A stretch of 64,000 nt of DNA from Streptomyces hygroscopicus (GTDB lineage: Bacteria > Actinomycetota > Actinomycetes > Streptomycetales > Streptomycetaceae): positions 6,386,001 to 6,450,000 of the forward strand of contig CP018627.1 in the NCBI GenBank assembly GCA_002021875.1, given 5' to 3'. The notes beneath the pieces were generated by a model, which saw only the letters and a program-made list of their open reading frames with translations, was not told the origin of the DNA and ran no database searches. Positions 1 through 64,000 of the stretch are shown here, piece after piece; the first letter of the stretch is position 1; each line of letters begins with the position of its first letter. Made by a program: the position numbers and the translations under genes.

Positions 1-420
1 GAGGTTGAACACCGGCCCGCGGGCGTCCAGCGTGATCCAGTCGATGACGGCCCCGCGCAGCGGGCCCGGCGACCGGATCATCCGGTCGGCGCCGTTCCCC
101 ACCGCTCCCCCGGCGATCAGCCCCAGACCCAGCGCCGCGCCCCGGCCGCGGACCCGCAGCCCCGCACCGGCCGCACCCAGCGTGGCCACCGCGCCCGCGA
201 GCGTGATCACGACGATCAGCGCGGGCCTGCTGTGGCCCAGGCCGAAGGCCACCCCGGTGTTGCGCACCAGCAGCGCGCAGAACGGCCCGAACCGGGCCTG
301 TGGCCCCACGGTGCCGCTCCAGGCGGCCAGCGCCATGGCCTTGCTGAGCTGATCGGCCACGATCACGACGAGCGCGGCCAAGGGGAAGAAGAGCCGGCCG
401 GTCGCCGGATGGGGCTTCAT
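1..420 (-). CDS. lspA: Lipoprotein signal peptidase II, 5' part only
   Basis: This integral membrane aspartyl protease cleaves signal peptides from diacylated prolipoproteins. The visible 140 codons run off the left edge. The sequence shows the family marks in order: a first membrane helix ending in DQLSK (about residues 23-27), RNTGVAFG (53-60), GNGADR with the first catalytic Asp (D112), then VIDWI and PVFNL at the window edge. The second catalytic Asp (FNxAD) falls outside the window. Two ATGs stand in tandem (423 and 420); the GGGAGG ribosome site is only 3 nt from the first and 6 nt from the second, so I chose 420. The same window encodes lipoproteins (23255, 25936, 52216) that would be its substrates. 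Confidence 0.85.
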   Translation of the reverse strand, partial: MKPHPATGRLFFPLAALVVIVADQLSKAMALAAWSGTVGPQARFGPFCALLVRNTGVAFGLGHSRPALIVVITLAGAVATLGAAGAGLRVRGRGAALGLGLIAGGAVGNGADRMIRSPGPLRGAVIDWITLDARGPVFNL

Positions 421-528
421 CATCGGCCTCCCTGGGGGTGGGGGGCCGGTCCGCGGGCGCGGTCCGCGGCCCGGGAGGGAAACCCGCCGGGGGTCCGCCC
501 CGCTTCCCTTCCGGGCCCGAGAAAAAGA

Positions 529-562
529 CGAGGGCCCGCAGGCGGCTGCCTGCGGGCCCTCG
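529..562 (-). terminator. Strong hairpin terminator after GH5 cellulase
   Basis: A perfect 15-bp GC-rich stem (529-543 with 548-562) closes on a 4-nt loop. It lies between the cellulase stop at 628 and the lspA start at 420, both read leftward, so it separates the two transcription units. Confidence 0.75.
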
Positions 563-627
563 CTGCTGCCCACTGCCTATGACCTCCAGGTGGTCATCGG
601 CGGTGTACCGAAGGGGTCACTCCGACG

Positions 628-1902
628 TTACTTCCCCTTCTTCGCCTCCAGAAGCGGCGTCTGGTACTTGGCCAGCATCTTCATCTTGTTCTGGTCGATG
701 GTCTTCCAGTCGTTCTTCAGCACACCGCCGGTGTCACCCGAGTCCGGGTTCCAGGTCCAGTAGGTGTAGCTGATCTGGTGCTTCTTGAGGTAGTCCATCA
801 GGGCGTTCTGCCACACGGCCTCGGAGCTCTTACCGGCGGTCTTCTTACCACCGAACTCACCGAGCAGCAGCGGGGCGATGTTCTGCTTCTTGATGTACGC
901 CCAGTGCTTCTCCCAGATGGCCGGCATGTTCTTCGGGAAGTCCTTCGCCATGAACCAGTTCTGGTTGTAGACGCCCGGACCGTAGTCGTGGGCCGAGTAG
1001 ACGACCTTGTTCGGCTCCTTGAGCTTCACCGGGTGCTTCTTCACACCCTGGAGGTCACCGCCCCACCAGAACTGCTCGTTCTTGTGGCGGTCCGTACCCT
1101 CGACGAAGATCAGCCAGTTCTTGTTGACCTTGTGGATGGCGTTACCGGCCTTGGTGGCGGCAAGCTGCCAGTCGGTCTTCGGGTTGCCGTCGCCCCACGT
1201 GGCCTGGCCACGCGGCTCATTGTGGAGGTCGGCGCCGATCACCCGGTCGTTGTTCTTGTAGCGCTTGGCCAGCTTGACCCAGTCGTCCATCCACTGCTTC
1301 TCGCTGAGGCTCTGCGAGTACCACAGCTCACTCTGGCCGTACTGGTCAGGACGGTGCTGGTCCAGGATCACGCGGATGCCGCGGTCGGTGGCACCCTTCA
1401 CGATCTTGTCCATGATCTGCTGGGGGGTGAGACCCTTCAGATCGGGGTTCTTGTGCCAGTCGATGCCGTTGGGCTTGGCAGACGACTTGAACATCTCGTT
1501 CGCGTACGGCAGGCGCATGGTGTTGAAGCCCTGCTTGGCCATCTGGTCCAGCATGGACTCCCAGTTACGGGTCCACAGGCCGTGCGGCGCGTAGGTGCCG
1601 GTCTCGAAACCGAACCAGTTCACACCGGTCAGGACGACCTTCTTGCCGTTGGCGTCCACGATCTCGCTCTTCTTGGTGGACAGCGGACCATCGGCGCCCG
1701 CACCGGAGGCCTTGGCCTCGGCGGCGGAGGTGGTGGTGGCCGACTGGCCATCGGAGTTGTTCACAGCGAAAGCGGTGACAGTGCCACCCACGGCAGCAGC
1801 AGCGACGACGGCCGCGGCGATACCGAAGCGGAGACGCTGCGAGCGCGGCGTGCGCTTGGTCTCGGTGGTCGGGGCGTTGTTCTGGTCCATGGGGGAATTC
1901 AT
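628..1902 (-). CDS. Secreted/anchored GH5 endoglucanase (cellulase)
   Basis: A 424-residue glycoside hydrolase family 5 enzyme that would hydrolyse beta-1,4-glucan outside the cell. After a short basic N-terminus there is a membrane or signal segment at about residues 27-46, then an Ala/Ser/Thr linker, then the catalytic barrel. HNEP carries the acid/base Glu (E229) and LLLGEFGG the nucleophile (E349). WFGFETG and GFNTMRLPY are typical early GH5 signatures. ATG 1902 is chosen because AGGAG lies 8 nt upstream; it overlaps by 4 nt (ATGA) the stop of the receiver-domain gene, so the two are translationally coupled. The basic N-terminus without a clear cleavage site could mean retention in the membrane. 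No cellulose-binding module is visible. Lys and codon use are less GC-biased than the neighbours. Confidence 0.85.
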   Translation of the reverse strand: MNSPMDQNNAPTTETKRTPRSQRLRFGIAAAVVAAAAVGGTVTAFAVNNSDGQSATTTSAAEAKASGAGADGPLSTKKSEIVDANGKKVVLTGVNWFGFETGTYAPHGLWTRNWESMLDQMAKQGFNTMRLPYANEMFKSSAKPNGIDWHKNPDLKGLTPQQIMDKIVKGATDRGIRVILDQHRPDQYGQSELWYSQSLSEKQWMDDWVKLAKRYKNNDRVIGADLHNEPRGQATWGDGNPKTDWQLAATKAGNAIHKVNKNWLIFVEGTDRHKNEQFWWGGDLQGVKKHPVKLKEPNKVVYSAHDYGPGVYNQNWFMAKDFPKNMPAIWEKHWAYIKKQNIAPLLLGEFGGKKTAGKSSEAVWQNALMDYLKKHQISYTYWTWNPDSGDTGGVLKNDWKTIDQNKMKMLAKYQTPLLEAKKGK

Positions 1903-2246
1903 TCGGTGATACTCCTGAGGAATTCGGGTACTGCGGTCTTGAGGATGCTGGGGTTGTTCGTCGGAGATTCCAGACATTCCATCTGCGGGTCGGAGACTGC
2001 GGTCAGCCGGACAATCCGCGCGGACGGTAGGAGTTCGCCGATCAGGCGGACCAGCCGCTGCGTTTGCCAGCTGGGCTCATCCACGTCGATCAGCACCACA
2101 TCCGGCTGCATGTGGTTGGCCAGAGAAATTGCTTCTCGGGCCGACCCCGCAATTCCGGATAGCTCCAGTCCGGGCTCCTCGACTACGAGATCGGCGAGAG
2201 CACTCAACACCAGTGGGTGGTGCTCCACGACGAGAACTCTGTGCAT
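1899..2246 (-). CDS. Stand-alone NarL-type receiver domain, no output domain
   Basis: A 115-residue protein that is only a response-regulator receiver. D54 in VVLIDV fits the phosphorylated Asp, an LTA motif and a C-terminal LK...PEFL match NarL-like receivers. The acidic pocket usually formed by two Asp/Glu is E8-H9 here, so metal binding and phosphorylation may be altered. There is no HTH domain: the protein stops and the GH5 gene begins through an ATGA overlap. AAGGAG 9 nt before ATG 2246 supports the start. It may bind a partner kinase or regulator as a phosphate sink or anti-activator, or be the remnant of a LuxR-type regulator; nothing in the sequence decides this. Confidence 0.65.
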   Translation of the reverse strand: MHRVLVVEHHPLVLSALADLVVEEPGLELSGIAGSAREAISLANHMQPDVVLIDVDEPSWQTQRLVRLIGELLPSARIVRLTAVSDPQMECLESPTNNPSILKTAVPEFLRSITE

Positions 2247-2338
2247 CGATCGGAGCTCCTTCGTGGCTTGTCCTTTCGCTCACCGACATTAGGGACTGAC
2301 CGCGGCCCGAATCGCCGTACGGCTGGCTGAAATCTGCG

Positions 2339-2413
2339 TACCTCAATTGCAGGAATTCCGGGCACGCCAAACGACCGAATTCCGCCTACCTCAATTGAGG
2401 TAGAAGAATTCGG
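2339..2413. promoter_or_regulatory. Nested palindrome, operator-like, upstream of receiver-GH5 operon
   Basis: A perfect 18-bp palindrome, CTACCTCAATTGAGGTAG, occupies 2386-2403. It sits inside a wider inverted repeat, CCGAATTC at 2375-2382 and GAATTCGG at 2406-2413. A second half-copy, TACCTCAATTG, starts at 2339, followed by another GAATTCC. The AT-rich centre in a GC-rich genome, upstream of the leftward operon that starts at 2246, suggests a dimeric regulator site. I do not recognise the regulator; it does not match the CebR operator. Confidence 0.5.
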
Positions 2414-2473
2414 CCGTTTTATGGGGGTTATGTCCGGTATGGGGTACCGCTCCGAGGCGCTCAGGGCATGCGA

Positions 2474-2504
2474 AAGGCGCCGGTCACGGGGTGACCGGCG
2501 CCTT
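2474..2504 (-). terminator. Hairpin terminator after GH6 gene
   Basis: A perfect 14-bp stem (2474-2487 with 2491-2504) with a 3-nt loop, 64 bp beyond the stop of the GH6 gene that is read leftward. Confidence 0.7.
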
Positions 2505-2567
2505 GGAGGAGGTCAGAGGGGCAGGGACGAGAGAGGCAGGGGGCAGAGGGGGCAGAGAGTCAGGGGT

Positions 2568-3641
2568 TCAGCGCGTCAGCCGGTACGCGTAGCCGGGCAG
2601 GAACATGCCCGCACCGGCGGCACAGCCGTCCGCCTGCCCCGGCTGCTTGACCCACAGGAAGGCGTCGATGCCGGGGATGCCCGTGGCGGCGGTGGGGGGC
2701 CTGCCCAGCTTGCGGCCCGGCGGATCACAGAAGCTGTGCTTCCGCGTGGGCCCCGCCCCATTGCGGCTGGTGTCGACCACGACCCCCAGCCGGGGCCGGC
2801 GCAGCTCCCTGATCACCGAGAGTCCGTAGCGCACCTCGTCGGCGGTGGCGTTGAAGTTGGAGACGTTGACCGCTATCCCGTCCCCGTACCGCTCTATTCC
2901 GGCGCGCCGCAGCCGATCGGCCATGGTGCGCGCGGGCTGCCATCCGGAGTTCCCGGCGTCGTAGTAGACCCGGGCCCGTGGCGCCCCCCGCTGGAGCGCC
3001 CGCGCCGCGTACGACAGCGCCGCGAACCGCTCCGCCTGCTGCCGCCGCTTGAGACAGCTCATATGGGCGAGCGCGTCCGGCTCCAGGATGACGATGGCGC
3101 GCCCGTCCCCTATCCCCCGGGTGAGGGCCTCGCTCCAGCGCCCGTAGGCGGCCGTGTCCCCGGCGCCGCCGGAGCTCAGCTGCTGGCAGTCGCGCTGCGG
3201 GATGGTGTACGGGACCAGCACCGGCAGCCGTCGCTGGGCGGCGGCGGTGCGGACCAGGGCGCGGGTCCGCTCCTCGACCAGGGACTCATTGGTCTCGGTG
3301 AGCCAGGCGGCCTGGGGCTCGGCGGCGATCCGCTCGCCGATGGCCACCGCCCGCCGGTCGTGCGGATGGTCCCGCACCCAGGTCGCGGCCGGGTTGTGGG
3401 GGTCGGTGTAGAAGCGGGTCGTCGCCGGGAAGAACGGCTTGGCCACGGGGAGTGACGGCTTGCCGTTCGGCTGCCGTACCGGGCCCACGAACAGGGCCTG
3501 CACGGTGGTCGCCGCCATCACCACCTCGACCACCAGCACCATCACGATCAGCTGGGCGATGCCCCGCCCCGCCCACCTGGGCTTACGTCCGCCGGCCGGC
3601 GGGCGGAGGCGGCGGACGCGTCCGCACAGTTTCGTGATCAT
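2568..3641 (-). CDS. Membrane-anchored GH6 cellulase (endoglucanase/cellobiohydrolase)
   Basis: A 357-residue glycoside hydrolase family 6 enzyme. A basic start and one hydrophobic segment (about residues 28-52) place the catalytic domain outside the cell, probably anchored. Family marks are PYTIPQRDC (D151), VILEPDAL with the catalytic acid (D189), DTSRNG and the closing DAFLWVKQPGQADG. GH6 enzymes act on beta-1,4-glucan with inversion. The gene lies 18 bp after the stop of the subtilase-like gene on the same strand, so the two are likely co-transcribed. In characterised streptomycetes a GH6 gene (cslZ) accompanies the cellulose-synthase-like gene cslA; here a processive GT2 lies just upstream on the other strand. 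Confidence 0.85.
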   Translation of the reverse strand: MITKLCGRVRRLRPPAGGRKPRWAGRGIAQLIVMVLVVEVVMAATTVQALFVGPVRQPNGKPSLPVAKPFFPATTRFYTDPHNPAATWVRDHPHDRRAVAIGERIAAEPQAAWLTETNESLVEERTRALVRTAAAQRRLPVLVPYTIPQRDCQQLSSGGAGDTAAYGRWSEALTRGIGDGRAIVILEPDALAHMSCLKRRQQAERFAALSYAARALQRGAPRARVYYDAGNSGWQPARTMADRLRRAGIERYGDGIAVNVSNFNATADEVRYGLSVIRELRRPRLGVVVDTSRNGAGPTRKHSFCDPPGRKLGRPPTAATGIPGIDAFLWVKQPGQADGCAAGAGMFLPGYAYRLTR

Positions 3642-3659
3642 GGCGAGTCCAGCCCGGCC

Positions 3660-4838
3660 TCAGCCGTTGTGGGAGTTGTCGGGCGGGGGCTTGCGCCGGC
3701 TGATGAGCACCACCGCCAGGACCGCGAGCACCACCAGGACTCCGGCCACCACCCCTATCGTGACCAGGGCGGATTCATCCCCGTCGGTTTTGGCGGCGGA
3801 GGCGGCCGGGGTGGCGGCCGCATGGCGGCGGGGAGCGGAGAGCCCGGCGGAGGCCGGTGGCGCGGCCCGGTCCGCCAGCGCCTTGGCCGGGGCGATCACC
3901 CCGTATCCATAACGCGGGTCGTGGCCCGCGGAGCCCTTGCGGTCGGCGGTGTCGATCAGCTTCTGTACGACCTGGTTGGCGTTCCAGCGGGGGTGCTCCG
4001 AGCGCAGCAGCGCGGCCCCCGCCGCGACCCAGGGCGCCGCGAAGCCGGTGCCGTCGCCGGTCCAGTAGTCGTCGTTGCCGGAGGTGGTGAGGATGGAGAC
4101 GCCGGGGGCGGCCAGGAGGGTCTTCCCACCGTGGTGGGAGGAGGTCCAGACGGCGCCCTTCTTGTCGGTGGCCACCACGGCGACCACTCCGGGGAGGGCG
4201 GCCGGGTAGGTGGGCTTGTTGCCTTCCTTGCCGTTGTCGCCCGCGCCGGCCACGATCACGGCGTCCTTGGCGACGGCGTACTTCACCGCGGACCGCAGCG
4301 CGGGGGTCGGGCGCTTGAAGGAGACGGCGAGATCGATGACGCGGGCGCCCTGGCCGACCGCGTGGCGTATGGCCTTCGCGGTGGGGTCGGCGAGGGCCTT
4401 TCCGTCGCGGTAGACGCCGAGCGGCATCACCTTGGCCTGGGGCGCGAGGCCGTACACCCCGTCACCGCGGTAATTGCGGCCGGTGCCGGCGATGATTCCG
4501 GCGGCATGGGTGGACTGCTCGGCCGCCTTGCCGCCGTCCCGGGTGCCGAAGCCGCCGGTGCCGCCCGCGAAATCCTTTCCGCGGACCACGCGCCCGCGCA
4601 GATCCGGATGGGTCGCGTCGACCCCGGTGCCGATGACCGCCACGGTCACCCCGGCACCTTTGCTGATTTTCCAGGCGCGTTCCGCTTTGAGCGCGGTCAG
4701 CGCCCATTCGGAATCGTGCAGCCCCCCGGAATGGGAATCACTTGCCGCAGCCGGCGTGGCCAGTGCGAGCGTCATCGCTGCGATGACCGCTCCGGCCCGG
4801 CCGGCGAATGGATGGCGTGACATCACGTGACCTGACAT
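3660..4838 (-). CDS. Mycosin-like S8 subtilase lacking catalytic Asp and Ser (pseudoprotease)
   Basis: A 392-residue protein with signal peptide (about 1-32), subtilase fold (about 40-315), Ala/Pro linker and one C-terminal membrane helix (about 355-380), the layout of membrane-anchored mycosins. The fold is well kept: GVDATHPDL, THAAGIIAG, GLAPQAKV, AAPGVSI and FAAPWVAAGAALL. The catalytic residues are not. The Asp position is Gly (G70 in VIGTGVD), the Ser position is Gly (G265 in GTGFAAP), and the oxyanion Asn region reads GAGDNG. Only His (H111) remains. I checked the codons: both changed positions are clean GGC in an unbroken frame. It is therefore probably a binding or scaffold protein. 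It is divergent from the GtrA/GT2 operon and upstream of GH6. Confidence 0.85.
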   Translation of the reverse strand: MSGHVMSRHPFAGRAGAVIAAMTLALATPAAASDSHSGGLHDSEWALTALKAERAWKISKGAGVTVAVIGTGVDATHPDLRGRVVRGKDFAGGTGGFGTRDGGKAAEQSTHAAGIIAGTGRNYRGDGVYGLAPQAKVMPLGVYRDGKALADPTAKAIRHAVGQGARVIDLAVSFKRPTPALRSAVKYAVAKDAVIVAGAGDNGKEGNKPTYPAALPGVVAVVATDKKGAVWTSSHHGGKTLLAAPGVSILTTSGNDDYWTGDGTGFAAPWVAAGAALLRSEHPRWNANQVVQKLIDTADRKGSAGHDPRYGYGVIAPAKALADRAAPPASAGLSAPRRHAAATPAASAAKTDGDESALVTIGVVAGVLVVLAVLAVVLISRRKPPPDNSHNG

Positions 4839-5116
4839 TACGTCACCTACTCTCTTCGCACGGGACGCAAGGCCGTCGGGCCCATTTCATCTTGGGCATC
4901 CCCCGCAGGTACTGACACCCGCGAGAGGGTGAGCGACCCGTCCCATCTTTGGGGGACCGCTCGGGATACCCCGCACCCCGCTCTCCCCAATACGGGGGAG
5001 CGGAGGAGTCCGCCGAAGGTGTACCACCCGCTCCCCCAGTCGCGGGTACTACCTCCTTTTCGGGTGACGCACTCTTGGGTCAACGGCGATAAGAGCCTCC
5101 TGTAGAGGGAGTCGCG
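4839..5116. promoter_or_regulatory. Divergent promoter region with stable hairpin
   Basis: This 278-bp gap separates the leftward subtilase/GH6 unit from the rightward GtrA/GT2/GT39 unit. It contains a 10-bp perfect stem (GGGGGAGCGG at 4994-5003 with its complement at 5028-5037). The sequence TTGGGTC...GATAAG at about 5074-5093 may be part of the rightward promoter. I could not match the folded region to a known riboswitch class. Confidence 0.35.
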
Positions 5117-5626
5117 ATGCAGCGTTTCCGAACGTTCAGCGAGCGCACCGGAGAGCCGGGCGAAGAGGCGGATACCTCCGCCGGCAAGGCCCGTAAGCGG
5201 ACCGGAATGCTCCGGCGAGCCCTCCCGGTCCGGAACCCGATGGCCGGTATGTCCGGGCTGGCCCTTCGGTTCGCGGTCGTCGGCGGGGGCGGTGCGCTCG
5301 TGAACACGGTGGTCCTCTTCGTTCTTTATCACTGGGCCGGACTTCCGCTCCTGGCGGCGTCGGCGATAGCGGTGGAACTCGCCGTGGTTCACAACTATCT
5401 GCTGAACGACCGGTGGACCTTCGCGGTCGCCACTCCGTCCCTGCGGCGATTCATCAAGTTCAATGTCTCGGTCCTGGGCGGACTCGGGGTCAATGTGCTC
5501 ATCGTCTGGTCACTGGTGCGCGGCGGAACGCATCTGCTGCTGGCGAATTGCCTCGGCATCGCGGCGGCTTTCGCGGTCAACTTCGCGTCGAGTACCGGCT
5601 GGGTCTGGGGGAGGCGGAGCCGATGA
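5117..5626 (+). CDS. GtrA-family small membrane protein
   Basis: A 169-residue protein with a charged 45-residue cytoplasmic start and four predicted membrane helices, the GtrA/DPMS architecture. The mark LRFAVVGGGGALVNTVV opens the first helix and NYLLNDRWTFA follows the second, as is usual for the family. GtrA-type proteins accompany polyprenyl-phosphate-sugar glycosyltransferases and are thought to help move or present the lipid-linked sugar. AGAGGGAG precedes ATG 5117. The stop overlaps the GT2 start by 4 nt (ATGA), so both are made together. Confidence 0.8.
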   Translation: MQRFRTFSERTGEPGEEADTSAGKARKRTGMLRRALPVRNPMAGMSGLALRFAVVGGGGALVNTVVLFVLYHWAGLPLLAASAIAVELAVVHNYLLNDRWTFAVATPSLRRFIKFNVSVLGGLGVNVLIVWSLVRGGTHLLLANCLGIAAAFAVNFASSTGWVWGRRSR

Positions 5627-6918
5627 TTGTCGCCATCATCTACCTGGTGCTGATCGTGGTCTCGATTCTGCTCACCGTGCAGTCGGCCCACGTCCTCTAC
5701 CTCATGCTCTACACCTGGGACCGGGCAGATGCCGAACGGAAGGCCAGGGCGCCGGATGAATTCCTGCCGCCCCAGATCTCCTTCAGTGTCCTACTGCCCG
5801 CCCGGCATGAGGAAGACGTCATCCAGAGCACCATCGAGCGCGTGGTGCGGGCCAACTATCCGGCCGAACTGCTGGAGGTCTTCGTGATCTGCTCACAGGA
5901 CGACGACGGCACGATCAAAAAGGCCGAGGAGAAGATCGACGAGCTGAAGCGGAAAGGGCTGCGCAACGTGCGGGTCGTGGTGTTCGACGACGAGCCGATC
6001 AACAAGCCGCACGGCCTCAACACGGCCCTTCCGCACACCGCCAACAAGGTAGTGACGATCTTCGACGCGGAAGACGACATCCACCCGGAGATCTTCAGCC
6101 TGGTGAACACCGTGATGGTGCAGGAGAAGGTCAGGGTGGTCCAGGCCGGTGTGCAGCTGATGAACTACGAGTCCAACTGGTACTCGACGCTCAACGTTCT
6201 GGAGTACTTCTTCTGGTTCAAGAGCCGGCTGCACTACCACGCCCACTACGGCTCGATCCCGCTCGGCGGCAACACCGTCTTCTTCGCCCGTGAGCTGCTG
6301 TTGCGGCTCGGCGGCTGGGACGACCGCAACCTCACCGAGGACGCCGATATGGGCCTGCGGATATCCGCCATGGGCGAGCGGGTGCGCGTCGTCTACGACG
6401 ACCGGTATGTGACCAAGGAGGAAACCCCGCCGACCCTCGGCCACTTCATCCGGCAGCGCACCCGCTGGAGCCAGGGCTTCATGCAGACCCTGAAGAAGGG
6501 CACCTGGAAGAAGATGCCGACGCGCAAACAGCGCTGGCTCGCCGTCTACGTCCTGGCGTTCCCGCGCGGACAGGCGCTGCTCGGCCTCTATCTCCCGATC
6601 TCGCTCGGCATGATTCTGATCCTCAAGGTGCCGGTGCTGATCGCGCTCGTCTCCTATCTGCCCGTCCTGCTGCTGGCCGCGCACTTTCTGGTCCAGGCGG
6701 TCGGTCTGTACGAGTTCACCAGCGCCCACGGCCTAGAAGCCTCACCAAAGGCCGTCCTGCGCATGGCCATCGCCTGGTTCCCCTTCCAGATGGTCCTCGC
6801 GTACGCCGCGCTGCGGGCCATGCGGCGCGAGATGCTCGGCCGCCACGACTGGGAGAAGACACAGCACGTAGGCGCCCACCGGGCCACCACCGAGGAGGCG
6901 GAGTCGCGTGTCGGATGA
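5623..6918 (+). CDS. Processive GT2 polysaccharide synthase (cellulose-synthase-like)
   Basis: A 431-residue membrane glycosyltransferase of family 2. One N-terminal helix, a cytosolic catalytic domain (about 50-300) and two to three C-terminal helices. All motifs of processive beta-glycan synthases are present: DAEDD (D148 onward), TED (238-240) and QRTRW (278-282), the QxxRW motif. This makes polymer formation from a nucleotide sugar and extrusion through the membrane more likely than single-sugar transfer. The polymer cannot be told from sequence; the three surrounding cellulases (GH5, GH6, GH8) suggest a beta-1,4-glucan. No PilZ domain is visible. It is coupled to GtrA upstream and overlaps the GT39 gene by 11 nt downstream. 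It is much shorter than a full BcsA (over 700 aa). Confidence 0.85.
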   Translation: MIVAIIYLVLIVVSILLTVQSAHVLYLMLYTWDRADAERKARAPDEFLPPQISFSVLLPARHEEDVIQSTIERVVRANYPAELLEVFVICSQDDDGTIKKAEEKIDELKRKGLRNVRVVVFDDEPINKPHGLNTALPHTANKVVTIFDAEDDIHPEIFSLVNTVMVQEKVRVVQAGVQLMNYESNWYSTLNVLEYFFWFKSRLHYHAHYGSIPLGGNTVFFARELLLRLGGWDDRNLTEDADMGLRISAMGERVRVVYDDRYVTKEETPPTLGHFIRQRTRWSQGFMQTLKKGTWKKMPTRKQRWLAVYVLAFPRGQALLGLYLPISLGMILILKVPVLIALVSYLPVLLLAAHFLVQAVGLYEFTSAHGLEASPKAVLRMAIAWFPFQMVLAYAALRAMRREMLGRHDWEKTQHVGAHRATTEEAESRVG

Positions 6919-8773
6919 CCCCACGCCCTCGCGGCCGACGGCCGCCGACGCGGAAGACCGGAAGACCGCGGCGAGGAAGAGCACCGCGCCGGGCAGGAAG
7001 ACCACGGCGAACAAGAAAGCCGCGACAAGCAAGAACGCCACGACAGCCAAGACCACCGCGACAAGCAAGAAGACCGCGGCGAACAAGAAAGCCGCGACAA
7101 GGAAGAACACCACAACAGCCAAGACCACCGAGGCCCCCGCGCGAGGTCCGCGCCGCCGCCCGCGGTTCTCCGTGGAGCGCGGCTGGTTCCCGCCGCTTGG
7201 GACCAAGGGCAGAATCGCCCTGGTCGCCTCCTTGCTGACCGGGCTGCTCACCCACGGCTACCACCTGTTCCGCTACCCCCTCTACCTCACCGACGAGGGC
7301 ATCTACATGCAGCGGGCGTGGTCGCTGGTGCGGGAGACCAGCCTGTCCCCGTACACCTACGACTACGACCACGCCCCGCTGGGGTGGATCACCCTGGCCG
7401 GATGGGTCCTCCCGCTGCCGAAGCAGTTCGAGACCTTCGGGAACGCGATCAACACCGGACGGTTCCTGATGCTGCTGGTGCACGTCGTCAGCGTCTATCT
7501 GCTGTTCGAGATCGCCCGGCGGCTGTCCGGCAGTGTGCTGGCCGCCACCGTCACCGCGTTCCTCTTCAACGTCTCGCCGATCGCGGTCTACTTCCAGCGG
7601 CAGGTCCTGCTGGACAACCTGATGATGCTCTGGCTGCTGCTGAGCCTGTTCATGCTGCTCAGGCGAGAAGTCACGATCAGATCGGTGTTCGGCGGCGGTA
7701 TGGCGCTGGGGATCGCCTTGATCACCAAGGAGAACGCGATCTTCTTCTTGCCCAGCTTCATGTACCTGCTCTACCGGAGGGTCAAGGGGTCGGCCAGCAG
7801 CCGGTTCACCAGCACCCTGTGGCCATTCGCCGCGGCGGCCCCGATCGGCGCCTATGTGACCTACGCGCTGCTCAAGAACGAGCTGCTGCCGAGCGGTTTC
7901 GACTTCGATCTGAACAATCCACCAGCGGACCACGTCTCGCTGCTCTACACCCTGTGGTGGCAGCTCAACCGCAACCAGGGCACCCTCTTCAGCCACTCCG
8001 GACTGTTGCAGACGAGCTGGCTGGTCCGGGACAAGTTCCTGCTGATCGCCGGGGTGTGCGCGATGGTGATCTGCCTGTGGATCGGCATGCGGGACCGCAG
8101 GCGCAATCTGGGCTTTCTGATCGCCGGGACACTGGCCCTCGGATACGCCTTCTATCTGGTGCGCGGCAGCGTGGTGCTGGACTTCTATGTCACCCCGCTG
8201 ATCCCCATGCTCGCGCTGAACCTCGGCATGGTGACGGACCGGCTGCTCAAGGGCACATTCGCCAATCGGTTCATGCGCGGCGCGCATTCTGTGACCCGGG
8301 TCGCCGTGCCGTCGTTCGTGGCCATTCTGCTGCTGGCGTCACCGGCCTCCGGATATCTCGTCCACACCAATACCGAGGGCCATACGCAGATCGCCGACCA
8401 GTACCAGCCGAAGATCAATCTCACCGGAATGCAGCATGCCCAGATCGCCTGGGTGCGCAAGCACGTACCACCGAATTCGCGCATCATCATGGACGACGAC
8501 CTGTGGGGTGAACTGCACGATGTGCGCCCGTTCTACCCGTACGCGCATTCCCACTGGAACGCCTCGTCCGACCCGGATGTCCGCGACAAACTGTTCAAGA
8601 AGAAATGGCAGTACGTGGACTACATCATCATGTCGAACAAGATGCGCAGATCCATGATGCTCAACAATGGCGACGGCCGAGAGAACTGGATCCTCAAGGC
8701 GCTGCGAAATTCCACCCGCGTCTGGTCGGAGACCCGGGGCAATATCAAGCTGGAAATCTACCGTGTGCAGTAG
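6908..8773 (+). CDS. GT39/PMT-like membrane glycosyltransferase with Lys-rich tail
   Basis: A 621-residue polytopic protein of the dolichyl/polyprenyl-phosphate-sugar transferase type. After the first helix, YLTDEGIYMQRAWSL and YDHAPLGWI occupy the lumenal loop where family members carry the catalytic acidic residues; about ten further helices follow and a soluble C-terminal part. It would move a sugar from a polyprenyl-phosphate donor to an exported acceptor. The N-terminus is unusual: residues about 18-86 are almost only Lys, Arg, Ala, Thr and Asn in imperfect repeats (units such as KTTANKKAAT and KTAANKKAAT), resembling the DNA-binding tail of the TopA encoded at 58885. The tail should lie in the cytoplasm. 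GTG 6908 overlaps the GT2 end by 11 nt. Confidence 0.8.
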   Translation: MSDDPTPSRPTAADAEDRKTAARKSTAPGRKTTANKKAATSKNATTAKTTATSKKTAANKKAATRKNTTTAKTTEAPARGPRRRPRFSVERGWFPPLGTKGRIALVASLLTGLLTHGYHLFRYPLYLTDEGIYMQRAWSLVRETSLSPYTYDYDHAPLGWITLAGWVLPLPKQFETFGNAINTGRFLMLLVHVVSVYLLFEIARRLSGSVLAATVTAFLFNVSPIAVYFQRQVLLDNLMMLWLLLSLFMLLRREVTIRSVFGGGMALGIALITKENAIFFLPSFMYLLYRRVKGSASSRFTSTLWPFAAAAPIGAYVTYALLKNELLPSGFDFDLNNPPADHVSLLYTLWWQLNRNQGTLFSHSGLLQTSWLVRDKFLLIAGVCAMVICLWIGMRDRRRNLGFLIAGTLALGYAFYLVRGSVVLDFYVTPLIPMLALNLGMVTDRLLKGTFANRFMRGAHSVTRVAVPSFVAILLLASPASGYLVHTNTEGHTQIADQYQPKINLTGMQHAQIAWVRKHVPPNSRIIMDDDLWGELHDVRPFYPYAHSHWNASSDPDVRDKLFKKKWQYVDYIIMSNKMRRSMMLNNGDGRENWILKALRNSTRVWSETRGNIKLEIYRVQ

Positions 8774-8797
8774 CCATGGGAAGAGGAGGTGAAGGCC

Positions 8798-10330
8798 ATG
8801 CCTGAGTACGACGACGACTGGGATGTTCCGGAGGACAGGGATGATCCCGAGAACGAGGAGGATATCCTCGAGGACGAGGACGTCCCCGACGAGGACGTCC
8901 CCGACGAGGAGGACATCCTCGAGGAGGAGGAAATCCCCGACGAGGAGAACACCCTCGGCGAGGAGGACACCCCCGACGGTGACAAGAAGAAAAAGCTCAC
9001 CTGGAAAACCGTCCTGCTGGCTCTCGTGGTCTTCGCGATCGTCGGATCGCTCGTCCAGGTGGTCGCGCGCGGCGGCTTCGGAGGCGCCCTGAACACCACC
9101 GGCGGCGGGGGCGGGAGCGCTCCGAAGAAGGAGCACTCCCGGCAGGAGCAGGAGATACGCCCGCCCAAGCAGCCCAAGACCATCAAGCTGGGCAACCAGC
9201 GGGTCCCCCAGGCATCCGGGCCGATCATCGTGATCAACCCCGGTCTGGTGAACCCCGGCGGCAGCGCCGCGGTCGAGGGCGGTGGCTTCGACAAGAAGGC
9301 CACGGTGGACATCCTGCTCAAGGTCCGGAAGTCGGACACCAAGGGCCGCGCCATCGGCAGCGTGCGCTCGGACAAGTTCGGGTCGATCTACGCCCGGTTC
9401 ACCATGCCCGAGAGCGCGGGCAACCGGCCCGCGACCCTGGTCGCCCAGCAGCGCGGCAGCACCAAGGCGGCGGAGGCCAAGGTGATCACCGGTGGCGCGG
9501 TCGGCACCGCGAAGATCAACAAGCTGGTCGGCCGCCCCGGCGACGTGGTGACGGTCACCGCCCGCGGCTTCCGCCCGGGTGAGACGATCGACGTCTTCTG
9601 GGGCCGGACCACCGGTATCCCCGTCACCACGCTGCACACCGACAGCAGCGGCGGCGTCGGCCAGGCGGCGATCAAGGTGGGCGTGGCCCCGACCGGCTCC
9701 AGCACCCTGGTCCTGGTGGGCAAGCGCAGCAAGACCACGGCCACCGCGCCCTTCCAGATGCTGGCCATGTACCCCTCGATGAAGTCCAAGCCGTACGCGC
9801 TCAAGGCCGGCCAGCGGATCACGCTGTCCGCCAACAAGTTCGCGCCCGGCGAGCGGGTGCTGGTCTACATCAACTCCACCGGCGGTCTGCCGGCCTTCAC
9901 CGCCCAGGCGAACGGCATGGGGCAGATCCGCGACGTGGCGTTCAACGTGCCGTTCGGCCTCAAGGGGCGGCAGACGCTGATGGCGATCGGCGACCAGAGC
10001 CGGGCCGTGGTCCGCTCGGGCTTCACCGTGCTGCCGTACTCCCCGTCCGCCGAGCCCAGCGCCTTCGGCGGCAGGGCGGGCACCACGCTGAGCTTCTACG
10101 TCGCGGGGTTCGCCCCGGGCGAGACGGTGACCGCGTACGCCGGGTCGGGCTCGAAGGGCCAGCGCAAGATCGGGACCTTCCAGGTGGACAGCCGGGGCAA
10201 GGCGTCGGCCGTGGGCTCGTACAAGATCACCACGGCGGACGAGAGCGGTGTGGCCTTCCAGCTCATCGGTCAGAAGAGCGGTGGCATCGCGAAGGCGAGC
10301 ATCAACATGTCCCAGGGACGCGGAGATTAG
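8798..10330 (+). CDS. Single-pass membrane protein: acidic cytoplasmic repeats plus Ig-like ectodomains
   Basis: A 510-residue protein. Residues 4-62 are dominated by Asp and Glu in repeats (EDILEDEDVPDEDVPDEE-type units), followed by KKKK, one membrane helix (about 71-90) and a Gly/Ser linker. The outside part holds about four repeats of roughly 90 residues with a shared pattern, PGD/AGQ...VTVTARGFRPGET or ITLSANKFAPGER, typical of IPT/TIG-like beta-sandwiches. No enzyme motif is visible. AGGAGG 8 nt before ATG 8798 sets the start. The strongly acidic cytoplasmic tail faces the strongly basic tail of the GT39 encoded just before it, which suggests the two membrane proteins pair. It could hold the exported glycan or bind the wall. 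Confidence 0.7.
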   Translation: MPEYDDDWDVPEDRDDPENEEDILEDEDVPDEDVPDEEDILEEEEIPDEENTLGEEDTPDGDKKKKLTWKTVLLALVVFAIVGSLVQVVARGGFGGALNTTGGGGGSAPKKEHSRQEQEIRPPKQPKTIKLGNQRVPQASGPIIVINPGLVNPGGSAAVEGGGFDKKATVDILLKVRKSDTKGRAIGSVRSDKFGSIYARFTMPESAGNRPATLVAQQRGSTKAAEAKVITGGAVGTAKINKLVGRPGDVVTVTARGFRPGETIDVFWGRTTGIPVTTLHTDSSGGVGQAAIKVGVAPTGSSTLVLVGKRSKTTATAPFQMLAMYPSMKSKPYALKAGQRITLSANKFAPGERVLVYINSTGGLPAFTAQANGMGQIRDVAFNVPFGLKGRQTLMAIGDQSRAVVRSGFTVLPYSPSAEPSAFGGRAGTTLSFYVAGFAPGETVTAYAGSGSKGQRKIGTFQVDSRGKASAVGSYKITTADESGVAFQLIGQKSGGIAKASINMSQGRGD

Positions 10331-10353
10331 GGCCGGCGAGCGGCACCGAGGAA

Positions 10354-10410
10354 GAACGTGGGCCGGACCGTGCCGGACGGCGACTACGGCCGAAAGGCAG
10401 GCCCACGTTC
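10354..10410 (+). terminator. Candidate long hairpin terminator of the GT operon
   Basis: An 11-bp perfect stem (GAACGTGGGCC at 10354-10364 with its complement at 10400-10410) encloses a 35-nt loop that can itself fold. It lies 24 bp after the stop at 10330. Confidence 0.5.
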
Positions 10411-10487
10411 CAGGGAGCGGCCGGCCGCCGGCGGCCGTAGGGCGGCTCACCAGTTCCGTAGATGTACCATGCGTCCTGGAGTGTCCT

Positions 10488-10919
10488 ATGAGCGTAGTTT
10501 TCGGCCCTAACTCACGAAGAGTCCTACAATTCCTGACCCATATCGAGGACCTCACCCCAGAGGAAATCGACCGGGTGGCCGATCTGTGGAAGCAGACGTC
10601 CAGCCAGACCCGCGCCGAGGGCTGGGCAGTGGTCCATCGCACCACCACGCCCGAAGAGCGGTACCGGATCCTGGTCGCCGCCTCGGTGGCGCGCCGGGCC
10701 GCCCTGGACGCCGCGCAGAACCACCAGAGACACGACTGGGCCTTCTGGGCCGCGGTATGGGACGCCGCGACGGCGGTCGCCGTATGCGACCGCATCGGAA
10801 GCCACTACAACGTGCTGGTCGCGCCGCTGGCCGCGGTCATGCCCTCGCTGGCGCACTGCCGGCGCGATGAATTCAGCATCCGCGAACTGCAGGGTGCCGT
10901 CCTCAAGGGAGGTGGGTAG
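10488..10919 (+). CDS. Unrecognised helical protein leading the signalling operon
   Basis: A 143-residue soluble, mostly helical protein I do not recognise. It opens with VVFGPNSRRVLQFLTHIEDLTPEEIDRV, has Ala-rich helices in the middle and two Cys (in VAVCDRIG and LAHCRRDE). GGAG lies 6-7 nt before ATG 10488. Its TAG stop ends 2 nt before the ATG of the receiver-PAS-kinase gene, so both belong to one operon. It may be a small partner or sensor of that kinase; nothing in the sequence shows a function. Confidence 0.65.
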   Translation: MSVVFGPNSRRVLQFLTHIEDLTPEEIDRVADLWKQTSSQTRAEGWAVVHRTTTPEERYRILVAASVARRAALDAAQNHQRHDWAFWAAVWDAATAVAVCDRIGSHYNVLVAPLAAVMPSLAHCRRDEFSIRELQGAVLKGGG

Positions 10920-10921
10920 TG

Positions 10922-12826
10922 ATGGGCGACAACCGGATCGATGTTGTGGTGGCCGATGACGACCCGGCCGTCCGGGAGGCGCTCGCCGACCTCATCGACT
11001 CCCACCCCGACCTGGAACTGGTGGGCCTGGCCATCAACCATGAGCAGGCCGTGCGCGCGGCGGTCGATCACCACCCCCGGGTCGTGATCATGGACGTGCA
11101 CATGCCCCGGGGCGACGCCCCCAGCAGTGTCCGGGCCATCCGCGACCAGGTCCCCGACGCCCGGGTGGTGGCGCTGTCCGCCCACGGCGAACGCGAGACC
11201 GTGCTGAACATGCTCGCCGTCGGGGCCAGCGGCTATCTGGTCAAGGGCACCCCCGCCGAAGAGATCCTCGAGGCGATCATCCGGGCCGCCCGCGATCAGT
11301 TCAGCATGTCCGCGGAGCTCCTCGCGGACTGCGCCGAGCCGCTGCGCCGCGCCGAGCGCGCCTCCTGGCGGTTCGAGGACCTGGTCGGCAACCGCCTGGA
11401 GGACTCGTTCCTGGAGCTGCTCGGCCACGCACCGTGCGGCGTCCTGATCGTCGGCCCCCGCGGCCGGATCGAGTACGCCAACGAACACAGCCGGCACATG
11501 TTCGGCTACAGCTCGGCGGAGCTGCGCGACAAGCGGCTGCGGGACCTCGTCCCCGAGCGCTACCGCACCGCCTCCGAGCAGCTGATCGGCCGGGTCTTCA
11601 CCTCGCCGTCGGCGATGAGCGGGCGCCGCCGCGACGGCACCGAGTTCCCCGCCCAGTTCAGCGGCGGCCATCTGCAGGGCCGACAGCCCCGCGGAGTGGT
11701 CTTCATCGCCGACCTGAGCCAGCTTCGGGCGGCCGAGAGCCGGTTCCGCCAGCTCATCGAGTCCTCCCCGGACGCGATGCTGATCGTGGACACCAGCGGC
11801 CGGATCCAGGCGGCGAACAACCGCACCGAGGCGCTCTTCGGCTACGACCGCGACCATCTGATCGGCCGGGCCGTGGAGGCCCTCCTGCCCGACCAGCCGC
11901 TCACCGTCTCGCTGCGCGAATGGGACGACAGCCTGGAGGAGCCCGTGGGCCACAGCGTGGAGCTGGTCGGCCGGCGCAGCGACGCCAAGCAGTTCCCCGC
12001 CGACGTCAGCATCAGCCCGCTGCGTACGGAGGAGGGCCTGCTCACCGTCCTGACCATCCGGGACATCACCGAGGTGCAGCGCGCCCAGTTCGTCCTGGAG
12101 CGCAGCCTGGAGCTGCTGGAGGTCACCGACCGCGACCGCCAGGCGCTGCTCAGCCATCTGGTCCACGCCCAGGAGGCCGAGCGGGGGCGGATCGCCGCCG
12201 ACATCCACGACGACACCATCCAGGTGATCACCGCGGCCAGCCTCCGCCTCCAGCAGCTCCGCCGGCGGCTGCGGGACCCGGACGAGCAGCGGGTGATGGA
12301 CAAGCTGGACGAGACCCTGAAGCTCTCGCTCAGCCGACTGCGGCAGCTGATCTTCGACCTGCGGCCGTCCAGCCTGGAACACGGCTGCCTGGCCGGGGCG
12401 CTGCGCGGACTGCTGGAGCAGATACGCACCGAGACCGGTATCACCTACCGGCTGGAGGACCGGCTCACGGCCCATCCCCCGGCCGAGACGATGGCGCTGA
12501 TCTACCGGACCGCCCAGGAGGCGCTGGTGAACGTGCGCAAGCACGCCCACGCCAAGACGGTCCATGTGCAGCTCCTCGGGCTCGACGACGGCTGCCTGGT
12601 GCGGATCGTCGACGACGGCGAGGGCTACAACCCGCTCGAGGTGGAGTCCCGCCCCGGCCATCTCGGGCTCTCCCTGATCCAGGAGCGGGCCCAGATCGCG
12701 GGCGGCTGGTGCCGCATCGAGAGCGAACCCGGCTCCGGCACCACCGTGGAGTTCTGGGTGCCGCTCGGCGCTCCCCCGGGCGCGTCGCTCGACCCCGACT
12801 CCCCCGAAGGGGACCCACAGCCGTGA
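10922..12826 (+). CDS. Receiver-PAS-PAS histidine kinase (reverse hybrid)
   Basis: A 634-residue soluble kinase. Domains in order: NarL-type receiver (about 5-125, phosphorylatable D58 in VVIMDVH, LVK near 107), PAS 1 (about 165-265), PAS 2 (about 275-390), HisKA_3 dimerisation domain with RGRIAADIHDD (H429) and HATPase_c with AQEALVNVRKHAHA and DDGEGYNP. It has no membrane helix, so it senses a cytoplasmic signal. A receiver ahead of the kinase means it can also be a target of another kinase, for example the one encoded at 15118. It overlaps the following response regulator by 4 nt (GTGA), its likely partner. GTG 10919 is an alternative start. Confidence 0.85.
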   Translation: MGDNRIDVVVADDDPAVREALADLIDSHPDLELVGLAINHEQAVRAAVDHHPRVVIMDVHMPRGDAPSSVRAIRDQVPDARVVALSAHGERETVLNMLAVGASGYLVKGTPAEEILEAIIRAARDQFSMSAELLADCAEPLRRAERASWRFEDLVGNRLEDSFLELLGHAPCGVLIVGPRGRIEYANEHSRHMFGYSSAELRDKRLRDLVPERYRTASEQLIGRVFTSPSAMSGRRRDGTEFPAQFSGGHLQGRQPRGVVFIADLSQLRAAESRFRQLIESSPDAMLIVDTSGRIQAANNRTEALFGYDRDHLIGRAVEALLPDQPLTVSLREWDDSLEEPVGHSVELVGRRSDAKQFPADVSISPLRTEEGLLTVLTIRDITEVQRAQFVLERSLELLEVTDRDRQALLSHLVHAQEAERGRIAADIHDDTIQVITAASLRLQQLRRRLRDPDEQRVMDKLDETLKLSLSRLRQLIFDLRPSSLEHGCLAGALRGLLEQIRTETGITYRLEDRLTAHPPAETMALIYRTAQEALVNVRKHAHAKTVHVQLLGLDDGCLVRIVDDGEGYNPLEVESRPGHLGLSLIQERAQIAGGWCRIESEPGSGTTVEFWVPLGAPPGASLDPDSPEGDPQP

Positions 12827-13512
12827 CAGCACCTCCCGAACTGACGAAGGTGCTGATCGTCGAGGACCACCGGGTGGTGGCCGAGGGGCTGTGGGCCCTG
12901 CTGGCCGAGTACGCGGATCTGACGGTGGTCGGCTGGGCCGACTCGGTCGCCGAGACCGTGCCCATGGCCAAGGAGCTGAAGCCCGATGTGGCCCTGGTCG
13001 ACTTCCGGCTGCCCGACGGCACCGGGGCCGACGCGGCGGCCGGCATGCGGGCCCATGACCCCTCCGTCGCCATCGTGATCCTCAGTGCCGACGCCAGCGA
13101 CTCGGCGCTGCTGGCCGCGGTGGAGGCGGGCGCCTGCGGCTATCTGCTGAAGTCGGCGAGCGGCGACGAGATCGCGTCCGCCATCCGCTCGGCCGCCGAG
13201 GGCGAGACCCTCATCCCGGCCAGCACCCTGGTGGAGGTGCTGGCACGGCACCGCGAGGACGCGCGGTCGACCGCCGAGCAGACCGAGCGCCTGGACAGCA
13301 TGACCCCGCGTGAGCAGGAGATCCTCACGCTGATGAGCCAGGGCCTGGACAACCGGGCCGTCGCGGAGCGGCTGAGCATCAGCTACGCCACCGTGCGCAC
13401 GCATGTGCGCAGGATCCTGGAGAAGCTCGACGCGCGCTCACAGCTGGAGGCGGTCGCGAGGGCCGCCGAATTCGGCTTCAAGCCCGCGCAGCCGGAGGGG
13501 CCGGAGGAGTGA
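12823..13512 (+). CDS. NarL/LuxR-type response regulator
   Basis: A 229-residue regulator: receiver (about 9-125) with phosphorylatable D60 in VALVDF and YLLK, then a LuxR HTH (about 160-220) with MTPREQEILTLMSQGLDNRAVAERL. It starts with GTG overlapping the stop of the kinase (GTGA), so the pair is co-translated and almost surely cognate. Possible targets are the surrounding glucan genes; no operator can be proven. Confidence 0.88.
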   Translation: MTAPPELTKVLIVEDHRVVAEGLWALLAEYADLTVVGWADSVAETVPMAKELKPDVALVDFRLPDGTGADAAAGMRAHDPSVAIVILSADASDSALLAAVEAGACGYLLKSASGDEIASAIRSAAEGETLIPASTLVEVLARHREDARSTAEQTERLDSMTPREQEILTLMSQGLDNRAVAERLSISYATVRTHVRRILEKLDARSQLEAVARAAEFGFKPAQPEGPEE

Positions 13513-13555
13513 CGGGCTGACCCCGGAGCCCGCCGTCGGCTTCGGGTATGACCAT

Positions 13556-13633
13556 GGCCCCCTCCGGCGCGGGGGCCGTTCGCTTTGGCCGTACGGGGTC
13601 TACGGGGTCATACGGGCTCTCCTCCCCCGTATG
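13556..13633 (+). terminator. Hairpin terminator and inverted repeat before PAP2 gene
   Basis: Two structures fill most of the gap between 13512 and 13746. The first is a 7-bp GC stem (13556-13562 with 13571-13577), a probable terminator of the kinase/regulator operon. The second is CATACGGG at 13609-13616 with its complement at 13626-13633, which could be a hairpin or an operator for the next operon. Confidence 0.4.
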
Positions 13634-13745
13634 GGCCCGTACGAATGGGGCGGGACCACCCGGGGCGGGGCCACCGAGGGCCGAATGGGGCAGAAAGTCC
13701 CCCTTAGGATGGAATCACGGGCATACCGAGACGGGTTTCCTCCCC

Positions 13746-14438
13746 ATGCGAGTCCATGGACGGATCCGATGCCCGCTCAGCAGCGGACACACGATCGCCT
13801 TCCTGGTGGCCGCCGCCTGTTACGCGGCGGTCCTCGCGGCCGTCCTCACCGGCTCGCAGCTCGTCCGGCTCGACTGGCAGGTGGCCCTGTTCAAGCCGTA
13901 CAAACAGTGGCCGCAGCTCCAGCCGGTCCTGGACGCCTTCGTCATCGCGGGCCAGCGCGGCCCCACCACCCTGGCCGCCCTGGCCTGGGCCTGCTGGCGC
14001 GGTGGGCGGACCAGAAGCCCTCGTCCGCCGCTGGTCCTGGGCGTGGCGCTGCTGCTGCTCAATGTGAGCGTCGGCGCCGTCAAGATCCTCACCGGGCGGG
14101 TGGGCCCGCACTACGCCCAGACCCCCGGGTCCGCCGAGCTCTTCCACGGCGGAATGGTCTTCCCCTCCGGTCACACCGCCAACGCCGTCGTCGTCTGGGG
14201 CACCGTCGCCTATCTCGCCGGTCGCCACCGGCGGACGGGCGCGCTGATCGCCTGTGTGATGGCGCTCGGCATCGGTCTGACCACCGTCTATCTGGGCACC
14301 CACTGGGTGAGTGACGTCCTGAGCGGGTGGGTGGCGGGCGTCCTCGTCCTGCTGGTCCTCCCCCTCTTCGAACCGCTGATCGCGACCGTTTCCGCGTCCG
14401 TCTCCGCTCGTGCGGCGATGTACTCCATGGGCAGGTGA
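13746..14438 (+). CDS. PAP2-family membrane phosphatase
   Basis: A 230-residue polytopic membrane protein of the PAP2/undecaprenyl-pyrophosphate phosphatase superfamily. C2 motif PSGHT is intact and C3 keeps the His in GTHWVSD. Two usual arginines differ: C1 reads KILTGRVGP where KxxxxxxRP is usual, and the C3 Arg before YLG is Thr. This variant pattern recurs in an actinobacterial subgroup as far as I recall, so activity is likely but not certain. Its lipid-phosphate role would fit recycling of a polyprenyl carrier in the glycan locus. No good ribosome site precedes ATG 13746. The stop overlaps the next regulator (GTGA). Confidence 0.78.
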   Translation: MRVHGRIRCPLSSGHTIAFLVAAACYAAVLAAVLTGSQLVRLDWQVALFKPYKQWPQLQPVLDAFVIAGQRGPTTLAALAWACWRGGRTRSPRPPLVLGVALLLLNVSVGAVKILTGRVGPHYAQTPGSAELFHGGMVFPSGHTANAVVVWGTVAYLAGRHRRTGALIACVMALGIGLTTVYLGTHWVSDVLSGWVAGVLVLLVLPLFEPLIATVSASVSARAAMYSMGR

Positions 14439-15133
14439 ACCAAGTGGCGCTTCGCGTGCTGATCGCAGACGACCATGCGGTGGTCCGGCAGGGCCTACGC
14501 ATGATCCTTGGGCTCGACAACGAAATCAAGGTGGTGGGCGAGACGACCAACGGCCGGGAAGCCGTGCGGCTGGCCCGGGAACTGTGCCCCGACGTCGTCC
14601 TGATGGACCTGCTGATGCCGGTGATGGACGGCGTATCCGCCACGGCGGAGATCCGCCAGGACCTCCCCGAGATCGAGGTGGTGGCGCTGACCAGCTCCCT
14701 CGACGACGCCATGGTCATGGGCGCGGTCCGGGCGGGGGCCATCGGCTTCCTGCTGAAGAACGCCGAGGCCGACGACCTCCGTAACGCGGTGAAGGCCGCC
14801 GCCGCGGGCCAGATCCATGTCTCCCCGGCCGCGATCTCCCGGCTGATGGGCCAGGTCAGGGAGCCGAGCGGCCCGGAGCAGCTCACCGAGCGGGAGACCG
14901 AGGTCCTCACCATGCTCGCGCGCGGCAAGGCCAACAAGGAGATCGCCCACGATCTGCGGATCGGCCAGCAGACGGTGAAGACGTATGTCAGCCACATCCT
15001 GACCAAGCTGGGGGTGCACAGCCGGACCCAGGCGGCGGTCTACGCGGTGCAGTCCGGCCTGGTACCGGCGGGTGAACTCACCCCTCCGGAAGCACTGGAG
15101 TCCACGACGAGGGAGCAGTGGTGGTCGGCGTGA
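14435..15133 (+). CDS. NarL/LuxR-type response regulator
   Basis: A 232-residue regulator with receiver (ADDH at 11-14, phosphorylatable D58 in VVLMDL, FLLK near 108) and LuxR HTH with LTERETEVLTMLARGKANKEIA and VKTYVSHIL. GTG 14435 overlaps the PAP2 stop by 4 nt; a second GTG at 14444 is possible. It overlaps the following histidine kinase by 16 nt, so PAP2, regulator and kinase form one operon. The C-terminal 25 residues beyond the HTH are acidic and have no known role. Confidence 0.85.
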   Translation: MNQVALRVLIADDHAVVRQGLRMILGLDNEIKVVGETTNGREAVRLARELCPDVVLMDLLMPVMDGVSATAEIRQDLPEIEVVALTSSLDDAMVMGAVRAGAIGFLLKNAEADDLRNAVKAAAAGQIHVSPAAISRLMGQVREPSGPEQLTERETEVLTMLARGKANKEIAHDLRIGQQTVKTYVSHILTKLGVHSRTQAAVYAVQSGLVPAGELTPPEALESTTREQWWSA

Positions 15134-17034
15134 TCAATACCCGATGGACCCCGATCCGGCGGCGACGGAGCGCCACCGCGCTCGCCGAGGTCACCCAACA
15201 CATCCTGGCGGGCGAGACCGCCGACGACACGCTCCGGCTGATCGCCCGCCGGGTGCGTGAGCTCCTGGGCGCCGATATGGCCCGGGTGATGGTGCTGGAG
15301 CCGGGCGACGTCCTGACGATACGAGCCACCGACGGCGCCCCATGGACCGCGCCGAGCGGCCCCCTGACGCCCGGCGGCTCCTCCCCCGCCCGCCAGGCGA
15401 TCCGCGCCGGACGGCCCACGGTCTCCAGCCACGACCGGCGGCCGCGCCGGCTCGGCCGGGACCCCCGGCACGCGGTCCCGGCCTCGGTGCTGGACGCGCC
15501 GCTGCTGGTGCGCGGCCACCCCGTGGGGGTGATCGAGGTGGCGAACCGCGGCAGCGGGCGACGGCTCAGCCATGCCGATGTGAGCGCCGTGGGACGCTTC
15601 GCGGCCCCCGCGGCCCATGCGGTCGCCCAGATCCGGCACCGGGAACATCTGCGGCGGCTGGCGTCCGCGGCCGCCGGACCGGGCTCCGGCGGTTCCGCGG
15701 GCTCTTCGGGGTCATCGGGCCTGCCGGACCCTTCGGGGTTCGCTTCCGGGTCCTCGGAGCCTTCGGGGCCTTCCGGCTTCGCGGGAGCTTCGGGATTCGC
15801 GGGGGCGTCGGGGCTCGCGGGAGCGTCGGGACCTTCGGGTTCCCCTTGGGGCTCGTCCGGTTCCCCGGGGTTCACCCGTTCCTCCGGCCCCTGCGTACGG
15901 CGGACCCTGGACTCCCTGGCCGCGGGCGCGGTGGCCCGTACCGGCGCCGCGAGCTGCACGGTCTATCTGCTGGAGCCCGGACCGTCGGCGAACCTGCGCC
16001 TGGTCGGCGGCGGCCACGGCCACACCCCGCCGTCCCGGAAACCGGCGCTGGAGGCGATCGCCGGGGCCGCGCCCGTCATCCACGGCGGCGGCCGTACCGG
16101 CGCGGACGGCGAGGGCCCGGCGCGGGGCGCGGTGGCCGCCTGGCCACTGCTGCGCGAATCCACCGCGATCGGCGCGATGTGCTGCCACTTCCCGCCCGGC
16201 CGCGACCCCGGCGAGGCGGATATCACCCTCCTGGAGGTGATCGCGGGGCATGCGTCCTGCGCGGTGGAGAACGACCGGCAGCAGGGGGCCACCCAGGAGA
16301 GGTCCGTCCGGGAGGAGCGGCAGCGCATCTCGCGCGAGCTGCACGACTCGGTCTCGCAGGCGCTCTACGGCATCGCACTGGGTGCCCGTACCGCCCGCGA
16401 GATGCTGGAACGCGACATCGACAGCGCGGAGCCGGTGGGACGGGTCGAGACGCCGAGCCCACTGGAAGGGGCGGTATGGGTCGATCCGGCGGGCGGCCAC
16501 GAGGCCGTCGGGGAGGTGGTGGGCCTCACCGAGCTGGCCGAACTCGCCGAGCCCATCGAGTACATACGGCGGCTCGCGGACGCCGCGATCGCCGAGACCC
16601 GGACCCTGCTGTGCCGACTGCGGCCCGAATCGCTGGAGACCGAGGGCCTGGTCACCGCGCTCACCCAGCATATCGAGGCGCTCCGGGCCCGGTACGGGAT
16701 CGCCACCGAGGCGAAGCTGGACGCCGAACCGGAGACCACACCGGAGGCCAAGCACGCCCTGTACCGGATCGCCCAGGAGTCGCTGCACAACATCGCCAAG
16801 CATTCGCAGGCCCGGAACGTACGGCTCCATCTGCTCAACGAACCGGGCGCCGTCACCTTGACGGTCGCCGACGACGGCGTGGGCTTCGACTGCAAGGGCT
16901 CCTTCCCCGGCCATCTCGGGCTGCTCTCCATGCGGGAGCGGGCCCGTGAGGTGGGCGGCACGCTGAACGTGGACAGCCGTCCCGGACAGGGAAGCCGCAT
17001 CCGGGCCAGGGTTCCGGCCACGCCGGATTCCTGA
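15118..17034 (+). CDS. GAF-GAF histidine kinase with Gly/Ser collagen-like linker
   Basis: A 638-residue soluble sensor kinase. A first GAF domain (about 25-175) and a second (about 260-385) are joined by a 70-residue low-complexity linker (about 187-257) rich in SGxxG units (SGFAGASGFAGASGLAGASG). Then comes HisKA_3 with RQRISRELHDSVSQ (H409), interrupted by an acidic insert (about 430-475), and HATPase with AQESLHNIAKHSQA and DDGVGFD. GAF domains bind small ligands, haem or redox cofactors; no clear haem ligand can be named. The DevS-type arrangement suggests oxygen or redox sensing, but that is inference. It pairs with the regulator it overlaps at 15118-15133. Confidence 0.82.
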   Translation: MVVGVINTRWTPIRRRRSATALAEVTQHILAGETADDTLRLIARRVRELLGADMARVMVLEPGDVLTIRATDGAPWTAPSGPLTPGGSSPARQAIRAGRPTVSSHDRRPRRLGRDPRHAVPASVLDAPLLVRGHPVGVIEVANRGSGRRLSHADVSAVGRFAAPAAHAVAQIRHREHLRRLASAAAGPGSGGSAGSSGSSGLPDPSGFASGSSEPSGPSGFAGASGFAGASGLAGASGPSGSPWGSSGSPGFTRSSGPCVRRTLDSLAAGAVARTGAASCTVYLLEPGPSANLRLVGGGHGHTPPSRKPALEAIAGAAPVIHGGGRTGADGEGPARGAVAAWPLLRESTAIGAMCCHFPPGRDPGEADITLLEVIAGHASCAVENDRQQGATQERSVREERQRISRELHDSVSQALYGIALGARTAREMLERDIDSAEPVGRVETPSPLEGAVWVDPAGGHEAVGEVVGLTELAELAEPIEYIRRLADAAIAETRTLLCRLRPESLETEGLVTALTQHIEALRARYGIATEAKLDAEPETTPEAKHALYRIAQESLHNIAKHSQARNVRLHLLNEPGAVTLTVADDGVGFDCKGSFPGHLGLLSMRERAREVGGTLNVDSRPGQGSRIRARVPATPDS

Positions 17035-17083
17035 GCCGCCGTCCTGAGACCGGTCACCGACGACATATGAGACATTTCTGTCC

Positions 17084-18157
17084 ATGCAGCCGACCGTGCG
17101 GGACCGCGCGCTGGCGGACGGCCTCCGGGCCGGCCAAGCGGCGGTCGACGAGGGCCTGTTGAAGGCCACCAAGAGCGATGTGCCGTTCATCAACGAGGCC
17201 GCGCGGGAGCTGACCCGCACGGCCGGGCGGCGGCTCCGGCCGCTGCTGGTACTGCTGGCGGCGCGGTTCGGCGACCCCGGCGCACCGGGCGTGGTGCCCA
17301 CCGCCGTCGTCGTCGAGCTGACCCATCTGGCCACGCACTACCACGACGGCCTACGGGACCAGGCGGCCGTACGGCGCGGCGCCCCGCGCCAGGACGCCAA
17401 CTGGGACAACACGGTGGCCGTGCTCATCGGTGACTTCCTCTTCGCCCGCGCCTCGCACATCCTCGCCGACCTGGGGACACAGGCCGTACGGCTCCAGGCC
17501 GAGGCGTTCCGGCGGCAGGTCACCGGCCAGATCCTGGAGACGGCCGGACCGCGCGACGGCCGCGACCCCGTCGAGCACCATCTGGAGGTGCTGGCGAGCC
17601 GGACCGGCTCACTGACCGCCGTCTCCGGACGGCTCGGCGCGCTGGTCTCGGGTGCGGACCCGAGCGCTGTCGACGCCCTCGAGCGATACGGCGAACGGCT
17701 GGGCGTGGCGAGCCATCTCGCCGACGAGGTGGCGGCCCCGACCGCCCGCCGCCCCACCCTGCCTGTGCTGCTGCTGGCGGAGCGGGTGGAGGCGGAGGAG
17801 CCCGCCGGCCCGGCGAACGGCACGGACCGTGCGGACCGTGCGGACCGTGCGGACCGTGCGGATCTCGCGGACCGTGCGGATCTCGCCGACCGGGAGCTGT
17901 ACGAGCTGCTCACCGGGCCCGCCGATCGGCCGGGGTACGCGGAGGCGGTGGCGCGGCTGCGCACCCACCCGGTCCTGGACCGGGCCCGCGAGGAGACCGC
18001 CCGTCAGGCCGACGCCGCCCGCGCGGCCCTGTCGGCGCTCCCCGACCGCCCGGCGAGGGCCGCCCTGGAATCGCTCTGCGAGGCGGTGGTGCGGCGGGCC
18101 GGCGCCGTTCCGCCGCCCGGGCCGGGCGCCCCTACGGCACCCAGTAGTTCTGGCTGA
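17084..18157 (+). CDS. Degenerate polyprenyl synthetase-like protein
   Basis: A 357-residue relative of trans-polyprenyl diphosphate synthases; the fold marks GRRLRPLLVLLAA, ELTHLATHYHD and GDFLFARAS are clear. Both metal-binding motifs are damaged. The first, DDxxD in active enzymes, is DGLRD (88-92). The second is ADEVAA (213-218) instead of DDxxD. Residues about 248-270 carry an insertion of tandem DRA/DLA units encoded by 9-bp repeats. Loss of the Mg-diphosphate ligands makes prenyl chain elongation unlikely; it may be a non-catalytic partner of another synthase or a prenyl-lipid binder. It follows the kinase gene by 50 bp and overlaps the GH8 gene tail to tail by 26 bp. Confidence 0.8.
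   Translation: MQPTVRDRALADGLRAGQAAVDEGLLKATKSDVPFINEAARELTRTAGRRLRPLLVLLAARFGDPGAPGVVPTAVVVELTHLATHYHDGLRDQAAVRRGAPRQDANWDNTVAVLIGDFLFARASHILADLGTQAVRLQAEAFRRQVTGQILETAGPRDGRDPVEHHLEVLASRTGSLTAVSGRLGALVSGADPSAVDALERYGERLGVASHLADEVAAPTARRPTLPVLLLAERVEAEEPAGPANGTDRADRADRADRADLADRADLADRELYELLTGPADRPGYAEAVARLRTHPVLDRAREETARQADAARAALSALPDRPARAALESLCEAVVRRAGAVPPPGPGAPTAPSSSG
17823..17885 (+). repeat. 9-bp tandem repeats inside polyprenyl synthetase gene
   Basis: Seven head-to-tail 9-bp units, five CGGACCGTG and two CGGATCTCG, run in frame and encode the DRA/DLA run. The near-identity at DNA level points to recent slippage expansion. Confidence 0.85.
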
Positions 18158-19337
18158 CCACCAGCATCGACTGGAGCTGCACCCCCGCCGCGTAGGCGCG
18201 GGCCGGATCGGGCGGGGAGCCGCACATCCGCGCCCACAGCGCGTCCAGCCAACTCTGCGCCCCCTCGTCCTCCCCTTCGCCCCCTTCGTCACCCATCTCG
18301 CCCTCCGTCATCGCGGCAACCGCGAAGGGCGCGAAGAAGGCGGGCGAGCCGGCCTCCCCATAGGCCGTGCCGTCGAGCCGGTATCCGCTCCGGATTCCCC
18401 CGGGGTCACCGCCCGTCGCCGTCCTCGCCCAGCGGCTGAGCCCGCGCGCGGCGGCCCGGGTCCGTGTGTCGCCGCTGGTCACCGCGTCGGCGCCGAGCCG
18501 CCAGGGGACGCGGCAGGCGTTCCAGTGGTAGTCGCCGTCATACGGGCTCTCCAGCACCTTCCCCGGCGCGGGCCTCGGATCGCCGGACGTGGTGTCCACG
18601 ACGAAGTCGGGGAGCAGCCCGGTGGCCGGGGCATGGCGGGTGCGCAGCGCACCCGCCAGCGACAGATGCGCGTCCAGCACCTCGTCCCACCGCGGATCGC
18701 CGGTCGCCGCGCGGAACGCCCGGAAGTGGTCCGGCATCCAGTCCGACGTACGGGAGACCTCGTCGAAGCGGCCCGAGGACCAGTCGCCGAGCTTGGCCAG
18801 CCGGGTGCCGGGGTGCACCTCGCGCTCCATGACGGCGTCGATCCGCCGCAGTGCGAGCGCCTTGTAGTCGCCGTGGCCGCCGCCCCACTGCCGGTCCGCG
18901 AGCAGCAGCCCGTACGCGATGTCGAGGTCGCCGTCGGTCGCGGAGTCCCGTCCCCCGGCGTCCCGGCCACCGGCGTCCTGCTGGGCGGCGTGCAGCTCGG
19001 GGTGGTTGACGGAGGGGTGGGCCAGCACATGCCGGAGGATGCCGTCGAAGAGGGCGTGGGCGTCACGGTCGGCGCCCGCCATCAGCGCGGTGATCACCAG
19101 TCCGTAGCCCTGGGCCTCGGCGACGAAGGGGTGCGCCGCGTCGGGGGTGAACACCGCGCACCGGCCCCGGCCGCCCACCTCGTCGCCCGACCGGAGGAAG
19201 AATGCCTTCCACCGCCGGTAGTGCTCCAGGACCTGCCGGTCGGCCGCCGCCGGGTCGCCGGAGGGCCGGAGCGTGCCGGGGACGTACGGGACCGAGTGCG
19301 CCCCGAACGGGACGCACGCCGCATCGCGTCCCCTCAT
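18132..19337 (-). CDS. GH8 endoglucanase without visible signal peptide
   Basis: A 401-residue glycoside hydrolase family 8 enzyme (cellulase/chitosanase type). FVAEAQGYGLVI holds the catalytic acid Glu (E74) and ATDGDLDIAYGLLLAD the catalytic Asp (D135 region). The last third has the usual SPAFFAPFAVAAM. GH8 cellulases of this kind normally have a signal peptide; here the family homology begins within 15 residues of ATG 19337, and the frame upstream encodes no hydrophobic segment because it overlaps the small membrane protein gene (4-nt ATGA overlap with its stop). Either the enzyme is cytoplasmic, as BcsZ-like trimming enzymes rarely are, or it is exported another way. An acidic DEGGEGEDEG run lies near residue 350. 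Confidence 0.8.
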   Translation of the reverse strand: MRGRDAACVPFGAHSVPYVPGTLRPSGDPAAADRQVLEHYRRWKAFFLRSGDEVGGRGRCAVFTPDAAHPFVAEAQGYGLVITALMAGADRDAHALFDGILRHVLAHPSVNHPELHAAQQDAGGRDAGGRDSATDGDLDIAYGLLLADRQWGGGHGDYKALALRRIDAVMEREVHPGTRLAKLGDWSSGRFDEVSRTSDWMPDHFRAFRAATGDPRWDEVLDAHLSLAGALRTRHAPATGLLPDFVVDTTSGDPRPAPGKVLESPYDGDYHWNACRVPWRLGADAVTSGDTRTRAAARGLSRWARTATGGDPGGIRSGYRLDGTAYGEAGSPAFFAPFAVAAMTEGEMGDEGGEGEDEGAQSWLDALWARMCGSPPDPARAYAAGVQLQSMLVVSQNYWVP

Positions 19338-19513
19338 CGGACCCGATGCCGCCGGGACCTCCGCGCCAGCCGCACCAGCCCGAGGACGATGTCGATCACC
19401 AGCACCACCACACCGATGACCAGCAGATAGCCCAGCCCGTGCACCACCCAGCCGATGAGGCCGAGCACGATGGCAACGATCACCAGGAACAGGAAGAGCG
19501 CCACGGCCGACAC
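19334..19513 (-). CDS. Small two-helix membrane protein
   Basis: A 59-residue, very hydrophobic protein: GTG 19513, two membrane helices (about residues 4-30 and 31-46) split by a short GWVVHGLGY turn, and a basic tail RLARRSRRHRVR. GAGGAG lies 4 nt ahead. Its TGA overlaps the ATG of GH8. Small proteins of this pattern are frequent in Streptomyces next to stress genes. Its tight coupling with GH8 suggests it may tether or help that enzyme, but this is inference. Confidence 0.6.
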   Translation of the reverse strand: MSAVALFLFLVIVAIVLGLIGWVVHGLGYLLVIGVVVLVIDIVLGLVRLARRSRRHRVR

Positions 19514-19543
19514 CTCTCCTCGATCGTCAAGCGTCCTCGGCCA

Positions 19544-19900
19544 TCAGCGGCGTGCGAGCTGCCGCCCGCCGCCCGGACCCGACTGGTACGTCTTCCCGTA
19601 GTGCTGGAAGATCGCCCCCTCCTGCTCCGCGGGCAGCACATCGTCGATGCCGACCCAGGGGGCCTTCTTCACCAGCGAGCGTGTGTAGGAGACCTTCACA
19701 TAGCCCGGCCCGACCACCGCGTCGTCCACCGGGACGAACACCAGCCGGTGGCGGGTGGGCAGTCCGGTGCGGACCGTGGCCATGGCGGGTTCATCGGTGG
19801 CGGTGGCCACGTAGATCGCCTCGAGCACCCCGATCTTGCGGCCCTGCTCATCGACGACATCCTGGTCACGCCACTCACGGATATCGGCTGACTGGATCAT
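19544..19900 (-). CDS. PRC-barrel domain protein
   Basis: A 118-residue soluble protein with one PRC-barrel beta-domain (about 5-80): IREWRDQDVVDEQGRKIG, then YVKVSYTRSLVKKAPW. PRC barrels occur in RimM and in small stress-linked actinobacterial proteins, where their ligands are mostly unknown. It stands alone on the minus strand, upstream of the small membrane protein/GH8 pair with a 30-bp gap, so these three may be co-transcribed. Confidence 0.75.
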   Translation of the reverse strand: MIQSADIREWRDQDVVDEQGRKIGVLEAIYVATATDEPAMATVRTGLPTRHRLVFVPVDDAVVGPGYVKVSYTRSLVKKAPWVGIDDVLPAEQEGAIFQHYGKTYQSGPGGGRQLARR

Positions 19901-20014
19901 GACGTATCACCCTCTGACCTCTGCCCCTCCAGCCTGCCTCCGCAGACCGTGAGACGCCACGCCATCCATCCACCAGGGGTAACGGGAGTGTTCGAAACAG
20001 CATGAATTAATCAG

Positions 20015-20039
20015 GTGTGCCGGATTCCCGATGGGGTAC
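20015..20039 (+). promoter_or_regulatory. Candidate sigma-B-type promoter
   Basis: GTGT at 20015-20018, a 15-nt spacer and GGGTAC at 20034-20039 match the Streptomyces SigB consensus GNNT-N14-16-GGGTAY. It lies about 27 nt ahead of the 20066 start, and a SigB/F-type sigma gene follows nearby. Confidence 0.55.
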
Positions 20040-20065
20040 TCGCGGCGTCTAGGAGGTTGGTAATC

Positions 20066-20233
20066 ATGGTTCCCCTGCTCGTCGTTCTTCTTCTCGCACT
20101 GCTTCTCTTCGGCGCCGGATTCGCCTTGAAGGCTCTGTGGTGGATCGCGGTCATCGTGCTCGCCGTCTGGCTGATCGGCTTCGTCGCCCGGCCGACGGTC
20201 GGCGGGCGACGTGGACGGTGGTACCGCTGGTAG
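20066..20233 (+). CDS. Small hydrophobic stress-type membrane protein
   Basis: A 55-residue protein with two membrane helices (LLVVLLLALLLFGAGFA and WWIAVIVLAVWLIGFVA) and a basic RRGRWYRW end, a widespread Streptomyces 'hydrophobic protein' resembling the lmo0937 group. AGGAGG stands 9 nt before ATG 20066. The candidate sigma-B promoter just upstream suggests osmotic or general-stress control. Function is unknown. Confidence 0.72.
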   Translation: MVPLLVVLLLALLLFGAGFALKALWWIAVIVLAVWLIGFVARPTVGGRRGRWYRW

Positions 20234-20262
20234 CCCGAAGACCGTGCGGATAAACCCGACAC

Positions 20263-20322
20263 AACGCAGACCGAAGGGGCCCGGCCGGAGAAATCTCCGG
20301 CCGGGCCCCTTCGGTCTGCGTT
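20263..20322. terminator. Very strong bidirectional terminator
   Basis: A perfect 28-bp stem (20263-20290 with 20295-20322) with AAAT loop separates the rightward small gene from the leftward sigma factor gene, so it serves both. Confidence 0.88.
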
Positions 20323-20395
20323 CCCGCGTTCTGTTGTGAAGGCCGATGCGGCGGTGAGCGGAATCCGCTACGCGTACGCGACGGGCATCGCGTGC

Positions 20396-21388
20396 CTAGT
20401 CAGCGAGCATTCCGCGCCGCAACCGGCCCAGCGCGCGGCTGAGCAGCCGGGAGACATGCATCTGGGAGACGCCGAGCTCGGCGCCGATCTCCGACTGGGT
20501 CAGCTCCTCGCCGAACCGTAGCTGCAAGATGCGGCGGTCCCGCTCACCGAGCTCTTCCACCAGCGGCTTGAGCGCGTGCAGATTCTCCACGGTCTCCATG
20601 GCCGGGTCGACGTCGCCGAACCGGTCCGCGTACGTGGTCACCCGCGTGGCCCCGCTCTCCTGCTCGGCGGGCGCGTCCAGCGAGGTGGTGAGATAGCCGT
20701 TGCTGGCCACCAGTCCGTCGACGACCTCGTCCTCGCTCAGCTGCAGATGCTCCGCGAGCTCGGCCGTGGTGGGCGACCGGTCCAGCCGCTGGAACAGCTC
20801 CTCGTTCGCCTTGGCGAGGTCGATCCGCAACTCCTGCAGTCGGCGGGGAACATGCACCGCCCAGCTGGTGTCGCGGAAGAACCGCTTGATCTCGCCGACG
20901 ATGTACGGAACGGCGAAGGTGGTGAACTCGACCTCGCGGCTCAGGTCGAACCGGTCGATCGCCTTGATCAGCCCGATGGTGCCGACCTGGACGATGTCCT
21001 CCATCTCCACCGAGCGGTTGTGGAACCGCCGGGCGGCGTACCGGACCAGCGACAGGTTGAGCTCGATAAGGGTGTTCCGCACGTACTGGTACTCGTGCGT
21101 CCCCTCCTCCAGCTCCGTCAGCCGGTCCAGGAACGTCTTGGTCAGCGCCCGCGCGTCCTTGGGCACCACCTTTGCCGGATCGTCCACCGTGGGCAGATCG
21201 GACAGCCCGGCGTTCTCCATTCCATCCAGTGCAATGTCACGTACCTGAACGCCATGTGCTTGCTCAGCTTCGGCTGCCGTCAGTGTCGACATTGTCGCAG
21301 GTGCCGTGTCGTTCACCGTCGCACTCCCTGTATCGGCTGCATGCATAGGCTGATTGGGGACCCGCCTACCCACCCTCGATGCCTCCAT
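20396..21388 (-). CDS. SigB/SigF/SigG-type stress sigma factor
   Basis: An RNA polymerase sigma factor of the SigB/F group (330 residues from ATG 21388). Region 2 has LNLSLVRYAARRFHNR, MEDIVQVGTIGLIKAIDRFD and EFTTFAVPYIVGEIKRFFRD; region 3 follows; region 4 has RILQLRFGEELTQSEIGAELGVSQMHVSRLL. An unusual long N-terminal arm of about 80 residues precedes region 2. ATG 21388 follows the MFS stop by 2 nt with AGGAAG upstream; GTG 21316 with GGGAG is a good alternative (306 aa). Such sigmas are held by anti-sigma kinases (RsbW-type), none of which is adjacent. It may drive the small gene at 20066. Confidence 0.85.
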   Translation of the reverse strand: MEASRVGRRVPNQPMHAADTGSATVNDTAPATMSTLTAAEAEQAHGVQVRDIALDGMENAGLSDLPTVDDPAKVVPKDARALTKTFLDRLTELEEGTHEYQYVRNTLIELNLSLVRYAARRFHNRSVEMEDIVQVGTIGLIKAIDRFDLSREVEFTTFAVPYIVGEIKRFFRDTSWAVHVPRRLQELRIDLAKANEELFQRLDRSPTTAELAEHLQLSEDEVVDGLVASNGYLTTSLDAPAEQESGATRVTTYADRFGDVDPAMETVENLHALKPLVEELGERDRRILQLRFGEELTQSEIGAELGVSQMHVSRLLSRALGRLRRGMLAD

Positions 21389-21390
21389 GC

Positions 21391-22614
21391 CTACTTCCTG
21401 CGGGAAGATGGCGGGCCGACGAGGACCACCAGCCCCCCGACGAGGGCCAACGCCATGAGCACGGCTCCGAAGACGGTCGCCCCCGTCGTCAGCCCCACCG
21501 CATCGCTGAGGTAACCCGCCGTTACCGGCAGCACGCCCGCGGGCACATAGCCCCCGACGTTGAGCGCCGCGTTGGCCTCCGCCAGACGGCTCGCCGGAAC
21601 AGTGGAGTTGAGCAGCGACAACCCACCGAGCTGCCCCATCCCCTGCCCCGCCCCGGCCAGCAGCGCGGCGGCGACGAGCAGCGGTACGGACGAGGCGCGG
21701 ACGGCGGCGATGAGCGCGCCCATGCCGATCGTCGTACTGACGGCACCGGCGATGAGGATCGTCCGCCGGTCCAGCCGCTGGACCGCGAACTGCGCACCGG
21801 TCGCGGTGAGGAACATCACGAAGGCCATGGCCCCCGCGGCCACCGGGCTGGTGGTGTCCAGCAACCCCGAGAGCAGCGACGGCCCGAGGGACAGCACGAA
21901 GGAGGTGGCGGTGATGCCGGGCGCGAAGACGGCGATGCCCATGAGGAGTTGCCCGCCGCTCCCCCGCGGCACCCCGGGTATCCGCACCCACGCCCCCTTC
22001 GCGGGCGCGACGGGACGCCGCACCGGCATCCGCGCCACGACCAGGACGGCCGCCGCCAGCAGCACCGCCTCCAGGACGAACACCCCCTTGCCCAGCACCC
22101 CGGCGAGCAACGGCCCCAGCCCGGCCCCGAACACCATCGCGCACGAGGCCAGCAGCGCCGCCAGCCGCCGTCGCCCCGGCCCGGCCACATCGGTCACCGC
22201 CGCCATCCCGGCGGAGACGACGGCGCCCACCGCGATCCCGCTGAACAGCCGCGCCACGATCAGCGCCGCCACGGCCGACGCGCTCGCGAAGATCGCGCAT
22301 GCCGCCATCGCGAGCCCGAGTGCGGGCAGCAGCACGGGCTTCCGTCCCACCCGGTCCGACACCACGCCCGAGACCAGCAGCGAACCGAGCAGCCCGACGA
22401 TGTAGCAGGCGAAGATCACCGTCAGGGTGCCCTTGGAGAACCCGATTTCGCGCTGCCACCGCACATACAGCGGCGTCGCCGCGTTCGAGAGGACGAACAC
22501 GGCGGTCACCGGCCATGCGGCCGTCCACACCCATCCGGTCGCGGCCGCTCCTTCCTCCCTCTCCTCATGCGCCTCCCGCGCACCCGGCACCGCCACGGGC
22601 CGACTCCCCGTCAC
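21391..22614 (-). CDS. MFS transporter
   Basis: A 407-residue major facilitator with twelve predicted helices. The A-motif-like VSDRVGRKPVLLPALGLA lies between helices 2 and 3, and a charged loop (about 195-215) splits the halves. It resembles actinobacterial drug-exporter-like MFS proteins. GTG 22614 has GGAGGAG 5 nt upstream. It is divergent from an ArsR-type regulator with operator-like repeats between them, so its substrate probably includes that regulator's ligand. The sigma factor gene follows by 2 nt, which would link export and stress expression. Confidence 0.82.
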   Translation of the reverse strand: MTGSRPVAVPGAREAHEEREEGAAATGWVWTAAWPVTAVFVLSNAATPLYVRWQREIGFSKGTLTVIFACYIVGLLGSLLVSGVVSDRVGRKPVLLPALGLAMAACAIFASASAVAALIVARLFSGIAVGAVVSAGMAAVTDVAGPGRRRLAALLASCAMVFGAGLGPLLAGVLGKGVFVLEAVLLAAAVLVVARMPVRRPVAPAKGAWVRIPGVPRGSGGQLLMGIAVFAPGITATSFVLSLGPSLLSGLLDTTSPVAAGAMAFVMFLTATGAQFAVQRLDRRTILIAGAVSTTIGMGALIAAVRASSVPLLVAAALLAGAGQGMGQLGGLSLLNSTVPASRLAEANAALNVGGYVPAGVLPVTAGYLSDAVGLTTGATVFGAVLMALALVGGLVVLVGPPSSRRK

Positions 22615-22636
22615 GACAGCTCCTCCCGACGACCTC

Positions 22637-22684
22637 AGTACGACTTAAATCGAACTTAGCATGCAGTACGATTGGACTCGTACA
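22637..22684. promoter_or_regulatory. Operator-like repeats between MFS and ArsR genes
   Basis: AGTACGA occurs directly at 22637-22643 and 22665-22671 and inverted as TCGTACA at 22678-22684, with an AT-rich core TTAAATCGAAC between. It covers the divergent promoters and is a plausible site for the ArsR-type protein. Confidence 0.5.
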
Positions 22685-22711
22685 GCGAGCCGCGCGACGA
22701 GGACCCCACCG

Positions 22712-23131
22712 ATGACCACCCGGACAGCCCACACGGCACAATCACCCCAAAGCGCCCGCCCCGCCATCAAGGCGCTCCCCGAACCCCCCGACCTGCCGCC
22801 CCCGCTCCCGGAGCCGGCCATGGAGGAGATCCGCCTGGAGACGGTCCTGGGCGCCCTGAGCGACCCCCTCCGCCTCCGCATCGTGCGCAAACTGCTCCTC
22901 GAATCGGAGCGGTTCGATCACACCTGCGGCTGGTTCGGTCTGGACCGCCCCAAGTCCTCGCTCACCCACCACTTCAAGGCCCTCCGCGAGGCAGGCATCA
23001 CCCGCCAGCGCCAATACGGCCTGGAGCGCCGCAGCCACGTCCGGATCGCCGACCTCAACGCCCGCTTCCCCGGTCTCCTGGACCTCGTGGCCGACTGGAC
23101 CCCGGCCGACTGGACCCCGACCAAGGGGTGA
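22712..23131 (+). CDS. ArsR-type winged-helix regulator
   Basis: A 139-residue regulator: a Pro-rich start, then a winged helix (about 35-120) with VLGALSDPLRLRIVRKLL, KSSLTHHFKALREAGI and RQYGLERRSHVR. A single Cys in HTCGWF sits before the recognition helix; a metal site of the CxC type is absent, so a small molecule ligand is more likely. ATG 22712 is preferred to ATG 22661, because the latter lies inside the operator repeats. It likely represses itself and the divergent MFS gene. Confidence 0.78.
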   Translation: MTTRTAHTAQSPQSARPAIKALPEPPDLPPPLPEPAMEEIRLETVLGALSDPLRLRIVRKLLLESERFDHTCGWFGLDRPKSSLTHHFKALREAGITRQRQYGLERRSHVRIADLNARFPGLLDLVADWTPADWTPTKG

Positions 23132-23254
23132 CGGCGGGCGTTAGCCGGACGTTAGCGAATCGGCAGCGGTCGTTAAGAGAACGCCAGCGGCGGCCGACAC
23201 CATGGATAGTGCGTGAGCAGGAACCGCACAAACCGGAAGCCCATGGGGGTCGTC

Positions 23255-23932
23255 ATGTCGCACCACATTCTCAACCGCCGAGTCCGCAAGGCCGGTGTGG
23301 CCGCGCTGATCGCCGCCGCCTCGGCCGTCGCCCTCACCGCCTGCGGGAGCAACGACTCGTCGTCCGACGCCAAGGGGGACTCCTCCTCCCACGCGTCGTC
23401 CTCCGCGAAGTCGTCACAGTCGGACACCTCGGTCCACAACCAGGCGGGCCGGACCGGCAAGCAGGCAACGGCCCTGGGCTCGGGGTCCGGCAAGTCGCAG
23501 GCGACCGCCGAATGCCAGCCGGGGACGCTGCGGGCGACCCTGGACTCGGCCGGTACCTCCCAGGCGGGGATGAACCACCGGGGCACGTTCCTGCGGGTGA
23601 AGAACACCGGCGACGAGACCTGCGTGATCAGCGGCTACGCCGGGCTGGCCCTGGAGGGCGCCGGGCACACCGCCATCGAGACCACCGCCCGCCATGGCAA
23701 CACCTACTTCGCCACCGACCCGGGCTCCCACCCGATCACCCTCGGACCGGGCAAGAGCGCCTGGGCCGACCTGGTGTGGACCACCACCGGCGCCTCGACC
23801 GCCCACGCGAAGTACCTGCAGATCTCCCCGACGGGCAGCAACTCCCACAGCACCGTCGCCTTCGGCGAGGACCTCGACAACGGCACCCTGTCGCTGACGG
23901 CCTGGTCCTCCAAGCCCCCCATCAACAGCTGA
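23255..23932 (+). CDS. DUF4232 lipoprotein
   Basis: A 225-residue exported lipoprotein. A basic start (NRRVRKAG), hydrophobic core and lipobox LTAC give a lipid-anchored Cys; a Ser-rich linker (about 30-75) follows; then a DUF4232 beta-sandwich with two Cys (AECQPGTL and ETCVISGYAG) that may form a disulphide. Function of the family is unknown. ATG 23255 is chosen for GGGGG upstream and a compact signal peptide; ATG 23243 and GTG 23213 are in frame. Confidence 0.78.
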   Translation: MSHHILNRRVRKAGVAALIAAASAVALTACGSNDSSSDAKGDSSSHASSSAKSSQSDTSVHNQAGRTGKQATALGSGSGKSQATAECQPGTLRATLDSAGTSQAGMNHRGTFLRVKNTGDETCVISGYAGLALEGAGHTAIETTARHGNTYFATDPGSHPITLGPGKSAWADLVWTTTGASTAHAKYLQISPTGSNSHSTVAFGEDLDNGTLSLTAWSSKPPINS

Positions 23933-23953
23933 CAACACGGCTGACGGCATAAA

Positions 23954-23988
23954 GAACCCCAGCTCGGACCCGGTGCGAGCTGGGGTTC
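23954..23988. terminator. Terminator between convergent genes
   Basis: A 13-bp perfect stem (23954-23966 with 23976-23988) between the rightward lipoprotein gene and the leftward response regulator gene. Its AACCCCAGCTCGGAC half recurs in the terminator at 51999. Confidence 0.75.
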
Positions 23989-24014
23989 CGCGCGTCCCGG
24001 CCACGCGCGGCGCG

Positions 24015-24674
24015 TCAGGTCACCAGACCCTGGCGGTAGGCGTAGACGACCGCCTGGACGCGGTCACGGAGTCCGAGCTTGGCGAGGATGCGTGACACGA
24101 AGGTCTTGACGGTCTCCTGGCTTATCACGAGGGTCACGGCGATTTCGCTGTTGGAGAGGCCGTTCGCGATGAGGCGGAGGACTTCCAGTTCGCGCGGGGT
24201 CAGCGGGATGTCCCGCGGGGGACCCTCGGCGGGCCGGATGCGGGCGGCGTACGTGCCCACGAGCTGCCGCGTCACCTCGGGGTCCAGCAATGCCGCCCCG
24301 CTGGCCACGGTCCGGATGCCGTGGAGCAGTTGGGACGGCGGCGCGTCCTTGAGCAGAAACCCGCTCGCTCCCGCGCGCAACGCCTCGTAGACGTACTCGT
24401 CCAGGTTGAACGTGGTCACCACGAGCACCTTGACGGGATGCGGCACCCCGGCACCGGCCAGCAGGCGGGTGGCCTCGATGCCGTCGAGCACCGGCATGCG
24501 TACGTCCATCACCACGACCTCCGGGCGCAGCCGGCCGGCGAGCTCGACCGCGGTCCGCCCGTCCCCGCACTCACCCACCACTTCGAGGTCGGGCTGAGCG
24601 TCGATGATCGTCACCAGCCCGGTGCGGACCAGCGCCTGGTCATCGCAGACCAGGACCCGGATCGGCTCGGTCAC
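24015..24674 (-). CDS. NarL/LuxR-type response regulator
   Basis: A 219-residue regulator: receiver with CDDQ (10-13), phosphorylatable D57 in VVVMDVRMP, FLLKD, then LuxR HTH with LTPRELEVLRLIANGLSNSEIA and VKTFVSRILAKLG. GTG 24674 overlaps the stop of the kinase by 4 nt. This LiaR/DesR-like pair is common in Streptomyces and often controls a nearby transporter; none is adjacent here. Confidence 0.88.
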   Translation of the reverse strand: MTEPIRVLVCDDQALVRTGLVTIIDAQPDLEVVGECGDGRTAVELAGRLRPEVVVMDVRMPVLDGIEATRLLAGAGVPHPVKVLVVTTFNLDEYVYEALRAGASGFLLKDAPPSQLLHGIRTVASGAALLDPEVTRQLVGTYAARIRPAEGPPRDIPLTPRELEVLRLIANGLSNSEIAVTLVISQETVKTFVSRILAKLGLRDRVQAVVYAYRQGLVT

Positions 24675-25858
24675 GACGGGCTCCTCGCGGGTATCCGTGC
24701 CCGCACGACAAAACCGCCGCCCGTCCGCACGCCCGCGCTGAAGTCGCCGCCCAGGACGTCGACCCGTTCGCGCAACCCGGCCAGGCCCCGCCCGCTCCCG
24801 CCGGGAGACCCGGCGGGGGACCCGGCCCGCGAGCCGGAACCGTCCGTGCTGACCTCCACGGTGATCTCCCTTGCGCCGTGGTGCACCTGGACCGAGGTGC
24901 GGCTGCCGTGAGCGTACTTGAGGGCGTTCGTCAGGGCCTCCTGCACGATCCGGTAGGCCACGAGGTCGCCGCTGCCGGTCGATTCCGCCGGCGTGCCCTC
25001 CTCGGTGAACTCCACCGGCTGCCCGGCCCGGCGGGTCTGCTCCACGAGCGGGAGAAGCCTGCCGACGGCCGGCGTCCTGCCCTCGGTGCCGTAGTCCGGG
25101 TTGAGCAGATCGAGCAGGTGCCGCAGGTCGGTGACGGCCCGTCGGCCGGTGTCGGTGACGGCGGTCAGGGCCTGGTCGAGCCGGTCGGGCGCGGCGGTCA
25201 GATAGCGTGCCGCCTCGGCCTGCACGACCATCGCGGTCACGTGATGCGTCACGACGTCGTGGAGTTCGCGGGCGATGCGGGCACGTTCGGCGGTGCGGGT
25301 CTGCTCGGCGACGAGGCGGCGGCGTTCGGCCTCCGCGGCCCGGGTGGAGCGCAGCCACGACCCCATGCCCCACGGGAGGGCCAGCGCCAGGTAGTACAGC
25401 ACGAACTCACCCGGCGATTCGGCGCCCGAACCGAGCCGGTAGAGCGCGACCGCCAGCGGCACATACGCCGCGGAGAAGAGGAGCGCGGTGGCGCGCCGGT
25501 GCCGTTCCAGATGGGACGCCACGCTCAGCAGCGCGACGGGCACCGCGGTACCCGCGAACGAGTGGTAACCGCGGAGCTGGTCGACGGCGAAGCCGACCGA
25601 CACCAGGGCGAGACAGACGACCGGCCACCGCCGCCGCACGGCGAGCGGAAGGCACTGGAGGGCGACCGCCACGACGGCCAGTGCGTCGAAGGGACGGCCC
25701 GGCAGCCCGCCGAGCTGCGTCCCGTGGTTGTGGAACGCCGGTACGAGCGACCCGGCGAGGATCAGCAGCCCGAGCGGCAGATCCCGGACCGTGACATCGA
25801 ACCGGCGCCACAGCTCCGGCACCCGCCGAACAGCGATCACCGGCACCGGTCTCATCAT
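24671..25858 (-). CDS. Membrane histidine kinase of the DesK/LiaS type
   Basis: A 395-residue kinase with four to five membrane helices (about 28-165), a short coiled coil, HisKA_3 with RARIARELHDVVTHHV (H200) and a HATPase with VQEALTNALKYAHG. The catalytic domain has a Gly/Ser-rich insert near residue 345 (GSRAGSPAGSPGGSGRG) around the G-box. AAGGAG precedes two ATGs (25858, 25855). It is coupled to the regulator by a GTGA overlap. Confidence 0.85.
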   Translation of the reverse strand: MMRPVPVIAVRRVPELWRRFDVTVRDLPLGLLILAGSLVPAFHNHGTQLGGLPGRPFDALAVVAVALQCLPLAVRRRWPVVCLALVSVGFAVDQLRGYHSFAGTAVPVALLSVASHLERHRRATALLFSAAYVPLAVALYRLGSGAESPGEFVLYYLALALPWGMGSWLRSTRAAEAERRRLVAEQTRTAERARIARELHDVVTHHVTAMVVQAEAARYLTAAPDRLDQALTAVTDTGRRAVTDLRHLLDLLNPDYGTEGRTPAVGRLLPLVEQTRRAGQPVEFTEEGTPAESTGSGDLVAYRIVQEALTNALKYAHGSRTSVQVHHGAREITVEVSTDGSGSRAGSPAGSPGGSGRGLAGLRERVDVLGGDFSAGVRTGGGFVVRARIPARSPS

Positions 25859-25935
25859 CGACTCCTTCGTCCCTCCACAGCCACATCACCGCGGCGAAGG
25901 GAAAACGCTACGCAGGGAAATCTCCAACGCGCGTC

Positions 25936-26859
25936 CTACGCGCGGTCCGCGGCCTGCGAGGTGACGCGCTCGATCGCCTGGACGGCAACGTCAGGCTGGT
26001 CGACGTAGATGTAGTGCTCGCTGTTCTTGGCGGTGCTCAGCCTGCTGCGGCTGGAGACCGCGAGCCACTTGCGCTGACCCTTGGACCACGCCCGCTCCAG
26101 GCCCGGCCCGTATTCGGGCACCGCCGCGAGGTATTGCTTCCCGTGGTGGATCACCTCCACCGGGATGTCCCCGGCGGAACGGACCTTCCCGTCCGGCACC
26201 GTGAGCATCTCCGGCTCCCCTCCGTGAAGGATCGCGAGGGTCTGATCACGCAATGCGACCGCCGGGCCGGTGGCGGATTCGGGAATTCCCTTGTTGAGAT
26301 CGGCGGTCTGGGTCGGTGAGGTGGCGTCCATCAAGACCAGCCCCTTGACCCTGTCCTGATGGCCGGGGGCATACCGGGCGGCGATGAGCCCGCCCAGCGA
26401 ATGCCCCGCCAGCACGACCGGACCGTCACCGGCGACACGATCGAGCACCGCGGTCAGAACCTTCCCCGTGCTGTCGAGCGTCTGAGGCCCATCCGGCTCG
26501 TCACTGGCCCCTTCGCCGAGCCGGTCGTAGGCACAGACCCGGTTCTTCTCACTCAGGGTCTTCTGGATCCCGGCCACCTTCTCCAGCCCGTCGCCACCCC
26601 CGGCCAGCAGCATGATGACCGGCCTGCCGTCCGCCGAAGTCCCCGAACAGGACACGTTCACCAACCGGCCGCCGACCTCGATCTTCTTGGTACCGGTGAG
26701 CAAGCCCTCATCAGCCGCCTTCCCCGGAGCGGCGGTGGACCTCCCACCCGCGGATGCGTCCGCATCCGCCTTCGTGGAGTCCTCACAGCCGACAAGCCCC
26801 GCACCTGCCACGGCACACGACAGCGCGAGCACTGCGGACAGCCGACCATTGCGGACCAT
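25936..26859 (-). CDS. Alpha/beta-hydrolase lipoprotein
   Basis: A 307-residue exported hydrolase. Signal peptide with lipobox GLVGC (Cys at about residue 25), acidic/Ser linker, then an alpha/beta-hydrolase fold: VIMLLAGGGDG, YDRLGEGAS, nucleophile elbow AGHSLGG and a late HYIYVDQPD supplying the His. Substrate is unknown; the overall plan resembles secreted esterases. It ends 77 bp from the kinase start, on the same strand. Confidence 0.8.
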   Translation of the reverse strand: MVRNGRLSAVLALSCAVAGAGLVGCEDSTKADADASAGGRSTAAPGKAADEGLLTGTKKIEVGGRLVNVSCSGTSADGRPVIMLLAGGGDGLEKVAGIQKTLSEKNRVCAYDRLGEGASDEPDGPQTLDSTGKVLTAVLDRVAGDGPVVLAGHSLGGLIAARYAPGHQDRVKGLVLMDATSPTQTADLNKGIPESATGPAVALRDQTLAILHGGEPEMLTVPDGKVRSAGDIPVEVIHHGKQYLAAVPEYGPGLERAWSKGQRKWLAVSSRSRLSTAKNSEHYIYVDQPDVAVQAIERVTSQAADRA

Positions 26860-27087
26860 GTTTGCTCCCCAGTAAGAGAATTGACGCCGAAAAGGCCACT
26901 TTTAGTGGCGGTCGACGCAATGCGCCGCCACATCCGCGGCCGAAGCACCGCGGCGATCTCGAACGCTACGGATCCGGCCCCCCGGAATCGTCACCACACG
27001 GTGGACACCCACACGTAGCTCGCACGGGGGACAGGCCCCCACAAGGCCCGACGCGAGCCAGGTCACGGCATCTGAGCCAAACGGAAA

Positions 27088-27120
27088 AGGCCCGGGTCAC
27101 AGAAAATGTGACCCGGGCCT
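27088..27120 (-). terminator. Original tRNA-Thr terminator, now cut off from its tRNA
   Basis: A 14-bp perfect stem (27088-27101 with 27107-27120) with GAAAA loop sits 6 bp beyond the tRNA 3'-end copy at 27126. Before insertion of the element it would have ended the tRNA-Thr transcript. Confidence 0.75.
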
Positions 27121-27125
27121 CAAGT

Positions 27126-27169
27126 GAGCCGCCTAAGGGAATCGAACCCTTGACCTACGCATTACGAGT
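27126..27169 (-). repeat. attL: 44-bp copy of tRNA-Thr 3' end
   Basis: Identical over 44 bp to 52038-52081, covering the acceptor 3' strand, T-arm, variable loop and 3' half of the anticodon arm. The sequence diverges right after, so this is a tRNA fragment and not a working gene. Such 3'-end duplication is the mark of tyrosine-recombinase insertion. Confidence 0.93.
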
Positions 27170-27571
27170 TGTCCGATCTTAATCCACCGGCTTCCACAGG
27201 CATCCGCCACGAGAACGGAACACCTGGTCAGTGTTGGTGCCGGACAACCACGGACCAAGGGGGACCATCCCAGATTCCCCGCCAACTGAGACCACAACTG
27301 AGACTGAGGAGTCTTGAGACCACTGGCTCCCGCAGAGAGCGTGCCCCGCCTCATCGTTAACGATCGTGTCCGCGACGAAGTCCCGATTCCATGCAACTCT
27401 CGCCGCCGCTCAGCCGATACTGACCCAACATGAGGAACGCGTACGCTCGGTGCTGGAGAGCGAGACATCCAGCCGGCCTGCAGAGGGGACTGAGATGGGG
27501 GCACGCAGTAGGCCGTCGGGCAGAGAAAGGTCTACGGTCACCGTTCGCCACGAGAGTCGGCAGGCCATGCG
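27170..27571. other. Left end of element without a confident gene
   Basis: This 400-bp stretch probably holds the promoter of the NB-ARC gene. A possible 69-codon frame (27366-27575, GTG start) ends with TGA overlapping the GTG at 27572, but it has no ribosome site and no recognisable similarity. I see no other structure. Confidence 0.4.
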
Positions 27572-30500
27572 GTGACGGACTACACCTTCCAGGCGATAGG
27601 GGCCGGATCCGTCGCCGCCCATCACATCGGGACAGCGATCACCGGCCAGGTCAACGTTCTGACGGCCGAGTTGCTGAACTCGGCGCGCGATGTCCAGGCA
27701 CCTTCCGGACTCACCAACGTGCCGCCGCTCCCCCTGTGTTTCGGCCGCACGAGCGAGCTGGGCTGGCTGCGCGGCACGCTCGGGCAGCCGGCCGCCGGGA
27801 CTGCCGTCGTCCAAGGCCTCGGCGGCGTGGGAAAGAGCACCCTCGCGCTTGCATATGCCCACAGACACCGTCGCGACTACACCGTGATGTGGTGGATTGC
27901 CGCCGCATCACCCGACCACATCGAGCAATCGCTGGCCGACCTCGCTCTGCGACTGATCCCCGTGTGGGCCGGCAGCACGTCTATCGAAGAACGCGCCGCC
28001 TGGGCGATGTCGTGGCTACAGTGGCATCCGGGGTGGCTGCTGATCTTCGACAACGTTGAGGATCCGGCCGATCTGCAGCCCTACGTCAGCACGTCTAACG
28101 GCCACGTCATCGCTACCAGCCGACGATCAGCTAGCTGGCCGACCTCCGTCGCAACGCTGGCCCTCGACGTACTCGACCTGGCTGCAGCGAGTGAACTCCT
28201 CTGTAGCCAGGTGCTCGGCACGACTTCGCCGACCCACCGTCAGATACAGGAGACCCGGGCCCTCTCGGCCGACCTGGGGCAGCTTCCCATCGCCCTGATG
28301 CAGGCTGGCGCCTACCTCGCGCAGAACCCAACGATCAGCATCGAACGTTACCGCCGAAGGCTGATAGGCGCGTTGGACAAGGCTCCCGAAGGTGTAGACC
28401 CTGAGCGCACCGTCGCCCGGATCTGGCGCCAGACGATTAGCACCCTCACGGAGCGCAGCCCTCTGGCAGTCCGGGTCCTGTCCACACTGGCGTGGCTAGC
28501 CCCCGACGACATCCCAGTTGAGTTGCTGACCCCTATCACCGACGACAGCGATGACCTTCACGAAGCCCTTGGGGTGCTTGCTGTCTACTGCATGGTCTCC
28601 CTCACTCAGGACTCGGTGAGCATCCACCGCCTCGTCCAGACCACGCTCCGGAACCAGCCGCCCATCGGTGACAGCGCGCCAACCGGCAGGCTAGAGGCCG
28701 AACGGCTGCTGAGCGCTGCGGTCGCCCCCCTGGGAGAACCGCCCGACTCTGGCCGGTCCCCCGCCTGGGATCGGCTGCTCCCGCACCTCGTCGCGCTCGC
28801 TGCCACTACTCCTGACGGGCACGCTGACACCTTTCCCGCCGGACGGTACGCGAGCGCTGCACTCTATCTCCAGGGCCTCGGTCATGACGCACGCGCCGTT
28901 CCACTGCTCACGGCGGCCCTCGCCCGCTGCGAAGCGCTCGCTGGCGCCGAGCACGAAATCACCATGAAGGTCCGTTCGAACCTGGGCGACGCCTACTACG
29001 GAGCCGGGGACTTCGAACGGTCCATCGCCATCCTCGAACCGTTGGTCGCCCAGTGCGCGCAGGTACTCGGCGACTCGCATCCGGGGACGCTCACCGTCGC
29101 CGCTAACCTTGCCAACTCGTACCGTGACTCCGGCGATCTGGCCCGTGCCATCACACTCCACGAGGAGACGTTGGCCCGGCGTAGGCACGCACTTGGCAAC
29201 GATCACCCCGACACTCTCGTCAGCTGCGAGGAACTGGCCCGCACCTACCATGCGTCCGGCGACTTGGATCGTGCTGTCTCTCTGCATGAGGCCACACTCA
29301 CGCAGTACCAGCGACTCCTAGGACCAACTCACCCTGCCACGCTGTCCAGCCAGCACGGTCTAGCAGCGGTCTACCTCGCTTCAGGCGACCTGTCCCGCGC
29401 CATTCCGATGTACACCGCCGTCTTCGCACAACGGCAGCAGGCGCTCGGCGACAGCGATCCCGAGACCATCACCAGCCGGAACAACCTTGCCTACGCCTAT
29501 CTGACCGCCGGACGCCCTGACCAGGCAGCGCAGCACCTCAAGACGGCCCTGGCCCGGTGCGAGGAGGTGTACGGCGAGACGCACCCAGAGACCATTGCCG
29601 TCCGTGCGAACCTCGGCTGTGCCTACCGGGACGCTGGAGACTCCACCCGTTCGCTTCCATTGCTGGAGACCGCGGCCGCGCAGAGCGCCCACCTTCTCGG
29701 CGATGCCCACCCCCAGACCCTGACCACCAGGAACGGACTGGCGCGGGCATACCAGGCCGCCGGCCACGATGGACGGGCGATCGCCCAGTACGACACCATC
29801 CTCAAGCACCGTGCCGCGCTGCTCGGCGAGACCCACCCCCATACCATCGCCACTCGAAGCGGCCTCGCGAATGCACACCTCGCGGCGGGCGACCCTGATC
29901 GCGCCGTCCCGCTGTTCGAAACAGTCGTCGCCCAGTGCGAGCAGGTCTTCGGCGAGTCACACCCGGACACCCTGTCCAACTACATCGGCCTGGCCGACGC
30001 ACTACGCCAGACGGACAATCCGGCACGGGCCGTGCCCCTCTCGGAGTCAACGCTGGAGCGGTGCGTCCGTTCGCTCGGCGAGGACCACCCGCACACCATG
30101 GTGTGTCGGAGCAACCTGGCCCTCGCACACCTCACAGTTGGCGACGCTCCGCGCGCCGTCCAGCTCCTCGAAGGCGCCGTGTGCAACGCCAGCCTCATCT
30201 TCGGCGACACACACCCGCACACGGTCACCAGCCGGATAAACCTGGCCGCCGCTCACATGGAGTCCGACAACGCGGCACAGGCAGTCGCCGTCCTGGAGGA
30301 CGTCCGCGCCCAGCTGGAGGCCGAACTCGGCCGGGTCCACCCGCAAACACTTCACTGCACCGCCATGCTGGCCCGCGCCCTCGGCGGGTCCGGCGGCCTC
30401 CCCCGGGCGACCGAACTGCTGGAACACAGCGTTGCGCTCGCCGAGAAGGAACTCGGCGTCACCCACCCGAACACAGTCAAGCAACGGCAGTACCTGGCTG

Positions 30501-30784
30501 AGATCTACCGGGCCAACGACCAACCCGACTTGGCTGTGCCGCTGTACGAAGCCAACCTCACCCACTGGCAGCAGACCCTCGGCGACCACCCCAACGTCCT
30601 GAACGCCCAACTCACCCTGGCGGACACCCACCGGGAAGCCGGTGCACACCAAAAGGCGATCGCCGTCTATCGCGTAGCCCTCGGCCGGATCGAGCCCACC
30701 CTGGGCCCGGAGAACCCGCTCGTCGCACAGATCCGCGCGAGGATCGACGCAGCCGAGTACGCCGCTTCGAGGTCTGACCTTTAG
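27572..30784 (+). CDS. STAND-class NB-ARC ATPase with about 14 TPRs
   Basis: A 1070-residue protein built like bacterial NLRs. Residues 13-25 (SVAAHHIGTAITG) match 10 of 13 residues near the C-terminus of the small protein encoded at 30995. Then NB-ARC: Walker A GLGGVGKST (82-90), Walker B WLLIFDN (155-161), HVIATSR and a GLPLAL-like QLPIALMQAGAYLA, followed by a winged helix. From about residue 450 to the end run about 14 repeats of 42 residues (LGDSHPGTLTVAANLANSYR-type), kinesin-light-chain-like TPRs. No toxin domain is fused, so any effector must be separate. STAND ATPases of this class sense ligands through the repeats and oligomerise. It is cargo at the left end of the AICE; defence is likely but inferred. 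GTG 27572 has only a weak ribosome site. Confidence 0.85.
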   Translation: MTDYTFQAIGAGSVAAHHIGTAITGQVNVLTAELLNSARDVQAPSGLTNVPPLPLCFGRTSELGWLRGTLGQPAAGTAVVQGLGGVGKSTLALAYAHRHRRDYTVMWWIAAASPDHIEQSLADLALRLIPVWAGSTSIEERAAWAMSWLQWHPGWLLIFDNVEDPADLQPYVSTSNGHVIATSRRSASWPTSVATLALDVLDLAAASELLCSQVLGTTSPTHRQIQETRALSADLGQLPIALMQAGAYLAQNPTISIERYRRRLIGALDKAPEGVDPERTVARIWRQTISTLTERSPLAVRVLSTLAWLAPDDIPVELLTPITDDSDDLHEALGVLAVYCMVSLTQDSVSIHRLVQTTLRNQPPIGDSAPTGRLEAERLLSAAVAPLGEPPDSGRSPAWDRLLPHLVALAATTPDGHADTFPAGRYASAALYLQGLGHDARAVPLLTAALARCEALAGAEHEITMKVRSNLGDAYYGAGDFERSIAILEPLVAQCAQVLGDSHPGTLTVAANLANSYRDSGDLARAITLHEETLARRRHALGNDHPDTLVSCEELARTYHASGDLDRAVSLHEATLTQYQRLLGPTHPATLSSQHGLAAVYLASGDLSRAIPMYTAVFAQRQQALGDSDPETITSRNNLAYAYLTAGRPDQAAQHLKTALARCEEVYGETHPETIAVRANLGCAYRDAGDSTRSLPLLETAAAQSAHLLGDAHPQTLTTRNGLARAYQAAGHDGRAIAQYDTILKHRAALLGETHPHTIATRSGLANAHLAAGDPDRAVPLFETVVAQCEQVFGESHPDTLSNYIGLADALRQTDNPARAVPLSESTLERCVRSLGEDHPHTMVCRSNLALAHLTVGDAPRAVQLLEGAVCNASLIFGDTHPHTVTSRINLAAAHMESDNAAQAVAVLEDVRAQLEAELGRVHPQTLHCTAMLARALGGSGGLPRATELLEHSVALAEKELGVTHPNTVKQRQYLAEIYRANDQPDLAVPLYEANLTHWQQTLGDHPNVLNAQLTLADTHREAGAHQKAIAVYRVALGRIEPTLGPENPLVAQIRARIDAAEYAASRSDL

Positions 30785-30994
30785 TACTCCATTGAAGCTC
30801 TCCGTTTCCCTGGTCAGCGATCTGCCAGTCGGGAGCGTAGCCAGGCGGCGCCAGGGGCGGGAAGGTGTTCGCTGGCCAGCGTGGAGTAAGACCGGTCGAC
30901 GTTCCGCGAATGCAGAGTTGCCGCGTGCACGCTGGCTGGGCGGCTTAATCTGGTGCCCTGGCGTCAGTCATTGACAGGATTTCGGGGGTGGGTT

Positions 30995-31411
30995 GTGGGA
31001 GCGGAGATCGTGCAGTTTCTGGAGCAGGCAGGGCCGTATCTAAGCGCGGCTCTGGGTACCTATGGTGCGGGGGTACTTGCCCGAGCTGAGGACGCTGCGG
31101 TGGGAGCCACGGCGAATGCAGGGCGCAGCATCTTGCACGCGGTCTGGCGGCGCCGGAGCCCGGCCGGACGGCCCGAGCTGGAGGCGGCGGTGCGTGAGGC
31201 GGCCGAGGAGCCGGAGGACGCCGATGCTGCAGCCGCGCTACGTCAGCAGATCAAGCGGACGCTGAGGGAGAATCCGCAGTTGCTTGCCGAACTGGCCGCC
31301 CAGCTTCCCCCGACCGGTGCGGTGACGATCACCGCGTCCGGTGAACGGTCTATCGCCGCACACACAATCGGCACGGCCGTCACCGGAGACAACACAACGA
31401 TCCGTCCATGA
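30995..31411 (+). CDS. Small adaptor-like protein sharing a motif with the NB-ARC ATPase
   Basis: A 138-residue protein. An N-terminal helix (GAEIVQFLEQAGPYLSAALGTYGAG) resembles a membrane-seeking or packing helix; an amphipathic helical middle (about 25-102, rich in Ala and Glu) follows; then TGAVTITASGERSIAAHTIGTAVTGDN. The stretch S119-G131 matches residues 13-25 of the NB-ARC protein. The same small-protein type is often found beside NB-ARC or TPR genes in actinomycetes, as far as I recall. A shared motif suggests a homotypic contact, so this may be the effector or adaptor of the STAND ATPase. GGGGTGG lies just before GTG 30995. Confidence 0.65.
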   Translation: MGAEIVQFLEQAGPYLSAALGTYGAGVLARAEDAAVGATANAGRSILHAVWRRRSPAGRPELEAAVREAAEEPEDADAAAALRQQIKRTLRENPQLLAELAAQLPPTGAVTITASGERSIAAHTIGTAVTGDNTTIRP

Positions 31412-31683
31412 CCCCGCCCCAGCCCGAACGCGGCACCGGTTCCACCGCCTCGGGTCACCAGCCCGTGGCAGCAAACCGAATCGAAGCTGCCAGTTTTTAC
31501 TGAACTGTCGCGGTGTTGACGTTGGTCATCGTTGAGCGCCCTTCCACTGCCCGGGAGGGCGCTCGTGTGTGAACACCGCCTTCAGGAGCATCTGAAGTAG
31601 TTCGCCCCCCTGTCCACAGCGCTGAGCAGCTGGGGGGCAGGGCCGCGCCATCGAGGAGTGGCGATGGCTATTGCCGCTCTAGC

Positions 31684-33696
31684 CTATTCACCGTCGTTTC
31701 GTTCCGGCGTCGTGTAATCGACATCCTGAGAGCCCACACCCTCACGTCGTCGTTGTACACCTCTATAAGCTCCACTTTCGAGGACTTCGCGGGTTCGCGC
31801 TACCTCCTGTTCCTTCCTGCCGAAGTGAGTGTTTTGCACGTCGCCTTCAAGGATGGCTCGGTAGTGCTCGTAGTATGTGCGTGCCCTTGACTGGATGCCC
31901 CGCCAAGTGAGGAGCTCGCCGTCTTCGCGCTCATCCCACGCTTTCCGAGCTCGGGGGCTGATCTCATAACTGCTGTTGGAAATAAAGGCCATGAAGCCTA
32001 CTTTTTGTGCCACCTCTAGACGGTCGGCGTACTGTTCCAGCTTCTGCGTGTCTTCGAGGGTTACCGAGTGGCCTGATCGCTTAATCTCGATCACGACTAG
32101 TTCGCCGTCTCCGGAAAGAGCAAGGAAATCATACCTACCTTCGTAGGACGGGTCACCGAGATCTTCTCTGCCCCACTCTCGAAGCATGGTAGTGATTCGC
32201 TTTTCCTCCGAAAATACCTGCCACTCCGGGTTGATGAGCCACGGGTAGTCGGCGATTAGATCGTGTAGATTTTCCCTTCCTCTTTCGGGAGCTGTCTCGG
32301 GGGCATCATTGACGATAAGGTCGTAAAACTTATCGATGATGTCCAGTCGACCTCTTACGACCTCAAGCACGGCGCGGCTCTCAAGGAGCTTCCAGTCGTG
32401 CATGTACTCGACGGCTTGCTGGAATGTCTCGGGGTCGGCCGCCGCGACGTCCAGCTCTGTTATGAAGTCATGGAACTGCCTGTACTCAAATGCTCGCAGA
32501 ATCGTGTCGGCTAGAGGGTTCACTCTGTCGTTCTCGGTGCCCGCCTTTCCGAGTAGGATCAAGAACTTGTCCACTTGGTTTGCTGACTGGCGGTCAAGAC
32601 GGCCGATCCTGTCTGCGAACTCCCTGTTCTCGCGGACCTCCTTCTTGACTTTCTCCCCTCGCTGCTCGGTTCGTTCCCTCAGGAGGCGTCGAGTTAGCGC
32701 ATCACCCCATGACTTCAATGGTGCCGCAAGCTCATCCTCCCAGTCGATTTCTTGCCTGTCTGTCGAAACTCGATCACTGGCATCGTCGGATTCCGCGTCC
32801 AGATAGTCAGCTTCGATGACTCCGGTGAGGTATTTAGTCCCATGCTGTCCGCTCGCGGTGCCCTCGACGTCAAAGAAGTACGGAGGAGCTTGAGCTGTCT
32901 TCCCGTTAACAATTACCGTGAAGCCTTGCAATTCTTTCGGCAGAACGGTGTTGCTGAAGCCGGCCCACCACTTGATGGTCTGCCCGGGGGCGATCTCAAC
33001 GGTTTCCTCGCCAGACTCTGGTTCGCGCATATCGAAATCGATCTTAGTGTCAAATACTTTTTCCCCATTGAGATAGATTTCCATCTCCCCGCGCACTCTC
33101 GTGCTGAATCTGCGGGCGAGCGCGCGGTTCAGGCCCTCAATGTTTACCGAGGTCTTGTGCTTAAGGCTTTGCATGATGATGCGAGTGCCACTTGGGTGCG
33201 GAAGCGGTGCGTTGACCGGCTCGATGAAACCGCGAATGGCTACCCGCTCAGCGTGATCTGAGTCCGTCTTTAGGTTGTCTGAGTCAAGAGTGAGCGTGCA
33301 AGAGCGACCTTCACGCCAGGTGACGACAGTCATGTTTCGGGCGAGTCCGAAACCGGCCAGCTTCCCAACGCCTTTTCTTCCCATTACGAGGCGCCCATTG
33401 CTTGTGGGTTGTCCGGCCGATCGCCGATTCCTGCCGATCACCAAGTAGTTGCGCTCGACTTCGTCGTCGTCCATGCCGGCGCCATTGTCTGTCACCGTGA
33501 GAACACTGGTCCGCGAGTTGTATTCATGCTCGGGTGGAACACTGATGTCGACGCGGGTGGCACCTGCATCCCAACAATTGGCCACCAGCTCAGCGATAGC
33601 GACGTCGCGCCGCTTGTACATCTGTGTACCGAGGTGTTCCAGTGTCCGGCCCAGGACCGTGATTTTGAAGTCTCGCACGCGCTTCTCAGCAGACAT
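31684..33696 (-). CDS. GHKL ATPase fused to PD-(D/E)XK nuclease domain (MORC-like)
   Basis: A 670-residue two-domain enzyme. The N-terminal Bergerat-fold ATPase shows ELVANCWDAGA (36-46), TDNGAGM (69-75) and GRKGVGKLAGFGL (106-118), then an S5-like transducer region. A helical middle leads to a C-terminal restriction-like core: Asp in RYDFLAL (D523), Glu and Lys in VIEIKRSG (E537, K539). This pairing resembles prokaryotic MORC/MutL-like ATPases found in restriction and conflict systems. A DNA clamp that cuts after ATP-driven closure is a fair guess. GC content is clearly lower than the rest of the element, a sign of separate acquisition. Starts ATG 33696 or GTG 33702; neither has a good ribosome site. 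Strand is opposite to the NB-ARC gene. Confidence 0.82.
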   Translation of the reverse strand: MSAEKRVRDFKITVLGRTLEHLGTQMYKRRDVAIAELVANCWDAGATRVDISVPPEHEYNSRTSVLTVTDNGAGMDDDEVERNYLVIGRNRRSAGQPTSNGRLVMGRKGVGKLAGFGLARNMTVVTWREGRSCTLTLDSDNLKTDSDHAERVAIRGFIEPVNAPLPHPSGTRIIMQSLKHKTSVNIEGLNRALARRFSTRVRGEMEIYLNGEKVFDTKIDFDMREPESGEETVEIAPGQTIKWWAGFSNTVLPKELQGFTVIVNGKTAQAPPYFFDVEGTASGQHGTKYLTGVIEADYLDAESDDASDRVSTDRQEIDWEDELAAPLKSWGDALTRRLLRERTEQRGEKVKKEVRENREFADRIGRLDRQSANQVDKFLILLGKAGTENDRVNPLADTILRAFEYRQFHDFITELDVAAADPETFQQAVEYMHDWKLLESRAVLEVVRGRLDIIDKFYDLIVNDAPETAPERGRENLHDLIADYPWLINPEWQVFSEEKRITTMLREWGREDLGDPSYEGRYDFLALSGDGELVVIEIKRSGHSVTLEDTQKLEQYADRLEVAQKVGFMAFISNSSYEISPRARKAWDEREDGELLTWRGIQSRARTYYEHYRAILEGDVQNTHFGRKEQEVARTREVLESGAYRGVQRRREGVGSQDVDYTTPERNDGE

Positions 33697-33851
33697 AGCC
33701 ACACTTTAGGTGGCAGCAGCACCGAGCGCGGGGTTTTCCCTGATTCCACATGGCCCAGTCGAGACCGGAACTGAGACCGCGACGGCGTGCGAAGCTGGGT
33801 GGGGACACCCCCCGCGAGGGTGTCCCCAAGCAGCCACACGAAGGAGGTCAC

Positions 33852-34298
33852 GTGCCGCAGGCGAGCCCGCGAGGTACGTACTTGCAGATCTCGGAGTCTC
33901 TGCGTCAGAAGATCGAGAAGGGCAAGATCAGCGAGGCATTGCCGTCCGAGGCCGAGCTGAGGAACACGTATGGCGTAGGCCGCAGCACGATCACCCGCGC
34001 GCTCAAGGTGCTCAAGACCGAGGGCATCATCGAGCCCGTGCAAGGGTCGGGCTGGTACGTCACGGGCACCGGCGACCGCCGCCCCTTGGTCGAGAAGGTG
34101 ACAGACCTCCTCCGGGATGAGGGCATCGAGGTGGGCGCCCCCTTCCCGTCGGAGAAGGAGCTTTGCGAGAAGTTCGGCATGTCCCGTACGGCGGTGCGTT
34201 CTGCGATTGCGCAGATGGAGGGCCAGGGCCTGATCGCCATGGGCCCCAACCGCCGGCGGGAAGTCCGGGCACTGCCGACGGGAAACGGGGAGTCATAG
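33852..34298 (+). CDS. GntR-type regulator with two tandem winged helices (KorSA-like)
   Basis: A 148-residue regulator made of two GntR winged-helix domains in a row: YLQISESLRQKIEKG...LPSEAELRNTYGVGRSTITRAL (about 10-70) and LVEKVTDLLRDEG...FPSEKELCEKFGMSRTAVRSAI (about 78-140). There is no ligand-binding domain. In pSAM2 the GntR protein KorSA represses the transfer and replication activator; this gene holds the same place. AAGGAGG 4 nt before GTG 33852 sets the start. Two DNA-binding domains in one chain could bind a double operator as a monomer. Confidence 0.82.
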   Translation: MPQASPRGTYLQISESLRQKIEKGKISEALPSEAELRNTYGVGRSTITRALKVLKTEGIIEPVQGSGWYVTGTGDRRPLVEKVTDLLRDEGIEVGAPFPSEKELCEKFGMSRTAVRSAIAQMEGQGLIAMGPNRRREVRALPTGNGES

Positions 34299-34300
34299 CC

Positions 34301-34879
34301 TTGACCACCATGGATCTCACAGAGCGGGCTTACAGCCTCGCCGAGTCGCTGCTGTCCGAGCCGCTGCCGCGCCGCTGGTCGCACTCCCTTGGAGTTGCCG
34401 AGCGCGCCCGCTCCCTCCGGCCGATCCTCGGGAAGGACGCCGAGCTGATGGAGGCGGCCGCCGTTCTGCACGACGTCGGCTATTCCCCCCGGATCGCCTC
34501 GACTGGCTTCCATCCGCTCGATGGCGCCCGCTTCCTGCGCGACCAGGAAGCCATGGATGAGCGGGTCGTACGACTCGTTGCTCACCACTCCTGCGCTCTC
34601 CTTGAAGCCGAAGAGCGAGGACTCCGCAAGGACCTGGAGACCGAATTCGAACTGGAGCGTCCGGCACTCGTGGATGCGCTCATCTTCTGCGACATGACGA
34701 CCACCCCGGACGGAGAATGCACCACCTCTCAGGCGCGGCTGGCAGAAATCATCCAGCGATACGGCCCTGACACGATCGTGGGTCGGTTTATTCAACGAGC
34801 CGCACCGGAGATCCACGCCGCTGTACAACGCGTCGAAGACCAGCTCGCTCACGCCCACGAAGCGGGTCAGCCGATATAG
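34301..34879 (+). CDS. HD-domain metal-dependent phosphohydrolase
   Basis: A 192-residue HD-superfamily protein with RRWSHSLGVAERA, AAVLHDVGYSP (HD pair) and RLVAHHSCAL. HD proteins hydrolyse phosphate esters, often nucleotides. TTG 34301 lies 8 nt after GGGGAG; ATG 34310 is the alternative. It follows the GntR gene by 2 bp, so both are one operon, and it overlaps the NUDIX gene tail to tail by 13 bp. A nucleotide-cleaning role together with NUDIX is plausible; such genes recur in AICEs. Confidence 0.75.
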   Translation: MTTMDLTERAYSLAESLLSEPLPRRWSHSLGVAERARSLRPILGKDAELMEAAAVLHDVGYSPRIASTGFHPLDGARFLRDQEAMDERVVRLVAHHSCALLEAEERGLRKDLETEFELERPALVDALIFCDMTTTPDGECTTSQARLAEIIQRYGPDTIVGRFIQRAAPEIHAAVQRVEDQLAHAHEAGQPI

Positions 34880-35340
34880 GGAGTCGTCCGCGACTCGTCC
34901 AAGCCGTGCGCGATGCGAAGCCGCATGGACGGATGGATATCGAGTTCATCGAGGTCCGTTGGGGAAACCCAGCGGACCTCTTTGGTTTCGGAGCTGGTAC
35001 GCAGCGCGCCCCCAACTGGCCGCGCGTGGAAGCAGATAGAGAACTGTTGGCGAACCTCACCATCGTCGTACGCCATGACATGCTGCGGGTCGGTGTAAAG
35101 ACCCACGATGCTTTCCACGACGACGGATATCCCGGTCTCCTCCTCGACCTCCCGGATCACTGTCTGTGCGATGCTCTCCCCCACGTCGTGGCCACCTCCG
35201 GGGAGTGCCCACAGGTTGTTGTCGGTCTTGTGAATAAGCAAGATGTGCCCCCTCCCGTCCCTGACCACTGCGGTTACGGACGGGACCACCGAGTTGGCCA
35301 TGGGTGCGCTGGGGTCGCGGTAGTAGTCGATGCGGCTCAT
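34867..35340 (-). CDS. NUDIX hydrolase, pSAM2 Pif-like
   Basis: A 157-residue NUDIX protein. The box GGGHDVGESIAQ...REVEEETGI fits Gx5Ex7REUxEExGU. In pSAM2 the NUDIX protein Pif prevents transfer between cells that already carry the element; this gene has the same neighbours and may do the same. Its ATG overlaps the stop of the XRE regulator by 4 nt (ATGA). Confidence 0.82.
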   Translation of the reverse strand: MSRIDYYRDPSAPMANSVVPSVTAVVRDGRGHILLIHKTDNNLWALPGGGHDVGESIAQTVIREVEEETGISVVVESIVGLYTDPQHVMAYDDGEVRQQFSICFHARPVGGALRTSSETKEVRWVSPTDLDELDIHPSMRLRIAHGLDESRTTPYIG

Positions 35341-36107
35341 GTTGTGGTGCCTTCGTAATCGGTGGGTGAGGTAATCCGGCGGGCGCCGCTCCAGACTCGC
35401 TCCACGCTCTCCGCGTACGTGTCGAACAGCTCACCGCCAGGCACGCGTTGGAGATGCAGCACGGGCGCCAGGTATGCGCCGACGCCGTAGATATGGCCGT
35501 TCGTCAACAGTTCGTCGTCGGAACGGTAGATCGAGTTATAGAGCGTCGTGTCGTGGAGCCTGAACTCCACTCCGGGAAGCCCAAAGAGCGGCGCGTAGTT
35601 CATGAGCGCGTTACAGACCTTCGCCGCCATGGACGAACCAATACCCTCGTCATCACCTCGGACAGCAACAGCCGCGCTATTGGGATCACCCAGCATGAAA
35701 CGCACCGGTACGCCGTCGGCCGACTTCTCCCGCACGAGTCGATGGAATCGCGGGTCCTCCGTCAGCCAGAATCCGGAGTACACCAGCACGTCAAAGCACG
35801 TCATTGCGTTGGCGTACAACTTCGTCCACGCGTCTTGCGGGACAACGGATCGATGCGGGTACAGCTTCACAAGCTCCGAGTCACTGGAGGCCGCCACCTC
35901 CTCAGAAGTCCGCTCATCCGCCCACAGGTACGAGACCTCACGCCGGAGCATTGAGGCCACGGCGTACTGAAACCGCCTGTAGGGCTTGCGGTTCGGCTCA
36001 GAGATCCAGCGATCAACGGTCTTCGGGGACACCCCGAGACGTTCTGCGACCTGCTCTAACGTCAGACCGCTTTCCACGATGGCGCCGCGAAGTCGATCGT
36101 TCGCCAC
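35337..36107 (-). CDS. XRE-type HTH protein with DUF5919 (PLD-like) C-terminus
   Basis: A 256-residue protein. The N-terminal HTH reads GLTLEQVAERLGVSPKTVDRWI (about 12-35); the C-terminal part (about 95-250) has ELVKLYPHRSVVP, FDVLVYSGFWLTED, RFMLGDPNS and RLHDTTLYNSIYRSDDELL, the DUF5919 pattern related to phospholipase-D folds. GGGGAGG 4 nt ahead supports GTG 36107. It is co-translated with NUDIX. Such pairs are a usual part of AICE regulation. The operator may be in the long gap that follows. Confidence 0.8.
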   Translation of the reverse strand: MANDRLRGAIVESGLTLEQVAERLGVSPKTVDRWISEPNRKPYRRFQYAVASMLRREVSYLWADERTSEEVAASSDSELVKLYPHRSVVPQDAWTKLYANAMTCFDVLVYSGFWLTEDPRFHRLVREKSADGVPVRFMLGDPNSAAVAVRGDDEGIGSSMAAKVCNALMNYAPLFGLPGVEFRLHDTTLYNSIYRSDDELLTNGHIYGVGAYLAPVLHLQRVPGGELFDTYAESVERVWSGARRITSPTDYEGTTT

Positions 36108-36967
36108 TCGTCCTCCCCACACGGGACGTCCTGGGACGACTTCGACTGTAGCGAGCGGGCCGCAAGTCGTACATGCACGGGGTCGAACGTCCAGCGCTTC
36201 ACGGCCAAGCTGGTCATGTCGCTGATCGCGGACCCGGCCCCAACTCCCCGAAACCACACCGGTTGACGGCGCGGACTGGATCTGTCACGGTGAGGGCTAT
36301 GTAATACATGCCTCGCTTCGGCGATGCGACCGCACCATGCGTGCGCCCGGAAGCCCTTCACAAGGGGGTGAAAGGAAGCGCTCGTTCCTTGAGAACTGAA
36401 CAGTGAACTCAGACGGGGTGAGAGCCCCTGTCCCCGTGAACGACCGGGTTACGTCGTCCCCCGTGGCGACCGGGTGATGTCGCGGCGGCGTTCCACGTGC
36501 TGGCTCTGGAGAACACCCCTCTGGTGCCACCCAGCCGTGCCGCCCTGCTGAGCGTCAGAGCAGCGACGATGACGCCCCGGCTCTCAAGGGCCCGGGGCTG
36601 GACGCCCCTGGCAACGGCGTCCAGTGAAGCCCTTCTACTCCCTCTGGAGGTTGGCTGTGTTCCGCCGACATACGAGGGCGCCGGCCGTGCCGGACCAGCA
36701 TGGCGGCAACGCCCATCGCGTCACCACACCCACTGCGAGCGGCCCCGGAGACATCGACTCGGGGGCCGCTCGCAGCGTCCAACCCTCTTCCGCGGCGCTC
36801 CGCTGCGGGCCGGTTGCCTCCCCCGTCCGTGCGGCTCACGCACTGCGTGGGGTCGTACGGGCGGGGCGTGGGGAGCCGGAGCTCCCGACTTCAACGGCGC
36901 GCGGCGCCGGTGCTGCAACACCGGCGCCGCTGTTCGGGCCGTTCACCTGTGAGAGGACACACGACCC
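36108..36967. promoter_or_regulatory. 860-bp structured noncoding region ahead of the transfer operon
   Basis: No convincing gene is seen. It holds at least three perfect hairpins: 9-bp stem at 36598-36606/36616-36624, 14-bp stem at 36733-36746/36772-36785 and 12-bp stem at 36901-36912/36919-36930. The last lies 38 bp before the first transfer gene and could attenuate it. The divergent layout (XRE/NUDIX leftward, transfer genes rightward) makes it the main control region of the element. Confidence 0.5.
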
Positions 36968-37231
36968 ATGAAGCACATCGGTGCACTTCAGGCGGTTGTT
37001 ACCGCCGACTGGTCCGACCGCGAGCCGACGGCCGCGGAGCTGGACGCGATCGAGTACGAGATGCCCGTCATCACGGCGGAGGTCGAGCTGCTGGACGCGC
37101 AGATCGCCACGCTGGACCGGCCGGTGTCCGAGCTGGACGCGCGGCGGATCCGCCGGGCGTGGCGGCGGGTGCTGGCCGCGCGGCGCGCGCTGACCAACCA
37201 GGCTGCGGAGCTGTGGGAGGTGGGGGCGTGA
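36968..37231 (+). CDS. DUF6284-like helical protein
   Basis: An 87-residue helical protein with PTAAELDAIEYEMP, AEVELLDAQI and LDARRIRRAWRRVLAARR, matching the DUF6284 family that I associate with actinomycete conjugative elements. Function unknown. First gene of a chain of five genes with GTGA overlaps. Confidence 0.65.
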   Translation: MKHIGALQAVVTADWSDREPTAAELDAIEYEMPVITAEVELLDAQIATLDRPVSELDARRIRRAWRRVLAARRALTNQAAELWEVGA

Positions 37232-37539
37232 GCACGCTGTCCCTGCGGGAGCTGAATGCTCCTCTGCTGGCGCTGCGCCTGCTGAGTGTCGAGTACGCGG
37301 GGCTTCCGGCTCCGCGGTTGTCGGTCTGCGCCATCTTCCCGGACCTGCTGGACCTGTCGTTTCACGATGACCTCGCCGGGTTCGAGGCGTGGCGTGAGGT
37401 GCTGGGCATCGAGCCGTGCAGCGTCGAGTACGGCGAGCAGTGCGATGACACGCGCGTGTTGACCGCGCACGCCGATTACGCCGGCGCCCGCATCCGTCTG
37501 ACCGGCTTCGGTCAGATCGCGACGGGGGAGGCGGCGTGA
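37228..37539 (+). CDS. Hypothetical AICE protein
   Basis: A 103-residue soluble protein I do not recognise: LRELNAPLLALRLLSVEYAGLP, then a mixed alpha/beta part with two Cys (LSVCAIFP, EPCSVEYGEQC). GTG 37228 overlaps the previous stop by 4 nt. It belongs to the transfer/spread operon by position only. Confidence 0.6.
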   Translation: MSTLSLRELNAPLLALRLLSVEYAGLPAPRLSVCAIFPDLLDLSFHDDLAGFEAWREVLGIEPCSVEYGEQCDDTRVLTAHADYAGARIRLTGFGQIATGEAA

Positions 37540-37823
37540 TCCGGTTGGTGACAAGCCGCCGGCTGCGGGCTCTGAGCGTGCAGTGCGAGCAGGCGCAGGC
37601 CCGTGCACGGGAAGTGCAGGAGAAGGCTGATCGGGCGTACTCCGGCTATATCCGCAAGCTCTACGACCTGACCGCGCGGGCCGAAGAGGCTGAGAGCGAC
37701 GCCGCGATCATCCGCGAGGAAGCCGAACAGCTCACGGCCGCTCTGGACGCAGCCATGGCAGAACTGGAGGCGGCCCGCCAACAGCTCGCCAGCCCGGCCC
37801 CCGCGCGGGAGGTGGGAGCGTGA
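37536..37823 (+). CDS. Small coiled-coil protein
   Basis: A 95-residue protein that is nearly all one long coiled coil (about 12-85: CEQAQARAREVQEKADRA to AMAELEAARQQLA). GTG 37536 overlaps the previous stop. It could bridge membrane spread proteins. No family recognised. Confidence 0.6.
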   Translation: MIRLVTSRRLRALSVQCEQAQARAREVQEKADRAYSGYIRKLYDLTARAEEAESDAAIIREEAEQLTAALDAAMAELEAARQQLASPAPAREVGA

Positions 37824-38275
37824 GCACCCTGGACGCCAGCCTTGCCGCCGCGCATGCGGAGGTGAAGGCGGAGATCGGCAGGACCGACACCAAGACCGGG
37901 CTGCTGCTGGCGTTCGTCGGCGCTGTGCTGGCCGGTGTGTGGACCGTCGCCAGCGGCGTGCGCCTTCCCGCCGCTGCCTATGTGGCCGGCGGTATGGGTG
38001 TGGCTGTGCTGGTCGCTGCCGCGGCGCTGCTGCTGCGGGCGGTCCGGCCGAACCTGGGCGGCGCCAACCCGATGGGCTTCCCGCTGTGGGCGACGCTCAC
38101 GGCCGAGGAGATCCGGGCCGAGCGCGCTGAGGACCGGCGCGAGCAGGACATCGCGAACCTCTCGCGGATCGCGGTCGCCAAGTTCGCCAACCTGCGACGC
38201 GCGGTCGATCTGACTTGCGCGGGCGGTGTGCTGCTGATCGTGGCCGCCGGTATCGCCGTGGGGGGTGCGCTGTGA
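37820..38275 (+). CDS. Four-helix membrane protein of the PycTM-like (DUF5706) type
   Basis: A 151-residue membrane protein. It starts with an amphipathic helix ending RTDTKTGLLLAFVGAVLAG, a pattern of the PycTM effector family of Pycsar defence systems, with two helices (about 28-70), an acidic cytoplasmic helix and a last hydrophobic hairpin (about 125-151). No cyclic-nucleotide synthase lies nearby, and the gene is embedded in the spread operon by GTGA overlaps on both sides. It is therefore more likely a spread (Spd) protein that shares the fold, though an abortive-infection role cannot be excluded. Confidence 0.62.
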   Translation: MSTLDASLAAAHAEVKAEIGRTDTKTGLLLAFVGAVLAGVWTVASGVRLPAAAYVAGGMGVAVLVAAAALLLRAVRPNLGGANPMGFPLWATLTAEEIRAERAEDRREQDIANLSRIAVAKFANLRRAVDLTCAGGVLLIVAAGIAVGGAL

Positions 38276-39192
38276 GCGCACTGCCGAACGTCGCCGAACA
38301 CGATGCCGCAGTCGTCCAGGATGACGGGCGGTTGACGGGCGTCAACGCTGCTTCGACGCCCGTCGGCGTCGAGCGCGCGATCACCGCGGTTGCCGGGGTG
38401 CTGACGGTCGTCCTGACCGCCGCGGCGTTCTGGCTGTCGTACGAGCATTTGCAGGAGGTTGCCGCCCGTCACGGGATGACTGACGCGGTGGCTCGGTCGT
38501 GGGCGTGGCCCGCGACGGTGGATCTGTTCATCGTGATCGGCGAGCTGCTGATCCTGCGTGCCTCGCTCGCCCACCGCGTGGATGGGTGGGCAATTGGCCT
38601 GGTGGCGGTAGGGGACGGCGGTTCGATCGCGCTGAACGTGGCCGGGGTCGGCCAGAACGCCGGCGCTCTGGACTACGTGGTGGCCGCGGTGCCGCCGGTC
38701 GCCGCGCTGCTGGCTTTCGGCGCGCTGATGCGCCAGGTCCATGCCTACCTCGCTCGCCGGGCTACGACGGGCGTCAATCCCCCGCCGCCGGGCGTCGAAG
38801 CACCCTCGACGCCCGTCATGGTGACCGTCGACCGCGCGCCGGTCGAGGCGCCCGCGGATGCCGCTCTTGCCGCCGCCGTGGTGCCGGAGTTGCCAGCGGC
38901 CGGGCCTGGCGTCGAAGCGGTGCCGACGGCCGTCAACGTCGAGGCGGCGCCCGTCGAAGTGCGCTCGACGGCCGTCGATCTGTGCTCGCCGGTGATCTAC
39001 CCGAACCGGGTGGATCAGTTGATCCGCGCGCTGTACGGGACCGACTTCACCCAGCCGAACACCACGCGGATGACCGAGGCGATGGCCGCCGCCGGGCTCG
39101 GCGGCTCGGAGTCCACCGCCCGCACCGCCCGCGGCCGAGTCAAGGCCCGTGAGCAGTACCTGGCCGACTTCCCCACCGCGATCGCCGGTTGA
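38272..39192 (+). CDS. DUF2637 membrane protein, SpdB-like
   Basis: A 306-residue protein with four helices (about 38-165) of the DUF2637 type, found in conjugative plasmids of Streptomyces, then a 75-residue Pro/Val/Glu linker and a C-terminal winged-helix-like domain (about 245-306, DQLIRALYGTDFTQPNTTRMTEAM). The linker DNA is full of CGTCGA/CGTCAA repeats. Likely a spread protein with a DNA-binding tail. GTG 38272 overlaps the preceding gene. Confidence 0.72.
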   Translation: MSALPNVAEHDAAVVQDDGRLTGVNAASTPVGVERAITAVAGVLTVVLTAAAFWLSYEHLQEVAARHGMTDAVARSWAWPATVDLFIVIGELLILRASLAHRVDGWAIGLVAVGDGGSIALNVAGVGQNAGALDYVVAAVPPVAALLAFGALMRQVHAYLARRATTGVNPPPPGVEAPSTPVMVTVDRAPVEAPADAALAAAVVPELPAAGPGVEAVPTAVNVEAAPVEVRSTAVDLCSPVIYPNRVDQLIRALYGTDFTQPNTTRMTEAMAAAGLGGSESTARTARGRVKAREQYLADFPTAIAG

Positions 39193-39209
39193 CCGGAAGG
39201 GGACGGACG

Positions 39210-39593
39210 ATGTCACCCGCGTTCGGCAAGTGCTACGACCCCACCGGCGCCCGCTACGGCCTCCCCACCTACCCATGGCGGCTCGCCCCGGACGGCTACG
39301 CGACCCGCAGGCAGTTACGGGCCCGCGGGTTGCGGCCGGGCGGGCAGCTGGCACAGACGCAGATCATGCGGGCCAACCGCCGCGCCGGGGGCTTCCAAGT
39401 CGCGTACCTCTACCGCCTGGACCTGGCCAAGCCCGTACGTCCGATGACCCCGGCCATGTGGCGCGCGCACGAGGCGATGATGCTCGCCCGCCGCACCTGC
39501 CCCGCCTGCCAGACCGATGCCGGTTACTGCATCCCCACGTCGCTCGGCATGTGCGTGACCTGCGCCTACCCCGAAGAACAGTGCGCCGCCTGA
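39210..39593 (+). CDS. RRQRL-motif zinc-binding protein
   Basis: A 127-residue protein with the RRQLRARGLRPGGQ stretch and a Cys cluster RTCPACQTDAGYC...MCVTC...EEQC (about 92-124) able to bind one or two zinc ions. NCBI names such AICE proteins RRQRL-motif zinc-binding proteins. GGAAGGGGACGG precedes ATG 39210. Function in transfer unknown. Confidence 0.72.
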   Translation: MSPAFGKCYDPTGARYGLPTYPWRLAPDGYATRRQLRARGLRPGGQLAQTQIMRANRRAGGFQVAYLYRLDLAKPVRPMTPAMWRAHEAMMLARRTCPACQTDAGYCIPTSLGMCVTCAYPEEQCAA

Positions 39594-39625
39594 CCATCCC
39601 ATCTCATTCAACGGGAGACACCCCA

Positions 39626-39883
39626 GTGACCACCCAGACTCAGCAGACCACCAGCCCGGCCGCTCAGCAGCAGGGCTCACACCACTTCGTCCTGACCTTG
39701 CAGGTTCCGCACCACAGCGGTCAGGGCTTCATCACCGCGACGTTCTCCAACACCCTCACGCCCCTCCCCAGTAACACCCGGGCCGACATCTACGCGTTGC
39801 TGCGCGAGCAGGTCGGACAGGCGCACCCGGAGCTTGCGAAGGCCAACGTCCTGTTCTTCTCGCTGGAGCCGAACGGGCTCTGA
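39626..39883 (+). CDS. Hypothetical AICE protein
   Basis: An 85-residue soluble protein: a Gln/Thr-rich start followed by a small beta-alpha domain HHFVLTLQVPHHSGQGFITATFSN and ADIYALLREQV. GGGAG lies 9 nt before GTG 39626. Not recognised. Confidence 0.6.
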   Translation: MTTQTQQTTSPAAQQQGSHHFVLTLQVPHHSGQGFITATFSNTLTPLPSNTRADIYALLREQVGQAHPELAKANVLFFSLEPNGL

Positions 39884-39976
39884 CCAGCATTTCCCCTCAG
39901 CGCAGGGCCCGGACGCTCGCTTTGGCCGGCCGCGTCCGGGCCCTGCTCTCCCTGCCAGACAAGGAGTGCTGTCAGC

Positions 39977-41533
39977 ATGACCGACACCACCATCACTGCG
40001 GTAGTGGCCCCCGAGGCCGCGCCGGACAGCTCACCACCACCCCAGGCACCCGAGCAGCCCACGGCTTCCCCGGCTGCTGCCGAGGTGGTGGACCACACGC
40101 CCGGCGGCTGGCCGGTCGTCCCCCTCGCGGTGACCGGCACGAACACCACCGCGTCACTGCTCGGTGCCGCCGCGCTGGTCGGTGGCCCGGCCGCCCTGGC
40201 CCTCGCTGCCACGGGCGCAGTGGTCATCGGCACGGCCGCCGCCACCCGAAGCCGCCGCGACCAGCGGCGCAACGCCAGGGCCGGGCGTGCCGCCCGCCAT
40301 GGCGCGGCGGGGCGGGTCCCGAGGCAGAAGCGTCCGAGCAGCCTGAGCAAGGGCAGCGGGGCGGGCCGTGCATCCGGTGTGGCGGGAGGGAAGTCCGGTG
40401 GCCGGGGCAAGGCCCCCCGGCACGAGGCTGGTTCGACCGCTTTGGGCCGGGCCGGATCGCTGCGCCGTAAGGCCCGCACGGCATCCGACGGTGCTGGCAC
40501 GGCTGCGGGCAAGGTGCGCGGGCGTACGGGGCAGGTCAGGGCGCTGCGCGAGTCGGCTCGGCAGGCGTCCGGGTCGCGGGCCGCGCGGCGGGCGCAGACG
40601 ACGGGTGCGCGGCGGTCGGTCGCCGATGCCCGCCGCGGCGCCAATGCCGCCGGCCGTTTCGCCTCGCAGACCCGTAGGGGGCCGATCGGGCGGGCCGTGG
40701 GCAGGGGTGCCGGTCGGGTCGGCAGGGCCCGTGGTGCGGCGATCGAGCGTAGTCGTGCGGCGCGGGATCGCCGGGCGGCCGGGCAGGTTGCCGGGCAGCG
40801 GGACGCGGTGCGTAGGGCACCTGCTCGCAGGCGGGCGCGTCAGGCGCTGCGGCGGTCCGCCGCCCGGTTCCAGGGCCGTCGGCTGCTGGCCGCTGTGCTG
40901 GCCGGGGCGCTTGGGCTGGTCGGGCTGGTCAGCACCCTGCTCGGCCGGAGGCTCGGGTGGGCCTGGCTCCAGTACCCCGGCCGCCGTCTCTATGCCCGTC
41001 TGATGCACGCGGCCGAGGAGGAGCGCGCGGCGCGGGATGAGGCCATTCGCGCAGTTCAGGAAGAGGAGGAGGCCGCCGTCGATGCCGAGGCGGCAGGCGA
41101 GGAGGAGCAGGTCGGCGACACGGCGGAGCGTCCGACCAGGCCGACGCCGGCAGCACCCACCACCACACCCAGCAGTGAGGGAGAGAACGTGTCTGGTTTC
41201 CGGTTCGAGGAGTACGCGGCGGAGATGGAGTCCGCTGCTCAGCAGTACGACCCCGACAACGCCATGGAGATCCTGGCCATGGTCGAAGGGCTCCCGGCCG
41301 CGCTCACGTCCGTGGCGAACGTGATGCGGATCCTCGCGGAGCGGGCCGACACCGAGTTCCCGCTGGAGAAGGAAGTCGCGGACGGCTTCAACGACATCTT
41401 CGGCGCGGTGATGAGCTCGGTCGCGGTCGCCGAGGACATGGGACCGCTCTTCCGTACCGCGCACGAGCAGGACATCGCCCGTCACGAGGACCCGCGCAAC
41501 GGGCCCGAGGCCGAGAAGGGATGGAACGTCTGA
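39977..41533 (+). CDS. Arg-rich membrane protein upstream of TraB
   Basis: A 518-residue protein of unusual make-up. A hydrophobic hairpin (about 52-90), then roughly 210 residues rich in Arg, Ala and Gly (pI far above neutral, nucleic-acid-like), one more membrane helix (about 300-318), an acidic coiled stretch (EEEERAARDEAIRAVQEEEEAAVDAEAAGEEE type) and a folded C-terminal domain (about 405-510). The basic stretch could coat DNA or phospholipid near the translocase pore. It lies directly before traB (2-nt gap), the place of a coupling or spread protein. I know of no proven function. Confidence 0.6.
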   Translation: MTDTTITAVVAPEAAPDSSPPPQAPEQPTASPAAAEVVDHTPGGWPVVPLAVTGTNTTASLLGAAALVGGPAALALAATGAVVIGTAAATRSRRDQRRNARAGRAARHGAAGRVPRQKRPSSLSKGSGAGRASGVAGGKSGGRGKAPRHEAGSTALGRAGSLRRKARTASDGAGTAAGKVRGRTGQVRALRESARQASGSRAARRAQTTGARRSVADARRGANAAGRFASQTRRGPIGRAVGRGAGRVGRARGAAIERSRAARDRRAAGQVAGQRDAVRRAPARRRARQALRRSAARFQGRRLLAAVLAGALGLVGLVSTLLGRRLGWAWLQYPGRRLYARLMHAAEEERAARDEAIRAVQEEEEAAVDAEAAGEEEQVGDTAERPTRPTPAAPTTTPSSEGENVSGFRFEEYAAEMESAAQQYDPDNAMEILAMVEGLPAALTSVANVMRILAERADTEFPLEKEVADGFNDIFGAVMSSVAVAEDMGPLFRTAHEQDIARHEDPRNGPEAEKGWNV

Positions 41534-41535
41534 TC

Positions 41536-43638
41536 ATGACCACCAACACACAGGCCACGAGCGGGCCGGTGTGGGACTGGGCGGCCGGTCACGGACCCGT
41601 GACCGGCGCTCTGTCCGCCACCACCGGATGCCTTGCCGTCGCCACGACCGGGGCCGCCTTTGGCATGCCGCCCGGCTGGGCCCTGGCCGTCGGTGCGGCC
41701 GGTGCCATCGGCCACACCGTGAACAGCTGCCGCGAGCGCCTGTCCGCCCGCACGATCGCCATGCGGTCCGCTTCCTGGCTGGTCGGCGCCGGATGGACCA
41801 CATGGGCCATGACCACCGGCCCCCTCACCTGGGCCGCCCTCGGCTCGCTGGCCACCATCGGGGTCGGCATCGGCGCCGCCGCCCGCTCCACCCTCCTCCA
41901 CGAGGAGGCACGGGAGTTGGAGGCCATCGCTGCCAATGAACGCCAGGTTGCCAGTGAACTGTCGGCAGAGCGCCGGGCGATCGCCGCCGAATGGGTCGAC
42001 CGGATCCAGCGCGTGTGCGGCATCACGCTGCGGGTGCTGGCCGTGGAGATGTGGCCCACCGGCACCGGGTTCACGATCGACGCGGAACTACCGGCGGGCG
42101 GAACGACCTACGACAGGATCGCCGGATACTCCGCGCAGCTGTCCGCCGATGCGCGGCTGCCGCACGGCTGCACCGCCGTCGCCTCACAGGGCATCCATCA
42201 GGGCCGGGTCCTGATCGACGTGACCACGGTCAACGTGCTGATGGAGGAGCGGACTTACCCGACCGATTACACGCCGCTGTCGATCTACACCGGCATCCCG
42301 TGGGGCTACCGCACCAACGCCGAAGAGATCTGCGTCTACCTGCGCGAACAGTGCGCGCTGGTCGTCGGGCCGACCGGTTCGGGCAAGACGAACATGGTTC
42401 ACGTCATCCTCGCCGGGTTCGCCCGCACCACCGACGTGCTCACCTGGGTGATCGACCTGAACGCCGGATCGGCCGGCCTGCCGTGGGTCCGCCCCGCGCT
42501 GGACACCGACGGCAAGTTTGTGGACGACATGCGGCCGGGGGTGGACTGGCTCGCCTCCACCCACAAGGAGGCCCTGCTGATGCTGGAAACGGCGCTTGCC
42601 GTGGGCCATCACCGCAAGGTCGCCTATCAGGACCTCATGGCGGAGGTGAACACCGATCAGCTCCCCATCAGCCCCAGGATTCCTCAGATCATGCTGGTGA
42701 TCGATGAGGGTGCGGAGATCCTGACCAGCACCGACCGGAACATGAAGGAACTCGCGAAGAAGATCCTCGAAGTGATCCGCATGCTGCGGGCCATAGGCAT
42801 CCGTACCGTCCTGACCGCGCTCGGCGCGACCGGGGCCGTGCTCGGGAACCTGATGATCCGCCGTGAGGCCAAAGCCCGCGTCTGCCTCACCGGCGGGGAG
42901 GTCGAGGGCATGGACCTGAGCAAGGTCTTCCCTGGCACCCGGGGACTCAAGGTCGACCAGGCTCCCTACAAGGGCGCCGGGTTCATGGGCACTCCCGAAT
43001 CCCCGGCCGCGCTGTTCAAGAACTGGCGCATCCTGCCCAACCAGGTCCGCGACATCGTGGCCGCCACGTCCGACATGCACCCGCAGATGGACGACATCTC
43101 CCGCAAGGCCGCCGGGCAGGGGTACGCGACCCGGTGGGACCCCGAGCGCACGGCATGGATGCGGGACACCACCCGCACCCCGGCCCAAAGCGCCGGCGGG
43201 CCGGAGCAGACGGGCAGCGGGGGCGGGCTGAACCTGTCCGCGCTGCGCGAGCAGCAGGCGGCCGGTGCGCTCGACGAGGACGCGCTCGCGCGGAAGTTCC
43301 GCGAGCAGATCGACGCGCAGTTCGCCACCGCCCTCGAACCGGGTGCCGAGTCGGAGCAGCCGCCCGCGTCGCCGGGGCTGAACCTGTCCGCGCTGCGGAA
43401 CGAGGACAACGCCGCGCGGCAGGCCGCGCTCGCGCTGCTGCTCGCCGCCGGACCGGACGGCACCGGAGCATCCGCGATCGCCCGCGCGCTCGCCGACGAG
43501 CACGGCACCACCCGACAGACGGTCGTCGGCTGGCTCAAGACATGGACCGACGACGGCACCGCCGTCCGGGTCGGCACCGGCACCAAAGCCCGCTACGTCC
43601 ACCACCGCCACGCCCCCGACAACCCCGACACGGACTGA
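41536..43638 (+). CDS. FtsK/SpoIIIE-type conjugative translocase (TraB/TraSA)
   Basis: A 700-residue DNA pump that alone moves double-stranded DNA in Streptomyces conjugation. Membrane helices at about 28-45, 48-62 and 85-115, a coiled coil (120-155), then the FtsK motor with Walker A GPTGSGKT (278-285), Walker B IMLVIDEGAEI and a C-terminal winged helix (about 630-690: ASAIARALADEHGTTRQTVVGWLKTW). In pSVH1 TraB this domain recognises 8-bp repeats in clt. A matching repeat cluster follows the gene at 43734. ATG 41536 is favoured over ATG 41521, which overlaps the preceding gene. Confidence 0.9.
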   Translation: MTTNTQATSGPVWDWAAGHGPVTGALSATTGCLAVATTGAAFGMPPGWALAVGAAGAIGHTVNSCRERLSARTIAMRSASWLVGAGWTTWAMTTGPLTWAALGSLATIGVGIGAAARSTLLHEEARELEAIAANERQVASELSAERRAIAAEWVDRIQRVCGITLRVLAVEMWPTGTGFTIDAELPAGGTTYDRIAGYSAQLSADARLPHGCTAVASQGIHQGRVLIDVTTVNVLMEERTYPTDYTPLSIYTGIPWGYRTNAEEICVYLREQCALVVGPTGSGKTNMVHVILAGFARTTDVLTWVIDLNAGSAGLPWVRPALDTDGKFVDDMRPGVDWLASTHKEALLMLETALAVGHHRKVAYQDLMAEVNTDQLPISPRIPQIMLVIDEGAEILTSTDRNMKELAKKILEVIRMLRAIGIRTVLTALGATGAVLGNLMIRREAKARVCLTGGEVEGMDLSKVFPGTRGLKVDQAPYKGAGFMGTPESPAALFKNWRILPNQVRDIVAATSDMHPQMDDISRKAAGQGYATRWDPERTAWMRDTTRTPAQSAGGPEQTGSGGGLNLSALREQQAAGALDEDALARKFREQIDAQFATALEPGAESEQPPASPGLNLSALRNEDNAARQAALALLLAAGPDGTGASAIARALADEHGTTRQTVVGWLKTWTDDGTAVRVGTGTKARYVHHRHAPDNPDTD

Positions 43639-43647
43639 CTCCCGGGG

Positions 43648-43790
43648 GCTTGTCCTGTCGCTTATCGCACCACCCGCGAGAAGCGCCCTGGACGGCCCTG
43701 TGAGGGCCGGAAACAGGCTTTGACCTGCAAGACGACAAGCGACAAGCGACAAGACAAGCGACAAGCCGCACGACAAGCCAGACGACAAGC
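43648..43790. other. Candidate clt: seven GACAAGC repeats after traB
   Basis: GACAAGC or GACAAG occurs at 43734, 43741, 43748, 43753, 43760, 43772 and 43784, with one inverted copy GCTTGTC at 43648-43654. In pSVH1 the clt transfer origin lies behind traB and consists of similar short direct repeats (TRS) bound by the TraB winged helix. Place and form fit. Confidence 0.65.
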
Positions 43791-43793
43791 AGC

Positions 43794-43831
43794 CACCGGG
43801 CAGCACCCCATCGTTGGGGTGCTGCCCGGTG
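43794..43831 (+). terminator. Terminator after traB/clt
   Basis: A perfect 17-bp stem (43794-43810 with 43815-43831) with TCGT loop, directly after the repeat cluster. Confidence 0.82.
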
Positions 43832-43872
43832 CCTTCCACCCACCCCGCAACCACCCCGAAGGAGGCACCACC

Positions 43873-44196
43873 ATGCACCGCCCCGACCCGTACGGCACCA
43901 CCCCGGGCACGATCGCCCCGCACATACCCGCCGACGTCTACCAGCGCGCACAGGCCACCGGGCAGCAGGTCGTCATCGTCGTCAACGACACCCCGGCCAG
44001 CTTCCCGTGGCAGCGCGTCCTGATCCCGTTCGCCATCGCCGGCGCGGTCGTCGCCGGGGGCTGGGGGATGGTCGCCGCCCTGTGCTGGCTGATGGACGTC
44101 ACCGCCCACACCGCCACCGTCGTCGCCGGAGCCGCCGGCGGCCCCCTCGGGATCGGCGGCATGACGTTGAAGCTCTTCCAGTCCAAGAACAAGTAG
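43873..44196 (+). CDS. Small membrane protein, Spd-like
   Basis: A 107-residue protein: soluble start (TPGTIAPHIPADVYQRAQATGQQVVIVVND), two membrane helices (about 47-70 and 75-97) and a basic end LFQSKNK. It fits the small SpdD-type spread proteins. AAGGAGG precedes ATG 43873. Confidence 0.62.
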   Translation: MHRPDPYGTTPGTIAPHIPADVYQRAQATGQQVVIVVNDTPASFPWQRVLIPFAIAGAVVAGGWGMVAALCWLMDVTAHTATVVAGAAGGPLGIGGMTLKLFQSKNK

Positions 44197-44211
44197 AGGA
44201 GCGCCAACCAC

Positions 44212-44712
44212 ATGGAAGCTCAGTACGCCCCCGGGACCCTTGTCGTCCTGGTCGGCTCGCCTGGGGCGGGCAAGTCGACCTATGCCCGTCGTCACTTCCC
44301 GACCGGCCGTCTGTGCCTGGACGACTTCCGGGAAATGGCGACCGACGACGCTGCCGACCAGTCCGCCACGCCCACGGCAGCTCAGATCCAGAACCTCCTG
44401 CTGGAGGCCCGGCTCGTACGCGGCCTGACCACTGTCGTGGACAGCACCAACGTGCTGCCGCACGTCCGCGCCGGACTGCTCGCCCGCGCCCGCTACTACC
44501 AGCGCCCCGCCGTGGCCGTCCTCTTCGCGCTGCCGCTGGCCATCTGCCATGCACACAACATCAACCGCGCCCGTCAGGTCCCTCAGCACGTGGTGCGCGA
44601 GCTGCACCAGATGACCCCCACGGCCGAGCAGTTGGCCGCAGAGGGATTCACCGACATCCGCACCGTCAGCCTCGCGCAGACCCCGGCACACCTTGGAGGG
44701 CGAACCGCATGA
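44212..44712 (+). CDS. P-loop kinase-like protein (T4 PNK-type)
   Basis: A 166-residue ATPase/kinase: Walker A VGSPGAGKSTYAR (about 14-26), DDFRE, and VVDSTN at about 75-80, the layout of small polynucleotide- or zeta-type kinases. FALPLAICHAHNINRARQVP may be the lid. Substrate unknown; end-repair of the transferred DNA or an RNA target is possible. Confidence 0.7.
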   Translation: MEAQYAPGTLVVLVGSPGAGKSTYARRHFPTGRLCLDDFREMATDDAADQSATPTAAQIQNLLLEARLVRGLTTVVDSTNVLPHVRAGLLARARYYQRPAVAVLFALPLAICHAHNINRARQVPQHVVRELHQMTPTAEQLAAEGFTDIRTVSLAQTPAHLGGRTA

Positions 44713-45029
44713 TCCGCCGCATCCTGGCTCGCCGACGGCTGGAGATCCGCTACCACGCGGCGTGGTGCTCCCACTCGATCGGCAAACGCCCCATCGGACC
44801 CCGGCCCAAGGTCGGCCTTCACCGGCTGCCGGACCCCGACTGCCCCACCTGCGAGGGTGACGGCTACGTGATGACCGGCAGCGCCTGCGACCCCGAAGAG
44901 CCGGACTTCGAGGGCTGCGACTGCGCACCGTTCCTGCCGCTGGTGACGCTGTGGCTGCCGAAGTGGGCCGACACCACCCGCATCCGCCGCCGCAACCGGC
45001 CCGGCTACAGCGACGAACCGCCCTTCTGA
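44709..45029 (+). CDS. Small Cys-rich zinc-ribbon protein
   Basis: A 106-residue basic protein with CPTCEGDGY and GCDC (about 50-75), a DnaJ-like or zinc-ribbon pattern, and an HAAWCSH stretch. Its ATG overlaps the kinase gene by 4 nt. Not recognised further. Confidence 0.6.
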   Translation: MIRRILARRRLEIRYHAAWCSHSIGKRPIGPRPKVGLHRLPDPDCPTCEGDGYVMTGSACDPEEPDFEGCDCAPFLPLVTLWLPKWADTTRIRRRNRPGYSDEPPF

Positions 45030-45118
45030 CCACGCCCGGGGCGACCCCCTCTCACGCCAATGACACGGGGCCGCCCCGGCCCAACCAGCACCCAATCGAG
45101 GAACTGGAGATATCCAGC

Positions 45119-45832
45119 ATGACCCAACCCACCCCCATCCGGCGAGCGGCCGACCGGCCGTGGCTCCTGGATGCGTTCTGCTGCATCGGCGGCGCCGCCT
45201 GCGGCTACCAGGCCGCGGGATTCCACGTCACTGGTGTGGACATCCGGCCCCAGCCGGACTACTGCGGTGACGCCTTCCACCAGGGCGACGCGATCGAGTT
45301 CATCCGCGCTCACGGCCGGGAATTCGACTTCATCCACGCCTCGCCCCCCTGCCAGGGCGAGAGCGCGCCCACCAAGGGCAGCAACGCCGCGCGCAATGCC
45401 CGCACCGGGCTCCAACACCCCCGGCTCATCGTCCCCACCCGGGCAGCCCTCGACACGGTGGGGCGCCCGTACGTGATCGAGAACGTTCCCGGCTCCGAGG
45501 TTCGCAAAGACCTGCGTCTGTGCGGGGAACAGTTCGGGCTCGGCGTCCTCATGCACCGCTACTTCGAACTGGCCGGCTGGACCACCGCACAGCCAGCGCA
45601 TCCCACCCACCGCGGGAAGGTCCGCGGGTGGCGTCACGGCCAGTACTTCGACGGCCCGTACGTAGCCGCCTACGGCCGCGGCGGCGGCAAGGCCACCGTC
45701 CCCGAGATCCAACAGGCCAAAGGCATCGACTGGTCGGACGACCACTTCAACCTGTGCGAGGCCCTGCCGCCTGCCTACACCGCCTGGATCGGCCGTGCCT
45801 TCCTCGCGGCGCGGCTGGGGGTGGCGGCGTGA
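45119..45832 (+). CDS. Compact cytosine-5 DNA methyltransferase, copy 1
   Basis: A 237-residue C5-MTase-like enzyme: motif I LLDAFCCIGGAACGYQ, VTGVDIRPQP for cofactor binding, motif IV HASPPCQGES with the catalytic Cys, motif VI VIENVPG, and a closing ALPPAYTAWIG in place of the usual motifs IX-X. It is far shorter than standard 5mC enzymes (330-400 aa); the target-recognition region is reduced to a short stretch (about 135-190). No restriction enzyme lies beside it. It probably protects the element or marks its DNA. It overlaps copy 2 by GTGA. Confidence 0.75.
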   Translation: MTQPTPIRRAADRPWLLDAFCCIGGAACGYQAAGFHVTGVDIRPQPDYCGDAFHQGDAIEFIRAHGREFDFIHASPPCQGESAPTKGSNAARNARTGLQHPRLIVPTRAALDTVGRPYVIENVPGSEVRKDLRLCGEQFGLGVLMHRYFELAGWTTAQPAHPTHRGKVRGWRHGQYFDGPYVAAYGRGGGKATVPEIQQAKGIDWSDDHFNLCEALPPAYTAWIGRAFLAARLGVAA

Positions 45833-46458
45833 GCGGGCGTGTGCTGCCGCTGCGGCGGCCGAACGGGCTCCGCGTGCTGGATCTGTGCTGCGGCGCGGGC
45901 GGTCTGTCGATGGGCTACTACCTGGCGGGATTCGAGGTGACCGGCGTGGACATCCGCCCGCAGCCGAACTACCCGTTCACCTTCCACCAGGCCAACGCCC
46001 TCACCTTCCCCTTGGACGGCTTCGACCTGGTCCACGCGTCGTGGCCCTGCCAGTACTTCGCCCGCGTCACCAGGTGGCGCGGTACCCAGGCCGACCATGA
46101 AGACCTCATCACCCCCAGGCGGGCGCGCCTGGAAGGCTCCGGCCTGCCGTGGGTCATCGAGAACGTGCCCGAGGCGCCGCTCAGGCGTGACTACCTGCTG
46201 TGCGGCACGCAGTTCGGGTTGAACGTCCGCCGTCACCGCGTCTTCGAAACGTCGTGGGGCGGGGGCGGGGACCTGGTGCCGCCCTGCTGGCACCGCAAAG
46301 ACCTGCTCGCGTTCGCGCACAAGGCAGAGCGCGCCTACGCGGATGCCATGGGCTGCACCTGGATGACCAACCTCGAAGCCCGCCAGGCCGTACCCCCCGC
46401 CTACACCCACTGGATCGCCACCCAGTACCTCGCCCTGGAAGGGAGGACCGCCGCATGA
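45829..46458 (+). CDS. Compact cytosine-5 DNA methyltransferase, copy 2
   Basis: A 209-residue paralogue of the preceding protein: motif I VLDLCCGAGGLSMGYY, VTGVDIRPQP (identical to copy 1), motif IV HASWPCQYFA with the catalytic Cys but Trp for the first Pro, motif VI VIENVPE and AVPPAYTHWIA. Tandem duplication with coupled translation suggests the two act as a pair, either as a heterodimer or with different targets. Confidence 0.74.
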   Translation: MSGRVLPLRRPNGLRVLDLCCGAGGLSMGYYLAGFEVTGVDIRPQPNYPFTFHQANALTFPLDGFDLVHASWPCQYFARVTRWRGTQADHEDLITPRRARLEGSGLPWVIENVPEAPLRRDYLLCGTQFGLNVRRHRVFETSWGGGGDLVPPCWHRKDLLAFAHKAERAYADAMGCTWMTNLEARQAVPPAYTHWIATQYLALEGRTAA

Positions 46459-47297
46459 CCTCCGACCGCAAACACCTGCAAACCGCGCTGGGACTGGCCG
46501 CGGCTGGTTTGCCGGTGCTGCCCCTGCGGCGCGGCAAGGTCCCGTTCGGGAACTGCCCGGCGTGCGCGCAGAACGCCTGCGGTGGCCGGCCGAACATGAA
46601 GGACCCGGGCCCCTGCCAGTGCCCAGCCGTCTGCCACGCCTGGGCCGCCGCCACCACTGACCCTGCCGTCATCACCTCCCCGGCCTGGGCCCGCGCCTGG
46701 CACCTGGCCGTAGCCGTCGCCTACCACCCCGGCGGCGCCGGGCTGACCGTCGTGGACCTCGACAACCCGGCGGCCGTCGCCTGGGCCCGCCAGAACCTCC
46801 CGCCCACCCGGACCGTGCCCACCACCCGCGGAGAGCACTGGATCTACATGGGTGCGATGCGCTCGGTGAACGGCGTCCGTGAGGGTGTCGACATCAAGTC
46901 CACCATGGCCTACGCGCGGTGGCGTGGTCCCGGCACCGGCGCCACGACGGCGCTACCGAATACCGTCCGCGCGCTGGCCGTGAAGGAACCCGTCCGGCAG
47001 GCGCCGCACGCCGTCACCGTGGCCGCACTGGCCGGGGGCGGGGAGTGTCGCCACCGCTCGCCGTCCTACCTGGAGCGTGGCATCGCCATGGCGGAGCAGC
47101 GCATCGCCGATGCCCGCAGCGCGGTCCATTCCACCGTGTACCGGACGTTCCTCGCCGTGCTGTCGACCCACGGCCGGTGTGGCTGCCTCACCGAGGACCA
47201 CATCGCGCGCCTGTTCACCGCCGCGCAGACCAAGGGCGAATCGCCCCGGCACTGCGCCGACGCGTGGACCAACGCCCGCGCCAAGTTGGGACTGTGA
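46455..47297 (+). CDS. Bifunctional primase/polymerase (prim-pol)
   Basis: A 280-residue replication protein with an AEP prim-pol domain: VLPLRRGKVP, a Cys-rich insert (CPACAQNACGG...CQCPAVC, a possible zinc site), catalytic Asp pair VVDLDN (D101, D103) and TTRGEHWIYMG. The last 80 residues are helical. Prim-pol genes replace RepSA in many AICEs. It overlaps the methyltransferase by ATGA and lies 2 nt from the helicase gene. Confidence 0.82.
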   Translation: MTSDRKHLQTALGLAAAGLPVLPLRRGKVPFGNCPACAQNACGGRPNMKDPGPCQCPAVCHAWAAATTDPAVITSPAWARAWHLAVAVAYHPGGAGLTVVDLDNPAAVAWARQNLPPTRTVPTTRGEHWIYMGAMRSVNGVREGVDIKSTMAYARWRGPGTGATTALPNTVRALAVKEPVRQAPHAVTVAALAGGGECRHRSPSYLERGIAMAEQRIADARSAVHSTVYRTFLAVLSTHGRCGCLTEDHIARLFTAAQTKGESPRHCADAWTNARAKLGL

Positions 47298-47299
47298 CC

Positions 47300-48775
47300 A
47301 TGTCCGACGACGAGAAGAATCCCGCCCGCGAGGTCATCACCAACTACGCACAGGCGCACTTCCGGTACTTCCGTACAGCCGACGGAACCGTGTACGCGCA
47401 GAAGAACGGTCACCCCGTCGCCCGCCCGATCCGCTCCCAGGGCACCACGGGAAGCCACCGACAGGAACTCATGGTCGGCCTCTTCAGGGACGGGCGCGGC
47501 GTGTTCAACGGGACGGCACTCAAGGAGGCGTTGGACTTGATCGAAGCACTCGCGCTGACCGAGGACGTACAGCCCACCCACATCCGCGTAGCCCCCGGAT
47601 TCGACGGCGCGACATGGCTCGACCTGGGCCGCAACGACGGCAAGTCCGTCCGCATCCACCCCACCGGCTGGGACATCCTCACCCCCGACCCGCGGGAAGT
47701 CTGCTGGCGGCGCACCCAGCTCACCGGCGAACTCCCCCTGCCCGCCCAGGACACCAATGGCAAGGGAATCGACCTCCTGCTCAGGCTCTGCAACTTCGCC
47801 AGCGCCGAGACCGAGTGCCTGGCCATCGCCTGGCTGATCGGCTGCCTGGAGCCGTCCGTGCCCGTCCCCGCCCCGTTCCTCACCGGCCCCCAGGGGGCGG
47901 GCAAGTCCACCGGCGGCCGGATGCTCGTGCGGATCATCGAGGGCATGAGCGGTGACCTGCGCCGGGCGCCGAAGGACGAGGAGAACATGATCACGGCCGT
48001 CGCCGCCGGATGGGTCACCGCCCTGGACAACCTCTCCCACCTGCCCCCGGACCTGTCCGACCTCATGTGCTGCATCGTGACCGGCGCCGAGAGCATCAAG
48101 CGCGCGCTCTTCACCGACGGGGACGTCGTCCGCTCCCGTTACCGGCGCCCCATGTTGCTGACCGGTATCGACGTCGGTGTCATCCGGCCCGACCTCGCTG
48201 AACGTCTCCTCCCGCTCCGTCTCGTGCGACCCCGGGTGCGGCGGACCGAGGCGGAGCTGTGGACGGAGTACGCGGAGATCCTTCCGGTCGTTCTCGGCTC
48301 CCTGCTGGACCTGACAGTGAAGGTGCGGGCCGCGCAGGCAGAGACCCCCACCGACCTGCGGATGGCCGACTTCGCCCACCTGTGCGCGCAACTCGATGCG
48401 GCCACCGGGTTCGGCTCGCTGGCCGCGTACCGGGCCAGCCTCGATGACCTCAACGACGACGTCATCGAGGGAGACCTCCTCGCACAGACGGTCTTGAAGC
48501 ACGCCACCGGGCTCGATGCGGGCACGGAAGTCCGCATGACGTCCACGGAGTGGCTGCACTGCCTCACCGGCCTCTACAGCGGCGAGGAGTGCCGTCCCCT
48601 GCCCAAGGGCTGGCCCACCACCGGCAAAGTCCTCTCCGACCGGCTCAAGCGCCTCCAGCCGACCCTCGCCGCACGCGGCGTCCTCATCGACTGGGGCCGC
48701 ACCAGCGCCGCCCGCTACATCGAGATGACCCGCCCCGCGACACCGCCCCCGCACCAGCAGGAACCGGCGTTCTGA
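47300..48775 (+). CDS. P-loop replicative helicase/ATPase
   Basis: A 491-residue ATPase with Walker A LTGPQGAGKSTGGR (195-208), Walker B-like VTALDNLSHLP and an arginine-containing LLLTGIDVGVIRPDLAERLLPLRL, as in DUF927/SF3-like plasmid replication helicases. A helical C-terminal domain (about 400-480) has WLHCLTGLYSG and SDRLKRLQPTL, probably DNA binding. It works with the prim-pol encoded just before; the origin candidate lies directly downstream. Confidence 0.78.
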   Translation: MSDDEKNPAREVITNYAQAHFRYFRTADGTVYAQKNGHPVARPIRSQGTTGSHRQELMVGLFRDGRGVFNGTALKEALDLIEALALTEDVQPTHIRVAPGFDGATWLDLGRNDGKSVRIHPTGWDILTPDPREVCWRRTQLTGELPLPAQDTNGKGIDLLLRLCNFASAETECLAIAWLIGCLEPSVPVPAPFLTGPQGAGKSTGGRMLVRIIEGMSGDLRRAPKDEENMITAVAAGWVTALDNLSHLPPDLSDLMCCIVTGAESIKRALFTDGDVVRSRYRRPMLLTGIDVGVIRPDLAERLLPLRLVRPRVRRTEAELWTEYAEILPVVLGSLLDLTVKVRAAQAETPTDLRMADFAHLCAQLDAATGFGSLAAYRASLDDLNDDVIEGDLLAQTVLKHATGLDAGTEVRMTSTEWLHCLTGLYSGEECRPLPKGWPTTGKVLSDRLKRLQPTLAARGVLIDWGRTSAARYIEMTRPATPPPHQQEPAF

Positions 48776-48805
48776 CCCGCGCCACCGCGGCGCCGCACCG
48801 AACAA

Positions 48806-48845
48806 GCAAGAGGAGCACCCCGCGCCCGAGCGGTGCTCCTCTTGC
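48806..48845 (+). terminator. Terminator after the replication operon
   Basis: A perfect 14-bp stem (48806-48819 with 48832-48845) with 12-nt loop, 31 bp after the helicase stop. Confidence 0.75.
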
Positions 48846-48970
48846 TGTTCCGGCGGCTTGCCGCCGCTGCACAAGACGCGCCGCGAAGCGGCTCCTTCTT
48901 CAGGTCCTGAGCAGCACCGCACCACCACAGACACCACCCCCCTCTTCTTTTTCCTAAGAGGAGAGACCTT

Positions 48971-49285
48971 GCGTCACACACGTCACCAGCCACCCGAACC
49001 CGGACCCTAACCAGCGGCTACAGCGGTGACGCAGACGTCCAAACCTGCGTCATCCCGCGTCACCCGCGTCACGGGTGACAGAACCCCACCCCGCCATGTG
49101 ACACGCCCCAAGCTGCCCGCGTCACCACATAACAGCAGGTCAGAGCCACAAATGACGTGCGTGACGCCATGACGCAGAATTCCGCGCTTCGGACAGGCGC
49201 GGCCCCCGGAAAGCCCAACACGCGTCAATGCTCCGGGCACCTTCCCCACCGGGAGGGCACCGGCGATTCCTTCCCGCCGCGTCAC
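48971..49285. other. Iteron-like cluster, candidate replication origin
   Basis: GCGTCAC or its complement GTGACGC/TGACGC occurs about a dozen times: 48971, 48981 (CGTCAC), 49026, 49047 (GCGTCAT), 49057, 49066, 49119, 49161, 49170 and 49279 among them, in both orientations. Two copies at 49057-49079 form a palindrome with GGGTGAC. The region lies between helicase and xis and holds no gene. A repeat-rich origin next to rep is usual in AICEs. Confidence 0.6.
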
Positions 49286-49301
49286 GGAGGAGAGAACTCC
49301 G

Positions 49302-49499
49302 ATGAGCACCGCTACGGCGATAGTCGAGCCCCTTCTCTACACCCCTGAGGAAGCAGCGGAAGCGCTCCGCATGGGGCGCTCCACCATCTACGAGTTGATG
49401 GCCGACGGGACGCTGAAGTTCGTCAAGCGCGGACGGTCACGGCGGATACGCGTGACCGACCTCGAAACCTACGTGGCGAGTCTCGCCACCTCCAACTGA
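49302..49499 (+). CDS. xis: Excisionase-type HTH protein
   Basis: A 65-residue MerR/AlpA-like winged helix: LLYTPEEAAEALRMGRSTIYELMADG, then KFVKRGRSRRIRVTDLETYV. Small proteins like this next to the integrase direct excision. GGAGGAG upstream supports ATG 49302. It lies 59 bp before the integrase gene. Confidence 0.85.
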   Translation: MSTATAIVEPLLYTPEEAAEALRMGRSTIYELMADGTLKFVKRGRSRRIRVTDLETYVASLATSN

Positions 49500-49558
49500 A
49501 CATTGCTCAACCGAGGTGGGCCGGTGCATCCGGCCCACCTCCCGCTTTGGAGGACTAC

Positions 49559-50941
49559 TTGAGCCCCCGCAAGCTGAACATGGAGTCGTCCATCTACCTG
49601 GGGAATGACGGCCGGTGGCACGGCCGCGTCACCATGGGCGTGAAGAACGACGGAAGCCCGGACCGCCGCCACCGCCAAGCCAAGACTGAGCCAGCCGTAC
49701 GCCGGAAGGTCAAGGAGCTGGAGAAGCTGCGGGACGAGGGGCGCGCGCCCGTCGCCGGGCGGAAGCCGACCGTGGCCGAGTGGATGACTACGTACCTGAC
49801 CACGATCGCGAGCTTGAAGCTCAAGCCCCGCTCGCTGGATGACTACTGGTCGAAGACCCGGAACGACATCATCCCGGGCCTCGGTCAGCACCGTCTGGAC
49901 AAGCTGGCGCCGGAGCACTTGGAGACGCTGTACGCGGCCATGCTCGAAGAGGGCCACGCGCCCTCTCACGTGCTCAAGGTGCACCGCATCCTGTCGCGGG
50001 CGCTGAAGATCGCCCATCGGCGCCGGATCATCGTGGAGAACGTCGCGACTCTCGTGGACCCGCCGAGCGTCGATGAGACCGAGGCGAACCCGTTCACTAC
50101 CGAGGAGGCCAAGGGGTTTCTGGAGGCCGCGGCCAAGCGGCCGAACTTCATGCGGTGGGCGGTCGGTGTCGGGATGGGGTTCCGACAAGGGGAGACGCTG
50201 GGCCTTCGGTGGCGGTACGTCGACCTGGAGAACGAGCTGTTCCACCCCAGATGGCAGCTCCAGCGCCTCACCTGGCGCCACGGCTGCAAGGACCCGCACG
50301 CCTGCGGCGCCCGGCTGCACCGCTTCGAGCCGTGCCCGCCGGACTGCGCGACGCACAAGACCTACAAGCGCGGATGCCCCGAGCCTTGTTCGAAGATGTG
50401 CAACGCGCACGCGAGCGCGTGTCCCGAACGGAAAGGCGGCGGGCTCGTCTTCACCCGGCCCAAGACGAAGAAGAGCCAGAACCCCGTGCCCATCCCGCCG
50501 CCGTTCATTCCGTACCTGCTCGCGCACAAGGCCCAGCAGGAGGACATGCGCACCGCCGCTGGCGACGAGTGGGAGGAGCACGACGCCGTGTTCGCGCGGC
50601 CGGACGGACGGCCGCTCGACCCCCGCGCCGACTGGGAGGAGTTCAAGGAGCTGCTGGAGGAAGCGGGCATCAGCGACCGCCGCCTGTACGACGGCAGCCG
50701 CCACACCGCAGGCACGATCCTGAACGAGCTGGGCGTGGACATGCCCACCATCATGGAGATCCTGCGGCACACCCAGATCAGCCAGACGCGGCGGTACGTG
50801 AAGGGCAGATCTCACTTGTCAAAGGACGCGATGCGGCGCATGGGCGAGTTCTTCGTACCCCCATCCGAGAACCCCGCTGCGATCAAGACTGATCCCGTCG
50901 GCACTCGCGCTGCCCGCTCACGTCGCCGACGCATACGTTGA
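49559..50941 (+). CDS. int: Tyrosine recombinase integrase with Cys-rich insert
   Basis: A 460-residue site-specific recombinase. N-terminal arm-binding part (1-70), core-binding SAM-like domain (71-165) and catalytic domain with Arg in GMGFRQGETLGL (R209), SRHTAGT (R381), RHTQ (H404) and the nucleophile Tyr in RRYVKG (Y413). A Cys cluster at 243-288 (HGCKDPHACG...CPEPCSKMC...CPERKGGG) is a zinc-like insert typical of AICE integrases. The usual His of HxxR is replaced (DGSR). TTG 49559 follows GGAGG by about 5 nt. It acts on the att core in tRNA-Thr(CGT). Confidence 0.9.
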   Translation: MSPRKLNMESSIYLGNDGRWHGRVTMGVKNDGSPDRRHRQAKTEPAVRRKVKELEKLRDEGRAPVAGRKPTVAEWMTTYLTTIASLKLKPRSLDDYWSKTRNDIIPGLGQHRLDKLAPEHLETLYAAMLEEGHAPSHVLKVHRILSRALKIAHRRRIIVENVATLVDPPSVDETEANPFTTEEAKGFLEAAAKRPNFMRWAVGVGMGFRQGETLGLRWRYVDLENELFHPRWQLQRLTWRHGCKDPHACGARLHRFEPCPPDCATHKTYKRGCPEPCSKMCNAHASACPERKGGGLVFTRPKTKKSQNPVPIPPPFIPYLLAHKAQQEDMRTAAGDEWEEHDAVFARPDGRPLDPRADWEEFKELLEEAGISDRRLYDGSRHTAGTILNELGVDMPTIMEILRHTQISQTRRYVKGRSHLSKDAMRRMGEFFVPPSENPAAIKTDPVGTRAARSRRRRIR

Positions 50942-50948
50942 TCAACAA

Positions 50949-50979
50949 GCCCCCGGCCGGAGTACCTCCGGCCGGGGGC
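50949..50979 (+). terminator. Terminator after integrase
   Basis: A perfect 14-bp stem (50949-50962 with 50966-50979) with 3-nt loop right after the int stop. Confidence 0.82.
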
Positions 50980-51033
50980 CTCGAGACAACGCAGGGTTCC
51001 CAAGCACAGTCTGTGCCGACATGATGAGCCAGC

Positions 51034-51855
51034 GTGAAGGACTTCGTAATTCCTCTCGTGATCGCTGTGATCGGGTTAGCTGCAACTGGGCTGGGAGCGG
51101 TTGTTGGAGCACGAGCAACCAAGTTCGGTGCCGAGAAGAGCGCCGAGGCTGCCCGTCGGCAAGTGCAGGACCAGGGGGCCATTGAGCACGGTCACTGGCT
51201 AAGACAGCAGCGCTTTAGCACCTATGAGAGCTTCCTCGAAGCCTGGGACGAGTGTCTGCGTCTAACCCAAGCATCCGCAGCAGATGATGCCCCGGACTCA
51301 ACGGGTCTAGAGGATCTTCGGTTGGCCGCAGACCGTATGGCGGGGCGCGCACGACGCATCGCAATCTTGGGTCCCCCAGAAGTCACCCATGCGGCTGAGT
51401 CTCTGACGGAGACGATGCAGGAAGACGTCAAAGTCGCCGTCCGGTTCATCGAGGTGGCCCAAGTCGCGACAGCGGCCGTCGACGGCCGCCCGATACCCAT
51501 CGAGGCTATGTCCGAGGCGACAGACGAATACCTGCACCGCAGCCAACAGGTTGCTGAGCTTGTACGTGACCATCGAAGTGAGGGGCGCGACCTGCGCGAG
51601 CTCGATGGCCACCCCATGTTGCGAGCAGCGATGGAGAGCATGGAGCAGTATCGACAGACCTCTCGCAAGGCACGGGAAGCACTGAGCGCGAACGTTGAGC
51701 GAATCTCCGCGGCTGCGAGTGAGGCGTTCTCAATGGCAGATGTGCTCACGCGCAACAGGGAAGCGCGAGAACTCAGCCGGGAACAGTTCACGAGCGCGGC
51801 GCGGGAGGCGCTCAGCAAGACGCCCACACCCGAGCTGCGAGCCGATCCAAGGTGA
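51034..51855 (+). CDS. Membrane-anchored helical cargo protein
   Basis: A 273-residue protein with one N-terminal membrane helix (FVIPLVIAVIGLAATGLGAVVGA), then an all-helical cytoplasmic part (about 35-260) beginning RRQVQDQGAIEHGHWLRQQRFSTYESFLEAWDE. No enzyme motif. GC content is lower than in the AICE backbone. Its place between int and attR is a cargo slot. This plan (single anchor plus long helical body) is seen in several anti-phage membrane proteins, but no specific family is recognised. Confidence 0.6.
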   Translation: MKDFVIPLVIAVIGLAATGLGAVVGARATKFGAEKSAEAARRQVQDQGAIEHGHWLRQQRFSTYESFLEAWDECLRLTQASAADDAPDSTGLEDLRLAADRMAGRARRIAILGPPEVTHAAESLTETMQEDVKVAVRFIEVAQVATAAVDGRPIPIEAMSEATDEYLHRSQQVAELVRDHRSEGRDLRELDGHPMLRAAMESMEQYRQTSRKAREALSANVERISAAASEAFSMADVLTRNREARELSREQFTSAAREALSKTPTPELRADPR

Positions 51856-51998
51856 GCAATCCGTGCGCTCCGACCTCTACAGCAGCCAAAGGGGAAAGGC
51901 TTCGCCCCCGTCTGGACCCGTGACTGAGACCAGAACTGAGACCACCGATAGCCGCGCGGCCCGCGCGCGGCGCCGCCAGCGGATCCGCTGATACGAAA

Positions 51999-52031
51999 AA
52001 CCCCAGCTCGGACACTGTCCGGGCTGGGGTT
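51999..52031 (-). terminator. Element-borne terminator replacing the tRNA's own
   Basis: A 16-bp stem with one G-U pair (AACCCCAGC at 51999 with its complement ending at 52031), 5 bp beyond the CCA end of tRNA-Thr. It stands where the original terminator (27088) would have been before insertion. Confidence 0.7.
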
Positions 52032-52035
52032 CCAG

Positions 52036-52112
52036 TGGAGCCGCCTAAGGGAATCGAACCCTTGACCTACGCATTACGAGTGCGTCGCTCTGGCCGACTG
52101 AGCTAAGGCGGC
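52036..52112 (-). tRNA. tRNA-Thr (anticodon CGT), CCA encoded
   Basis: Read leftward: acceptor GCCGCCT pairs with AGGCGGC, D-arm, anticodon stem ACGCA/TGCGT with loop CTCGTAA (anticodon CGT, decodes ACG), T-arm GGGTTCGATTCCC and encoded CCA at 52036-52038. It is intact because the element carries the 3' end of the gene. Confidence 0.95.
52038..52081 (-). repeat. attR: tRNA-Thr 3' end
   Basis: Same 44 bp as 27126-27169. It lies inside the intact tRNA, about 1.1 kb from the integrase stop. Confidence 0.93.
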
Positions 52113-52215
52113 ATGCTGCGGTGCCAGATTGGCAGCAGCAGCGTCGCCAAGTCTACACAGTTTCGAGGGGTGCTCCGTACGGGGCCGGGTGGGGCCCAGA
52201 CGGGGCCGGGGCTGG

Positions 52216-53760
52216 TCAGCGGCAGCGGGTGTGGGCGGCGGGTGGGCGGCCGGTGAGGAGGTAGGTGTTGATCGCGCCGTCGATGCAGCTGCTGCCGCGG
52301 CCGTAGGCCGTATGGCCGTCACCGTCGTAGGTGAGGAGGGTTGCGGAGGAGAGCTGGGCGGCCAGGGCGCGGGCCCAGGGGTAGGGGGTGGCGGGGTCTC
52401 GGGTGGTGCCGACGACGACGATGGGGGCGGCGCCCTTGGCGTGCAGGGCGCGGGGGGTGCCGGTCGGGCGGACGGGCCAGTAGGCGCAGTTCAGGGCCGC
52501 CCAGGCGAGGGCACCGCCGAAGACGGGAGATGCCTTCCGGAAGGCGGGGAGGGACTTCTTGACCTCGGCGGGGGTGCGGAAGGCGGGTGGGAGGTCGAGG
52601 CAGTTGACGGCGGGGTTGGCATACATGAGGTTGGCGTACGAGCCGTCGGCGTCGCGCTCGTAGTAGAGGTCGGCCAGGCTGAGCAGACCGGCGCCGTGGC
52701 CGCGCATCGCGGAGCGGAGGGCGGTGCGCAGCTGGGGCCAGGCGGTCTCGTCGTACATGGCGGAGATCACGCCCATGGTGGCGAGGGGCTCGCCCAGGGC
52801 GCGGGACTCGCCGGTGGGGACCGGGTGGGAGTCGAGGCGGGTGAAGAAGGCGCTGAGCCGGTCGCGGGCGGCGGCCACGGAGCCGGTGCCGAGGGGGCAG
52901 CCGGTGCGGCGTACGCAGTCCTCGGCGAAGGCGGTGAAGGCGGTTTCGAAACCGGCGGTCTGGTCGCGGTTGATGCGCCGGGAGGACAGCGTCGGGTCGA
53001 GGGCGCCGTCGAGGACGAGACGGCCGACGCGGTGGGGGTAGAGGTCGGCGTAGGTCGCGCCGAGGAAGGTGCCGTAGGAGGCGCCGACGTAATGGAGCTT
53101 CCGGTCGCCCAGCGCGGCGCGCAGCACATCCATGTCGCGGGCCGCCTCGACCGTCGAGACATGGCGGAGGATCCGGCCGGAGCGGGCCGCGCAGCCATGG
53201 GCGAACTTCTTGTAGGCGGCGACGAGACGAGTGGTCTCGCCACGGCCGTCGGGCGTCTGGTCGGTCTGGGTGAAGGCGTCCATCTGCCTGTTGCTCAGAC
53301 AGGTGACGGGCTCGCTGTCGGCCACGCCGCGCGGGTCCATCGCCACCATGTCGTAGCGGGCGCGCACCCGGGTCGGGTAGCCCACGGCCGCGAAGCTCTG
53401 CAGATAGCCGACCGCGGAGCCGCCGGGGCCGCCGGGATTCACCAGGAGCGAGCCGAGGGGGCGGCCGGTGCCGGTCGCCTTCTTACGGGAGACGGCGAGT
53501 CTCAGATCCCGGCCGGTGCCGGGTCTCGCGTAGTCAAGTGGAGCCTTGAGCGTGGCGCATTCGAAGTCCGCACCGCCGCATGGGCGCCAGCTCAGCGACT
53601 GCTCGTAGTACGGCCTGAGAGCGGCGGGGACGGCCTTCTTCGACATCGACGCGGCGGGCGGCGAGGAGGCGCCGGCGGAGCAGCCGGTGGACAGCAGGGC
53701 GGCGGAGGCGAGGGCGGCGCCGAGGGTCCGGAGCGGGCGGCTGCTGTGCGGGGTGTGCAT
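52216..53760 (-). CDS. Secreted tripeptidyl-aminopeptidase-like hydrolase (S33)
   Basis: A 514-residue exported alpha/beta hydrolase of the Streptomyces SlpD/SlpE/Tap type. Signal peptide with lipobox LLSTGC, LLVNPGGPGGSAV (oxyanion region), nucleophile in VGASYGTFLGATYADLYP, Asp in TTRDPATPY and His in DGDGHTAYG; the C-terminal TAP-like domain is complete. It removes N-terminal peptides from secreted proteins or imports peptides. It lies next to the tRNA used by the element. Four 13-14-bp repeats are found upstream. Confidence 0.85.
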   Translation of the reverse strand: MHTPHSSRPLRTLGAALASAALLSTGCSAGASSPPAASMSKKAVPAALRPYYEQSLSWRPCGGADFECATLKAPLDYARPGTGRDLRLAVSRKKATGTGRPLGSLLVNPGGPGGSAVGYLQSFAAVGYPTRVRARYDMVAMDPRGVADSEPVTCLSNRQMDAFTQTDQTPDGRGETTRLVAAYKKFAHGCAARSGRILRHVSTVEAARDMDVLRAALGDRKLHYVGASYGTFLGATYADLYPHRVGRLVLDGALDPTLSSRRINRDQTAGFETAFTAFAEDCVRRTGCPLGTGSVAAARDRLSAFFTRLDSHPVPTGESRALGEPLATMGVISAMYDETAWPQLRTALRSAMRGHGAGLLSLADLYYERDADGSYANLMYANPAVNCLDLPPAFRTPAEVKKSLPAFRKASPVFGGALAWAALNCAYWPVRPTGTPRALHAKGAAPIVVVGTTRDPATPYPWARALAAQLSSATLLTYDGDGHTAYGRGSSCIDGAINTYLLTGRPPAAHTRCR

Positions 53761-53882
53761 GGGCTGATCCCTCGGTTCGCGCGGTCGAGTCGCGGGATCG
53801 CACCGGTCGGATCATCCGGATCACGTCGAACAAGGTGATCCGGGTGGTCAGGGTCGCCAGGGTGATCACCCTGATCGCTCGG

Positions 53883-53936
53883 GTCCTGGAGATCGGACCC
53901 TGGGATCGGACCCTGGAGATCGCGTCCTGGAGATAC
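53883..53936. repeat. Tandem imperfect 13-14-bp repeats
   Basis: Four units of the type TCCTGGAGATCGGA/CCCTGGGATCGGA follow each other between the divergent... same-strand genes holB (54013) and the peptidase (53760). They may be sites of a regulator or simple slippage. Confidence 0.6.
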
Positions 53937-54012
53937 GGCCGGTTTGCCCCCTTACGGAGGGTATCCGCCCGAACACGCTTCATGCGCCCGGGAGCGAACC
54001 CGTACGGGTGAC

Positions 54013-55233
54013 TCAGCCGGCCCGCAGCGCCATGGTCATCGCCTCGACCGCCAGCAGCGGCGCCACATTGCTGTCCAGCGCCTGACGGCACGCCGTGATC
54101 GCCTCGATCCGGCGCAACGTCCGCTCGGGCTTCGAGCCCGAGGCGATCCGGTCCAGCGCGTCCCGTACGTCGGTGTTGGCGAGCGCGACCTGGGAGCCGA
54201 GCTGGAGGGCCAGCACATCGCGGTAGAAGGCGATCAGATCGGTGAGCGCGAGGTCGAGGGTGTCGCGCTGGGTGCGGGTGGCACGGCGCTTCTGGCGGTC
54301 CTGGAGATCCTTCATGGCCCCGGCCGTGCCGCGCGGCAGCCGTCCGCCCGTACCGGCGGCGGCGCCCAGGGCGGCGCGCAGCTCCTCGGTCTCCTTGACA
54401 TCGACCTCCTCCGCCACCTGCTTGGCGTCCTCGGCCGCCGCGTCGATCAGCTCCTGGGCCGCCTTGAGGCAGCCGCCCACGTCGTCGACGCGCAGCGGGA
54501 GCTTCAGGACGGCGGCGCGGCGGGCGCGGGCCCGCTCGTCGGTGGCCAGTCGGCGGGCGCGGTCGATATGGCCCTGGGTGGCGCGGGCGGCGGAGGCGGC
54601 GAGCTCGGGCTCGATGCCGTCGCGCCGGACGAGGAGGTCCGCGACCGCCTCCACCGGGGGCGTGCGGAGGGTGAGGAGACGGCAGCGGGAGCGGATCGTG
54701 GGCAGCACATCCTCCAGCGAGGGCGTGCACAGCAGCCATACGGTGCGCGGCGCGGGCTCCTCAACGGCCTTGAGGAGAACATTGCCCGCGCCCTCGGTAA
54801 GGCGGTCGGCGTCCTCCATGACGATCACCTGCCACCGGCCGCCCGCGGGCGAGAGCTGGGCACGGCGGACGAGTTCCCGGGTCTCCTTGACGCCGATGGT
54901 GAGCATGTCCGTACGGACCACCTCCACATCGGCGTGGGTGCCGACGAGGGCGGTGTGACAGCCGTCGCAGAAGCCGCAGCCGGGGGCGCCGCCGAGCGCC
55001 CGGTCCGGGCTGACGCACTGCAGCGCGGCGGCGAAGGCGCGGGCCGCGGTGGCCCGGCCGGAGCCGGGCGGGCCGGTGAACAGCCAGGCGTGGGTCATCT
55101 TGGACGACGCCAGGGGCTCCTGGGCCGGGGTCGCCTCGCCCGCCGCCGTGACCAGGGCGTCCGCATCCCCCGCGGCAGCCGTCAGCTGGGCCGCTACTCG
55201 GTCCTGCCCGACCAGGTCGTCCCACACCGCCAT
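54013..55233 (-). CDS. holB: DNA polymerase III subunit delta'
   Basis: A 406-residue clamp-loader subunit. AAA+ domain with P-loop GPPGSGRAT (degenerate Arg for Lys, typical of delta', which does not hydrolyse ATP), zinc site GCGFCDGC with an earlier Cys, VIVMEDADRLTEGAGNVLLKAVEEP and SRCRLLTLR. The C-terminal third is the helical collar. It cooperates with DnaX and HolA to load the beta clamp. It lies next to tmk, an order common in bacteria. Confidence 0.9.
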   Translation of the reverse strand: MAVWDDLVGQDRVAAQLTAAAGDADALVTAAGEATPAQEPLASSKMTHAWLFTGPPGSGRATAARAFAAALQCVSPDRALGGAPGCGFCDGCHTALVGTHADVEVVRTDMLTIGVKETRELVRRAQLSPAGGRWQVIVMEDADRLTEGAGNVLLKAVEEPAPRTVWLLCTPSLEDVLPTIRSRCRLLTLRTPPVEAVADLLVRRDGIEPELAASAARATQGHIDRARRLATDERARARRAAVLKLPLRVDDVGGCLKAAQELIDAAAEDAKQVAEEVDVKETEELRAALGAAAGTGGRLPRGTAGAMKDLQDRQKRRATRTQRDTLDLALTDLIAFYRDVLALQLGSQVALANTDVRDALDRIASGSKPERTLRRIEAITACRQALDSNVAPLLAVEAMTMALRAG

Positions 55234-55451
55234 GGCTGCCTCCGCCGTTCGTGCTTACGGCAACCCATTGTGGGCCACCCCACCGACAGCCGAGCACGAC
55301 CGTCGACGACGGCGCCCGGCGGGATCGTCAGCCGGGCCCCGCCGGCGGGCCTCCGTCGGTGCCCCGCCGTCAGCGGCTCTCCGTCAGCGCCCTACCTTCG
55401 GTGCCCTGCGGTCTGCGGCTACCCGCCAGCGGGCCACGTCGGCGCCTGCCG

Positions 55452-58400
55452 TCAGCGGCGCCGGCCGTCCTCGTCGTCGCGCGGGCCGAGCAGCTCGTCG
55501 GCCAGCGACGGGAGGTCGTCCAGCGGGGTCTCCTCCGCCCACTCGGGACGGCGGCGGCGCGGACGCGGCGACTCCGCACCGCCCTGCGCCTGGCCCTGAT
55601 CATGCCCCTGGCCCTGACCGGGACCGTGGCCGTACAGGGGCATCTCGCGCGTGCGCTCGTTCCCCTCGCCCTGGCTCTGCGCCTGCTCCTGGCCCTCGTC
55701 CGGCCGGAACAGCCACGGCGGGACCCGGTCCGCCGGGTCGGCGGACCGCTCGTCCCGTACGGGCGGCAGCACGGCCGTCTCCTCGGCCGCGCTCATGGGC
55801 GGCTCGGCGGGCGGCTGGGGCAGGACGGCCGTCTCCTCGGCGTCAGGGCCGCCCCGGCGCCCCGGGCCGTCCTGGGGCCGTACGGGCGGCAGCACAGCGG
55901 TGTCGCCGACGTCCGGGCCGTTCTGAGGCACGGGCGGCAGCACCGTGGTCTCGTCCGCGTCCGGCCCGGCGGCGGGACGGCCGGAGCCGCCGTCGCCGAC
56001 GTACTCCGCCCACGGGTCGAACCGCGGCGTCTGGACCGTCTTCGTCGAGTCCGGGTCGTCGGAGGCGCGGCCCGCCGCGTCCCGGGCGCCGCCGGTGTCC
56101 TGGGAACCGCCCGCGCCCCGCGAGCCGTCCGCGTCGTGCGGCGGCGGGGCCGGGGTCTCGGTCTCCACGGTCGGCGCCTCGGCCCCGGAGGAGGCCGCCG
56201 CATCCGCCGCGTCCGCCGCCAGCCGCGCCTGCTCCGCCCGCAGCAGTGCTTCCTCGGCCTTGCGCTGCTCCTCCTGGCGACGCGCGTCGGCCTCGGCCCG
56301 CCGCAGGGCCTCCGCCTCCGCCTCCAGGCGGCGCCGCTCCTCGTCGGCGGCGCGGGCGCGGTCCTCGGCCTCGATGCGCTTGCGGTCCTCCTCGGCCCTG
56401 CGGCGCGCGTCCTCGGCCCGCTGACGGGCCGCCTCGGCCTGCCGCTCGGCCTCGCGCTGGCGGGCCTCCTCCAGCTCGCGGCGCTTGCGCTCCTCCTCCT
56501 CGGCGCGCGCCTTGGCGAGCGCCTCCTGGCGCTCGCGCTCCAGCCGCTCCTCCTCGGCCTTACGGGCGGCCTCTTCCTCGGCCCGGCGGCGGGCCTCCTC
56601 CTCGGCGGCCTTACGGGCCTCTTCCTGGGCCTTCACCTCCGCCTCGGACAGCGGCAGCATCTGGTCCAGGCGGTGGCGCACCACGGAGGTGACCGCCTCC
56701 GGCAGCTGCCCGGCGTCGACGACGAGGTAGCGGGCCGGGTCGGCGGCGGCGAGGGCCAGGAATCCGGACCGTACGCGCTGGTGGAACTCGGCGGGCTCGG
56801 ACTCGAGCCGGTCCGGGGCCTCGGTGAAGCGCTCGCGCGCGGTTTCCGGCGAGACGTCCAGCAGCACCGTCAGATGCGGCACCAGGCCGTTCGTCGCCCA
56901 GCGCGAGATACGGGCGATCTCGGTCGCGGCGAGATCGCGCCCCGCGCCCTGGTAGGCCACGGACGAGTCGATGTAGCGGTCGGAGATGACGACCGCGCCG
57001 CGCTCCAGCGCCGGGCGGACCACGGTGTCGACGTGCTCGGCGCGGTCCGCCGCGTACAGCAGCGCCTCGGCGCGGTGCGAGATCCCGGCGGACGAGACGT
57101 CGAGCAGGATCGAGCGGAGCCGCTTGCCGATCGCGGTCGCGCCCGGCTCACGGGTCACCACGACCTCGTGGCCCTTGGCCCTTATCCACTCGGCCAGCGC
57201 CTCCACCTGCGTGGACTTGCCCGAGCCGTCGCCGCCCTCGATGGCGATGAAGAAACCGGTGGCGGTCGGGCCCTCGTCCGCGCCCCCGCCGCCGAGCAGC
57301 GCCTCGCGCAGATCGCGCCGCAGCGGCACTCCCTGCCGGTCGTCGGTCCGGCCGAGGACCAGCGCGGCGACGGGCAGCAGCAGCGCGCCCACCAGCATCA
57401 GGGTGAACGCCGCGCCGCCGTGGGCGAAGACGAAATCACCGCTGCCGAGCCGGTGCGGTCCGATGACGGCGGCGAGCAGCGGCGCGACGACCGCGCCGAA
57501 CCCGACGCTGACACGGACGACGGCCTGCAGATGCGCGGTCATCCGGGGCCGGCGGGCCTCCTCGGACTCCTGGTCCAGGAGGGCGTGGCCGGTGTGGGCG
57601 GCGATACCGGCCAGCACACCCGCGACCAGGGCGATCAGCACGACGGTGGTCGTGTCGTGCACCAGGCCCACCGTGAGCAGCGCGAGCCCGGTCAGCGCGA
57701 CCGTCAGCGCCAGCAGCCTGCGCCGCGACAGACCGGGGAGAACCTTCGGGGCCCAGCGGATGCCCAGGGCCGGACCGCCGGCCAGCACGAGGGCGAGCAA
57801 CGCGAAGGCGACCGGCCCGCCGCCGAGGTCCATGGCCTGCAGCGGGGCGACGCCCACGGCCGCGGCGATCGCGCCCGCCACCCCGGCGCAGGCGAGCACC
57901 AGCAGCGGAACGGCACCGGTGCGGCCCTTGTCGGCGCCGGTACCGGAGGCGGCGCGGGGCCGGCGCAGCCCCTCCAGGGGGGAGCGGGTGCGGCTGGTCT
58001 GCCCGCCGGGCAGTTCGAGGAAGGTGAGGATCGAGATCGACGCGGCGAAGAGCCCGGCGCCGACGTACGAGCCGAGGGCGGCCTGGTGGGTGTGGAACCA
58101 CTCCACGCCGGTGCCCAGCAGCCTGCCGATGAGGGTGACGACGAGCAGCCCGGCGGCGGCGATGGGCAGCGTCAGGAAGTTCGTACGGAGCGAGAGCCGG
58201 CGCAGCGCGTCCAGGTGGTCGGGCAGCGGGCGCACGGCCGCGCCCTCGGCGGGCGGTGCCGGGAGCAGCGAGGGCGCCGCGCCGTCCTTGGCGACGGTCC
58301 AGAAGCGCTCGGCGACGCCGACGACGAAGGTGGTGATGAGCAGCCAGGCGACGGCGTCGGCCGGGGCCCAGTCGATCCACAGCGGCGCGATGAGGAGCAG

Positions 58401-58781
58401 CACCAGCCGCAGACCGTCCGCGCCGACCATGGTCCAGCGGCGGTCCAGCGGACCGGAGGGGCCGATGAGCGCGGCGAGCGGCCCGAGGAGCACCGCGCCG
58501 AACAGCACGGTCGCCAGGAGCCGTATGCCCAGCACCACCGCGACCGCGAAGGCCGCGCCGCGATACCCGCCGCCGAAGGAGTCGGCGGCCACGGACGCCT
58601 GCAGCGTCAGCAGCACCAGCACCAGCACGGCGAGCGCGTCCCCCGCGCCGCCGACGAGTTGGGCGCTCCAGAGCCGTCGCAGCGGCTGATAGCGCAGCAG
58701 GGCTCGTACGGCCCGCTCGCGGGAGTCCGCGGCAAGGGCACCGGAAGTGGCGGTCACGTCCGTTGGCTGCTCTCGCGTCAT
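55452..58781 (-). CDS. tmk: Giant fusion: MFS-like membrane domain, thymidylate kinase, coiled coil
   Basis: An 1109-residue protein. Residues about 30-480 are MFS-like with about eleven to twelve helices. Thymidylate kinase follows (about 510-715): P-loop IEGGDGSGKSTQVEAL, TREPG, DRYIDSSVAYQGAGR and the DVSPETARERF lid region; it makes dTDP from dTMP. Then a highly charged Glu/Arg/Ala coiled coil (about 725-870) and a disordered tail with four TAVLPPV-type repeats. This large form is known from Streptomyces (large Tmk next to topA). The membrane part would fix dTDP synthesis at the membrane; its transport substrate is unknown. Confidence 0.88.
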   Translation of the reverse strand: MTREQPTDVTATSGALAADSRERAVRALLRYQPLRRLWSAQLVGGAGDALAVLVLVLLTLQASVAADSFGGGYRGAAFAVAVVLGIRLLATVLFGAVLLGPLAALIGPSGPLDRRWTMVGADGLRLVLLLIAPLWIDWAPADAVAWLLITTFVVGVAERFWTVAKDGAAPSLLPAPPAEGAAVRPLPDHLDALRRLSLRTNFLTLPIAAAGLLVVTLIGRLLGTGVEWFHTHQAALGSYVGAGLFAASISILTFLELPGGQTSRTRSPLEGLRRPRAASGTGADKGRTGAVPLLVLACAGVAGAIAAAVGVAPLQAMDLGGGPVAFALLALVLAGGPALGIRWAPKVLPGLSRRRLLALTVALTGLALLTVGLVHDTTTVVLIALVAGVLAGIAAHTGHALLDQESEEARRPRMTAHLQAVVRVSVGFGAVVAPLLAAVIGPHRLGSGDFVFAHGGAAFTLMLVGALLLPVAALVLGRTDDRQGVPLRRDLREALLGGGGADEGPTATGFFIAIEGGDGSGKSTQVEALAEWIRAKGHEVVVTREPGATAIGKRLRSILLDVSSAGISHRAEALLYAADRAEHVDTVVRPALERGAVVISDRYIDSSVAYQGAGRDLAATEIARISRWATNGLVPHLTVLLDVSPETARERFTEAPDRLESEPAEFHQRVRSGFLALAAADPARYLVVDAGQLPEAVTSVVRHRLDQMLPLSEAEVKAQEEARKAAEEEARRRAEEEAARKAEEERLERERQEALAKARAEEEERKRRELEEARQREAERQAEAARQRAEDARRRAEEDRKRIEAEDRARAADEERRRLEAEAEALRRAEADARRQEEQRKAEEALLRAEQARLAADAADAAASSGAEAPTVETETPAPPPHDADGSRGAGGSQDTGGARDAAGRASDDPDSTKTVQTPRFDPWAEYVGDGGSGRPAAGPDADETTVLPPVPQNGPDVGDTAVLPPVRPQDGPGRRGGPDAEETAVLPQPPAEPPMSAAEETAVLPPVRDERSADPADRVPPWLFRPDEGQEQAQSQGEGNERTREMPLYGHGPGQGQGHDQGQAQGGAESPRPRRRRPEWAEETPLDDLPSLADELLGPRDDEDGRRR

Positions 58782-58807
58782 CCCGCCAGCCTATCCGGAT
58801 CACATGA

Positions 58808-58851
58808 ATCCACGGCCCCCCGGCCGAACAAACGGGCGGTGAGCCGTGGAT
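58808..58851 (-). terminator. Weak hairpin after topA
   Basis: ATCCACGGC (58808-58816) pairs with GCCGTGGAT (58843-58851) across a 26-nt loop, 34 bp from the topA stop. Confidence 0.45.
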
Positions 58852-58884
58852 GGCGCGGGGATTGCTCCGCCTTGCTCCGCTTTC

Positions 58885-61722
58885 CTACTCGGCGTTGGCC
58901 GACGACTTCTTGGCCGCTGCCGTCTTCTTGGCGGCGGTCTTCGCGGTCGTCTTCTTGGCGGTCGTCTTCTTCGCCGCGGTCTTCTTGGCGGCCGTCTTGG
59001 TCGCCGTCGTCTTCTTGGCCGCGGTCTTCTTCGCCGCCGTCTTCTTGGCGGTCTTCTTGGCCGGGCCCTTGGCGCGCTTCTCGGCGAGCAGCTCGAAGCC
59101 GCGCTCGGGCGTGATGGTCTCCACATCGTCGTCGCGGCGCAGCGTCGCGTTGGTCTCGCCGTCCGTGACGTACGGGCCGAAGCGGCCGTCCTTCACCACC
59201 ACGGGCCGCTCGCTGACCGGGTCGGTGCCCAGCTCCTTCAGCGGCGGCTTGGCCGCGGCCCGGCCACGCTGCTTGGGCTGGGCGTAGATCGCCAGCGCCT
59301 GCTCGAGCGTGATGGTGAAGAGCTGCTCCTCGCTCTCCAGCGACCGCGAGTCCGTGCCCTTCTTCAGGTACGGGCCGTAGCGGCCGTTCTGCGCGGTGAT
59401 CTCCACACCCTCGGGGTCGGCGCCGACCACACGCGGCAGCGACATCAGCTTGAGCGCGTCCTCCAGGGTCACCGTGTCCAGGGACATCGACTTGAGGAGG
59501 GACGCGGTGCGCGGCTTGACGGCGTTCTTACCGGTCTTGGGAGTGTCCTCGGGGAGCACCTCGGTGACATACGGGCCGTAGCGGCCGTCCTTGGCCACGA
59601 TCTGGCGACCGGTCTCGGGGTCGGGGCCCAGCTCGAACTCACCGCTCGGCTTGGCGAACAGCTCCTCCGCGTACGCCACGGTCAGCTCGTCCGGCGGCAT
59701 GTCGTCGGGGACGTCGGCGCGCCGGCCGGTGCCGCCCTCGATCTCCGTCGGGCGCTCGACGTACGGCCCGTAGCGGCCGACGCGCAGCACGATGCCGTCG
59801 CCCACGGGGAAGGACGAGATCTCCCGGGCGTCGATCGCGCCCAGGTCGGTGACCAGCTCCTTGAGGCCGCCGAGGTGGTCGCCGTCGCCGTTCCCGGCCT
59901 CGGCGGCGCCGGCCTGCGCGCCCTCGCCGAAGTAGAAGCGCTTCAGCCACGGCACGGCCTCGGCCTCGCCGCGCGCGATGCGGTCGAGATCGTCCTCCAT
60001 CTTGGCGGTGAAGTCGTAGTCGACCAGCCGGCCGAAGTGCTTCTCCAGCAGGTTGACCACGGCGAAGCTCAGGAAGGAGGGCACGAGCGCGGTGCCCTTC
60101 TTGAAGACATAGCCGCGGTCGAGGATGGTGCCCAGGATCGTGGCGTAGGTCGAGGGGCGGCCGATCTCGCGCTCTTCGAGCTCCTTGACCAGCGACGCCT
60201 CGGTGTAGCGGGCCGGGGGCTTGGTCGCGTGGCCGTCGGCGGTGATCTCCTGGGCGGTGAGCCGGTCGCCCTCGGTGACCTGCGGCAGCCGGCGCTCGCG
60301 GTCGTCGAGCTCGGCGTTCGGGTCGTCGGCGCCCTCCACGTAGGCCTTCATGAAGCCGTGGAAGGTGATCGTCTTACCGGAGGCGGAGAACTCGGCGTCC
60401 CGGCCGTCGCTCGCCTGCCCGGCGATCTTGACGGTGACCGAGTTGCCGATCGCGTCCTTCATCTGGGAGGCGACGGTCCGCTTCCAGATCAGCTCGTAGA
60501 GCCGGAACTGGTCGCCGGTAAGGCGGGTCTCCGCCGGGGTGCGGAAGCGGTCTCCCGAGGGGCGGATGGCCTCGTGCGCCTCCTGGGCGTTCTTGACCTT
60601 GCCCGCGTAGGTGCGCGGCTTGTCGGGCAGATAGTCGGCGCCGTACAGCTGCGTGACCTGCGCCCGGGCCGCCGTGACCGCCGTGTCCGACAGGACGGTG
60701 GAGTCCGTACGCATATAGGTGATGTAGCCGTTCTCATACAGCTTCTGCGCGACCTGCATGGTGGCCTTGGCCCCGAAGCCCAGCTTGCGGCTGGCCTCCT
60801 GCTGCAGGGTCGTCGTACGGAACGGCGCGTACGGCGAGCGGCGGTACGGCTTGGACTCGACCGAGCGCACCGTGAAGGCGGTGTCGGCGAGAGCCGTGGC
60901 CAGGGAGCGGGCGCCGGCCTCGTCCAGCTGCAGGACGTTGACGCCGTCCTTGAGCTGCCCGAGCGAGGTGAAATCGCGCCCCTGGGCGACCCGGAGGCCG
61001 TCGACGGCCGTAAGGCGGGCACCGAAGGTGCCGGGGTCGCTGACGTCACCGGCCCGGCCGGTGGCGAAGGTGCCGGTGAGGTCCCAGTACTCGGCGGAGC
61101 GGAAGGCGATGCGCTCGCGCTCGCGCTCGACGACGAGACGGGTGGCGACGGACTGGACCCGGCCCGCGGACAGGCCGCGCATGACCTTCTTCCACAGGAC
61201 CGGCGAGACCTCGTAGCCGTAGAGGCGGTCGAGGATGCGGCGGGTCTCCTGGGCATCGACCAGGCGCTGGTTCAGCTCGCGCGGGTTGGCCACGGCGGCC
61301 CGGATGGCGTCCTTGGTGATCTCGTGGAAGACCATCCGGCGCACCGGGACCTTGGGCTTGAGGACCTCCTGGAGGTGCCAGGCGATGGCCTCGCCCTCGC
61401 GGTCCTCATCGGTGGCCAGGAAGAGCTCGTCGGAGTCGGCGAGCAGCTCCTTGAGCTTCTTGACCTGGCTCTTCTTGTCGGAGTTGACCACGTAGACGGG
61501 CTGGAAGTCGTGCTCGACGTCCACGCCGAGCCGCCGGACCTCGCCGGTGTACTTGTCGGGGACCTCGGCCGCACCGTTCGGCAGGTCCCGGATGTGCCCG
61601 ACGCTGGCCTCGACCACGTAGCCCGGGCCGAGGTAGCCCTTAATCGTCTTCGCCTTGGCAGGCGACTCGACGATGACGAGTCGGCGGCCGCCCTGTGCGG
61701 TCTCGCTGGTGGTCGGGGACAA
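58885..61722 (-). CDS. topA: DNA topoisomerase I with Lys-rich C-terminal tail
   Basis: A 945-residue type IA topoisomerase relaxing negative supercoils. Toprim LVIVESPAKAKTIKGYLG at the start, LATDEDREGEAIAWHL, catalytic Tyr in GYITYMRTDSTVLS, and several C-terminal repeat domains each marked by DGRYGPYV-type motifs in place of zinc fingers. The last 64 residues are KKTAAKKT-like repeats that in actinobacterial TopA raise DNA binding and processivity. TTG 61722 is preceded by GGAGAGAAG, as is usual for Streptomyces topA. Confidence 0.95.
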   Translation of the reverse strand: MSPTTSETAQGGRRLVIVESPAKAKTIKGYLGPGYVVEASVGHIRDLPNGAAEVPDKYTGEVRRLGVDVEHDFQPVYVVNSDKKSQVKKLKELLADSDELFLATDEDREGEAIAWHLQEVLKPKVPVRRMVFHEITKDAIRAAVANPRELNQRLVDAQETRRILDRLYGYEVSPVLWKKVMRGLSAGRVQSVATRLVVERERERIAFRSAEYWDLTGTFATGRAGDVSDPGTFGARLTAVDGLRVAQGRDFTSLGQLKDGVNVLQLDEAGARSLATALADTAFTVRSVESKPYRRSPYAPFRTTTLQQEASRKLGFGAKATMQVAQKLYENGYITYMRTDSTVLSDTAVTAARAQVTQLYGADYLPDKPRTYAGKVKNAQEAHEAIRPSGDRFRTPAETRLTGDQFRLYELIWKRTVASQMKDAIGNSVTVKIAGQASDGRDAEFSASGKTITFHGFMKAYVEGADDPNAELDDRERRLPQVTEGDRLTAQEITADGHATKPPARYTEASLVKELEEREIGRPSTYATILGTILDRGYVFKKGTALVPSFLSFAVVNLLEKHFGRLVDYDFTAKMEDDLDRIARGEAEAVPWLKRFYFGEGAQAGAAEAGNGDGDHLGGLKELVTDLGAIDAREISSFPVGDGIVLRVGRYGPYVERPTEIEGGTGRRADVPDDMPPDELTVAYAEELFAKPSGEFELGPDPETGRQIVAKDGRYGPYVTEVLPEDTPKTGKNAVKPRTASLLKSMSLDTVTLEDALKLMSLPRVVGADPEGVEITAQNGRYGPYLKKGTDSRSLESEEQLFTITLEQALAIYAQPKQRGRAAAKPPLKELGTDPVSERPVVVKDGRFGPYVTDGETNATLRRDDDVETITPERGFELLAEKRAKGPAKKTAKKTAAKKTAAKKTTATKTAAKKTAAKKTTAKKTTAKTAAKKTAAAKKSSANAE

Positions 61723-61933
61723 CTTGGCTCTTCTCTCCGGTCGACGCTCGGTGAACGGGCAGTGCCGCGTGGGTAACGCTCACACGGCCTCCCTCTACGG
61801 TGACGCTGCGGAGTGTGACGGTACATCCCGCCCCCGTGTCAAACGGAAAAAGGCCGCAACGCCACTCGAACGGTAACCCGACAACCGACCTGTCTGCCGC
61901 CCGGACCGGTACGAGGCAGCGCGGAAGGCCCTG

Positions 61934-62131
61934 TCAGGCGTAACCGAGACACCAGATTCCGCCGCCAAGGGCGGCGACGCCGAAGAAAAGGGAGAGCGCC
62001 GCGGAAGCGACAGGACTCACACCATGTGCCACCGGTGCGCGCAGCCTCAGGCGCGCCGCCGTCCACAGCAGCAGCGCGGCGCCGAACAACACGAATGCCG
62101 TTCCGGCGAAGATCGCAGGTCCGCTCTCCAT
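61934..62131 (-). CDS. Small two-helix membrane protein
   Basis: A 65-residue protein with two membrane helices (FAGTAFVLFGAALLLWTA and AALSLFFGVAALGGGIWCL) split by a basic loop. Not recognised. It stands between topA and the methyltransferase on the same strand. No strong ribosome site precedes ATG 62131. Confidence 0.5.
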   Translation of the reverse strand: MESGPAIFAGTAFVLFGAALLLWTAARLRLRAPVAHGVSPVASAALSLFFGVAALGGGIWCLGYA

Positions 62132-62402
62132 GACGGGAGCGTGACACGCACGGGAGGCGTGAGCGCGAACCCCGGGTGAACAGCGCGGGTCGCCTCGTGC
62201 GGCCCGTCCGTACGCCGTCGGCGCCCATCCCGGCCCGACGCCCGCGTATCCGCCGCGAACCGCCCGTCCGCGCCTATCTGCGACCGTCCGCGCCTGTCCG
62301 GGGGGCCTCTTCTGCGCTCCGGCGGCAGCTTTCTGCCATACGGGGGCGCGGGGGAGGGCGCTGTACCACCGGCGTGCGCCCCCAGCACCCGCCCGGCACG
62401 CT

Positions 62403-63977
62403 CTATCGCGCCTCTATGCCGTCGTCATCGACCGGCCGCAGAAAGCCCTGCTCGATCAGGAGCCGGATGGACTGCGGGGTGCGGTCGCGCAGCACCACTT
62501 GGTCCTCCCCGAGCAGCTGGGCGATGGCGTCCAGGATCCGGCCCGCGCTCAGTGTGCCGTCGCACACACCCGCGAAGCCCGCCCCGACCGTGTCCACCGT
62601 CGTCGCCCGCCGCATCCCCCGGTACTGCCTGAGCACCACATGCTCGGGGTCCTCGGCCCCGGGCGGGCCCACCTGCTCCTGGACGACCTCGTCCGCCAGC
62701 CGGAAGCGGGTGGTCAGCAGCGCCGCGTCGTCATGCGTGCGCAGGAAGTCCTGCCGGTCGAAGTGGGCCATGGCCTCGCCCCCCAGCGGCTGCTCGACCG
62801 GATGGGGCCACTCCTCCACGGTCACCGAGGGCCGGTCGGCGCCGGACTTGCGCAGGGTGATCCAGCCGAAGCCGACGGCCTTGGTCTTCCGCGCCTCGAA
62901 CTCGTCCAGCCACGCGTCGTAGCGCGCCGCGTACGCCTCGGGGCCGGCCAGATGCTCACCGGCGTCGCGCAGCCACAGCTCGGTGTACTGGCTGACGTCC
63001 TGCACCTCGCGCTGCACGATCCACGCGTCACAGCCGGACGGGACCCAGGAGGCCACCCGCTCGCGCCAGTCCTCCCCCTCGATGTGCTGCCAGTTCGCCA
63101 GCAGCTGACACCAGCCGCCGTCGGCGAGGTGCCCGGCGGACTCCTGGACGAGGGTGCGGCACAGGTCGTCCCCGGACATCCCGCCCTCCCGGTAGACCAG
63201 CTCGCTGCCCTCCGGGGAGCGGGGGGAGATCACAAAGGGCGGGTTGGAGACGATCAGGTCGTACCTCTCGTCCCGGACCGGCTCGAACAGCGATCCCTCC
63301 CGCAGATCCGGCTCCGGCGCCCCGGACAGGGCGAGGGTCAGCCGGGCGATCGCCAGGGCGCGCGGATTGCGGTCCGTGGCAGTGACGCGGGTGGCGTGGC
63401 GGCCCGCGTGCAGCGCCTGGATACCGGAGCCGGTGCCGAGGTCCAGGACCCGGCCCACGGGCGCGGGCACGGTGAGACCGGCGAGCGTGGTGGACGCGCC
63501 GCCGACCCCGAGGACGAGCCGGGAGCGGTCCTCACGGCCGCGCGCGCCGCCCGGGCCGCCGATCCCTCCGGCGCCGCCGACCGCGCAGCCCAGGTCGGAG
63601 ACGATCCACCAGTCCTGGCCCTCGGGGCCGCCGTAAGGCCGCACATCCACGCTCGCGCGCACCTCGTCGCCCTCGCGCACCAGCCAGCCGTCGGCGAGGC
63701 AGTCCTCGGCCGGCAGGGCCGCGGCCGCCCGCCCGTACGCCACGGGCCGCTGCAGCAGAAAGAGCCGCACCAGGGTCTCCAGCGGGCTGCTCTCGCCCCG
63801 GGTGGCGCGCAGCGCCGGGACGGTCTCGCCGCGCGCCAGGGCCGCGTAGGCGGACGGGCCGAGCAGATCCAGCAGACCATCGGCGGTGAATGAGGCTGCC
63901 GACAGCGCCTCACGAAGGCGGGCGGTGCGCTCAGGGTCGGCGACGGGAACACGGAACGGAGGCTGGTGCGTACTCAC
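62403..63977 (-). CDS. HemK-like class I SAM methyltransferase
   Basis: A 524-residue cytoplasmic enzyme. N-terminal helical domain (about 1-115), SAM-binding core with motif I VLDLGTGSGIQAL (about 183-195), VTATDRN and the NPPF motif typical of N5-glutamine and base N-methyltransferases, then a long C-terminal domain (about 350-520) seen in this actinobacterial group. A Gly-rich insert (VGGAGGIGGPGGARG) precedes the core. GTG 63977. Substrate not proven; release factors or rRNA are possible. Confidence 0.82.
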   Translation of the reverse strand: MSTHQPPFRVPVADPERTARLREALSAASFTADGLLDLLGPSAYAALARGETVPALRATRGESSPLETLVRLFLLQRPVAYGRAAAALPAEDCLADGWLVREGDEVRASVDVRPYGGPEGQDWWIVSDLGCAVGGAGGIGGPGGARGREDRSRLVLGVGGASTTLAGLTVPAPVGRVLDLGTGSGIQALHAGRHATRVTATDRNPRALAIARLTLALSGAPEPDLREGSLFEPVRDERYDLIVSNPPFVISPRSPEGSELVYREGGMSGDDLCRTLVQESAGHLADGGWCQLLANWQHIEGEDWRERVASWVPSGCDAWIVQREVQDVSQYTELWLRDAGEHLAGPEAYAARYDAWLDEFEARKTKAVGFGWITLRKSGADRPSVTVEEWPHPVEQPLGGEAMAHFDRQDFLRTHDDAALLTTRFRLADEVVQEQVGPPGAEDPEHVVLRQYRGMRRATTVDTVGAGFAGVCDGTLSAGRILDAIAQLLGEDQVVLRDRTPQSIRLLIEQGFLRPVDDDGIEAR

Positions 63978-64000
63978 GCCCCCATTGTCGGGGCAATGAC

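Follow-up and report, generated by a model that had tools for sequence, protein, structure and literature searches.

A short matched motif points to a probable BASS-type NLR signalling module at the edge of a Streptomyces integrative element

How might an NLR-like ATPase that lacks an effector domain of its own act on the cell, and is the small protein encoded beside it the partner through which it does so? We addressed this question for two adjacent genes in a 64,000-nucleotide stretch of Streptomyces hygroscopicus DNA (hereafter, the window), which a sequence-only reading had joined into one immune module on the strength of a 13-residue motif common to both proteins. ORF and translation checks bore out its reading frames, coordinates, lengths and 210-bp intergenic gap, together with the motif positions and the identity of 10 in 13 residues. 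Both genes start with GTG, at 27572 and 30995; for the partner, the longest ORF begins instead at 30953 and spans 152 rather than 138 residues. The features of the pair are as follows.

27572..30784, + strand: NLR-like sensor of 1070 aa with motif head, NB-ARC domain and TPR array (Pfam and NCBIfam)
27608..27646, + strand: receptor-side motif SVAAHHIGTAITG, ATPase residues 13-25, 10/13 identical to the partner tail
27800..28333, + strand: NB-ARC domain, residues 77-254, with P-loop GLGGVGKST (Pfam)
30995..31411, + strand: effector candidate of 138 aa, without a Pfam, NCBIfam or PADLOC family over cut-off
31349..31387, + strand: effector-side motif SIAAHTIGTAVTG, partner residues 119-131, matching the ATPase head, with the pattern also in homologues

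Both genes sit next to attL, on its inner side, in a 25-kb tRNA-Thr element whose recognizable parts are these.

27126..27169, + strand: attL, 44 bp identical to part of tRNA-Thr, at the left element end (exact match to 52038-52081)
52038..52081, + strand: attR, the exact repeat within tRNA-Thr (52036-52112, minus strand)
49547..50941, + strand: tyrosine integrase of the element (PF00589, E 3.5e-16)
49302..49499, + strand: HTH_17 protein of the element, a putative excisionase (PF12728, E 2.1e-15)

The element had previously been called conjugative. Its tRNA att repeat, its integrase and the position of the pair at its end all stand, whereas no conjugation protein was named by Pfam or NCBIfam among the element ORFs submitted.

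The ATPase carries an NB-ARC domain (Pfam, 28.1 bits; cut-off 23.5) followed by repeats that Pfam recognizes as TPR_12 in 12 stretches and TPR_10 in 13, and it matches the NCBIfam model NF040586 (FxSxx_TPR) at 625.5 bits (cut-off 300). The NTPase region begins after only about 45 residues, in agreement with the earlier view that no effector is fused to it. PADLOC returned a single weak match, to a generic TPR model (17.3 bits), and the 12-Mb genome holds 25 NB-ARC matches. Purifying selection acts on the two genes: dN/dS was 0.31-0.33 for the TPR region and 0.28-0.75 for the head, which evolves no more slowly than the rest of the NLR, and 0.08-0.16 for the partner against four relatives.

The partner itself belongs to no family over cut-off in Pfam, NCBIfam or PADLOC (in PADLOC, nothing at E<=1), although a homologue search returned 332 proteins at E<=10. 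A crude hydropathy test found no transmembrane helix (best 19-residue window, 1.06), and only 1 of 72 family members reached 1.6 on the same window. Among solved structures there was no convincing homologue, the best being the chain TNFR2_mb1 (E 0.058, positions 59-120). Of 8000 candidates scored in a wider protein search, which used a 72-row alignment, 357 passed E<=0.001, and the 120 of these listed have no Pfam domain. Weak profile matches (E 1.3e-6 to 3.9e-5) extend to proteins with tails that resemble RHIM on visual inspection, judged against a presumed RHIM core. Phage records yielded no match; plasmid records yielded two, both from Streptomyces and one annotated as a TPR protein.

What links the two proteins is the motif. 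When both were shuffled 1000 times, the closest pair of 13-mers agreed at 6 (202 times), 7 (673), 8 (121) or 9 (4) positions and never at 10, and a chance match was ruled out. The match runs from the C-terminus of the partner to the N-terminus of the ATPase and covers about 20 residues; the earlier wording, which spoke of short matching N-terminal domains, is imprecise in that this is a motif and not a domain, and lies at the C-terminus of the partner. The window motif is rich in Gly, Ala, Ser and Thr and not in Gln or Asn, and its pattern falls within the last 40 residues of all 120 partner homologues listed of the 332. A profile of 13 motif copies matched two places in the 12-Mb genome at E<=0.05, the partner tail (2.2e-14) and the ATPase head (1.8e-10); since both window sequences are among the 13 rows, this result speaks only to the absence of other places. 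Across 101 genomes the profile found 24 places at E<=0.05 and 13 at E<1e-4, and ten of those 13 form five adjacent effector/NLR pairs. The earlier concern that the motif might be scattered over many unrelated proteins without an NB-ARC neighbour is not borne out by this distribution, and its reading as a common decoration of such proteins is weakened.

The pairing recurs in relatives. By regular expression, a P-loop ORF was found no more than 300 bp from the effector gene in 33 of 43 loci of a first set and in 19 of 29 of a second, the two sets overlapping in some contigs, frequencies to be set against the 25 NB-ARC matches of the 12-Mb genome; at L018 the expression missed an NPHP3_N/NACHT-type NLR that bears the motif beside the effector. 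The ten first-set loci without an intact neighbouring P-loop ORF include contig ends and broken frames. The two genes, then, are not rarely found together; rare co-occurrence had been named beforehand as one result that would refute the module. The effector comes first in 47 of the 52 pairs found by regular expression, and the NLR comes first in the window and in L009-L012. The same effector family adjoins NB-ARC-TPR, NB-ARC-WD40 and NACHT proteins over Pfam cut-offs, as well as an AAA_16-type NLR below cut-off. Twenty further stretches, picked as misses or distant relatives, held a motif-bearing neighbour frame (6), a P-loop neighbour with no motif match (5), fusions (3) or neither (6). At L043, L066 and L068 the effector domain is joined directly to TPR-like repeats in one protein, and there the motif has disappeared or decayed. 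Small proteins outside the effector family at L173 and L176 carry tandem motif copies and adjoin a P-loop gene that bears the motif. Tandem tail copies are also present at L172, which, like L174 and L175, has no motif-bearing partner in the stretch examined. By eye, the L173 small protein is apparently membrane-spanning.

Heads and tails also match pair by pair. From 73 loci (L009-L081) we dropped 20 that had no P-loop ORF at 300 bp or less; 52 loci plus the window (L054, counted once) made 53 pairs, and removal of 6 near-duplicates left 47. For L049 and L051 the effector frame was set by hand. In every one of these 47 non-redundant pairs, the effector tail matched the NLR head with a higher score than it reached against any 65-aa window taken after the P-loop of that NLR. 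Mean head-tail scores were 63.4 for cognate and 52.7 for non-cognate combinations, a cognate mean reached by none of 20000 permutations of the pairings, which do not remove shared ancestry and include no phylogeny control. At least one non-cognate head outscored the own head for 42 of the 47 effectors. In an eleven-pair matrix the cognate head came out best in 4 of the 11 rows, with one further row tied, and the window tail scored 63 with its own head and 78 and 70 with two others. L088 and L089 did not rise above shuffles in this comparison because their head windows were cut at a misplaced P-loop; the profile places the motif there at E 1e-3 and 5e-4. Cognate matching is, to judge from these sequences, partly shared ancestry. 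Two distant pairs show the motif altered on both sides: L168 carries QQGDN on effector and NLR alike, and L169 carries DHxQQxNLGQGTMxV on both, with a score of 74 against its own partner and none above 31 against 10 others.

NLR/Bell two-gene modules joined by such motifs were reportedly set out by Dyrka et al. in 2020. BASS stands for bacterial amyloid signalling sequence and is tied to these modules (PMC7889193, PMC12261475, PMC8086366, PMC9815663); the idea of a motif-coupled NLR and effector is already in print there for other such pairs (PMC7889193), and a BASS3 motif from a Streptomyces atratus protein formed foci in a fungus (PMC9815663). The window pair looks like a further example of this published architecture. 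It shares with BASS modules the adjoining NLR and small-protein genes (also in 33 of 43 first-set loci), the short motif common to the NLR N-terminus and effector C-terminus, the NTPase with repeats (here NB-ARC and TPR, both over Pfam cut-offs), the setting in filamentous actinomycetes and motif families that vary from pair to pair. It differs in that the NLR comes first, as in L009-L012, with a gap of 210 bp in the window. Bell domains, moreover, are described with a transmembrane helix in PMC7889193; the window effector lacks one by crude hydropathy and is therefore not filed as Bell, nor did it match Bell in the Pfam, NCBIfam and PADLOC libraries used. The proposed logic, clustering of a short motif by a receptor so that the motif serves as template for its partner, is also that of fungal HET-s/HELLP and mammalian RHIM amyloid signalling, which PMC7889193 names. 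With anti-phage Avs and bNACHT proteins the ATPase has in common the NTPase and repeat-sensor architecture, and differs in having its candidate effector as a separate gene and only a weak PADLOC TPR match; no anti-phage system model in PADLOC matched beyond that generic TPR model for the NLR, and none matched the effector. Avs and bNACHT STAND systems mostly carry a fused effector domain.

We consider it probable that the two genes form an NLR signalling module that works along the lines put forward for BASS modules. The TPR array, perhaps with the NB-ARC domain, would sense an invader-linked cue; the ATPase would then oligomerize and so gather its N-terminal motif in many copies; this cluster might seed an ordered amyloid-like structure, which would serve as template for the near-identical motif in the effector tail; and the effector, small and probably helical, would thereby be clustered and kill or arrest the cell in an abortive infection. 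Support at the sequence level comes from the two genes, their matched motifs, the rarity of the motif, the recurrent pairing and the change on both sides in two distant pairs. Co-occurrence and rarity leave the sequence-only reading unrefuted and in part supported; for the contact, a BASS-type amyloid-like motif running from effector C-terminus to NLR N-terminus is a better description than two matching N-terminal domains.

The same motif could instead mediate an ordinary one-to-one beta interaction, in which case the small protein would be a regulatory subunit or an inhibitor keeping the NLR inactive until sensing. A composition that is not Q/N-rich would suit this, as would an effector without a membrane helix, for which a killing mechanism is not evident. 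We nevertheless think it unlikely: the tandem tail motifs at L172, L173 and L176 and the small proteins from outside the effector family with motif-bearing P-loop neighbours at L173 and L176 better fit a seeding tag, and loss or decay of the motif in direct TPR-like fusions fits a mere connector. Still less plausible is a lineage signature, with the tail spread among actinomycete proteins and free of any signalling role. Similar tails do occur in many Streptomyces proteins, some of the cognate matching is ancestral, and L172, L174 and L175 have no motif-bearing partner nearby; against this stand the 24 places in 101 genomes, with ten of the strongest 13 in adjacent pairs, and the parallel alteration in L168 and L169.

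The 625.5-bit match to NF040586 raises a further option, namely that the NLR serves an FxSxx-COOH ribosomal-peptide system and the small protein is unrelated to it. The ATPase-TPR body is indeed alike, but the genome holds no FxsA precursor at E<=0.01 and no FxsB radical SAM maturase over cut-off (best 28 of 370 bits), and we rejected membership on these grounds. Matching motifs also accompany NACHT and WD40 NLRs, which leaves this option largely refuted and barely credible.

Returning to the BASS-type module, a broader picture can be offered tentatively, and we give it less than even weight: multicellular actinomycetes may run several insulated NLR-to-effector channels within a cell, each with its own tag, in which effector bodies and tags are exchangeable. 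One effector family would take different tags, related tags would drive effectors of soluble or of membrane type, and NLRs would change to match; the effector here would be a death protein of a soluble, non-pore type that clustering alone activates. A scan of the 25 NB-ARC loci of the same genome for tagged neighbours found 21 scorable and flagged 3, missing the window's own locus (L119), whose effector lay outside the stretch scanned. L116 is a second pair with a different tag (RVYQAGRDQ type); L117 and L122 were judged chance because the partner frame is on the other strand. The window pair is an apparent further case of a proposed, little-tested kind of bacterial immune switch, for which a search of the open-access literature with the terms used found no experimental paper on the role of such a bacterial NLR/effector pair in phage defence. 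With a rare tag at two places in the genome, a second, differently tagged pair in L116 and the co-changed natural pairs L168 and L169, specificity, cross-talk and clustering-driven killing are therefore directly testable. RHIM-like heads, again by eye and against a presumed RHIM core, also seem present in other NLRs of the same genome.

The ATPase (NLR) and the small protein (effector candidate), which a sequence-only reading had joined into a two-gene immune module, are encoded by these ORFs:

27572-30784, + strand: ATPase (NLR), 1070 residues
30995-31411, + strand: small protein (effector candidate), 138 residues

The ATPase carries NB-ARC at residues 77-254 plus a long TPR array, both over the Pfam cut-off, is named FxSxx_TPR by NCBIfam (625.5 bits) and gives only a weak TPR match in PADLOC; the small protein has no Pfam family over cut-off and no PADLOC match. 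The motif of 13 residues, 10 identical, that was said to link them is correct: aligned without gaps, the two proteins agree best over the 13-mer SVAAHHIGTAITG / SIAAHTIGTAVTG (10/13), and 1000 double shuffles of both peaked at 9, reached 4 times. It lies at the end of the small protein and the start of the ATPase, and its pattern occurs in the final 40 residues of all 120 listed small-protein homologues (the best 120 of 332). A 13-row motif profile found two places in the same genome at E<=0.05, the window's effector and ATPase (both copies had gone into the profile); across 101 genomes it found 24. Five adjacent effector/NLR pairs account for 10 of the 13 places with E<1e-4. Of the other three, two are P-loop proteins (L174, L175) for which the fetched stretch showed no motif-bearing partner; the third is a tandem-motif protein (L172), with no motif-bearing NLR within 15 kb. 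Several weaker places look like chance.

The gene pair recurs across relatives, with effector matches in 47 of 295 genomes in a same-genus search and 14 of 296 class-wide. By regular expression, the effector had a P-loop ORF no more than 300 bp away in 33 of the 43 named loci fetched and in 19 of 29 same-genus loci (30 fetched, window excluded; some contigs are common to both sets), the background being 25 NB-ARC matches, 24 over cut-off, in the 12-Mb genome. Among the named misses, L018 has a motif-bearing NPHP3_N/NACHT-type NLR that the expression overlooked; in L024, L038 and L051 NLR-like stretches without an intact P-loop frame adjoin the effector; L043 is a fusion truncated by the contig end; the L049 effector is only a 51-residue piece; and L021 (near a contig end), L046, L048 and L050 showed no P-loop neighbour. 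Twenty further stretches, picked for being misses or distant, gave 6 with a motif-bearing neighbour frame, 5 with a P-loop neighbour without a motif match, 3 fusions and 6 with neither. In gene order, the effector precedes the NLR in 47 of 52 pairs and follows it in 4 (L009-L012, the window pair's nearest relatives); in 1 the two are on opposite strands.

We compared heads and tails as pairs. In 47/47 non-redundant pairs the NLR head outscored every 65-residue window past its own P-loop (mean 63.4 versus mean best 28.2). Cognate heads averaged 63.4 and non-cognate heads 52.7, and 0 of 20,000 permutations reached the cognate mean, relatedness still being in the signal; at least one non-cognate head outscored the cognate for 42 of the 47 effectors. 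Among eleven chosen pairs the cognate score exceeded 1000 shuffles in 9, the cognate head was top in only 4 of 11 matrix rows (tied in 1), and the window tail reached 63 with the cognate head, below the 78 and 70 that it gave with two others. Because the cognate head is seldom top and the window tail scores higher with two other heads, the scores do not separate pairs sharing one motif type. Motif replacement offers sharper sequence evidence for pair matching. L168 and L169 both come from another family within the class. L168 carries QQGDN on both effector and NLR, where most listed pairs have TGD. L169 carries a quite distinct motif, DHxQQxNLGQGTMxV, on both; its tail scores 74 against the cognate NLR and no higher than 31 against ten others, while the effector body remains a member of the effector family (E 4.4e-25, model positions 1-125).

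A neighbour scan of the same genome's 25 NB-ARC loci, 21 of them scorable, flagged three (L116, L117, L122); the window's own effector lay outside the fetched stretch, so the window pair was not detected. L116 (C1:5152439 region; also L177) encodes a 159-residue frame ending ASGSGRVYQAGRDQHITER ahead of an NLR with head ASGQGRVFQTGGDQYIEE; the pair scores 69, where 300 shuffles reached 52 at most, and its shared motif, RVYQAGRDQ / RVFQTGGDQ, is unlike the window's, making it a convincing candidate for a second effector/NLR pair. L117 and L122 were judged chance. By eye, five NLR heads (L114, L118, L121, L122, L125; VVQG, VVQA) look RHIM-like. Several motif classes may sit together in one genome.

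The NLR beside a member of the effector family can be of NB-ARC-TPR, NB-ARC-WD40 or NACHT type, each over its Pfam cut-offs, and in one case of AAA_16 type, below cut-off. L098 fuses the effector domain to pentapeptide repeats, and three loci fuse it to TPR-like repeats, with no P-loop visible and the motif gone or degraded:

L043:9980-10678: TPR-like fusion
L066:1426-3114: TPR-like fusion, record annotated as TPR protein
L068:1486-3405: TPR-like fusion

Other proteins carry the motif in tandem:

L173:7406-8209: protein ending in two tandem motif copies, membrane-spanning in look by eye
L173:8179-11406: overlapping P-loop gene with motif

L176 has another small protein ending in tandem motif beside a motif-bearing P-loop gene. 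From the motif's loss in direct TPR fusions and its tandem copies beside motif-bearing P-loop genes, we read it as a plug, required only where sensor and effector are separate proteins. In the tail of a frame at L162:76-504 (- strand), GIASTGDNATN and RVYQAGRDQ, two different types of motif, stand in tandem.

These comparisons demonstrate, at the sequence level, the NLR/effector pairing and its motif basis, and that part of the immune-module reading stands; the interpretation as a whole is partly supported. By analogy with the proposal for bacterial amyloid signalling sequence (BASS) modules (PMC7889193, PMC12261475, PMC8086366, PMC9815663), and with STAND ATPases generally, we think that the repeats would sense a cue, NB-ARC would then oligomerise, and the clustered heads would seed an amyloid-like assembly that recruits and clusters the effector through its tail; arrest or death would follow. 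The Bell effector domain is described (PMC7889193) with a hydrophobic transmembrane helix, whereas a crude hydropathy test found none in the window effector; the same review notes BASS-type modules with effectors other than Bell. For both reasons we file the pair as a putative BASS-type two-gene module and keep its effector out of the Bell class. The pair belongs to an already known kind of system, not a new one; what it offers is material on which to test specificity between channels.

Against L009-L012, dN/dS was 0.08-0.16 for the effector, 0.17-0.26 for the NB-ARC region, 0.31-0.33 for the TPRs and 0.28-0.75 for the head; these values indicate that selection maintains the effector, that the sensor evolves faster and that the short head has no special constraint. 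The pair comprises the first sizeable genes inside attL of an integrative element:

27126-27169: attL
31684-33702, - strand: GHKL ATPase, next gene after the pair, similar to BbrUII/HgiDII-type restriction enzymes (best at residues 13-216; 228.5 bits, below the cut-off of 550)
52038-52081: other end of the element, within tRNA-Thr

The element has integrase and excisionase-like genes; the conjugative character proposed for it is only partly borne out, Pfam and NCBIfam naming no conjugation genes among the element ORFs scanned. Since the window aligns with L010-L012 only over the pair and its immediate edges, and in L009 the same tRNA-Thr is 2.7 kb away from the pair, we infer that the pair travels as a cassette. 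The GHKL ATPase is possibly a second defence gene. Elsewhere in the window, 37820-38275 (+ strand) encodes a small protein matching PycTM, the Pycsar effector family (PF18967, E 7e-16; PADLOC, 46.5 bits).
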